Positions 1-35,500 of a DNA stretch of 35,500 bases are shown one piece after another. The position numbers and the translations under genes were made by a program. Numbering within the stretch: the stretch's first letter is position 1; every line of letters begins with the position of its first letter. Source of the DNA: Bacillota bacterium (lineage in GTDB: Bacteria; Bacillota_A; Clostridia; Tissierellales; Peptoniphilaceae). The notes below the pieces were generated by a model that saw only the letters and a list, made by a program, of their open reading frames with translations, ran no database searches and had not been told where the DNA came from. The stretch lies in assembly GCA_023418535.1 (NCBI GenBank), contig JAEZZN010000016.1, forward strand, positions 1 through 35,500, given 5' to 3'.

Positions 1-763
1 TTGCATAGAAATATTAAATCCACTTGGAGAAGATTTCTCAGTAATGAGAACTACTTTAATTGGAAATATGCTAGATGCAATAAGAAGTAATTTAAATAAA
101 AAACAATACGATTTAAGATTTACAGAATTAGGAAATACATTTACAAAAGTAAATGATGATATAATTGAAACTAAAAAATTAGTAGTCGCTTTAGTTGGAG
201 ATTATGATTATTACTATCTAAAGGATGTATTAGAAAAATTATTATTAAAACTAAATATAATAAATATAAGATTTGAAAGAGAAGAAAATAATCCTATATT
301 CCATACGGGACGTTGTGCAAATGTAATAAAAGATGGTAATTTATTAGGCACAATAGGCGAGATAAGTCCTATGGTACTAGACAATTTTGAAATTAATCAA
401 AGAGTTAAATTATTTGAATTAAATGTAGAATTATTAAATAGTTTGAGAGAGGAACTTGTACAATACAAAAAAATATCTAAATATCCACTAGTAGAAAGAG
501 ATATAGCATTTGTTATAGATAAAAGTGTAGAATCACAATCAATAATAGATGTTATAAAAGAAAATGGTGGAGATTATCTAAAACTAGTTAAATTATTTGA
601 TACTTATGAAGGTAATCAAATTGATAAAGGTAAGATATCCTTAGCTTATAAATTAGGTTTCCAATCCGATGAATATACATTAAAAGAAGAAACCGTAAAA
701 GAAGCATTTAACAATATTGAAAAAGGATTGATAGAAACATTTAATATTGAAATAAGGAGCTAG
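1..763 (+). CDS. pheT: Phenylalanyl-tRNA synthetase beta subunit, C-terminal part (5' end outside window)
   Basis: Beta chain of the alpha2-beta2 phenylalanyl-tRNA synthetase, which charges tRNA-Phe in the cytosol. The reading frame is open from base 2, so the gene enters from the left and the internal ATG at 44 is not its start. The first residues read NPLGEDFSVMRT, a typical PheT motif (NPL-x-x-D-x-S-V-M-R) of the B5-B7 core. The last ~95 residues form the ferredoxin-fold anticodon-binding domain (FDX-ACB), recognisable from YPLVERDIAFVID at about 480-520. The stop at 761-763 is followed within 3 bases by the zapA start, so the two are co-transcribed. pheS should lie just upstream of the window. 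Identity is secure; only the N-terminal part is missing. Confidence 0.95.
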   Translation, partial: CIEILNPLGEDFSVMRTTLIGNMLDAIRSNLNKKQYDLRFTELGNTFTKVNDDIIETKKLVVALVGDYDYYYLKDVLEKLLLKLNIINIRFEREENNPIFHTGRCANVIKDGNLLGTIGEISPMVLDNFEINQRVKLFELNVELLNSLREELVQYKKISKYPLVERDIAFVIDKSVESQSIIDVIKENGGDYLKLVKLFDTYEGNQIDKGKISLAYKLGFQSDEYTLKEETVKEAFNNIEKGLIETFNIEIRS

Positions 764-765
764 TG

Positions 766-1299
766 ATGAGTAAGAATAGCTATGAAATTAATATAAATGG
801 AAACAATTATCTTCTTAAGACAGAAAGAAGCAAGGAAGAAACTGACAAGATTGTAAATTATGTAGATAGGGAAATAGAAAAGGCAAATAATTCTTTATCA
901 AATAAATATATTAATCCAACAATGTCAGCAACACTTGCATGCTTAAATATAGCTGATGATTTATATAGAGTGGGAAAAGAGTTTGAAAATTTAAGAGAAA
1001 TTTCTAAAGAACCTCTTGAAAAATATGAACCACTCAGAGATCAATTTGAAGAGTACAAAGAAAAGCACAAGGATGCAGATCAAAAAATAGCAGATCTTTT
1101 AGAAAAACTTGATAAACTAGAAACTAGTATTGAACTGTTGACTATAGATCGAGATAAATACAAATTAGAATTAGATAGACAAAATAATATTGTGAAGAAA
1201 GCTAAGGAAGATAATGAAATTTTACGTAGCAATCTTCTTGAACAAGAAAAAATGACTCTCCAAACTAAAAAGCAATTACAAGAATTATTAAAAAAATAA
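766..1299 (+). CDS. zapA: Cell division protein ZapA with long C-terminal coiled coil
   Basis: 177 residues. The N-terminal ~90 residues fit the ZapA family (an opening EININGNNYLLKTE strand pattern, then a helical segment), which binds FtsZ and promotes Z-ring bundling at midcell. From about residue 95 on it is charged and heptad-like, a coiled coil that makes it longer than the ~85-residue minimal ZapA. A GTG at 763 overlaps the pheT stop, but AAGGAG at 754-759 is 6 bases from the ATG at 766 and only 3 from the GTG, so 766 is preferred. It lies between pheT and mutS2, an arrangement I recall from other Firmicutes. Family assignment is good; the coiled-coil tail is read from composition. Confidence 0.85.
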   Translation: MSKNSYEININGNNYLLKTERSKEETDKIVNYVDREIEKANNSLSNKYINPTMSATLACLNIADDLYRVGKEFENLREISKEPLEKYEPLRDQFEEYKEKHKDADQKIADLLEKLDKLETSIELLTIDRDKYKLELDRQNNIVKKAKEDNEILRSNLLEQEKMTLQTKKQLQELLKK

Positions 1300-1308
1300 T
1301 GGAGAAAA

Positions 1309-3657
1309 ATGGAACAAAACACAATTAACACATTAGAATGGGTTAAAATACAAGAAAAATTAATAGAATATTGTGCATCTAATCTAGGTAAAGAAAAAGC
1401 TTCAAAGATAAAGCCATTATATGAGAAGTCTAAAATTGAACATATGTTAAATAAGACAGAAGATGCAATTGAACTTATAAGAAAATTTTCATTTCCACCT
1501 TTATATGGTATTCATGATTTAAAATCAATTGTAAAAAGGCTCAAAAAACAAGCGATACTTGAAAACTATGAATTTATGCAAATAGCAGATTCACTTAGAG
1601 TATCACAAAGTCTTAAAGATTATAAATCAGAGTATGAAGGTGAAAATATAATATCAGTTCAAATAGACAAGCTTTATACCAATATCAGAATACAAAGAGA
1701 AATCGAAAGAATTATAGTAGATGATGAAACTATTGCTGATGATGCTTCAAGAACACTTTATAATATTAGAAAGTCAATAAAAGATAAAGAAGATGAAGCA
1801 AGAGCTAAATTACAATCTATGGTAAAAGGTGACAATATAAATCTTCAAGATGGTTTTATAACTATGAGAGATGGAAGATATGTAGTGCCTGTAAAAGCTG
1901 GAGCTAGATCAAAAGTTCCAGGAATTGCACATGACTTGTCAGCTTCAGGACAAACTATATATATAGAACCTATGGAAATTGTTGAAATCAACAATAAAAT
2001 TCGAGATTTAGAAATTGAAGAAATTGAAGAGATTAGAAGAATACTTAAAGAACTTTCAGAAATGGTATTTGTGTATCATGAAGAAATTGAAAATAATCAA
2101 TATCATTTAGTAGATTTAGATTTTACATTTGCAAAGGCAAAATATGCTTTAGATATGGGATACCATAGACCTCTAATTAACGATGAAAAAATTATTGATA
2201 TAAAAAATGCAAAACATCCTTTATTAAAGGGGAAAGTAGTTCCGATAGATATAAGATTGGGGGATACATTTAAGGCTTTAGTGATCACAGGTCCAAATAC
2301 TGGTGGTAAAACTGTATCATTAAAAACTTTAGGTTTAATAATCATGATGTCTCAAGCTGGGTTATTTATACCAGCAGATGATTTCTCAAAAATAAGCATT
2401 TTTGATGATATATATACTGATATAGGAGATAATCAAAGTATTGAACAATCTTTATCTACATTTTCAGCATCAATGAAAAATATAGTTCATATATTAGAAT
2501 ATGCAGATGAGAATTCTTTAGTATTATTTGATGAGCTTGGAAATGGTACAGATCCGGTAGAAGGTGCTGCACTTGCTATGGCAATCATTGATACATTGGT
2601 AAAAAGAGGAACATTGCTTGTTTCGACTACTCATTATAGCGAGTTGAAGCTATATGCAATGTCAACAGAAGATGTACAAAATGCAAATGTAGAATTTGAC
2701 GTAGAGACTTTATCACCAAAATATAAATTAACAATTGGTAGACCAGGTAAGTCAAATGCTTTTGAAATCTCAAAAAGACTTGGACTAGATAATGAGATAT
2801 TGAGAATAGCAGGAACATATTTATCTGAAGAAAATAAAGATTTTGAAGATATAATAGCAAGTATTGAAGAAGATAAATCTGTATTGGAAGCAGAGATTAG
2901 AGAAACAAATAAAGAAAAATTAAGATATCAAAAATTAATTGAAGATTTTAATAAAGATTTTGAAAATAAAAAACAAAAAGCTTTAGATGAAGTAGAAGAA
3001 GCAAAAATTGAAGCACGTAGAATATTAGAAGATGCTAAAAATGAATCTAAAAATATGCTAAAACTTGCAAAATCAAAAAGTAAATTTCAAACCGCAGATA
3101 TTGATAGAGCTTATACTAAAATTAATGAAAAGTATAAAGATATTAGTGGTCAATATGAAAATAAATCAAAAACAAAAAATAGAGTTAATAAAAATTTAGA
3201 CTTGAAGCTAGGTGAAACTGTAAGAGTTATTTCAATGAATGATTTAGCTACCGTTCAAACTTTACCTGATAATAAAGGAGATTTGACGGTTCAAATGGGT
3301 ATATTAAAATTTAATATACACATAAGTGATATTGAAAAAACAGATGAAGATATCCAAAAAGAGAAATCTAAGTCATCTTACAGAAAATTAATGATGAATG
3401 CATCTGATAGGAATACAAGTCAAGAAATTGATTTAAGAGGATTAAATGTAGAAGAAGCAAGGATTGAAATAGATAGATTTTTTGATACTTCATCTTTAAT
3501 TGGCATGAAAAAGGTTTATTTAATACATGGAAAAGGAACCGGAGCCTTAAGAACTGGTGTAATTGAGTATTTGAAAAAATCAAATTATGTAAAAGAATAC
3601 AGAATAGGAAATCATGATGAGGGAGGAGCTGGTGTTACAGTAGTGACACTAAAATAA
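1309..3657 (+). CDS. mutS2: Endonuclease MutS2 (Smr-domain MutS homologue)
   Basis: 782 residues, the usual MutS2 length. Visible parts: MutS core and lever (~1-300); ATPase with Walker A GPNTGGKT (~328-335) and Walker B LVLFDELGNGTDP (~403-415) followed by the STTHYSEL switch; a charged coiled coil (~515-620); a KOW-like segment (~640-690); and a C-terminal Smr nuclease domain (~705-782) with IDLRG and LIHGKGTGALR. MutS2 lacks the mismatch-reading domain of MutS. Known roles in the family are suppression of recombination and rescue of collided ribosomes. It starts 9 bases after the zapA stop with GGAG at 1301-1304, and its stop lies 2 bases before the argS ATG, so translation is probably coupled. 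No motif is missing. Confidence 0.96.
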   Translation: MEQNTINTLEWVKIQEKLIEYCASNLGKEKASKIKPLYEKSKIEHMLNKTEDAIELIRKFSFPPLYGIHDLKSIVKRLKKQAILENYEFMQIADSLRVSQSLKDYKSEYEGENIISVQIDKLYTNIRIQREIERIIVDDETIADDASRTLYNIRKSIKDKEDEARAKLQSMVKGDNINLQDGFITMRDGRYVVPVKAGARSKVPGIAHDLSASGQTIYIEPMEIVEINNKIRDLEIEEIEEIRRILKELSEMVFVYHEEIENNQYHLVDLDFTFAKAKYALDMGYHRPLINDEKIIDIKNAKHPLLKGKVVPIDIRLGDTFKALVITGPNTGGKTVSLKTLGLIIMMSQAGLFIPADDFSKISIFDDIYTDIGDNQSIEQSLSTFSASMKNIVHILEYADENSLVLFDELGNGTDPVEGAALAMAIIDTLVKRGTLLVSTTHYSELKLYAMSTEDVQNANVEFDVETLSPKYKLTIGRPGKSNAFEISKRLGLDNEILRIAGTYLSEENKDFEDIIASIEEDKSVLEAEIRETNKEKLRYQKLIEDFNKDFENKKQKALDEVEEAKIEARRILEDAKNESKNMLKLAKSKSKFQTADIDRAYTKINEKYKDISGQYENKSKTKNRVNKNLDLKLGETVRVISMNDLATVQTLPDNKGDLTVQMGILKFNIHISDIEKTDEDIQKEKSKSSYRKLMMNASDRNTSQEIDLRGLNVEEARIEIDRFFDTSSLIGMKKVYLIHGKGTGALRTGVIEYLKKSNYVKEYRIGNHDEGGAGVTVVTLK

Positions 3658-3659
3658 TT

Positions 3660-5351
3660 ATGGATTATAAATTAGAAATTAGTAATTTGCTTGGAGGATT
3701 AAATATTGGTTTATCTCAGGACGAAATATTAAATCTAATAGAAGTACCTAAAAATAAAGAATTGGGAGATTTTTCTTTTCCAACGTTTAGATTAGCTAAA
3801 ACAATGAGAAAAGCTCCTAATATAATTGCTGAAGACTTAGTAAGCAAGATACAATCAGAATTATTTAGCGAAGTTAAAACAGCTGGACCCTATATCAATT
3901 TTTATTTAGATCAAACTAAATTTAATCAAATAGTACTTGAAAAGGTATTTGAAGAAAAATATAAATATGGTTCATCAAAAATGGGTGAGGGAAAATTAGT
4001 TACTATTGACTATAGCTCTCCAAATATTGCAAAACCTTTCCATATAGGACATATAAGATCTACAGTTATTGGGGATTCGCTAAAGAGAATATTTAGATTT
4101 TTAGGTTTTAATGTAGAAAGTATTAACTATTTGGGAGACTATGGTACGCAATTTGGAGTTCTTATTTCTGCTTATTTAAAATGGGGAGATAAAGAAGTCA
4201 TTGATAAAGACCCTATTAGAGAGTTGCTGAAATTATATGTAAGATATACACAAGAGTCAGAATCAGACCCTGCATTAAAAGATGAAGCAAGAGCATGGTT
4301 CAAAAAACTTGAAGAAAAAGATGAGTTTGCTCTGAAAATTTGGAGATGGTTCAAGGAAATAAGTTTGAAAGAATTCAATCGCGTATATGAGATGTTAGGA
4401 ATTGAATTTGAATCTTATAATGGAGAATATTTCCATGCACAATATATACCTGAAATTAGAGAAGAAATTGAAAAGTCAGGTTTATTGTATGAGTCAGAAG
4501 GTGCTCAAGTAATAGATATGGGTGAAGAAAATCCACCAGCAATGATTTTTAAGAGTGATGGGTCATCTTCATATATTACGAGAGATATGGCTACTGCAAG
4601 ATATAGAAAGCAACATTATGATTTTTATAAAAATATATATGTTGTAGCTACTCAACAAAATCTTCACTTTATAAGTTTATTTAAGATTTTAGATAAAATG
4701 GGATATGACTGGGCAAAAGATTGTGTTCATGTATCATTTGGAATGGTAAGTGTTAAAGAGGGGACATTATCAACTAGAAGAGGAAATGTAATTTTCTTGG
4801 AAGATGTATTGAATAAAGCTATTGAGAAGACTGAAGAAATAATTGCAGCAAGAAATCCAAATCTTGAAAATAAAGAAGAAATTGCTAAAGAAGTAGGTAT
4901 TGGAGCTGTAAAATTTCAAGAATTATTCAATCAAAGAGTAAAAGATTATGTTTTTGACTGGGATCAATTATTAAACTTTGAAGGTGAAACTGGTCCTTAT
5001 GTACAATATGCACATGCAAGAGCGAATCAAATTTTAGAGAAAATAGATATCGAAATTACTGATGATGTTGATTTTTCTTTACTAATGGAACCACAAGAAA
5101 TTGAATTAATTAAATCAATATACAATGCTCCAGAAGCTATTATTCAAGCTATGGAAAAATATGAACCATATATAATTACTAGACATGTTACAGAAATAGC
5201 ACAAAAATTCAATTCATTCTATAATAGCATTCATATTTTGAATTCTGAAGAAGAAGAGAAAAAAGCTAGAGCATTGTTAGTATATTCGACAAAAGTGACA
5301 ATTCATAATTTATTAGATTTATTAGGAATTAAATCACCAGATAAAATGTAG
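3660..5351 (+). CDS. argS: Arginyl-tRNA synthetase
   Basis: 563 residues, class I synthetase charging tRNA-Arg. The N-terminal Add-1 tRNA-binding domain covers ~1-100. The HIGH motif is in KPFHIGHIRST (~residues 120-130). The KMSKS position reads GTLSTRRGN, a relaxed form common in ArgRS, where the first lysine is often absent. The C-terminal ~120 residues are the helical DALR anticodon-binding domain, containing GPYVQYAHAR. The ATG is 2 bases after the mutS2 stop without a well-placed Shine-Dalgarno (the nearest purine run, 3619-3626, is ~34 bases upstream), so initiation probably relies on coupling to mutS2. Identity is certain. Confidence 0.97.
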   Translation: MDYKLEISNLLGGLNIGLSQDEILNLIEVPKNKELGDFSFPTFRLAKTMRKAPNIIAEDLVSKIQSELFSEVKTAGPYINFYLDQTKFNQIVLEKVFEEKYKYGSSKMGEGKLVTIDYSSPNIAKPFHIGHIRSTVIGDSLKRIFRFLGFNVESINYLGDYGTQFGVLISAYLKWGDKEVIDKDPIRELLKLYVRYTQESESDPALKDEARAWFKKLEEKDEFALKIWRWFKEISLKEFNRVYEMLGIEFESYNGEYFHAQYIPEIREEIEKSGLLYESEGAQVIDMGEENPPAMIFKSDGSSSYITRDMATARYRKQHYDFYKNIYVVATQQNLHFISLFKILDKMGYDWAKDCVHVSFGMVSVKEGTLSTRRGNVIFLEDVLNKAIEKTEEIIAARNPNLENKEEIAKEVGIGAVKFQELFNQRVKDYVFDWDQLLNFEGETGPYVQYAHARANQILEKIDIEITDDVDFSLLMEPQEIELIKSIYNAPEAIIQAMEKYEPYIITRHVTEIAQKFNSFYNSIHILNSEEEEKKARALLVYSTKVTIHNLLDLLGIKSPDKM

Positions 5352-5359
5352 GAGGATTA

Positions 5360-6064
5360 ATGAATATTATTTCTGACGTAATAAATGTAAATAAAAGTGC
5401 ATTAAACAAAACATTTAAAAATCTAAAATATATACCTCTATTAGCATTAGTTATTTTAGGCCTAACTGTAGCTGAATTTTGGGTTCAAACATTACTATCA
5501 GGATTTGATGGTGGAATAAATTTTTTATTAGGATTTGCTAGATATATTGTATCTATAGTATTTGGTTCTGCTTTAATTGGGATATTATATGATTTGGTCT
5601 TATATAATAGATTTAGAATAAATGGAATTATAGATGGCTATAAAACATTTTTTGGACCATTTTCATCAGTTATGTTTCCATATGTGCTATTAGAATATGT
5701 ATTTTTCTTTTTAGGAGAAACAAGTTCAATATTCAATATGATCGGAACATTAACACTGTTTGGAATCATGTCATTATTATATGAAGAAGTATATATTGCT
5801 AATAATTATGGCGTAGAAGCTTATTCACATATATTAACTTTCTTAAAAGAAAATATATTACACTGGATAATTCCATTAGTATTTTATGTTTTTTTACAAT
5901 ATAGAATGCGATTTGTAGGATTAGCAATATTTAATATTTCATATTTATTAGAATCATTAGTATACTCACTACTTCTTGCGTTTATATATTTATATAAAGG
6001 TTATTTATTTACTATCCTTTATAACTCATCAAGAAGAAAAAGAGAATTTGAAGGGATGTTTTAA
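5360..6064 (+). CDS. Uncharacterised six-helix integral membrane protein
   Basis: 234 residues. I do not recognise a family. Hydrophobic segments at about 23-47, 52-82, 96-116, 121-144, 168-185 and 193-222 suggest six membrane helices, with a short basic tail ending in SSRRKREFEG. AGGAGG spans the argS stop (5350-5355) and sits 4-5 bases from the ATG. It is followed 3 bases later by a TPR gene. Small membrane proteins with adjacent TPR proteins can act in envelope assembly or secretion, but nothing in the sequence establishes that here. It contains no transporter or enzyme motif that I can see. Confidence 0.75.
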   Translation: MNIISDVINVNKSALNKTFKNLKYIPLLALVILGLTVAEFWVQTLLSGFDGGINFLLGFARYIVSIVFGSALIGILYDLVLYNRFRINGIIDGYKTFFGPFSSVMFPYVLLEYVFFFLGETSSIFNMIGTLTLFGIMSLLYEEVYIANNYGVEAYSHILTFLKENILHWIIPLVFYVFLQYRMRFVGLAIFNISYLLESLVYSLLLAFIYLYKGYLFTILYNSSRRKREFEGMF

Positions 6065-6067
6065 TTA

Positions 6068-7171
6068 ATGAATCCAATTGAAAAATATTTTAGACAAAAA
6101 ACAGATAAGCTGTCATATATAGAGCTTAAAGACAATATTAATAAATATAATTCATTGGGGATATCTGATATCCCCTTACCAATTTTATTGGAAGATATGG
6201 TAGATGGGATTACTACAAATAATTTCGATAATGAAATAAAAATGGAATATATTTTTAATGGAATTTTATTTAATATTGCAATTGACAATGAATTTTTATA
6301 TATAAATGAATATAAGGAAATATTAAGAAAAGCTTTTGAAAATCCATCAAATTATGCCATGAAAAAATCTGTGGAAAATATAGGGAAAGATATAGAAAAA
6401 GCTTTATTATACTCAAGAGCAGCTTTTATACTAGATGAAAAAAATGAACTTGCAGCATACAATTATGCGTCTATGCTTTGGGGATTAGATGTACCAGAGG
6501 ATGAAAGACATATATTTGTAGAAGAAGCTGTAAGAATTCTTCAAAGAATATTAAATTTCAATAATGAAAATCCTTTTGCGAATTTTGAAATGGGAAATAT
6601 TTCAAGATCAACTGGTGAATATATAAAGGCGAATAGCTATTTCAAAAGAGCATTAGATAATACAGATAATGAAGAATTAAAAGAATCTATAAGAGATCAA
6701 ATTCAAAAAGTAGCGCCTGATGTTGCTGTTGAAAATGCAATTTATTTAATTAACAAAATGAATTATAGTTCTGCAATTTCGGAACTTATGGAAGCTAGAA
6801 AAAATTCGTCAAGATATGATATTCCTTATTATATAGCGATATCATATATGAATCAGGAAAATCCTGAAATGGCTGAAAGATATTTTGAAGAATCTATAGA
6901 CAAAGGGGCTGACTTTGCAACTTTATATACAGATTATATCTATGTAAAGTATATTTTAGGAAAGGATTTTGAAGCATTACAAATTGCAGATGAAGCTATT
7001 GAAAAATATCCTACTGAATTAAAACTTAGATATAATAGAGCAATCATAAATATATCACTAAAAAGATTTGACAAGGCAAATGAAGATTTTGATTTTATAC
7101 TAGAATATTCAGATCTTTCAGATGAATTTTTCAATCAAATAATGAAGATAAAGCAGCAAATTGGAGAGTAA
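6068..7171 (+). CDS. TPR-repeat protein, cytosolic, function unknown
   Basis: 367 residues, no signal peptide or membrane helix. The middle and C-terminal parts show tetratricopeptide-like helix pairs with the A-Y-x-x-A and YF-x-x-A/S-I-D/E patterns (for example NPFANFEMGNISRSTGEY, then IPYYIAISYMNQENPEMAERYFEES and KLRYNRAIINISLKRFDKA). I count roughly four to six repeats between residues 130 and 360. TPR arrays are protein-protein scaffolds; the partner is unknown, and the membrane protein just upstream and the 82-residue protein just downstream are the obvious candidates by position. The start ATG follows the previous stop by 3 bases with GAAGGGATG upstream. Downstream overlap or spacing of 1 base suggests coupled translation. 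Confidence 0.8.
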   Translation: MNPIEKYFRQKTDKLSYIELKDNINKYNSLGISDIPLPILLEDMVDGITTNNFDNEIKMEYIFNGILFNIAIDNEFLYINEYKEILRKAFENPSNYAMKKSVENIGKDIEKALLYSRAAFILDEKNELAAYNYASMLWGLDVPEDERHIFVEEAVRILQRILNFNNENPFANFEMGNISRSTGEYIKANSYFKRALDNTDNEELKESIRDQIQKVAPDVAVENAIYLINKMNYSSAISELMEARKNSSRYDIPYYIAISYMNQENPEMAERYFEESIDKGADFATLYTDYIYVKYILGKDFEALQIADEAIEKYPTELKLRYNRAIINISLKRFDKANEDFDFILEYSDLSDEFFNQIMKIKQQIGE

Positions 7172-7172
7172 T

Positions 7173-7421
7173 ATGACGGTTGGAGAACTTATTTTAACAA
7201 ATAAAGATAGATATACGAAGATCTATTTAATCAAAAATGATAAATTAACAAATGAAGCAATATTTATTAAAGCAGATGAAAAATCTTTAGATGAGAAAAC
7301 AATATTAATTGAAGCGAAAGATTATTTTATACTGGATAAAGAAGGTATTGATGAAATCTTTGGGAATTCTAAAGATTTAAATGTTAATGATGAGGACAAA
7401 GTTCTTCTTATAGGTATATAG
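7173..7421 (+). CDS. Small hypothetical protein (82 aa), last gene of the pheT operon
   Basis: 82 residues, acidic, soluble, with alternating hydrophobic segments that suggest a small alpha/beta fold. No family recognised. A TTG at 7161 would give four more residues and overlap the TPR gene, but GGAG at 7163-7166 lies within that extension and is 6 bases from the ATG at 7173, so the ATG is chosen. The ATG lies 1 base after the TPR stop. A hairpin terminator begins about 45 bases after its stop, so it closes the operon. Confidence 0.65.
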   Translation: MTVGELILTNKDRYTKIYLIKNDKLTNEAIFIKADEKSLDEKTILIEAKDYFILDKEGIDEIFGNSKDLNVNDEDKVLLIGI

Positions 7422-7428
7422 AACATGA

Positions 7429-7455
7429 TTGACAAATCTGTATATAATTTATAAC
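7429..7455 (+). promoter_or_regulatory. Possible promoter directly before the operon terminator
   Basis: TTGACA at 7429-7434 is a perfect -35 box, with TATAAC at 7450-7455 (15-base spacing) or TAACAT at 7452-7457 (17-base spacing). The start point would fall within a few bases of the hairpin at 7467. It could drive the gene at 7554 or be fortuitous. Confidence 0.3.
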
Positions 7456-7466
7456 ATAAAGTATAT

Positions 7467-7497
7467 AAGGGATTGGAAAAGTTTCAATCTCTTTTTG
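7467..7497 (+). terminator. Rho-independent terminator ending the pheT operon
   Basis: A stem of about 12 pairs (7467-7478 with 7482-7493, a few G-U), a 3-base loop, then TTTTTG. It lies 45 bases after the last stop codon of the operon. Confidence 0.75.
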
Positions 7498-7553
7498 TTT
7501 GTAAATTCAGATAAATATAAACTAAAATTTAATTTTTTATTTATGGAGGAAAA

Positions 7554-8291
7554 ATGAATTTCTTAAAATTTTTTGTGAGGCCTGAGTTAGATTACATGAC
7601 TATAACTCCATTTAGTCCTCTTCATATACTTGCACTAATTATTTTAATACCTTTTATCATATTTGCTGCAAGTTATAAGAATAAATCTGAGGAATCAAAA
7701 TTAAAATTCAAAAAAATATTAGGATGGACAATGATAGTAACACAAACTGTAATTTACATATGGTTTGTTTGGTCAGGGACATTTACTATTCATGAATCCT
7801 TACCAATGTATTCTTGTAGAATGGTTATTTTATTCTTTATATATGATATATTTATAGGTAATAGGAATATTAAGAAAGTTTCTATATATTGGGGACTAAT
7901 GGGTGGTATATTGGCGATGTCAGTTCCAGATATGTATCAGTATAAATTTCCACATATAACAAATTTTCATTTCTTTATATTTCATTATTGTTTGTTAATA
8001 GGAGCAATTTTTTATATAGTAGCAGATCAAGTGAAATTAACATCTAAAGATTTATTATATGTACTAAAATTTACACTAATATATAATTTAGGATTATTGA
8101 TATTTAATTTATTATTATCAACTGCATATCCAACAGCAAATTATGGATTTTTAGTAAATCCACCAGCAGTACTTTCTAGTATTGTACCATTAAGTGGACC
8201 TATATATATGATTATTGCTCAATTATTGTATTTGATTTCAATAGTTGCTATGCATGGTGTATATTTAATGATAAGAAAAATATTTAAATAA
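7554..8291 (+). CDS. YwaF/TIGR02206-like seven-helix integral membrane protein
   Basis: 245 residues with seven hydrophobic helices spread over the whole length, an N-terminal motif FSPLHILAL after a short amphipathic start, and a conserved-looking SLPMYSCRMVILF in helix 3. This layout resembles the TP0381/YwaF family of bacterial membrane proteins, whose function is unknown. The assignment rests on remembered topology and the LP-x-x-x-C-x-x-x segment, so it is moderate. GGAGGA at 7545-7550 is 3 bases from the ATG. A weak promoter TTGTAA-18-TAAAAT (7499-7528) sits between the upstream terminator and the gene. yvcK follows after 22 bases, so they are probably co-transcribed. Confidence 0.6.
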   Translation: MNFLKFFVRPELDYMTITPFSPLHILALIILIPFIIFAASYKNKSEESKLKFKKILGWTMIVTQTVIYIWFVWSGTFTIHESLPMYSCRMVILFFIYDIFIGNRNIKKVSIYWGLMGGILAMSVPDMYQYKFPHITNFHFFIFHYCLLIGAIFYIVADQVKLTSKDLLYVLKFTLIYNLGLLIFNLLLSTAYPTANYGFLVNPPAVLSSIVPLSGPIYMIIAQLLYLISIVAMHGVYLMIRKIFK

Positions 8292-8313
8292 TATAAAATA
8301 TATAGAGGTAGAT

Positions 8314-9294
8314 ATGAAGATTACTAAAATATGGCCTGAACCGCATATCGTTGCTATTGGAGGTGGTAGTGGAATTTCTGCATTACTTCCAGGATTAAAA
8401 AAGATTACTAGTAAAATTACCGCGGTAATTACTGTAGCAGATGATGGTGGTTCAACTGGAAGATTAAGAGAAGATATGGGAATAATTGCCCCAGGTGATA
8501 TTAGAAATTGTCTTGTAGCACTTGCTAATACAGACAAATACATGAAACAATTATTCGATTATAGATTTACATCTGGTGATTTAGAAGGTCATAGTTTTGG
8601 AAATTTATTTATAGCTGCCATGTCAGATATTTATAAAGATTTTGGGAAAGCTGTATATAGAACAGGAGAAGTACTTTCAATTACTGGAAAAGTGTTACCT
8701 TTGACACTTGAAAATACAGGCCTAATAGCTGAACTTGAAAATGGAGAAATGATTCGTGGTGAATCTAAGATTCCTGAAAAAGTTATAGAGTCAAAATCTA
8801 AGATAAAAAAAATAAAGCTTGATCCAGAAGATATTGAAATTTTTGAAGATGCTAGAAAAGATATATTAGAAGCAGATATTGTAATATTTGGTCCAGGAAG
8901 TCTTTATACATCTTTAATACCAAATTTATTAGCAAAAGATATGGTTGATTTAATCTTACAATCAAAAGCTAAAGTCTATTATATAGTAAATGCTGTAACT
9001 CAAGAAGGAGAAACTACAGATTATAGTGTGTACGACCATTACAAAGCAATTATCGATCATTCTGAAAAGAAATTTATAGACTCTATAATAGTAAATAAAA
9101 AGATACCAAAAGATGAAATTATTGGAAAATATCATAAAGTAAATTCAGACTTAGTAATATTAACGGATGAAGAAAGACGATATTTTGAAAAAGAAAATAT
9201 TGAAATTATTGAAGATGATATAATTGAAATAAAAGACGGAAAAATTAGACATTATGCAGATAAAATAGCAAAAGTCTTATTCAATCATAATTAA
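8314..9294 (+). CDS. yvcK: YvcK/GlmR family (CofD-like) gluconeogenesis and cell-wall factor
   Basis: 326 residues, with the family's signature N-terminus: VAIGGGSGISALLPGLK, then VADDGGSTGRLRE and PGDIRNCLVALAN, and later FGPGSLYTSLIPNLL. These glycine-rich loops form a Rossmann-like nucleotide-binding fold related to CofD. In Bacillus and Listeria the protein binds UDP-N-acetylglucosamine and steers carbon into peptidoglycan precursors during growth on gluconeogenic carbon. In most Firmicutes it lies in rapZ-yvcK-whiA; here neither partner is next to it. GAGG at 8305-8308 supports the start. The 10-base gap to the next gene suggests an operon with the ABC-F ATPase. Confidence 0.92.
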   Translation: MKITKIWPEPHIVAIGGGSGISALLPGLKKITSKITAVITVADDGGSTGRLREDMGIIAPGDIRNCLVALANTDKYMKQLFDYRFTSGDLEGHSFGNLFIAAMSDIYKDFGKAVYRTGEVLSITGKVLPLTLENTGLIAELENGEMIRGESKIPEKVIESKSKIKKIKLDPEDIEIFEDARKDILEADIVIFGPGSLYTSLIPNLLAKDMVDLILQSKAKVYYIVNAVTQEGETTDYSVYDHYKAIIDHSEKKFIDSIIVNKKIPKDEIIGKYHKVNSDLVILTDEERRYFEKENIEIIEDDIIEIKDGKIRHYADKIAKVLFNHN

Positions 9295-9303
9295 GGAGTT
9301 AGT

Positions 9304-10902
9304 ATGATTAATGTAAATGATTTAAGTTATATTCTTCCTGATAGGAAATTATTTGATGAAGTTGATTTGCAATTTACACCAGGTAATTGTTATGGAATTA
9401 TAGGTGCAAATGGAGCAGGGAAATCAACATTTTTAAAGATTTTATCAGGAGAAATAGAACCAACTAGTGGGCATGTTTCATACCAAGGAAAACTAAAACT
9501 TTCAAAATTAAATCAAGATCATTATGCATTTGAAGAAAATGAAGTTTTAGATACTGTTCTAATGGGAGATGAAGAGCTGTATAAAATTGCTAAAGAAAAA
9601 GATGCAATTTATATGAAGGAAGATTTTAGTGATGAAGATGGAATAAAAGCTGCAGAGCTTGAAATTGAATTTGCAGAAAAAGGTGGATATGAATCAGAAG
9701 CTGAAGCATCAACACTTCTTCAAGGACTTGGAATTGAAGTTTCAAAGCATAATTTGCAAATGAAAGACTTAAAAGAATCTGATAAGATTAAAGTTTTATT
9801 AGCTCAAGCTTTATATGGTAAACCAGATGTATTGCTTCTTGATGAACCGACAAATGGTATTGATTTAAGAGCTGTTTATTGGTTGCAAGAGTTTTTAATT
9901 AATTTTGAAGGTATAGTAATAGTAGTATCTCACGATAGATATTTCTTAAATGAAGTATGTACAGTAATGGTTGATATAGATTTTGCAAAAATCAGAATGT
10001 TTACAGGTAACTATGATTTTTGGTATGAATCTTCAAAATTAGCAGAAAAATTAGCTAAAGAAGAAAATAAAAAGAAGGAAGATCAAATAAAATCATTAAA
10101 AGAATTTATTTCAAGATTCTCAGCAAATAAATCTAAATCAAAACAAGCTACATTTAGAAAGAAATTATTAGAAAAAATAACTCTTGACGATATTAAACCA
10201 TCATCAAGAAGATATCCATTTGTAGGATTTACACTTTCAAGACAAGCTGGAAATGAAATTTTAACAGTAGAAAATTTAACTGTAGAACAAAATGGAAATC
10301 CATTAATTAAAAATTTAAGTTTTAGAGTTGAAAAAGAAGATAAAATAGGTTTCATAGGTAATGAAATAGCTATAACAAAATTGTTTGAAATTATTGCTAA
10401 AGAAGATGAAGAATACCAAGAAAACTTCAAATGGGGTCAGACAATTTCTAGAGAATATTTCCCAAAAGATAATACAGAATATTTTGAAAATGTAAATTTA
10501 AATCTTGTTGATTGGTTAAGACAATATTCAAAAGAAAAATCAGAGCAATTTATACGTGGTTTCCTAGGAAAAATGTTGTTTTCAGGAGATGAAGTATATA
10601 AAGATGCTTCAGTTCTTTCCGGTGGAGAAAAAGTTAGAATGATGTTTTCTAAAATAATGGTTGAACCATCAAATATGATTATTCTAGATCAACCAACAAA
10701 CCATTTGGATTTAGAGTCGATTGAAGCTGTAAACAATGGTCTAATTAGCTACAAAGGAAATATAATGTTTACATCTCTTGACCATCAATTTGTAAACTCA
10801 ATAGCAAATAGAATTATTGAAATATTTGATGATGGAACATATAGAGATGAAAAGATAACATATGATGAATATATTGAAAAGTATTTAGTTAAAAGGGATT
10901 AA
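9304..10902 (+). CDS. ABC-F family ATPase (YkpA/YbiT-like) with one degenerate ATP site
   Basis: 532 residues, two fused ABC ATPase domains joined by the charged linker typical of ABC-F proteins (~245-300), no membrane helices. Members act on the ribosome, as translation factors or antibiotic-resistance proteins. Domain 1 has Walker A GANGAGKST (34-42), Walker B LLLDEPTN (E181) and switch His210, but its signature is LKESD (156-160). Domain 2 has an intact LSGGE (438-442), but its Walker A is GNEIAITK (352-359), Walker B reads LDQPTNHLD (Gln463 in place of Glu), and the switch histidine is Leu492. So the composite site built from domain 2 Walker motifs and domain 1 signature is defective throughout while the other is intact. 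AAGGAG before the ATG supports the start. YkpA-like by length and by the FPKDN...YFE segment; exact subfamily is inferred. Confidence 0.9.
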   Translation: MINVNDLSYILPDRKLFDEVDLQFTPGNCYGIIGANGAGKSTFLKILSGEIEPTSGHVSYQGKLKLSKLNQDHYAFEENEVLDTVLMGDEELYKIAKEKDAIYMKEDFSDEDGIKAAELEIEFAEKGGYESEAEASTLLQGLGIEVSKHNLQMKDLKESDKIKVLLAQALYGKPDVLLLDEPTNGIDLRAVYWLQEFLINFEGIVIVVSHDRYFLNEVCTVMVDIDFAKIRMFTGNYDFWYESSKLAEKLAKEENKKKEDQIKSLKEFISRFSANKSKSKQATFRKKLLEKITLDDIKPSSRRYPFVGFTLSRQAGNEILTVENLTVEQNGNPLIKNLSFRVEKEDKIGFIGNEIAITKLFEIIAKEDEEYQENFKWGQTISREYFPKDNTEYFENVNLNLVDWLRQYSKEKSEQFIRGFLGKMLFSGDEVYKDASVLSGGEKVRMMFSKIMVEPSNMIILDQPTNHLDLESIEAVNNGLISYKGNIMFTSLDHQFVNSIANRIIEIFDDGTYRDEKITYDEYIEKYLVKRD

Positions 10903-10910
10903 GGTATTTA

Positions 10911-11480
10911 ATGGAAAAATTTATTGATACAGAAGAGCAAATAATTTTAATATATGGAGTTGAAGGAGAAAGATTAGAAATTTTACAAAAGGAAGCTAAA
11001 AAGAAAAATTTTAGAATAATAGAAGTTTCTCATGAGCATACTTTTTGTAAAGTAGAAGATTTAATATTTGAAGATTACAGCCATTGTTTAGTTGAAGAAG
11101 CAAGTCCAATAGATATTGAATTTTTACTATTTGTAAATATTATTAAGGATGATTTATATGGATTTATTAGAATCTTAAAGGATAATGGATTGTATTTTCC
11201 AAATAAAGCTATTCTTACACCTACGAGTAAAGAATGGAAACTTCGTAGACTTCTTGCAGAAAATAAAGAAGAACATGTTGTAATGACAATGTTTAGTAAT
11301 CTTAGAAGAGCTATGAGAAAAGCTACTACCATAAAAGAAGAAAATAGACATGATGAAGAATTGATTGAAATCATGGAACATGCACAACATTACTTAAATC
11401 CAAGAGAATTTGATTTTGATGAGATGAAATCAATACACAATAGACTTGCACAAAAAGTAAATGAGATAGAGGGTGTATAA
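10911..11480 (+). CDS. Small protein resembling DUF3783, function unknown
   Basis: 189 residues, soluble. The first ~120 residues resemble the DUF3783 type: a short alpha/beta domain opening with IILIYGVEGERLEIL and a later PNKAILTPTSKEWKLRRLLAE segment. The remaining ~70 residues are charged helix. No catalytic motif is visible. It begins 8 bases after the ABC-F stop and is probably co-transcribed with it. The family name is recalled by resemblance, so treat it as tentative; the reading frame itself is well supported by coding character and spacing. Confidence 0.65.
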   Translation: MEKFIDTEEQIILIYGVEGERLEILQKEAKKKNFRIIEVSHEHTFCKVEDLIFEDYSHCLVEEASPIDIEFLLFVNIIKDDLYGFIRILKDNGLYFPNKAILTPTSKEWKLRRLLAENKEEHVVMTMFSNLRRAMRKATTIKEENRHDEELIEIMEHAQHYLNPREFDFDEMKSIHNRLAQKVNEIEGV

Positions 11481-11543
11481 CAGTTTTAATTAAGAAATAT
11501 TCAAAATAAAACTATATATCACTATTTTATATTGAATAAAAAA

Positions 11544-11573
11544 TGTGATAAAATTAAATGTTGAAAGGTGGTG
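11544..11573 (+). promoter_or_regulatory. Candidate extended -10 promoter and RBS for cdaA
   Basis: TGATAAAAT at 11546-11554 is an extended -10 element (TG-n-TAAAAT) without a clear -35. AAGGTGGTG (11565-11573) is the ribosome binding site and selects the GTG at 11578. The 97-base gap from the previous gene is the only spacer upstream of cdaA. Confidence 0.4.
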
Positions 11574-11577
11574 AAAA

Positions 11578-12429
11578 GTGGATTTTTTAAATGAATTAAA
11601 AATGATATTTTTAACGATACGAATTACCGATGTAATTGATGTATTGGTTATGACATTTATTTTATACAAAATAATATTACTTGTAAAAGAGACAAGAGCT
11701 TTACAATTAGCAAAAGGTCTATTGATAATTTTTGTGTTTTCAAAAATAGCACAAGGTCTTAGATTATATACAGTTAATTGGTTAATTTCAAATATATTTA
11801 CTGCAGGTATGATTTTAATTGTAGTAGTATTTCAACCGGAATTGAGAAGAATATTTGAAAAATTAGGTAGAACCAATGATTTATTCAAATCTCTAACTAA
11901 GATAAGAAGTAATATAAATGATTATAAAACTGATGATATAGTAGGTGCAGTTGCTTCACTTGCAAGGCAAAAAATAGGAGCTTTGATAGTTATTGAGCTT
12001 GAGATTCGTCTTACAGATATTGTAGAAACTGGAACTAAACTTAATTCGGAATTATCTTCAGAGTTGTTAATTAATCTTTTTTTCCCGAATTCACCACTTC
12101 ATGACGGGGCTGTTGTTATAAAAGAAGACAAAATTCTAGCAGCAGGATGCTTCTTACCACTTTCAGAAAATTATACGATTTCAAAAGAGTTAGGTACAAG
12201 ACATAGAGCTGCACTAGGTATGAGTGAAAAATCGGATGCATTCATAATAGTGGTTTCTGAGGAAACAGGAGTAATATCTACTGTTCATAATTCAGAATTA
12301 TCTAGAAATATCGATCCAGAAACTCTTAGAGAAATGATTAATAAATTATATATTGAAGAAGAAAATATATTAACAAGAAGAGTGAAAGGAGTAGATGATG
12401 GAAATACTGAAGAAAAACTGGAAAATTAA
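11578..12429 (+). CDS. cdaA: Diadenylate cyclase CdaA (c-di-AMP synthase)
   Basis: 283 residues. It makes cyclic di-AMP from two ATP at the membrane. Three hydrophobic helices lie within ~15-85, followed by the DisA_N cyclase domain with LHDGAVVI (DGA motif, ~174-181) and GTRHRAALGMSE (RHR motif, ~205-216), the two catalytic and ATP-binding motifs of the family. Translation starts at GTG 11578, supported by AAGGTGGTG just upstream. The last 32 bases overlap the cdaR start. Cyclic di-AMP controls potassium uptake and cell wall homeostasis in Firmicutes, and a KtrB/TrkH gene begins at the right edge of the window, though far from this operon. All key residues are present. Confidence 0.96.
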   Translation: MDFLNELKMIFLTIRITDVIDVLVMTFILYKIILLVKETRALQLAKGLLIIFVFSKIAQGLRLYTVNWLISNIFTAGMILIVVVFQPELRRIFEKLGRTNDLFKSLTKIRSNINDYKTDDIVGAVASLARQKIGALIVIELEIRLTDIVETGTKLNSELSSELLINLFFPNSPLHDGAVVIKEDKILAAGCFLPLSENYTISKELGTRHRAALGMSEKSDAFIIVVSEETGVISTVHNSELSRNIDPETLREMINKLYIEEENILTRRVKGVDDGNTEEKLEN

Positions 12430-13603
12430 ACTACTTTCACTAATAATAGCCATATTCATGTGGTCATATATAATTGCAAGTACAAACCCATCAATACCAG
12501 TAAAATTATCATCGGTTCCAATTGTATTTGAAAATACAGAAGATTTGTCAGCAGAAAATTTAATGATAGATTCTAACACTCAAAAAACTGTAGATATAAC
12601 TTTAGTTGGTCAAAGAAATAGGATAATCAATATTACAAACTCGCATATTAGAGTTACTGCAGATTTTCAAGGATTAAAAGAAGGATTAAATAATATTAGA
12701 TTGAATTATATACTTCCTGATGGTATTAGTATTGAGGATTATCAAAATTCTATTGATGTTAATATAGAGAAGATTATTAATAGAGAATTTCCTGTAGAAA
12801 TATTAAATGTGGGAAATCTTCCTGAAGATTATATGCTTGAATCAAGACAGGTAATCCCTAATAGTATTACTATTAGAGGTCCGAGATCAAATATTGATAA
12901 AATAGCAAAAGTAGTTACTGATTTAGAGTTATCAAATCTTCAAGAAAATATCAATATCAATAAAGATGTAAGAGCTATAGATGAAAAAGGTGAAACTATA
13001 GATAAGTTAACTTATGGTCAAGATTTTGTTAATATAGTAGCTGTAGTAAACAAACAAAAAGAAGTTACGATTAATAAAAATATTGTTGGTGAAATTGATG
13101 ATAATTATAAGATTGATAGTGCTGAATTAAATAAATCAACAGTATTGATTAAAGGTCCAAAAGAAGCTATAGATAAGATTAATTCGATTGAAACAGAAGA
13201 TATTAATATCGAAAAATTAACTCAATCGAAGACAGTACCTATAAAGTTTATATTGCCATCAGATATATCTTTAGTTTCCAATGAGTCGGATTATTCAATA
13301 AATATAGTTGTTCACAAAAAGATAAATAAAACAATTGAAATACCAAAAACTCAGATTGAAGTATTGAATAAACCACAAAATAAAAATGTGGTTATAAACT
13401 CAAATACTATAAAAATAAACCTAATAGGTTTCCAAGATGATTTGGATAAAATTAAAACTGAAAATATAAAATTAATAGTAGACTTAAAAAATAAAGAGTC
13501 AGGTACATCACACATTAAACCAGCAGTTAAATTAGATGGGATTAATATAAAACCTGAACTAATACAAAGTTTAGATAATGTAAGTATTACTTTAAGTGAG
13601 TAA
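12398..13603 (+). CDS. cdaR: CdaR, YbbR-domain regulator of CdaA
   Basis: 401 residues: an N-terminal membrane helix (~10-30, rich in I/L/W/Y) and then an extracytoplasmic region of about four YbbR-type beta domains, each with the pattern V-x-I-x-G-P/Q-x-x-x-I-x-x-I (for example ITIRGPRSNIDKI and VLIKGPKEAIDKI). CdaR interacts with CdaA and modulates c-di-AMP synthesis. Two in-frame ATGs at 12395 and 12398 compete; AAAGGAG at 12385-12391 is 3 and 6 bases away respectively, so 12398 is preferred. It overlaps cdaA, as expected for a coupled pair. The usual third gene, glmM, is not present; gltX follows after 18 bases. Confidence 0.93.
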   Translation: MEILKKNWKIKLLSLIIAIFMWSYIIASTNPSIPVKLSSVPIVFENTEDLSAENLMIDSNTQKTVDITLVGQRNRIINITNSHIRVTADFQGLKEGLNNIRLNYILPDGISIEDYQNSIDVNIEKIINREFPVEILNVGNLPEDYMLESRQVIPNSITIRGPRSNIDKIAKVVTDLELSNLQENININKDVRAIDEKGETIDKLTYGQDFVNIVAVVNKQKEVTINKNIVGEIDDNYKIDSAELNKSTVLIKGPKEAIDKINSIETEDINIEKLTQSKTVPIKFILPSDISLVSNESDYSINIVVHKKINKTIEIPKTQIEVLNKPQNKNVVINSNTIKINLIGFQDDLDKIKTENIKLIVDLKNKESGTSHIKPAVKLDGINIKPELIQSLDNVSITLSE

Positions 13604-13621
13604 TTAGTAAATGGAGGAAAC

Positions 13622-15103
13622 GTGTCAGAAGAAGTTAGAGTAAGATTTGCACCATCTCCAACAGGATATGTGCATATAGGTGGTTTAAGAACTGCATTAT
13701 ATAATTATTTATTTGCCAGACATAATGGCGGAAAGTTCATTTTAAGAATTGAAGATACAGATAGAACAAGATATGTGGAAGGGGCATTAGAAAACTTAAT
13801 TAATGTCATGCAATGGTCAGGCCTTGAATATGATGAAGGTGTATTTTTAGATGAAAATAATCAAGTCATAGAGAAGGGAGACTATGGTCCATACATTCAA
13901 TCTGAAAGAGTAAAAGAAGGTATTTATAATGAATATATTCAAAAACTTTTAGATGAAGATAAGGCATATTATTGCTTCTGTACTCAAGAGAGATTAGACA
14001 ATTTAAGAGAACAACAAAAAGCAGATGGTTTAATGCCAAGATATGATGGATTATGTAGAGGTATTTCTAGAGAAGAGGCTGAAGAGAGAGTAAAAGCTGG
14101 TGAAGAACATGTAGTTAGAATTAAATTACCAACAAATAAAGATATTCATTTCAAAGATGCTATTAAAGGAAATTTATCTATAAATACTTCGGATATGGAT
14201 GATCAAGTTTTAATGAAATCTGATGGATTCCCAACTTATCATTTTGCTGTAGTTGTAGATGATCATTTAATGAAAATCACACATGTAGTTCGAGGTGATG
14301 AATGGGTATCATCTACACCAAAACACGTATATCTATATGAAGCATTTGGATGGGAAGCACCTACATTTGTTCATCTTCCAACAGTTTTAGGCAAAGATAA
14401 AAAGAAATTATCTAAGAGAAATGCAGATGTTTCTGTAGAAGACTTCAAGAAAAAAGGTTATTTAAGAGATGCTTTAATAAATTATATTGCTCTTGTTGGA
14501 TGGTCTCCAGATTCAAATCAAGAAATACTTTCTCATGATGAACTTATAGAACAGTTTTCATTTGATAGAGTTTCAAGATCTGGTGGAGTATTTGATGAAC
14601 AAAAACTTGATTGGGTAAATAGCCAATATATAAAAGAAATGTCAGATGAAGATTTAGCTTGTGAAATAAAACCATATCTATTAGATGCAGGATTGATTGA
14701 TGAAAATGTAGAAGAAGAAACAATAAATGAATTAGCATCTACATTTAAGACAGCATTGAATAGATTTTCTGAAATTACATCACTTGCAGGATTTATATTT
14801 GAGAATTTTGAAGATAAAAATTTCTATAAAGAAGTGTCTCAAAATCTTGAAAGTGAAGAAGCTCATACTGTTTTAAAGACATTAAAAGATATACTTGAAA
14901 ATGAAGAAATGAATGAAGAACTTGCTAAAACAATTATGAAAAAAGTTCAAAAAGAAACAGGTATAAAAGGAAAATCTTTATTCTTCCCAGTTCGTTCAGC
15001 TTTAACAGGATCAGAGCATGGTCCAGAAATGCTTCATATATTTATGATTTTAGGAAATAAAGGTATCATAGATAGAATTAATTTTGTACTAGATAATTTT
15101 TAA
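13622..15103 (+). CDS. gltX: Glutamyl-tRNA synthetase
   Basis: 493 residues, class I synthetase. RFAPSPTGYVHIGGLRTAL (residues ~8-26) carries the HIGH-type motif and KKKLSKR (~259-265) is the KMSKS equivalent. The C-terminal helical anticodon-binding region is complete, and the length matches bacterial GluRS. The start is GTG at 13622, with GGAGG at 13613-13617 just upstream. Whether it is discriminating or also charges tRNA-Gln depends on anticodon-domain residues I did not assess and on whether gatCAB is in the genome. It ends 10 bases before a strong terminator, so it closes the cdaA operon. Confidence 0.97.
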   Translation: MSEEVRVRFAPSPTGYVHIGGLRTALYNYLFARHNGGKFILRIEDTDRTRYVEGALENLINVMQWSGLEYDEGVFLDENNQVIEKGDYGPYIQSERVKEGIYNEYIQKLLDEDKAYYCFCTQERLDNLREQQKADGLMPRYDGLCRGISREEAEERVKAGEEHVVRIKLPTNKDIHFKDAIKGNLSINTSDMDDQVLMKSDGFPTYHFAVVVDDHLMKITHVVRGDEWVSSTPKHVYLYEAFGWEAPTFVHLPTVLGKDKKKLSKRNADVSVEDFKKKGYLRDALINYIALVGWSPDSNQEILSHDELIEQFSFDRVSRSGGVFDEQKLDWVNSQYIKEMSDEDLACEIKPYLLDAGLIDENVEEETINELASTFKTALNRFSEITSLAGFIFENFEDKNFYKEVSQNLESEEAHTVLKTLKDILENEEMNEELAKTIMKKVQKETGIKGKSLFFPVRSALTGSEHGPEMLHIFMILGNKGIIDRINFVLDNF

Positions 15104-15112
15104 TAAAATTTG

Positions 15113-15147
15113 AAAAAAATGAGATTTATTAAATCTCATTTTTTTTA
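15113..15147 (+). terminator. Strong Rho-independent terminator after gltX
   Basis: A near-perfect palindrome (AAAAAATGAGATTT, 3-base loop ATT, AAATCTCATTTTTT) with a run of eight T. It can work in both directions because of the leading A run, but only the + strand has a gene ending here. Confidence 0.9.
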
Positions 15148-15162
15148 ACAAGATTTTATTAA

Positions 15163-15191
15163 TTGTAAAAAAACTAAAAATACGATATTAT
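15163..15191 (+). promoter_or_regulatory. Predicted promoter of the ABC exporter pair
   Basis: TTGTAA (15163-15168), a 17-base spacer and TATTAT (15186-15191) lie between the gltX terminator and the exporter ATPase gene, as expected for a new transcription unit. Confidence 0.5.
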
Positions 15192-15242
15192 AAAATGGTA
15201 GATTATTTAATAACAATCTTATAAATGTTTAGGAGAAAATTG

Positions 15243-15959
15243 ATGATAAAAGTAAGCAATTTAAGTAAAAAATATGATAAAAAACTAGCTGTAAATAATA
15301 TTAGTTTTGAGATAAGAGATGGGGAAATACTAGGATTTTTAGGGCCAAATGGTTCAGGTAAAACTACTACATTAAATATCTTAGTTGGATTAATTGAATC
15401 AACTAGTGGTAGTGTAGAAATGGATGGAGTTAACATGCTTGATAATTCTATTGAAACTAAGAAGAAGATAGCATTTTTACCAGATAATCCTGAGATTTTT
15501 GAAGATATGACAGGAAGAAAATTTGTATATTTTGTTTCAAATATTTATGGTGTGTCTAAAGAAGATAGAGACAAAAGACTTACAGAGCTTGCAGATATGT
15601 TTGGAATTACTGATGATTTAGATACCATGATTTCAGGATATTCTCATGGTATGAAGCAAAAGATAGCACTAATTTCAGCTTTAATTCATGATCCTGAAGT
15701 TTTGATGCTTGATGAACCAATGGTGGGTCTTGATCCACAAGCAGCATACAATTTAAAAGAATTAATGCGTGAAAGAACTCAACGTGGTAAATCTGTATTC
15801 TTTTCATCACATGTCATGGATGTTGTAGAAAAAATAGTAGATAGAATAATTATAATTAAAAAAGGGGAATTAATATTCCAAGGTACAATCGATGAATTGA
15901 AGTCATTACAATCTTATGAAGGAGATTTAGAAAAACTATTCTTGGAGATGACAAAATGA
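15243..15959 (+). CDS. ABC exporter ATP-binding protein
   Basis: 238 residues, a single ABC ATPase domain. Walker A GPNGSGKTT (~residues 34-42), signature SGYSHGMKQ (a variant of LSGGQ), Walker B LMLDEPMVGLDP, and the H-loop FSSHVMD. This is the pattern of ABC-2 type exporters such as the bacitracin, Na+ or bacteriocin-export families. A further upstream ATG at 15225 would place the Shine-Dalgarno AGGAGA (15231-15236) inside the coding region, so the start is at 15243, 6 bases after it. The stop overlaps the ATG of the permease gene. Substrate cannot be told from the sequence. Confidence 0.92.
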   Translation: MIKVSNLSKKYDKKLAVNNISFEIRDGEILGFLGPNGSGKTTTLNILVGLIESTSGSVEMDGVNMLDNSIETKKKIAFLPDNPEIFEDMTGRKFVYFVSNIYGVSKEDRDKRLTELADMFGITDDLDTMISGYSHGMKQKIALISALIHDPEVLMLDEPMVGLDPQAAYNLKELMRERTQRGKSVFFSSHVMDVVEKIVDRIIIIKKGELIFQGTIDELKSLQSYEGDLEKLFLEMTK

Positions 15960-17647
15960 TGAATGTTATAGAATTAATTAAAAGAGATCTTGGAGTTTAC
16001 TCTGATTTTAAAGCAATAATGAAAAATAAAAAGGCGAGAAATAAATTTTTTGCGCAAATATTTTTATATGTATTAGGTATATTTTATGTAGTACTTTTTA
16101 TGACATATATGCTTGGTTCGTTTGATATATTTAAATCTCAAGGTAAAGAAACTCAATTCTTGATGATGGGATTTTCACCTTTTTTAATGATGACTATATT
16201 TTTTGTCACACCATTTATAATTAGTAAAATATACTTTTCAAATGAAATGAAAATACTACTTAGACTACCTATTAAGCATGAAGATTTATTGTTAAGTAGA
16301 ATTATCTATTTAATAGGATACTCATTGACTTTTTCTGTAGTAATTACTATTCCTGTATTAATAAAGTATGGAATTGGGATGAATAAGGGAGTATTATTTT
16401 ATTTAGGAGGATTACTATCAATAATTCTATTAGCAGTAATCACCGTAGAAATTTTGTCAATATTTGTAATATTTATCATGAAATATATAAATAGAAGCAC
16501 AAGATTAAAAAGTATATTAAAATATATTTCATATGTATTATTCTTTGTATTATTTATTGGATTTCAATTAGTAATACAATCAGATTCATTTATTGAAGGT
16601 GGAAATGAAATAATTGGAAAAGCAGGGAATTATTCAGGAGCGTTAGCAAGTTATTTACCACATTTAAAAATGGTACAAATAGCTTTAACAACTAATTCAA
16701 TTGCTGTGAGTTTACTATATATGCTTGGATTAATAGTATTATCTGTATTACTTACATATATATTAATAAAGTTATTTTCAAATATGATGATTGAGGGAGT
16801 ATTATCTGCAAATACAATACAAAGCAAGAAAATAAAAACAAAAGATGTACCGAGATCAACTCTTATGGAAATCGCAATTAAAGATTTTAAAAATATTATA
16901 AAAAATGGAATGTATGCTGTAAATAAATTATTTTTTGGATTAATTATGGTTATATTTATGGCAGTACCGGTTGTCATGCAGATAAGTGAGAAAGGTGGAA
17001 GTATTTCAGATATATTGGATAAGATTTATATGGGTTATGATATGATAATTAATATTTTTTATAGTCCTGTTACAGCGACCATATCATTATCAATATTGAT
17101 TACTATAGTGGTTACTACATTTATAGCATCTGGATCAGAAATTACATCTACTACATTTTCAAGAGAAGGTAAAAATCTTTGGATGATGAAGATATTTCCT
17201 ATAAAGACGGATGATCAATTACTAGGAAGAATATTAGCATCTACTTTGATTATAATACTAGCATCTGCTCCTATTCTTTTAATAATGCTATTCTTAATAA
17301 GATTTCAATTAGTAGCAGTAATTACAGTATTTATTACAAATATTATTGTAGCTATGTCTATGAGCTCAATTGCATTAATAGTAGGAATCTCATTTGTAAA
17401 GGCAGATTGGGATAATCCACAAGAAGCTATCAAGGGATTTCAGGCATTGATAGTTTTAGTTATAGCAATTTTATTATTGTTTTTAATGGTATTTATACCG
17501 AGTCAATATATTGATTTCGAGAATATATCAAATAACATATTATATATACCATTTGCTCAATTGTTTACAATGATTATTTTGGGATTAATATCCTATTTTA
17601 TCAACAGAAAATTATATGAAAAACGCGTTAGAGTGATGGGAAATTAA
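15956..17647 (+). CDS. ABC exporter permease, large multi-helix type
   Basis: 563 residues with about a dozen hydrophobic helices in two halves (~35-255 and ~300-555) separated by a charged cytoplasmic segment near residue 275-310. No ATPase motif. It overlaps the ATPase gene by 4 bases (ATGA), so the two form one transporter. The size and layout fit the group of putative ABC exporter permeases of the PF16962 kind, a recollection I could not check. The ATG at 15959 is an alternative start, but GGAG at 15944-15947 is better spaced for 15956. Substrate unknown. Confidence 0.85.
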   Translation: MMNVIELIKRDLGVYSDFKAIMKNKKARNKFFAQIFLYVLGIFYVVLFMTYMLGSFDIFKSQGKETQFLMMGFSPFLMMTIFFVTPFIISKIYFSNEMKILLRLPIKHEDLLLSRIIYLIGYSLTFSVVITIPVLIKYGIGMNKGVLFYLGGLLSIILLAVITVEILSIFVIFIMKYINRSTRLKSILKYISYVLFFVLFIGFQLVIQSDSFIEGGNEIIGKAGNYSGALASYLPHLKMVQIALTTNSIAVSLLYMLGLIVLSVLLTYILIKLFSNMMIEGVLSANTIQSKKIKTKDVPRSTLMEIAIKDFKNIIKNGMYAVNKLFFGLIMVIFMAVPVVMQISEKGGSISDILDKIYMGYDMIINIFYSPVTATISLSILITIVVTTFIASGSEITSTTFSREGKNLWMMKIFPIKTDDQLLGRILASTLIIILASAPILLIMLFLIRFQLVAVITVFITNIIVAMSMSSIALIVGISFVKADWDNPQEAIKGFQALIVLVIAILLLFLMVFIPSQYIDFENISNNILYIPFAQLFTMIILGLISYFINRKLYEKRVRVMGN

Positions 17648-17651
17648 ATGA

Positions 17652-17690
17652 AGAACACCTGCTTTATAAAATCAAAGCAGGTGTTCTATT
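17652..17690 (+). terminator. Hairpin between convergent genes (exporter permease and lipoprotein)
   Basis: A perfect 14-bp stem (17652-17665 with 17674-17687) and an 8-base loop. It lies between the permease stop and the stop of the minus-strand lipoprotein gene, so it probably terminates both. The T tracts are short on either side. Confidence 0.8.
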
Positions 17691-17698
17691 ATTATCAA

Positions 17699-18622
17699 TT
17701 ATTTAAATCTAATATTTATATCAACATGTCCGAATTCACTACCATCTTTTGCACTGATAGCAAATAATTGTAATTTTCCTTTATTAGAATTTGGAGTTTT
17801 AAAATCTATTGTGAAATCAAAATCAGCTCTAGTTAATCCATTTAACTTACCATTTACGTAGTGTTCAGCTATAATATTTCCGTTCTCATCATAGAGTCTG
17901 TAATTCATAGTATTTTCAAACACGCTCATGCTTCCTTTTATAGAAGTTGTATTAGTTAATAAATCACCATCTTTTAGATTATCAACCCATGCAATTGGTT
18001 CTTCAACTAAATCTAAATTTCTCTTTAGATTTCCTGCTGAAAGATTTACATGACCCCAAAGAGTCTCAACTTCTTCACCTTCAACTAAAATTTTAACTTC
18101 ATCAATAGTATTAAATTCAGTTAAAGTATTTGCAATAGCTTGAAGTGAAGTTGCTTCTAGAGGAGCTCCAGTTGTAAAATCTTTAATTTCTTCACTAAAG
18201 TCAACTGTTGCAACTCCATCATTTACTGTGATTCCTAAAACTTTTGTATTTTCAGGTAGTGGTCTAACTGCATCTTCGTCTTTGATGTCAGCACTTATTA
18301 AAAGTTCTAAAGCTCTTGTTGCTACGCTATCTGTAGATTCAGTTTCATGTACTTCTCTTTCAAGATAGAAGTTTTCACCATTGTCTTTTACAAAATATAA
18401 TGCTATTTGCATCATATCATTTGAATTTTCAGATTCGATTTGAGTTTCTTCATCTGTCTCGTTTTGAGTTTCTTTTTCTGTTTCGATTTTAGTCTCTTTT
18501 TCTGTTTCTTCTTGATTAGTTTCAATTATTGTTTCGCTATTAGTTTCTATTCTTGTTTCATCAACTTTAGAATTACAAGATACCAATATTAAAACGAATA
18601 TTAATAAGATTATCTTTTTCAT
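17699..18622 (-). CDS. GerMN/Gmad2 lipoprotein with Glu-Thr-rich linker
   Basis: 307 residues. The N-terminus is a lipoprotein signal with lipobox LVSC (Cys16), so the protein is anchored to the outer face of the membrane. Residues ~20-70 are a low-complexity linker of ETE/KETE/ETQ units. Next is a GerMN domain (~80-190; note VARPLPEN-like and VATVDFSEEI segments), then a Gmad2 immunoglobulin-like domain (~205-307, ending in AISAKDGSEFGHVDI). GerM in Bacillus is a ring-forming sporulation protein, but GerMN-Gmad2 lipoproteins also occur in non-sporulating species. The first ATG of the open frame lies further upstream, but GGGAGGA at 18626-18632 is placed for the ATG at 18622. Target and binding partners are unknown. 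Confidence 0.85.
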   Translation of the reverse strand: MKKIILLIFVLILVSCNSKVDETRIETNSETIIETNQEETEKETKIETEKETQNETDEETQIESENSNDMMQIALYFVKDNGENFYLEREVHETESTDSVATRALELLISADIKDEDAVRPLPENTKVLGITVNDGVATVDFSEEIKDFTTGAPLEATSLQAIANTLTEFNTIDEVKILVEGEEVETLWGHVNLSAGNLKRNLDLVEEPIAWVDNLKDGDLLTNTTSIKGSMSVFENTMNYRLYDENGNIIAEHYVNGKLNGLTRADFDFTIDFKTPNSNKGKLQLFAISAKDGSEFGHVDINIRFK

Positions 18623-18657
18623 ATTTCCTCCCGTATTATACAATACACTTTATTTTA

Positions 18658-18666
18658 ATTATAACA
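18658..18666 (-). promoter_or_regulatory. Extended -10 promoter for the GerMN lipoprotein
   Basis: Read on the minus strand: TGTTATAAT, a TG-n-TATAAT extended -10 element about 36 bases upstream of the start codon. No good -35 box. Confidence 0.4.
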
Positions 18667-18732
18667 TAATAAAAGTCACAATTAAATAAAAGATAATATA
18701 GAGATTAATCTATAATTTATTAAATTAAATTT

Positions 18733-18769
18733 TTGGCAAATATTTTAGATATAATATATATGCTATAAT
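18733..18769 (+). promoter_or_regulatory. Promoter region of cysS
   Basis: TTGGCA at 18733-18738 is followed by several AT-rich -10 candidates: TATATA at 18755 (spacing 16) and TGCTATAAT at 18761-18769 (extended -10). The second would place the start within a few bases of the RBS, so the first is somewhat preferred. No T-box leader is present. Confidence 0.35.
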
Positions 18770-18785
18770 TATTATGAGGTATATT

Positions 18786-20177
18786 ATGAAAATTTATAAC
18801 ACACTTACAAGAAAAAAAGAAGAATTTAAGACTATAGAAGAGAATAAAGTAAAGATGTATGTATGTGGTCCGACTGTATACAACTATATTCATATAGGAA
18901 ATGCACGACCACTTGTTTTTTTTGATACTTTGAGAAGATACTTTGAGTATAAAAATTATGAAGTAGCATTTGTAATGAATATTACAGATATTGATGATAA
19001 AATAATTAATCGTGCAATTGAAGAAAATGTAGACTTTAGAGAAATAACTAAAAAATACTCTAAAGCATTTTTAGATAATGCTAAAAGTTTAAATGTAGAT
19101 GTAGACAAAATTATAAAATCAAAAGCTACAGATTATATAGATGAAATGATTACCTTTATAAAAGAACTTGAAGATAAAGATGCAGCTTATAACACGGAAA
19201 CTACTGTTTATTTTAATATAGATAGTGCAAAAGATTATGGAAAATTATCAAAGAAAAATATATATGATTTGAAAGCTGGTTCAAGGGTAGAAATAGATAA
19301 ATCTAAAAGAAATCCTTTAGATTTTGCTTTATGGAAAAAACAAAAAAATGAAAATGAACCTGCTTGGGATAGTCCTTGGGGTAAAGGGAGACCAGGTTGG
19401 CATATTGAATGCTCAACAATGGCAAATAATATTTTAGGAGATACTATTGATATTCATGGTGGAGGAGAAGATTTACAATTTCCGCATCATGAAAATGAAA
19501 TAGCACAATCAGAAACTCTTCATGGAGAGCCTTTTGCAAATTATTGGATGCATAATTCAATGATCACTGTTGATAAAGAGAAAATGAGTAAATCATTAGG
19601 TAATTTCTTTACAATTCATGATATAGAAAAAGAGTATGATTTGATAATTGTGCGTATGTGGTTAATCTCTGGACATTATAGAACTCCACTTGATTTTTCT
19701 AAGGAAAATCTTGATGCAATCAAAAATGGATACAATAGACTTCAAAATTCATTTGAAGATTTGGAAAGAAATATTGATTATTCTACAAATAATTCAGAAT
19801 TGAATAATGAAGTAAAATCAGAGATAGATAAATTTGTTAATGAATTTGAAAATGCAATGGATGATGATTTTAATACTTCAAATGCATTAACTAGCATTTA
19901 TGAACTTGCAAGATATATAAATTCTAATTTTAATAATGAATCTTCAATAAAAGATATGATTTATGCAAAAGAAAAATTTTCTACACTTTTAGATGTATTA
20001 GGAATAAGTTTTGCAAAAGAAAATCTAGATGAAGAGATTGAAAAGTTAATAGAAGAAAGAACTAATGCAAGAAAAGAAAAAGACTTTAAAAAGGCTGATG
20101 AAATAAGAGATAAATTACATCAAATGGGAATAGAGCTTAAAGATACTCCAACAGGAGTAGTTTGGAAGAGAGTTTGA
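18786..20177 (+). CDS. cysS: Cysteinyl-tRNA synthetase
   Basis: 463 residues, class I synthetase. MYVCGPTVYNYIHIGNARP gives the zinc-binding Cys27 and the HIGH equivalent HIGN (36-39); WHIECSTMA, then HHENEIAQSE supply further zinc ligands; KEKMSKSLGNF is the KMSKS loop (~265-270). The length is normal for CysRS. GAGG at 18776-18779 is 6 bases from the ATG at 18786, which gives the expected MKIYNTLTRKKEEF start; an in-frame ATG at 18774 overlaps the RBS and is rejected. rlmB follows after 7 bases. The tRNA-Cys gene lies convergently 0.8 kb downstream. Confidence 0.97.
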   Translation: MKIYNTLTRKKEEFKTIEENKVKMYVCGPTVYNYIHIGNARPLVFFDTLRRYFEYKNYEVAFVMNITDIDDKIINRAIEENVDFREITKKYSKAFLDNAKSLNVDVDKIIKSKATDYIDEMITFIKELEDKDAAYNTETTVYFNIDSAKDYGKLSKKNIYDLKAGSRVEIDKSKRNPLDFALWKKQKNENEPAWDSPWGKGRPGWHIECSTMANNILGDTIDIHGGGEDLQFPHHENEIAQSETLHGEPFANYWMHNSMITVDKEKMSKSLGNFFTIHDIEKEYDLIIVRMWLISGHYRTPLDFSKENLDAIKNGYNRLQNSFEDLERNIDYSTNNSELNNEVKSEIDKFVNEFENAMDDDFNTSNALTSIYELARYINSNFNNESSIKDMIYAKEKFSTLLDVLGISFAKENLDEEIEKLIEERTNARKEKDFKKADEIRDKLHQMGIELKDTPTGVVWKRV

Positions 20178-20184
20178 GGCTAAT

Positions 20185-20922
20185 ATGTCAGATTTAATAT
20201 TTGGAAGAAATTCCGTATTTGAATATTTAGAAAATATGAATGATTTTGAAAACTTATATATTCAAAATGGAATAAAAAATGAAAAATTTAATAAAATTAT
20301 TGAAATAGCTAAGAAGAAAAAATTGAGCATAGAATATATAGATAAGAAAAAACTTGATAAACTTTCAAATTTTCAGAATCATCAAGGTGTTTTACTCCTA
20401 GCAAAAAACTATAAATACTATACATTAGAAGAAATATTAGATTATGGCGACAAACAAAATAAAGATCCATTGATAATTATACTTGATGAAATTACGGATC
20501 CTCACAATCTAGGAGCTATTATAAGAACTTCAGAAGCTGCTGGAGCAACAGGTGTAATAATTCCAAAACATAGAGCAGCATCTGTAAATCATACAGTTCA
20601 CAAAACATCTGCAGGAGCTACGAGTTTTATGAGAGTTTGTATGGTTACAAATATTAATCAAACTATTGATACTCTTAAAGATAGAGGATATTGGATCTAT
20701 GGAGCAGATGGTCATACAGATAAATATTATGACGATATAGATTATACCGGAAAAATTGGTATTGTTATAGGAAATGAAGGTAAGGGTATTTCAAGACTTA
20801 CTAAAGAAAAATGTGATGATTTGGTTAAAATTCCTATGTATGGAAAGACAGAATCATTAAACGCTTCAACATCAGCAGCAATAATAATTTATGGTATAAT
20901 AAATCAAAGAAAAAATGGATAA
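20185..20922 (+). CDS. rlmB: RlmB-type SpoU/TrmH-family 23S rRNA 2'-O-methyltransferase
   Basis: 245 residues. An N-terminal L30e-like substrate-binding domain (~1-75) precedes the SPOUT knot, which shows the three TrmH motifs: ITDPHNLGAIIRT (motif 1), GIVIGNEGKGIS (motif 2) and IPMYGKTESLNASTSAAI (motif 3). In this family the gene next to cysS methylates G2251 (E. coli numbering) of 23S rRNA. GAGG at 20176-20179 overlaps the cysS stop and is 5 bases from the ATG. In many Firmicutes the Mini-III RNase gene mrnC lies between cysS and rlmB; here it does not. Exact target within the TrmH family is inferred from context. Confidence 0.9.
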   Translation: MSDLIFGRNSVFEYLENMNDFENLYIQNGIKNEKFNKIIEIAKKKKLSIEYIDKKKLDKLSNFQNHQGVLLLAKNYKYYTLEEILDYGDKQNKDPLIIILDEITDPHNLGAIIRTSEAAGATGVIIPKHRAASVNHTVHKTSAGATSFMRVCMVTNINQTIDTLKDRGYWIYGADGHTDKYYDDIDYTGKIGIVIGNEGKGISRLTKEKCDDLVKIPMYGKTESLNASTSAAIIIYGIINQRKNG

Positions 20923-20964
20923 TATAAAATTCTAAAGAATTTGATAAAAAAATATACATTTTAA

Positions 20965-21003
20965 AATAAAAAAAGTGAATCAGAAATAAGACTGATTCAC
21001 TTT
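20965..21003 (-). terminator. Terminator of tRNA-Cys (minus strand), possibly shared with rlmB
   Basis: A 12-bp stem (20972-20983 with 20992-21003) with an 8-base loop. On the minus strand it is followed by a T-rich run (the A run at 20965-20971 on the plus strand) and sits directly after tRNA-Cys. On the plus strand the tail is weak, but the hairpin also follows rlmB. Confidence 0.75.
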
Positions 21004-21007
21004 ATAT

Positions 21008-21081
21008 TGGAGGCGGCAACCGGATTTGAACCGGTGATCGAGGTGTTGCAGACCTATGCCTTACCACTTGGCTATGCCGCC
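21008..21081 (-). tRNA. tRNA-Cys (anticodon GCA)
   Basis: Folds as a cloverleaf on the minus strand: acceptor GGCGGCA/TGCCGCC, short D arm, anticodon loop CTGCAAC with GCA, T arm with GGTTCAAATCC, discriminator T (the CysRS identity base U73), and encoded CCA at 21010-21008. 74 bases with CCA. Confidence 0.96.
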
Positions 21082-21098
21082 ATATAAGATACCTATCA

Positions 21099-21127
21099 AT
21101 TATATAAAATATTTAAGATAAAATCAA
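21099..21127 (-). promoter_or_regulatory. Promoter of tRNA-Cys
   Basis: On the minus strand: TTGATT (21127-21122), 17-base spacer, TATAAT (21104-21099). The start point would be near 21092, about 11 bases before the tRNA 5' end. Confidence 0.75.
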
Positions 21128-21159
21128 GCTTTGTATATTAAAACAATGCTTGATTTTAT
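21118..21159. repeat. 12-bp inverted repeat between tRNA-Cys and the ABC exporter pair
   Basis: ATAAAATCAAGC (21118-21129) and GCTTGATTTTAT (21148-21159) are perfect inverted repeats with an 18-base spacer. The left arm covers the tRNA-Cys -35 box. It could be a repressor operator for the exporter genes or only an RNA hairpin. Confidence 0.6.
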
Positions 21160-21219
21160 AAAATTTCAAATTTAGCCAAGTGTTTAATATATCCAGTTAT
21201 GCTGGGGAATGGAGTTAAT

Positions 21220-22980
21220 ATGATAAAAATAATAAAAAGATTAAACGCCAGGGAATATTTTATTCTACTTGCTGTAGGAATATTGATATTCGGACAATCA
21301 TATTTTGAACTTTTAATACCAGATTTTATGTCAGAAGTTACAAGACTTGTTCAAACTCCTGGAAATAATATAAATGAAATTTTAATAAATGGTATATACA
21401 TGTTATCGGCTGCTTTTGCTGCTTTAGCATTAGCTGTAATATCTGGTTACTTAATTGCGAAATTTTCATCAAAAGTAGCAAATAATTTGAGATATTTACT
21501 TTTTAATAAAATTCAAACTTTATCACAAGAAGATATAGATAAATTTACACCAGCAAGTTTGATAACAAGAACTACAAATGATATCACTCAAGTAGAGATG
21601 TTTATGGGATTTGGTATAAATGTATTTTTTAGATCCCCAATACTTGCAATTTGGGCATTAACTAAAATTTCAGGAAAAGGAATAGAGTGGACATTAGCTA
21701 CTGCTGTAGCTGTAGCAGTTGTTATAATTTCAGTAATTTTATTAACTATTTTTGTTATGCCAAAATATGAAATAGTACAGAAAAATATTGATAGTTTAAA
21801 TGAAGTTACTAGAGAGAATATTACTGGTATTCGTGTGGTAAGAGCATTTAATGCTGAAAAGTATCAACAAAAGAAAACGAAAAAAGTAAATGATGAATTA
21901 ACAAGACTATTAAAATTCACACAAAAATCATTTGCTATTACACAACCTTTAATGATGTTTGTGATGAATATTTTAACACTTGCTATTTATCTAATAGGTT
22001 CACAAATGATAAGTGTAAGAACTTTACCAGATAAAATTACTGTTTTCGGAGATATGATTGTATTCTCAGCATATGCTATTCAAATAATAATGGCATTTTT
22101 AATGATGGCTATTATTTTAGTGGTATATACTAGATCTGCAATATCTTTAAGAAGGATTAATGAAGTACTAGATTCTGAAATATCCGTAATTGAAGGCGTT
22201 GTTGATGCTGATTACAAAACACAGAATATAGAATTTAATAATGTATCATTCAAATATCCAGACGCTCAAGAATATGTGCTTAAAGATATATCATTTAGTG
22301 CAGATAAAGGAGATACGGTTGCTATTATAGGTCAAACAGGTTCAGGGAAATCAACTATTGCTAAACTAATTACTAGATTTTATGAAGTCACTGATGGAGA
22401 AATATTAATAGATGGTGTAGACATTAGAGAATTTACAGAAAAATCATTAAATAATAAATTATGTTATGTTCCACAAAGATCAGTACTTTTCAATATGTCT
22501 GTTGAAGATAATATAAAATTTGGAGAAAGCTATTATCAAAAAACATTTGATGATGTTAAAAATGCAATAGAAGTAGCTCAAGCAAAAGATTTTGTAGAAG
22601 AAATGGATGATAAATATAATAATATGATATCAAGAGGGGGAACAAATGTTTCTGGTGGACAAAAACAAAGACTTTCTATAGCAAGAGCTATTGCAAGAAA
22701 ACCAGAAATATTTATTTTCGATGATACATTTTCTGCTTTAGACTTTAAAACAGAATCAACTTTAAGAAAAGCATTAGAAGAAAATACTAAAAATGCAATT
22801 ACAATATTAATTTCCTCTAGAGTGGGGTCGATTCTAAATGCTGATAAAATAATTCTTTTAGATGATGGAAAAGTGGTAGCTAAAGGAACCCATAAAGAAC
22901 TTTGGCAAACAAGTAATTTATATAGAGAAATCGCTTTATCACAATTGTCAGAGGAGGAATTAAATGCAAAAACAAGATAA
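21220..22980 (+). CDS. Heterodimeric ABC exporter subunit 1 (degenerate-site half)
   Basis: 586 residues: an exporter membrane domain with six helices (~1-320) fused to an ATPase domain. Walker A GQTGSGKST (~371-379), signature VSGGQKQRL, Walker B IFIFDDTFSALD where the catalytic Glu is Asp, and the switch region ISSRVGSI, where Ser replaces the usual His. This marks it as the partner contributing the weak ATP site in a heterodimeric exporter of the BmrC/LmrC kind. A TTG-to-ATG extension from 21199 is rejected because GGAG (21211-21214) is placed for the ATG at 21220. It overlaps the next gene by 17 bases, so the two subunits are translated together. Substrate unknown, multidrug-type by family. 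Confidence 0.92.
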   Translation: MIKIIKRLNAREYFILLAVGILIFGQSYFELLIPDFMSEVTRLVQTPGNNINEILINGIYMLSAAFAALALAVISGYLIAKFSSKVANNLRYLLFNKIQTLSQEDIDKFTPASLITRTTNDITQVEMFMGFGINVFFRSPILAIWALTKISGKGIEWTLATAVAVAVVIISVILLTIFVMPKYEIVQKNIDSLNEVTRENITGIRVVRAFNAEKYQQKKTKKVNDELTRLLKFTQKSFAITQPLMMFVMNILTLAIYLIGSQMISVRTLPDKITVFGDMIVFSAYAIQIIMAFLMMAIILVVYTRSAISLRRINEVLDSEISVIEGVVDADYKTQNIEFNNVSFKYPDAQEYVLKDISFSADKGDTVAIIGQTGSGKSTIAKLITRFYEVTDGEILIDGVDIREFTEKSLNNKLCYVPQRSVLFNMSVEDNIKFGESYYQKTFDDVKNAIEVAQAKDFVEEMDDKYNNMISRGGTNVSGGQKQRLSIARAIARKPEIFIFDDTFSALDFKTESTLRKALEENTKNAITILISSRVGSILNADKIILLDDGKVVAKGTHKELWQTSNLYREIALSQLSEEELNAKTR

Positions 22981-24988
22981 AAAAAGAGTTAATATATTTA
23001 AATCCTTCACTAAAAATATCACTCAAATTAAAGAATATAAAGGTTTATTAATAATAGCTTTATCACTTGCAATAGTTTCTGCAATTTTAAGTACATCAGC
23101 TCCAAATCAATTATCAAAATTAACAGATGAAATTTCTTCTTCTCTAAATATAGATAATAAAAAAATGGAAGATTTAGGTAAAGTAATATATTCTAATTTA
23201 CAATTAGAAAATCCTGGAGAAATAGAGTATGAAGGAACTAAAATATCTTTAGAAAATCAACAGAAATATCTTGAAGTTATGAAAAAATTTCAAGAAGTTG
23301 ATAAAGATAATATAGACAAATCAGATGTACAAGAAGAACAACAACAAGAACTTTTAGATATTTATCGTGAACTTCCTGAAGATATTACAGAATTTATTGA
23401 ACCAAAAATAAATCTTGATAAAATATGGAAAATTGCTACAATAATAGCTCTAATATATATAGTATCTATGATTGCAAATTTTGTTTCAGCGATTCTAATT
23501 TCAGAGATAGTCAATAATTATGCGAATAAATTAAGAAATAATGTTTCTAATAAAATGAATAAATTATCTTTAAATTATTTTGATCAAAATAAAGTAGGGG
23601 ATATTCTATCTAGAATGACAAATGATGTTGACACTATAGCTCAAAGTTTAAATGATTCAATTGGATCTATAACTATATCAATTGCTCTTTTAATCGGTTC
23701 AATTGTAATGATGATATATACGAATATTTTACTTACTATAGTTGCAGTTCTTTCATCAATGTTAGGATTTTTGGCTACAGGTCTTATACTTTCAAAGTCT
23801 CAAAAATTCTTTACTGAAAGACAAAAGCAATTAGGAAATCTTAATGGTCATATAGAGGAAATGGTTTCGGGTCTAGAAATTATAAAAGTATATAATGCTA
23901 AAGATGAATCTATGAATACATTTAATGATTTAAATGATAAATTTTATGATGCTTCATTAAAATCAAAATTTTTGTCAGGATTGATACCACCATTAATGAC
24001 TTTTATAGGTAATTTTGGATATCTAGCTGTATCAATAGTTGGGGCCATACTTGCTACTAAGGATATAATTACTTTTGGGGTAATTGTCGCATTTATGATT
24101 TATGTAAGAATATTTACAAATTCTCTTACTTCAATGGCTCAAGTATCATCTTCAATTCAATCATCATCTGCAGCGTCAGATCGTGTATTTGAATTTTTAG
24201 AAGAAAAAGAGCTTCCAAAAGAAGAGAATATGAAATATTTAGATCCGATTAAAGTAAAAGGAGAGATAGAATTTGAGGAAATTGTATTTCAATATCCTAC
24301 AAATGATAAACCTACAATTAAAGGTTTTTCTGCAAAAGCTCTACCTGGTCAAAAGATAGCTATCGTTGGGCCTACAGGTGCAGGAAAATCTACTATGGTA
24401 AATCTTTTGATGAAATTCTATGAAATAAGTGATGGAGATATAAAAATTGATGGTGTTTCAATAAAAGATATTTCTAGAGAAAATATACACCAACTGTTTA
24501 CAATGATACTGCAAGATACTTGGCTATTCCATGGAACAATTAGAGAAAATATTGTGTATAATATGGAAAATATAAATGATTCAGAGCTTAAAACATTAGC
24601 AAAATTTATTGGATTGGAGCATTTTATTAAAACATTACCAGAAGGATTTGATACAGTAATTAAAGATTCTGATTCAGTCTCAGCTGGTCAAAGACAATTA
24701 TTGACAATAGCTCGTGGTATGCTCAAAAATGCACCATTCTTAATACTTGATGAAGCAACTTCTAATGTAGATACTCGTACAGAAGAAGTAATTCAAGAAG
24801 CTATGGATAAATTAATGGTAGGTAAAACTTCATTTATAATAGCGCATAGACTTTCAACAATTATAAATGCTGATTTAATATTAGTTATGAATGAGGGGAA
24901 TATAATAGAGCAAGGAACTCATGAAGAACTTTTAGATAAAAATGGCTTTTATGCAGAATTATATAATTCTCAATTTAGTTTAGATTAG
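22964..24988 (+). CDS. Heterodimeric ABC exporter subunit 2 (catalytic half) with an enlarged external loop
   Basis: 674 residues. Membrane domain plus ATPase domain with Walker A GPTGAGKST (~470-478), signature VSAGQRQLL, Walker B LILDEATSNVD with the catalytic Glu, and switch FIIAHRLSTI with its His. It complements the degenerate first subunit: consensus Walker motifs here, consensus VSGGQ there. Between helix 1 (~28-44) and helix 2 (~154-175) there is a hydrophilic segment of about 100 residues, much larger than in minimal exporters, probably extracytoplasmic. GGAGGAA at 22954-22960 sets the ATG at 22964. Confidence 0.92.
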   Translation: MQKQDKKRVNIFKSFTKNITQIKEYKGLLIIALSLAIVSAILSTSAPNQLSKLTDEISSSLNIDNKKMEDLGKVIYSNLQLENPGEIEYEGTKISLENQQKYLEVMKKFQEVDKDNIDKSDVQEEQQQELLDIYRELPEDITEFIEPKINLDKIWKIATIIALIYIVSMIANFVSAILISEIVNNYANKLRNNVSNKMNKLSLNYFDQNKVGDILSRMTNDVDTIAQSLNDSIGSITISIALLIGSIVMMIYTNILLTIVAVLSSMLGFLATGLILSKSQKFFTERQKQLGNLNGHIEEMVSGLEIIKVYNAKDESMNTFNDLNDKFYDASLKSKFLSGLIPPLMTFIGNFGYLAVSIVGAILATKDIITFGVIVAFMIYVRIFTNSLTSMAQVSSSIQSSSAASDRVFEFLEEKELPKEENMKYLDPIKVKGEIEFEEIVFQYPTNDKPTIKGFSAKALPGQKIAIVGPTGAGKSTMVNLLMKFYEISDGDIKIDGVSIKDISRENIHQLFTMILQDTWLFHGTIRENIVYNMENINDSELKTLAKFIGLEHFIKTLPEGFDTVIKDSDSVSAGQRQLLTIARGMLKNAPFLILDEATSNVDTRTEEVIQEAMDKLMVGKTSFIIAHRLSTIINADLILVMNEGNIIEQGTHEELLDKNGFYAELYNSQFSLD

Positions 24989-25020
24989 TAAATACTGATT
25001 TTTTGAATATATATATAATA

Positions 25021-25053
25021 AAAAACACTCTAAAAAAATTTAGAGTGTTTTTT
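25021..25053. terminator. Bidirectional terminator between the exporter operon and tRNA-Lys
   Basis: A 14-bp stem AAAAACACTCTAAA / TTTAGAGTGTTTTT with a 4-base A loop, T run on the plus side, and a matching A run that becomes a T run on the minus side. It ends the ABC exporter operon (+) and tRNA-Lys (-). Confidence 0.88.
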
Positions 25054-25061
25054 ATATTTGT

Positions 25062-25137
25062 TGGTGCTCGATCAGGGGCTCGAACCCTGGGCCCACAGAT
25101 TAAGAGTCTGCTGCTCTACCAACTGAGCTAATCGAGC
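25062..25137 (-). tRNA. tRNA-Lys (anticodon CTT)
   Basis: Cloverleaf on the minus strand: acceptor GCTCGAT/ATCGAGC, D arm GCTC...GAGC, anticodon loop CTCTTAA (CTT), T arm CAGGG-TTCGAGC-CCCTG, discriminator A, encoded CCA (25064-25062). 76 bases with CCA. Confidence 0.95.
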
Positions 25138-25148
25138 TGACAATGACT

Positions 25149-25177
25149 ATTATACTCCCATAAAAATCTATTGTCAA
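25149..25177 (-). promoter_or_regulatory. Consensus promoter of tRNA-Lys
   Basis: On the minus strand TTGACA (25177-25172), 17 bases, TATAAT (25154-25149): a perfect vegetative sigma factor consensus. The start point is near 25142, a few bases from the tRNA. Confidence 0.85.
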
Positions 25178-25234
25178 TATTTATTTTAACAAGTAATAAT
25201 TATAACAAATATGTAAATATTAATTTTAATGAAA

Positions 25235-26728
25235 TTAATCCATCTTAAATAAAGGAACTAAATTTTCAATATTTTCAACGATATAATTTGAATTATTCTT
25301 ATTTACATCGTAGGTAATTAGAGAAAAAACAATAAATTCCTTAATTATATCTTCAAATACTTCATCTTCAGTTGCAATATTTTGATTATCACACCATATT
25401 GAAATACTAGAACCTTTGATTAGTGGACTTTTATCATCAATGGTAGTTCCACTGAATTTACCGGGACTCCATTCATTAAATATTTTTTTGTAAGCGTTTT
25501 TAAAATTCCATGAATGCATTGGGCGTCCGTCCTCAGGCATATCCTCTCTCAATACATAGTATAAATAATCAGAATTTGAATTATAAATATTTTTATAATC
25601 TTTATTAATAAATGTATCTAAAGGAGAGACATTTTTAGTCCAGGACATTATACACCAATAATCAATATTTATATTTTTTGAAGGTTCAATTAACTGTTTA
25701 GGAATATCAGGATTGTTTTCTCCATAAAATATACCATCATTCCAAATACGAACTTTTTTAGAGTGGGATGTAAACAATTCATATATATCATTTATATATC
25801 CAACAAAGGAATCTTTCCAAGAATATTTTTCCCCGTATTTTTCTTTAGCAAAATTATCAAGAACTGGTTGATATTCATTTATAAACTCATCTTTATGAAA
25901 TTCCATAAATTCATCACCACCAATATGAAATTCTTCCTGTTCAGCAAAAATAGATAAATGCTCTAAATATAAGGATTTTATAAAGTCGACAGCTTTATTT
26001 GATGTGATATCAAGAGCTATTTTCGAAGCTTTTCCATCGATAGATTTCAATGCGAATTCGGGATGAATATTCAATATATGGTCTACATGGCCTGGTGTAT
26101 CAAAAGAGGGGATTATTTTAATACTTAGTTTTTTAGCATGATCAAGAATTTCTGAAACATCATTAAATGTTAAATAACCATCTTTTGAAACTATTTCAGG
26201 TGCGATATTTGATTCGATTCTATAACCTCTATTATCAGAAAAATGGAAGTTTAGAGTATTCAAATTTAAATCAGACATAAAATCAAGTAAATTAATTATC
26301 CAATCTTTCGTGAAAAACTTTCTTCCACAATCCAGATGGACTCTACGTTCCATTATGTCAGGGAAGTCTATTATTTCATATTCATAAAAAGATTTATTGA
26401 GAATGGCATTATATATTAAACTTGTAAAAGCAGAAATTAGTCCACGATTATTTTTAGCAATAATTTCTATGGAATTAATTTTTGAATTAATATAATACAC
26501 TTCGCTATTTTCAATATTATCAAAATGATTATTTTCATCTATTTTTAACGATACTATTAGTTTTTCTTTTTTATCATCAATATCTAATCCAAAATAATTA
26601 GTATATTTTTTATATAATCTATCAATTACACTATTTAATTTATTATCTTCATAATTAATTATTAAATTAGAAACTTCAAATGAGCTACCTTGGGAAATTA
26701 TTTTTTTAGGTCTGTTAATATAAAACAT
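25235..26728 (-). CDS. GH20 family beta-N-acetylhexosaminidase, probably cytosolic
   Basis: 497 residues. The first ~115 residues resemble the GH20b-like alpha/beta domain; the catalytic TIM barrel begins near residue 128. Recognisable: HLDCGRKFF (131-139), LNFHFSDNRGYRIE (159-172), IPSFDTPGHVDH (206-217), and FHIGGDEF (267-274) with the catalytic Asp272-Glu273 pair of GH20. The family removes terminal N-acetylhexosamine or lacto-N-biose units by a substrate-assisted mechanism. No signal peptide is present, so it probably acts on imported oligosaccharides. AGGAGG (26733-26738) is 4 bases from the ATG. It ends about 100 bases before tRNA-Lys with no strong terminator. Specificity not determinable. 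Confidence 0.9.
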   Translation of the reverse strand: MFYINRPKKIISQGSSFEVSNLIINYEDNKLNSVIDRLYKKYTNYFGLDIDDKKEKLIVSLKIDENNHFDNIENSEVYYINSKINSIEIIAKNNRGLISAFTSLIYNAILNKSFYEYEIIDFPDIMERRVHLDCGRKFFTKDWIINLLDFMSDLNLNTLNFHFSDNRGYRIESNIAPEIVSKDGYLTFNDVSEILDHAKKLSIKIIPSFDTPGHVDHILNIHPEFALKSIDGKASKIALDITSNKAVDFIKSLYLEHLSIFAEQEEFHIGGDEFMEFHKDEFINEYQPVLDNFAKEKYGEKYSWKDSFVGYINDIYELFTSHSKKVRIWNDGIFYGENNPDIPKQLIEPSKNINIDYWCIMSWTKNVSPLDTFINKDYKNIYNSNSDYLYYVLREDMPEDGRPMHSWNFKNAYKKIFNEWSPGKFSGTTIDDKSPLIKGSSISIWCDNQNIATEDEVFEDIIKEFIVFSLITYDVNKNNSNYIVENIENLVPLFKMD

Positions 26729-26778
26729 AAAACCTCCTTAGTTTTATTTTATAATTTAAAAAAATATAAGCAAATTAT

Positions 26779-26807
26779 TTGACAAAAATAGTATATTTTT
26801 ATATAAT
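26779..26807 (+). promoter_or_regulatory. Consensus promoter of tRNA-Gly
   Basis: TTGACA (26779-26784), 17 bases, TATAAT (26802-26807): perfect consensus. The predicted start point is ~11 bases before the tRNA. It lies between the divergent GH20 and tRNA-Gly genes. Confidence 0.88.
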
Positions 26808-26825
26808 AAAAAAGCAACAAAATAA

Positions 26826-26900
26826 GCGGAAGTGGCTCAGTGGTAGAGCATCGCCTTGCCAAGGCGAGGGTCGCGAGTTCGAATCTCGTTTTCCGCTCCA
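26826..26900 (+). tRNA. tRNA-Gly (anticodon GCC)
   Basis: Acceptor GCGGAAG/TTTCCGC, D arm GCTC...GAGC, anticodon stem TCGCC/GGCGA with loop TTGCCAA (GCC), T arm GCGAG-TTCGAAT-CTCGT, discriminator T, encoded CCA. 75 bases with CCA. Confidence 0.97.
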
Positions 26901-26909
26901 ATAACAAAT

Positions 26910-26942
26910 GCAGAATGATTTATTCATTTTGCTTTTTTTTTT
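26910..26942 (+). terminator. Terminator after tRNA-Gly
   Basis: A 9-bp stem (GCAGAATGA with TCATTTTGC, one G-U), 5-base loop, followed by about ten T. It separates tRNA-Gly from the tRNA-Leu unit. Confidence 0.85.
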
Positions 26943-26963
26943 ATTAAACATATGTATAAATCG

Positions 26964-26992
26964 TTGAAAGATTATATGAAATGGTATAAAAT
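26964..26992 (+). promoter_or_regulatory. Promoter of tRNA-Leu
   Basis: TTGAAA (26964-26969) with TAAAAT at 26987-26992 (17-base spacing) or TATAAA at 26985 (15). The start point is ~16 bases before the tRNA. No terminator is clear after tRNA-Leu, so this promoter may also serve the downstream CW_7-hisS-thrS genes. Confidence 0.6.
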
Positions 26993-27015
26993 AAATTAAT
27001 ATGGTGAGTATTTCA

Positions 27016-27101
27016 GTCCAGGTGGTGGAATTGGCAGACACGCTATCTTGAGGGGGTAGTGAGCAACGCTTGTGGGAGTTCGAATCTCCTCCTGGGCACC
27101 A
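27016..27101 (+). tRNA. tRNA-Leu (anticodon GAG)
   Basis: Class II tRNA: acceptor GTCCAGG/CCTGGGC (one T-G pair), anticodon stem CTATC/GGTAG with loop TTGAGGG (GAG), a long variable arm (about TGAGCAACGCTTG), T arm GGGAG-TTCGAAT-CTCCT, discriminator A, encoded CCA. 86 bases with CCA. Confidence 0.96.
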
Positions 27102-27159
27102 TAAAACTTGTAGACAATAAATTACAAGCAAAAAGTACATAATTACAATAAAAATATTA

Positions 27160-27236
27160 ACTTAAATAGCATAATTGGAATGCCACCGAATCGTAATATC
27201 GTTAGACTACGGGTTCAAGGTTCGTTTTCATATCTA
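27160..27236 (+). pseudogene. Decayed tRNA-Thr(CGU)-like sequence
   Basis: The segment keeps a tRNA layout: T8-A9, D stem GCAT/ATGC (27169-27172, 27180-27183) with GG in its loop, an anticodon arm ACCGA/TCGTT with one mismatch around TCGTAA (anticodon CGT in place), a five-base variable region, and a T arm ACGGG-TTCAAGG-TTCGT where two expected C are T. The anticodon loop has 9 bases rather than 7, the acceptor stem keeps only about 4 of 7 pairs, and CTA stands where CCA would be. It looks like a tRNA relic in the leader of the next gene. A chance fold is possible. Confidence 0.45.
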
Positions 27237-27257
27237 ATTATTAATATGGAGGAAACA

Positions 27258-27842
27258 ATGAAAGAAGAAAACAGAAGGAAATTAAACAAGAGAAATAGCG
27301 ATAATATGGCTATTAAGATTTCAATGATAATATTAGGTATATTACTTATATTTGTCATTACATTATACGCAATAAATATTTTTTCTGGAAATAAAGAAAA
27401 ACCATCAGTAAAAGAAACAGAAAAAGAAACGATTCAAGAAACAATAAAAGAAACAGAAAAAGAAACAGCGAAAGAAACAGAAAAAGAAACTGCGAAAGAA
27501 ACAGAAAAAGAAACTGTAAAAGAAACTGTAAAAGAAACAGAAAAAGAAACTGTAAAAGAAACAGAAAAAGAATCTCAAGCAGAACAAACACAAGAAGAGC
27601 AAAACCAACCAGTAGAAGAACCTTCAGAACCAAGTCAAATTCCAGTTCCTGAATATGAACCAACTGTAAACATATCAATAGATACAATACGTAATGCATC
27701 ACAATCAGAATTAGTTGATATGATAATTCGTGGAGAGCTAGGATATGGAGCTGAAAGACTTGATTTATTACAAAAAGCAGGTAAAGATTATAATTTCTAT
27801 AACAATTTAGTAGACCAAAGACTTAAAGAATTAGGATATTAG
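27258..27842 (+). CDS. Membrane-anchored protein with Lys-Glu-Thr repeats and a C-terminal Cpl-7/CW_7-like wall-binding domain
   Basis: 194 residues. A basic N-terminus, one membrane helix (~18-42), a repetitive KETEKET/VKET spacer (51-106), a Glu/Gln/Pro-rich stretch, and a ~45-residue C-terminal domain with SELVDMIIRGELGYGAERLD and KAGKDYNFYNNLVDQRL. That last domain fits the CW_7 repeat first known from the Cpl-7 phage lysozyme, where it binds muropeptide. Such a protein would hold its membrane end fixed and reach into the wall. The open frame extends up to 27180, but GGAGGA (27248-27253) is placed for the ATG at 27258 and the upstream part covers the tRNA-like relic. hisS begins 8 bases after the stop. 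Confidence 0.8.
   Translation: MKEENRRKLNKRNSDNMAIKISMIILGILLIFVITLYAINIFSGNKEKPSVKETEKETIQETIKETEKETAKETEKETAKETEKETVKETVKETEKETVKETEKESQAEQTQEEQNQPVEEPSEPSQIPVPEYEPTVNISIDTIRNASQSELVDMIIRGELGYGAERLDLLQKAGKDYNFYNNLVDQRLKELGY
27408..27575 (+). repeat. In-frame repeat coding for KETEKE(T) units
   Basis: Tandem near-identical units built from AAAGAAAC and AGAAAAAGAAAC, coding for Lys-Glu-Thr-Glu-Lys-Glu-Thr. Such units are prone to slip in length between strains while staying in frame, because they are multiples of 3 bases. Confidence 0.85.
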
Positions 27843-27850
27843 GAGATAAA

Positions 27851-29164
27851 ATGGGAATCATTAATCCATCAATACTTCCAGGTTTTTTAGAATTACTTCC
27901 AAAAGATCAAAAAGTATTTGATGAAATGAAAAACATTATTGAAAAAAATTTCATAAAATATGGCTTTGTAAACATTGATACTCCATTGATAGAAAAAGAA
28001 GAGATTCTACTTTCTAAAGGTGGAGGAGAGACAAGCAAACAAATTTATAGAATAGATAAGGAAAGTACCAAACAAGCATTAAGATTTGACTTAACAGTAA
28101 GTCTTGCCAGATATATTTCTATGTATTCTCATGATTTAAGTTTTCCATTTAAAAGATATCAAATAGGTAAAGTATATCGTGGTGAAAGAAATCAAAAAGG
28201 AAGATATAGAGAGTTCTACCAATGTGATATAGACATTGTCGGTAAAGATAATCTTTCAATTATAAATGACGGAGAAATTCCTTCAGTTATCTATAATATT
28301 TTTAAGGAATTTGGGTTTAAGGATATTCTATTTAGAATAAATAATAGAAAATTATTACAAGGTTTTTTAGAATCTATACAAATAGAAAAATTTGAAGAAG
28401 TTTTAAGAACTATAGATAAGATTGAAAAAATAGGCAGGGATAAAACTATTGAAGAATTATCAAAACTCGAAATTACAAGTGAGGATATAGATAAAATTCT
28501 AGAATTTATTCATACCGAAAATACAAATGAAGATACCATCGAAAAGATTAATAAGTTAAATATTGAAAATGAAATATTCTTAGAGGGAAGAAAAGAGCTA
28601 ATTGAAGTATATGAATACATGCAAGCTTTTGAAATTCCAAATGAAAATATAAAAATAGATTTAACTATTACTCGAGGGTTAGATTATTATACAGGTACGG
28701 TTTATGAAACTTTTTTAAAAGGTTATGAAAGTATCGGGTCCGTATGTAGTGGCGGAAGATATGATAATTTAGCAAATAATTTCACAAAACAAAAATTCCC
28801 AGGAGTGGGTCTTTCAATAGGTTTAACTAGATTATATTATCAATTAAACGAAGCTAATTTATTAAACATAGAGGAAGAAAAAGAAAAGTCTATAATTGTA
28901 ATTCCAATGGATGAAGATGTTATAGATTATGGTATAGATATAGTAAATGATTTGAGAAAGCATAAAATCACTTCTCAGATATATCTAGAAAAAGGCAAGG
29001 TTAAAAAGAAGTTTTCATATGCTGACAATATAGGAGCAGATTTAGCTATAATTGTTGGTGGAAATGAAAAAGAAAATCAAGAAGTAAGTATAAAAGATTT
29101 TATTAGTGGTAATCAAGAAACAATAGAAAGAAAAAGTTTCATTAACTTTTTGGAGGAAAGATGA
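27851..29164 (+). CDS. hisS: Histidyl-tRNA synthetase
   Basis: 437 residues, class II synthetase. Motif 2 is in RYQIGKVYRGERNQKGRYREF, and the histidine-specific LTITRGLDYYTGTVYE carries the catalytic Arg, which separates it from the HisZ regulator paralogue. GVGLSIGLTRL is motif 3, and the last ~90 residues are the anticodon-binding domain. The N-terminus (NPSILPGFLELLP) and the GGGETSKQIYR segment differ from E. coli HisRS and resemble a second bacterial HisRS group I recall in some Firmicutes. AGGAGA at 27841-27846 precedes the ATG. The stop overlaps the thrS start (ATGA). Confidence 0.95.
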   Translation: MGIINPSILPGFLELLPKDQKVFDEMKNIIEKNFIKYGFVNIDTPLIEKEEILLSKGGGETSKQIYRIDKESTKQALRFDLTVSLARYISMYSHDLSFPFKRYQIGKVYRGERNQKGRYREFYQCDIDIVGKDNLSIINDGEIPSVIYNIFKEFGFKDILFRINNRKLLQGFLESIQIEKFEEVLRTIDKIEKIGRDKTIEELSKLEITSEDIDKILEFIHTENTNEDTIEKINKLNIENEIFLEGRKELIEVYEYMQAFEIPNENIKIDLTITRGLDYYTGTVYETFLKGYESIGSVCSGGRYDNLANNFTKQKFPGVGLSIGLTRLYYQLNEANLLNIEEEKEKSIIVIPMDEDVIDYGIDIVNDLRKHKITSQIYLEKGKVKKKFSYADNIGADLAIIVGGNEKENQEVSIKDFISGNQETIERKSFINFLEER

Positions 29165-31068
29165 AAATAACATTTCCAGATAATAGACAGGTAGAATTTG
29201 AAAAAGGAACATCCTTATTAGATATTGCAAGGTCTATTTCTGAAGGATTTGCAAGATCAGTAGAAGGTGCACAAGTAAATGGTCATAAATTAATGGGATT
29301 GCAAGAAGTATTGAATGAAGATAGTAGTGTAGATTTTTTTAAATACGATGATGATAGAGCTAAACAACTATTTTGGCATACTTCTGCTCATTTAATGGCA
29401 GCAGCTATTCAAAAGCTATACCCAGACACAAAATTTGCTATAGGGCCTGCTATTGAGCAAGGATTTTATTATGATATAGAGAGTGATCATCATTTTGTAC
29501 CAGAAGATTTCGAAAAAATTGAAAAAGAAATGCTAGAAATAGCTAGACAGAAGCATGATTTAGAAAGAGAAGATATTACAAGAGAAGATGCTCTTAAATA
29601 TTTTGAAGATAGAGGAGATATTTACAAGGTAGAATTAATAAATGATTTACCTGAAAATGAATCTTTATCTCTTTATAAATTAGGTGATTTTATAGATTTA
29701 TGTAAAGGTCCTCATATTACAAATACAAAAGAAATCAAAGCTGTCAAGATACTTTCAATTGCAGGAGCATATTGGAGAGGTGACAGTGACAGACAAATGT
29801 TACAAAGACTTTATGGAATCTCATTTAAGAAACAATCAGAATTAGATGATTATTTAAATATGCTAGAAGAAGCTAAGAAGAGAGATCACCGTGTGCTAGG
29901 TAAGCAAATGAAATTATTTATGCTTGCTGATGAAGGTCCAGGATTCCCATTCTATCTTCCAAATGGAATGATTGTTAAAAGAAATCTAGAAAAATTCCTT
30001 TTAGAAAAAATAAGAATTGCTAGTTATGGTGAAATCTCAACACCAATGATATTAAATGAAGCTTTATGGCATACTTCAGGTCACTGGGATCATTATCAAG
30101 AAAATATGTATTTCACAAAGATTGATGATGAAGATTATGCGGTAAAACCAATGAATTGTCCTGGATCAATTTTAGTTTATAAATCAGAACCACATTCATA
30201 TAGAGATTTACCAATTAGACTTTCAGAACTTGGTCTTGTTCACAGACATGAATTATCAGGTGCTTTACATGGATTATTTAGAGTAAGAGCATTTACACAA
30301 GACGACGCACATATATTTTGTTTAGAATCTCAAGTAAAAGATGAGATTAAGGGAATTATGAATCTTGCTCAAGAAATATATTCTAAATTTGGATTTGAAT
30401 ATAAGGTGTTTATTTCTACAAGACCAGAAGATTTTATGGGATCACCAGAACTATGGGATAGAGCAGAAAAGAACTTAATTGAAGTAGTTGAAGAATTAGG
30501 TATCGACTATACAATAAATGAAGGTGATGGAGCATTCTATGGTCCAAAAATAGATATTCAATTACTTGATTCACTTAGAAGACCATGGCAATGTGGTACA
30601 ATTCAGTTAGACTTCCAAATGCCACAAAGATTTGAAATGTATTATATAGATGAATCTAATGAAAAGAGACAACCTGTAATGATTCATAGAGCTATATATG
30701 GTTCACTTGAAAGATTTTTAGGAATCCTAATAGAACATTATGCTGGTAATTTCCCACTTTGGTTAGCACCAGTTCAAGCTACTTTTATACCGGTAAGCTT
30801 AGAACATCATGGAGATAAAGTTAAAGAAATTAAACAAAAATTCTTTGATGCAGGTCTAAGAGTAGAAATTGATGATAGAAATGAGTCAATGGGTAAGAAA
30901 ATCCGTGATTCACAAACATCTAAAATTCCTTATCAATTAGTAATAGGTGATAATGAGATTGCTAATAACACAGTTTCTGTGAGAAAATATGGTGAATCAA
31001 AATCTATTGATATTGATTTAGATGAATTTTTCAATCAAATGCTTAAAGATGTAGAAGAAAGAAATTAA
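29161..31068 (+). CDS. thrS: Threonyl-tRNA synthetase
   Basis: 635 residues, class II. N-terminal TGS domain (1-60), then the N2 editing domain that removes mischarged serine (HTSAHLMAAA and later the LCKGPH motif), the catalytic core with its zinc ligands (MNCPGS, and HRHELSGALHGLFRVRAFTQDDAH), and the C-terminal anticodon-binding domain with WLAPVQA. Length is normal. It overlaps hisS by 4 bases and no T-box leader precedes the pair, which is unlike Bacillus thrS. GGAGG at 29151-29155 is placed for this ATG. Confidence 0.97.
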   Translation: MKITFPDNRQVEFEKGTSLLDIARSISEGFARSVEGAQVNGHKLMGLQEVLNEDSSVDFFKYDDDRAKQLFWHTSAHLMAAAIQKLYPDTKFAIGPAIEQGFYYDIESDHHFVPEDFEKIEKEMLEIARQKHDLEREDITREDALKYFEDRGDIYKVELINDLPENESLSLYKLGDFIDLCKGPHITNTKEIKAVKILSIAGAYWRGDSDRQMLQRLYGISFKKQSELDDYLNMLEEAKKRDHRVLGKQMKLFMLADEGPGFPFYLPNGMIVKRNLEKFLLEKIRIASYGEISTPMILNEALWHTSGHWDHYQENMYFTKIDDEDYAVKPMNCPGSILVYKSEPHSYRDLPIRLSELGLVHRHELSGALHGLFRVRAFTQDDAHIFCLESQVKDEIKGIMNLAQEIYSKFGFEYKVFISTRPEDFMGSPELWDRAEKNLIEVVEELGIDYTINEGDGAFYGPKIDIQLLDSLRRPWQCGTIQLDFQMPQRFEMYYIDESNEKRQPVMIHRAIYGSLERFLGILIEHYAGNFPLWLAPVQATFIPVSLEHHGDKVKEIKQKFFDAGLRVEIDDRNESMGKKIRDSQTSKIPYQLVIGDNEIANNTVSVRKYGESKSIDIDLDEFFNQMLKDVEERN

Positions 31069-31109
31069 TTATTTATAAAATATTAATTAATAAATATATT
31101 AAATTATAT

Positions 31110-31138
31110 TTGACAATATAAGATAAATAATGTATACT
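31110..31138 (+). promoter_or_regulatory. Strong promoter of the infC-rpmI-rplT operon
   Basis: TTGACA (31110-31115), 17 bases, TATACT (31133-31138). The start point is near 31145, giving a 135-base leader before infC. Confidence 0.82.
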
Positions 31139-31144
31139 TTATAG

Positions 31145-31260
31145 GTATTCAAGCAGAGGTACCTACTCTCACCTAATGTAATAGTACATTTAGGTATAAC
31201 TTAATCAAGATTTTTGAGATAGTAGCGTAGGTATTTATGCTACTATTTTTTATTTAACTT
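31145..31260 (+). promoter_or_regulatory. Structured infC leader with attenuator, L20-leader-like
   Basis: Three hairpins can be drawn: AGAG/CTCT with loop GTACCTA (31155-31169); ACCTAATGT/ACATTTAGGT (31171-31195, one bulge); and ATAGTAGC/GCTACTAT followed by five to six T (31219-31251), an intrinsic terminator. The terminator loop contains GTAGGTA (31227-31233), complementary to TACCTAC (31160-31166), and TTAGGTA (31190-31196) offers a second partner. This is the kind of leader through which ribosomal protein L20 controls its own operon in Firmicutes (Rfam L20 leader), but I cannot align it to that model here. Confidence 0.6.
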
Positions 31261-31279
31261 ATACTTTAGGAGGTATGTT

Positions 31280-31789
31280 ATAAAAGAACTTCAAATAAAC
31301 GAGCAAATCCGTTTTCCAAAAGTAAGACTTATTGGAAGTGATGGTGAACAATTAGGTATATTTACATCTCAAGATGCTTATAATAAAGCTATAGACGAAG
31401 GTTTAGATTTAGTACTTCTATCACCAAATGCAGAACCACCTGTGGTTAGAATTATGGATTATAGAAAGTACAAATATGATCAAGTTAAGAAACAAAAAGA
31501 AGCAAGAAAAAATGCTAAAACAGTAAATGTACAAGAAATTAGATTATCACCTTCAATTCAAAAGCATGATTTAGAAATTAAAGCTCGTAATGCTATTAGA
31601 ATTCTTAGCAAAGATGATAAAGTAAAAGTAAGTATTAGATTTAGAGGAAGAGAGATGGCACATAAAGAGCTAGGTAGAGAAGTTTTAGAAGATTTCTTTG
31701 AATTAGTAAAAGACGTGTCACAAATAGCTTCAAAACCAAAATTTGAAGGTCGAAGCATTCAAATGCTTTTAGAACCTAAATCAGAGTAG
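31280..31789 (+). CDS. infC: Translation initiation factor IF-3, with an inferred AUA start codon
   Basis: 169 residues when begun at the AUA codon at 31280. The frame then reads KELQINEQIRFPKVRLIG and DGEQLGIF, the normal IF3 N-terminal domain, followed by NAEPPVVRIMDYRKYKY and the C-terminal domain ending in GRSIQMLLEPK. The full length matches the family. No ATG, GTG or TTG in this frame lies upstream of 31442, and beginning there would drop most of the N-terminal domain. AGGAGG (31268-31273) is 6 bases from the AUA, ideal spacing. E. coli and Bacillus infC use AUU, and IF3 itself disfavours such starts, giving autoregulation. AUA is inferred here. IF3 acts on the 30S subunit in start codon selection. 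Confidence 0.9.
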   Translation: MKELQINEQIRFPKVRLIGSDGEQLGIFTSQDAYNKAIDEGLDLVLLSPNAEPPVVRIMDYRKYKYDQVKKQKEARKNAKTVNVQEIRLSPSIQKHDLEIKARNAIRILSKDDKVKVSIRFRGREMAHKELGREVLEDFFELVKDVSQIASKPKFEGRSIQMLLEPKSE

Positions 31790-31798
31790 GAGGAAATT

Positions 31799-31990
31799 AT
31801 GGGAAAAATGAAAACACATAGAGGATCAGCTAAAAGATTTAAAAGAACTGGTTCAGGTAAATTAAGAAGATTTAAGGCATATAAGAGCCATATCACTGGT
31901 AAAAAATCACCAAAGAGAATTAGATCTTTAAGAAAATCAACAGTAGTAAGTAAAGCTGATATGAAGAGAATAGGAAATATGATTCCTTAG
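31799..31990 (+). CDS. rpmI: Ribosomal protein bL35
   Basis: 63 residues, very basic; the opening [24 protein letters not shown] is a classic L35 N-terminus (usually MPKMKTH-). It is a component of the large ribosomal subunit. AGGAGG at 31788-31793 overlaps the infC stop. It lies in the infC-rpmI-rplT operon and ends 11 bases before rplT. Confidence 0.96.
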
Positions 31991-32001
31991 GAGGCGATTA
32001 G

Positions 32002-32352
32002 ATGGCAAGAGTAAAACGTGCAGTTAATTCAAAGAAAACACATAAAAAATATTTAAAAATGGCTAAAGGATATAGAGGTGGAAAATCTACTTTATTTAGA
32101 ACAGCAAAACAAGCTGTAATGAAATCACTTCAATATTCATATATCGGAAGAAAACGTAGAAAAAGAGAATTTAGACAATTATGGATTGCTAGAATCAATG
32201 CAGCTTCTAGAGCAAATGGTTTAAGCTATTCAAAATTCATGGGTGGATTAAAGAAAGCAAATATAGATATCAATAGGAAAATGTTATCTGAAATTGCAAT
32301 CAATGACCCACAAGCATTTTCAAAATTAGTTGAAACAGTAAAAAATGCTTAG
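32002..32352 (+). CDS. rplT: Ribosomal protein bL20
   Basis: 116 residues, basic. [26 protein letters not shown] and the [19 protein letters not shown] segment are family hallmarks. L20 is an early assembly protein of the 50S subunit and the known repressor of its own operon in several bacteria, which fits the structured infC leader upstream. AGGAGG (31988-31993) precedes the ATG by 8 bases. Confidence 0.97.
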
Positions 32353-32363
32353 TCTATAAGAGT

Positions 32364-32403
32364 ATATCTGTTGAGGAAAATTTTCCTTCAACAGATATTT
32401 TTT
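32364..32403 (+). terminator. Terminator after rplT
   Basis: A long stem (32364-32380 with 32381-32398, one bulged T at 32388) followed by six T. It ends the infC operon. Confidence 0.88.
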
Positions 32404-32497
32404 ATATACTTAATTTATATTAAAATATTGTTAACTTTCAGTTAAAAGTATATTTATCTTTATTTCAAAGAAGACTAATAATTACACTATAATTAAG

Positions 32498-32535
32498 AAC
32501 CCCAAAAATGACTTTAATTTCAACTTTTGGGGTTT
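32498..32535. terminator. Hairpin after the convergent BspA/SH3b gene
   Basis: AACCCCAAAA (32498-32507) and TTTTGGGGTT (32525-32534) pair over a 17-base loop. It is the only strong stem near the end of the minus-strand gene at 32574, whose T tract is weak. Confidence 0.6.
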
Positions 32536-32573
32536 ATTCATATTTTGCAGTCATTTAAATATTAATTATGATT

Positions 32574-34697
32574 TTATTTCACATATGCTTTATAAACAAA
32601 TGCTTTTTGTCCCTTATATTGGAACTCAATCCAATTTGGATATTTTACTGATACTTTACCTTTCAATAGTGTACCATTTGTAAGTGTACCAAGTATTTTC
32701 CCATTTGGATTTTCTCTTACATTGAGATTACCTTTTACTATTGCTTGTACGGAAACTATATTTTCTATTAAACTTCTGTAAATATAAGCATCTTTATTAT
32801 TGTATTTTATTCTTACCCAATTTGGATTGTTTATATTCACTGTTCCTTCTACATATACAGCTTTAGCAAGTGATCCTATAATTTGACCATTTGGTGTATG
32901 TCTTACATTTGTTGGTGCAACAGCTAAACCTCTAAGCTTAATTGTATTCACTACAAGGTCTTTGTATATATAACCTTTATCTGTCTTTATCCAGTTTGGA
33001 TTATCTACTGATACAATACCTGTTACAGTTTCACCAAATTTTGCTGTTCCTATAATTTCTCCATTTGGAGTTTTTCTTACATTTGTAGTTCCTGAAGCTA
33101 AACCTTTAATATTGACAGTTTCTGAAAGAAGAGGTTTGTATACATATGCTTCTTTACCATTGTAATCAAATTTAACCCAATTTGAACCTTCTTCATACTT
33201 ACCTTCTACTAATGAACCTTGTTCAAGAATACCAATAATTTGTCCATTTGGGTTAACTCTAACATTTGTTCTTGTTGAACTAAGACCTTTGGAATCTATA
33301 AGTTCTGGGTCTTTAGGTTGACCTGGTTCTATTGGTAATTCATCATTTAATAAAATTATATTTTCTGGATTTATACCAATTTCTATTAGTTTAGATTTAG
33401 CTTCTTCACTATAAACTGTAAATTTAACTTTATTTTTTACTTCTTCACTAAGATCAAAAGTATTACTGGTTAAATAAATTTCTTTAGATTTTAATATTAT
33501 ATTCTTTAAAAATGATGTGTCACCCGAAATAACTGAGTTTCCAAATTCTTTTGATTCTTTACCAAAAGTTATTGTTTCTAGATTTTGTAATCCATGAAAT
33601 GCATTTTTTCCATAATTATTAACAGAATTAGGTATTGTTAATTCCTTTAATGATATTGTATTATAAAAAGCTAATCTACCTATATGTTTAAGACCCTCGT
33701 TTAACTTAATTTCTTCTATATACTGAGCATTATGAAAGGCAAATGGTTCTATTTCTTTTATACCTTTACCAAATACAACTTTATTTAGATTTAATGAATT
33801 ATCAAAACTATATTGTTTAATTATTTGAACACTATCAGGTATTATCATTTCAATTCTTTCTGACTTTGATGGATATCTGATTAATTCACTTATTGATTTA
33901 TTGTATAGTACACCATCAATATCTGCAAATTGATTATTATCTTTATCCACTTTAATTTCTTGCATACTTGGTGTAACAGAAAAAGCACTGTTTCCAATTA
34001 AATCAACATGTTTAGGAATAAATATTTTTTTTAATTTTATTGTTTTCGAAAAAGCCTCATGTCCAATTGTTTGTAAATTTGATTCTTCTTGTATAACAAA
34101 TTCACTTAAATGTTCACAAAAACTAAATGCTTGATTACCAATAAATTCTACCGAATTTGGTAAAATAATTTTCTTTATTTTTGATATATAAAAAGCTTTA
34201 TCATCAATATTTTGTAGTTGTGAATCTTGATTAAATTTAACTTCATTAATATATTCTGAAAACTGAAAAGCCTTATCTTGTATAGTTACTACAGAATTTG
34301 GAATTGTTAATATTTTAATATTTGGGCCATGTAATGTTCCATAAAATTCATCACTATAGTTACTAAATGCATAACTTGCAATTTCTGTAACTTTAAATTC
34401 GATTCCTTGATATATTATTTTTTCTGGAATTGTTAGTTCTTCACCTTTATAAGAAATATAATTTTCTCCATCTCCGAATTGAACTGTTCCTTGTCCATTT
34501 TCGATACTTAAGACTTTATATTTAAAATTATCACTAGTTTCAATTACTTGACCTACTTTAACTGATTCATCTTCTGATAGTTCTATATTTTGTATTTTTT
34601 CATTAGTCGTGTTCATTGCATTAGCATGCGATTGTTGAAGTAGCAAAGTTGCTGAAAATGCAAGAACACATGCTTTTAAGAATATTTCTTTTTTCAT
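32574..34697 (-). CDS. Secreted BspA-type leucine-rich-repeat protein with four SH3b domains
   Basis: 707 residues. Signal peptide (~1-27, ending SHANA), then a region (~95-400) of BspA/LRR_5 repeats with the recurring pattern L-x-x-I-x-I-P-N-S-V-x-x-I-G-x-x-A-F, then four SH3b (SH3_3) domains at about 468-525, 529-583, 587-644 and 649-707, each with TNVR/NVR-x-x-PNG-x-I-I/L-G and a NW[VI] and AY[VI]Y box. BspA proteins bind host or microbial surfaces; SH3b domains bind cell wall peptides. So it is probably a wall-attached adhesin. There is no LPXTG motif. The open frame begins 18 bases further upstream, but the signal peptide starts at MKKEIF. A palindromic operator overlaps its predicted transcription start. 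Confidence 0.85.
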   Translation of the reverse strand: MKKEIFLKACVLAFSATLLLQQSHANAMNTTNEKIQNIELSEDESVKVGQVIETSDNFKYKVLSIENGQGTVQFGDGENYISYKGEELTIPEKIIYQGIEFKVTEIASYAFSNYSDEFYGTLHGPNIKILTIPNSVVTIQDKAFQFSEYINEVKFNQDSQLQNIDDKAFYISKIKKIILPNSVEFIGNQAFSFCEHLSEFVIQEESNLQTIGHEAFSKTIKLKKIFIPKHVDLIGNSAFSVTPSMQEIKVDKDNNQFADIDGVLYNKSISELIRYPSKSERIEMIIPDSVQIIKQYSFDNSLNLNKVVFGKGIKEIEPFAFHNAQYIEEIKLNEGLKHIGRLAFYNTISLKELTIPNSVNNYGKNAFHGLQNLETITFGKESKEFGNSVISGDTSFLKNIILKSKEIYLTSNTFDLSEEVKNKVKFTVYSEEAKSKLIEIGINPENIILLNDELPIEPGQPKDPELIDSKGLSSTRTNVRVNPNGQIIGILEQGSLVEGKYEEGSNWVKFDYNGKEAYVYKPLLSETVNIKGLASGTTNVRKTPNGEIIGTAKFGETVTGIVSVDNPNWIKTDKGYIYKDLVVNTIKLRGLAVAPTNVRHTPNGQIIGSLAKAVYVEGTVNINNPNWVRIKYNNKDAYIYRSLIENIVSVQAIVKGNLNVRENPNGKILGTLTNGTLLKGKVSVKYPNWIEFQYKGQKAFVYKAYVK

Positions 34698-34743
34698 AAT
34701 TTCCATCCTTATCACATTTATTAAGTATGCCTTATTTATTTTG

Positions 34744-34757
34744 TTAGGTTAACCTAA
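34744..34757. promoter_or_regulatory. Palindrome resembling a DtxR/MntR-family metal-repressor operator
   Basis: TTAGGTTAACCTAA is a perfect 14-bp palindrome. It matches the half-sites of the DtxR/IdeR iron-box consensus (TTAGGTTAG...CTAACCTAA) with the central bases collapsed, and resembles sites reported for DtxR-family Mn/Fe regulators of Gram-positive cocci. It spans the predicted transcription start of the BspA/SH3b gene, a position suited to repression. The regulator itself is not in the window. Confidence 0.6.
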
Positions 34758-34761
34758 TAAA

Positions 34762-34790
34762 ATAATACAATAGTTTAATTAAAAAATCAA
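34762..34790 (-). promoter_or_regulatory. Promoter of the BspA/SH3b gene
   Basis: On the minus strand TTGATT (34790-34785), 17 bases, TATTAT (34767-34762). The start is predicted near 34755, inside the palindrome, giving a ~58-base leader. Confidence 0.65.
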
Positions 34791-35073
34791 TTATAAAATA
34801 CAAAAATATTCTTCAATAGTAATATTTTTGATGATTATTTTCAAATTATTAAATTAATTAAAGATAGACTAAGTTTTGTTTATGATTATTTAATAACTAA
34901 AAATTACTTAAATCATGTGTATAAATACATAAAATTTATGTATTTAAGCTAATTCAAATTTTATTTATATATATATATATTCATTTAACATGATATTGCA
35001 GGAAACTTTTATATTTTTGAATATTGTATAAAATCTTTTGTATAGAATATAAAACCTATCAGATCAATAAAGT
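34791..35073. other. AT-rich non-coding stretch between divergent genes
   Basis: The gap between the BspA/SH3b start and the KtrB-like start runs from 34698 to 35136 (439 bases). Apart from the two promoters and the palindrome I see only very AT-rich sequence with short TA runs (34967-34979). No open frame or c-di-AMP riboswitch was recognised. Confidence 0.5.
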
Positions 35074-35102
35074 TTGATGAACAATGACAAAAAGTATATA
35101 AT
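35074..35102 (+). promoter_or_regulatory. Promoter of the KtrB/TrkH gene
   Basis: TTGATG (35074-35079), 17 bases, TATAAT (35097-35102). The start point is near 35109, about 28 bases before the ATG. Confidence 0.6.
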
Positions 35103-35136
35103 GTAATGTATTGAATATTATTTATAAGGAATGAAA

Positions 35137-35500
35137 ATGAAACTAGCTCAATATTATAAAAATTTCATATCAAAGAATCCTGCAAGATTGATTCTATTTA
35201 TGTATGTCGTGAGTATTGTTATAGGGACGATTTTATTGATGCTACCAATTTCATCAAGTAGTGGTGAATGGACTAGTTTAGTAGATTCTCTATTTACAAT
35301 AATTTCATCTGTGTGTGTTACAGGACTTACAACTGTAGTTACCACAATACATTGGTCAATATTTGGTAAGGTTGTTATTCTATTATGGATACAACTTGGA
35401 GGACTTGGTGTAATGACTGCAGCTAGTATGGTTGCATTAATATTTAATAGAAAAATGTCTATTTCTGATAGATTAAAACTTTCAGAAGAAAAAAATGCAA
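35137..35500 (+). CDS. TrkH/KtrB-family potassium uptake channel subunit, N-terminal part (runs off the window)
   Basis: The frame is open from ATG 35137 to the last base: 121 residues are visible. It begins MKLAQYYKNFISKNPARL with a first hydrophobic helix, then SLFTIISSVCVTGLTTVVT, which holds the first selectivity-filter glycine loop of TrkH/KtrB channels (S-x-x-C/A-x-T-G-L-x-x), and continues with WIQLGGLGVMTAA of the next helix. The channel moves K+ (often with Na+) across the membrane and needs a KtrA/TrkA-type ring subunit. AAGGA (35126-35130) favours the ATG at 35137 over the one at 35131. The fragment fits the KtrB branch better than TrkH by its short N-terminus. c-di-AMP, made by CdaA encoded earlier in the window, commonly controls KtrA. 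Confidence 0.88.
   Translation, partial: MKLAQYYKNFISKNPARLILFMYVVSIVIGTILLMLPISSSSGEWTSLVDSLFTIISSVCVTGLTTVVTTIHWSIFGKVVILLWIQLGGLGVMTAASMVALIFNRKMSISDRLKLSEEKNA

Follow-up and report, generated by a model that had tools for sequence, protein, structure and literature searches.

The infC gene in the DNA analysed here most probably starts at an AUA codon at position 31280 and is translated from it into full-length translation initiation factor IF3. We put the probability of this reading, in which IF3 would repress its own synthesis and a probable L20 leader would add a further layer of control, at about 0.92. The DNA comes from a Helcococcus-like Bacillota bacterium (GCA_023418535.1, contig JAEZZN010000016.1, positions 1–35,500 of the forward strand), and the full 35,500-nucleotide stretch is referred to as the window. 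Comparison with related genomes shows the position of the start, the conservation of an AUH codon (ATT, ATA or ATC) at this position and the full-length product. The features of the locus are the following.

31110–31138, + strand: sigma-70-type promoter-like site, TTGACA, 17 bases, TATACT (11 of 12 consensus positions)
31145–31257, + strand: probable L20 leader (Rfam RF00558; 44.7 bits, E 6e-8 for 261 bases)
31216–31249, + strand: terminator-like hairpin in the L20-like leader (mean number of such stems in shuffles, 0.0)
31226–31789, + strand: open stretch of the infC frame, with its TAG stop at 31787–31789
31268–31273, + strand: Shine-Dalgarno (SD) sequence AGGAGG of infC, invariant across four Helcococcus
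31275–31283, + strand: out-of-frame ATG TTA TAA overlapping the infC start, its ATG 1 base 3' of AGGAGG and an unlikely start
31280–31282, + strand: probable AUA start codon of infC, 6 bases 3' of the SD, in an alignment column of ATT, ATA or ATC
31280–31789, + strand: infC, translation initiation factor IF3, 169 amino acids plus stop (TIGR00168; PF05198 and PF00707)
31799–31990, + strand: rpmI (L35), ATG start
32002–32352, + strand: rplT (L20), ATG start

The infC frame encodes a complete IF3 from AUA 31280

Translated from ATA 31280, the 169-residue product scores 215.7 bits against the NCBIfam infC model TIGR00168, covering profile positions 3–169 of 170, and both Pfam IF3 domains (PF05198 and PF00707) are complete. 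An in-frame codon scan of the window found no ATG, GTG, TTG or CTG before 31442, in agreement with what an earlier, sequence-only reading of this DNA had stated for the first three of these codons. The first in-frame NTG is GTG 31442, with a product of 115 residues, and the second is ATG 31454, with a product of 111 residues. The product from GTG 31442 retains no more of IF3_N than its final 20 positions and falls under the cut-off of that family; a start at the AUH codon yields a complete IF3, whereas one at the first NTG does not.

The same reading had placed AGGAGG exactly 6 bases before the AUA, and this spacing was confirmed. It is a normal SD distance, at which there is no NTG alternative. 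By itself, AGGAGG is not rare, with six occurrences on the + strand of the window vs a mean of 4.95 in Markov-random sequence. The weight for the AUA start rests on conservation, namely that of the SD, the spacer, the AUH codon and codons 2–7 in four Helcococcus genomes. Residue 2 of the window's IF3 corresponds to residue 2 in the solved IF3 chains 5me0_Y and 5lmn_X. In chain 8jsg_A, residue 14 aligns with residue 5 of the window's protein, so that this chain carries about nine extra N-terminal residues, and alignment within the family is not enough by itself to establish the start codon. Folding of 31240–31320 as a search for a local hairpin hiding the SD gave a stability no greater than that of shuffled sequences (z 0.05).

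The start codon is ATT, ATA or ATC in all near relatives

IF3 was found in 59 of 60 related genomes searched (none in G055). Together with the window, these near relatives gave an alignment of 61 rows, which includes two copies from G037 and excludes a C-terminal fragment in G013. At the aligned start position, ATT occurs in 43 rows, ATA in 14 and ATC in 4, and ATG, GTG or TTG in none of the 61. An AUH codon is therefore kept at this position throughout (61/61 rows), which supports the start at AUA 31280 and the likeness to AUU-started infC genes, both proposed in the sequence-only reading. In 59 of the 61 rows, the distance from the last GGAGG to the start codon is 6 to 10 bases, and in the other two an exact GGAGG was not found within the 22 bases scanned. 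We also applied a stricter script based on SD distance, which relies on exact matches, overlooks SDs of the GGGGG type and becomes loose beyond Bacillota. It returned AUH as the sole candidate in 60 of the 61 near rows, 11 of them having another AUH codon within SD range, and made no call for L086 (GGGGG). In-frame NTG codons farther upstream are present in many of the 61 rows, at varied distances.

The window's other ATA, at 31295, lies five codons inside the gene and would give a protein beginning MNEQIRF. This is where the NCBI H. sueciensis protein P0001 starts, and P0004 and P0005 begin at the same residue (the three are recorded as H. sueciensis, H. ovis and H. kunzii). Against these records, 31295 sits 21 bases past AGGAGG, and the codon, number 6 of infC, is AUH in 57 of the 61 rows and non-AUH in four, whereas codon 1 is AUH in every row. 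Moreover, codons 2–5, which lie ahead of 31295, are conserved at the protein level, mostly as K-E-L-Q. We therefore consider a start at 31295 very unlikely.

The best relative of the window is Helcococcus sueciensis DSM 17243, with IF3 96% identical and DNA 96.3% identical over a 4,073-base alignment. This independent assembly shows the same ATA in the same context. ATT stands at the start position in H. massiliensis (L002) and in genome G003 (L083), whose IF3 matches P0003, a record named Helcococcus, at 169 of 169 residues. In a four-way Helcococcus alignment that starts with TATACTTTAGGAGG, ahead of the SD, and runs to the end of codon 7, the sequences differ only in the third base of the infC start.

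This alignment also bears on the idea that the minimal out-of-frame ORF AUG UUA UAA (31275–31283) feeds ribosomes to the AUA by termination and re-initiation. None of the four Helcococcus differs at the out-of-frame AUG or the bases that flank it, and the UAA of the ORF overlaps the AUA in the window. However, the AUG is 1 base from AGGAGG, which is too close to an SD for normal SD initiation. A UAA directly after UUA exists only with an ATA start and is lost with the ATT of H. massiliensis and G003, and GGAGGTATG ahead of the infC start was found in the four Helcococcus only, being absent in the other 57 of the 61 rows. Such re-initiation is very unlikely to account for translation of infC.

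Starts at GTG 31442 or ATG 31454, the first in-frame canonical codons, would yield a short IF3 without most of its N-terminal domain. One database protein, P0029, is called only from the equivalent of 31454 and is identical to H. sueciensis at 110 of 111 residues. Against a start at either codon, no SD was seen by eye before them, and the frame upstream of 31442 encodes a complete IF3 N-terminal domain that is conserved in relatives, which renders a short product highly improbable. An error in sequencing or assembly at the window's ATA, with ATT or ATG as the true codon, has a negligible probability: ATT does occur in H. massiliensis and G003, but the same ATA in the independent H. sueciensis assembly makes an error unlikely and ATA is present in 12 further relative rows, so that, of the two observations that the sequence-only reading had named as jointly speaking against the start, relatives with AUU at this position were found and an evident sequencing error was not.

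Database records disagree on the infC start

That reading had also predicted that standard gene callers would misplace the start at AUA 31280, as P0029 illustrates and as a wider check of annotated proteins bore out. Among the best 120 of 7,800 called proteins over threshold, with offsets taken from local alignment, only one starts exactly at the proposed codon; 66 are longer, 25 are short by 1–4 residues and 28 are short by 5 or more. Where the start is shifted in a whole family, some of the differing called starts may be right. The G003 protein is recorded twice with different starts, as 176 amino acids (P0003, starting seven residues upstream) and as 164 amino acids (P0004). P0002, a protein from a Helcococcus sp. 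MAG, carries the proposed start. The AUA start would thus provide a corrected N-terminus for an important translation factor that has been given many different starts in databases.

The third base of the start codon switches repeatedly without reaching G

For the 61 rows, we counted start codon changes by parsimony on a tree of the IF3 proteins, from which the start residue was excluded. The three codons ATT, ATA and ATC require 12 changes on this tree, none of them to G. The ATA label alone changes 8 times, 4 of these changes being forced by well-supported branches, and for the ATT label 6 changes are forced by such branches. By hand arithmetic, which assumes equal third-base rates and ignores mutation bias, the chance of 12 changes without G is approximately 0.8%, and that of 6 approximately 9%. 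An ATC start is commoner at higher third-position GC (Spearman 0.40; 195 of 200 rows assigned). When the start column of the 61 rows was compared with the isoleucine codons of the same genes, ATT was over-represented and ATC under-represented (p 0.005). The third base of the start is therefore no plain copy of codon usage, which counts against a wholly free third base.

These data tip us slightly towards the view that selection at the infC start keeps an imperfect match to the initiator tRNA rather than a particular codon, with the AUA and AUU of sister Helcococcus species as natural variants of one feedback loop that have different set points. The switching among AUU, AUA and AUC, with no AUG found in the clade and the SD remaining strong, would then be an evolutionary sign that weak initiation itself is selected, and close species that differ in the third base could offer a way to measure how the choice of codon adjusts IF3 feedback.

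The non-AUG start belongs to infC and extends across a phylum sample

A phylum sample of 149 genomes, drawn evenly, contained IF3 in 141. Leaving out G001 and G034, which were already in the first set, 139 rows were read (loci L141–L279). The SD-distance script found AUH only in 132 of these, AUH and CTG in 2, no candidate in 4 and NTG in 1, which amounts to an AUH candidate in 134 of the 139. In the remaining five rows, reading by eye shows GGGGG or GGAGG followed by ATT or ATC in the usual position. At the 80 IF3 loci of a separate search, the script had AUH as its sole candidate in 78 and came back empty for 2, a loose figure since some of these loci come from other phyla with weak SD matches.

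The same alignment approach was applied to rplT and rpmI at 109 control loci (the window, the 80 loci and L083–L110). The start column of rplT held ATG in 98 of the 102 genes found (no match at 7 of the 109 loci), and that of rpmI held ATG in 75 of 85 (no match at 24). The 14 exceptions comprise one masked sequence and 13 cases with an ATG one to three codons off the column, which are most simply register shifts. As rpmI and rplT start at ATG, the non-AUG start characterises infC rather than the operon as a whole.

Three large genomes additionally carry divergent second IF3 copies (L280 in G125, L281 in G082 and L282 in G164) that are unlike the main infC. The codons at SD distance in these copies are ATG and ATC in L280 and L282, and ATA and GTG in L281. 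The AUH start may have been abandoned in extra copies of IF3.

Upstream region and proposed mechanism of control

The scan that found the promoter-like site at 31110–31138 is weak when taken alone (3 sites found vs 2.4 expected); the TTGACA of this site is present in all four aligned Helcococcus. The probable L20 leader downstream of it scores below the Rfam gathering score (44.7 vs 58.7 bits). It lies upstream of infC-rpmI-rplT and has the terminator-like hairpin at its end. Of 8 relatives scanned, 7 gave an RF00558 match, which in one case exceeded the gathering score; L084 gave none. The L20-like leader probably adds control of operon transcription by L20.

Two further observations were made. 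Downstream of rplT in H. sueciensis, a sub-threshold match to RF01405 STnc490 (L001:4145–4249; 35.9 vs 56 bits) is probably due to chance. On the minus strand of the window, 32574–34748 is a large open frame whose translation, as read by eye, contains repeated leucine-rich-like and SH3-like units and perhaps represents a surface protein.

In the mechanism that we propose for infC, by analogy with known systems, AGGAGG six bases upstream would set AUA 31280 as the start, and the protein would begin (f)Met-Lys-Glu-Leu-Gln-Ile-Asn. The third base of the AUA would make its pairing with the initiator tRNA imperfect. IF3 would destabilise such mismatched initiation complexes, such that high IF3 lowers its own translation and low IF3 relieves it, while the strong SD would preserve basal initiation at the AUA. 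Through attenuation at the L20-like leader, L20 would probably act on transcription of the operon.

Comparison with known systems

In the open-licence literature that we searched, we came upon no general survey of infC starts, although one may exist in print; the reports found there cover single species or groups. The closest counterpart is infC of S. aureus, which has the same AUA codon and an extended SD, and for which its authors suggest autoregulation (PMC13009471). There, retapamulin (Ribo-Ret) enriches ribosomes at the AUA start, so that the S. aureus start has been mapped by ribosome profiling, whereas that of the window is deduced from sequence comparison (PMC13009471). In S. aureus, three other genes were assayed as reporters with AUA or AUU starts: expression stood at about 10% of the AUG level in poor medium and, for one AUA, at up to 30% in rich medium (PMC13009471).

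The infC genes of E. coli, B. subtilis and Listeria monocytogenes have an AUH start as in the window, but their third base is U where that of the window is A, and translational self-repression is described for the E. coli gene (PMC5472188, PMC1805508, PMC6097659, PMC13068326). E. coli infC starts at ATT and autoregulates (PMC5472188). An analysis of 60,692 genomes places Listeria infC with those genes whose non-canonical start, here ATT, is fixed, and rsbW reporters in Listeria rank ATG > ATA > ATT (PMC13068326). In vitro, when AUU was decoded by anticodon CAU, more IF3 brought full-length peptide down to a share of 31.1% (PMC10158994). By analogy, weak reading and repression by IF3 would be expected at the AUA of the window. 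Streptomyces infC (ATC) and sigR (GTC) also have non-canonical, misannotated starts, though with other codons and in another lineage, and IF3-mediated repression has been shown for sigR (PMC5472188).

At the level of transcription, the B. subtilis L20 leader regulates infC-rpmI-rplT via an L20-stabilised terminator, in an operon whose infC starts at ATT (PMC6097659). The window resembles it in operon order and in having a terminator-bearing leader before infC, although its leader scores below the Rfam gathering score.

The sequence-only reading had called AUA a less often reported start. This does not hold for infC, given the 14 ATA rows among 61 and the S. aureus mapping (PMC13009471); as an infC start, AUA is no novelty, nor is it very rare, and unusual infC starts are a known device of self-control. 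What the present alignment may add to these single-species accounts is that infC, with no change to AUG seen, has switched repeatedly among AUU, AUA and AUC.
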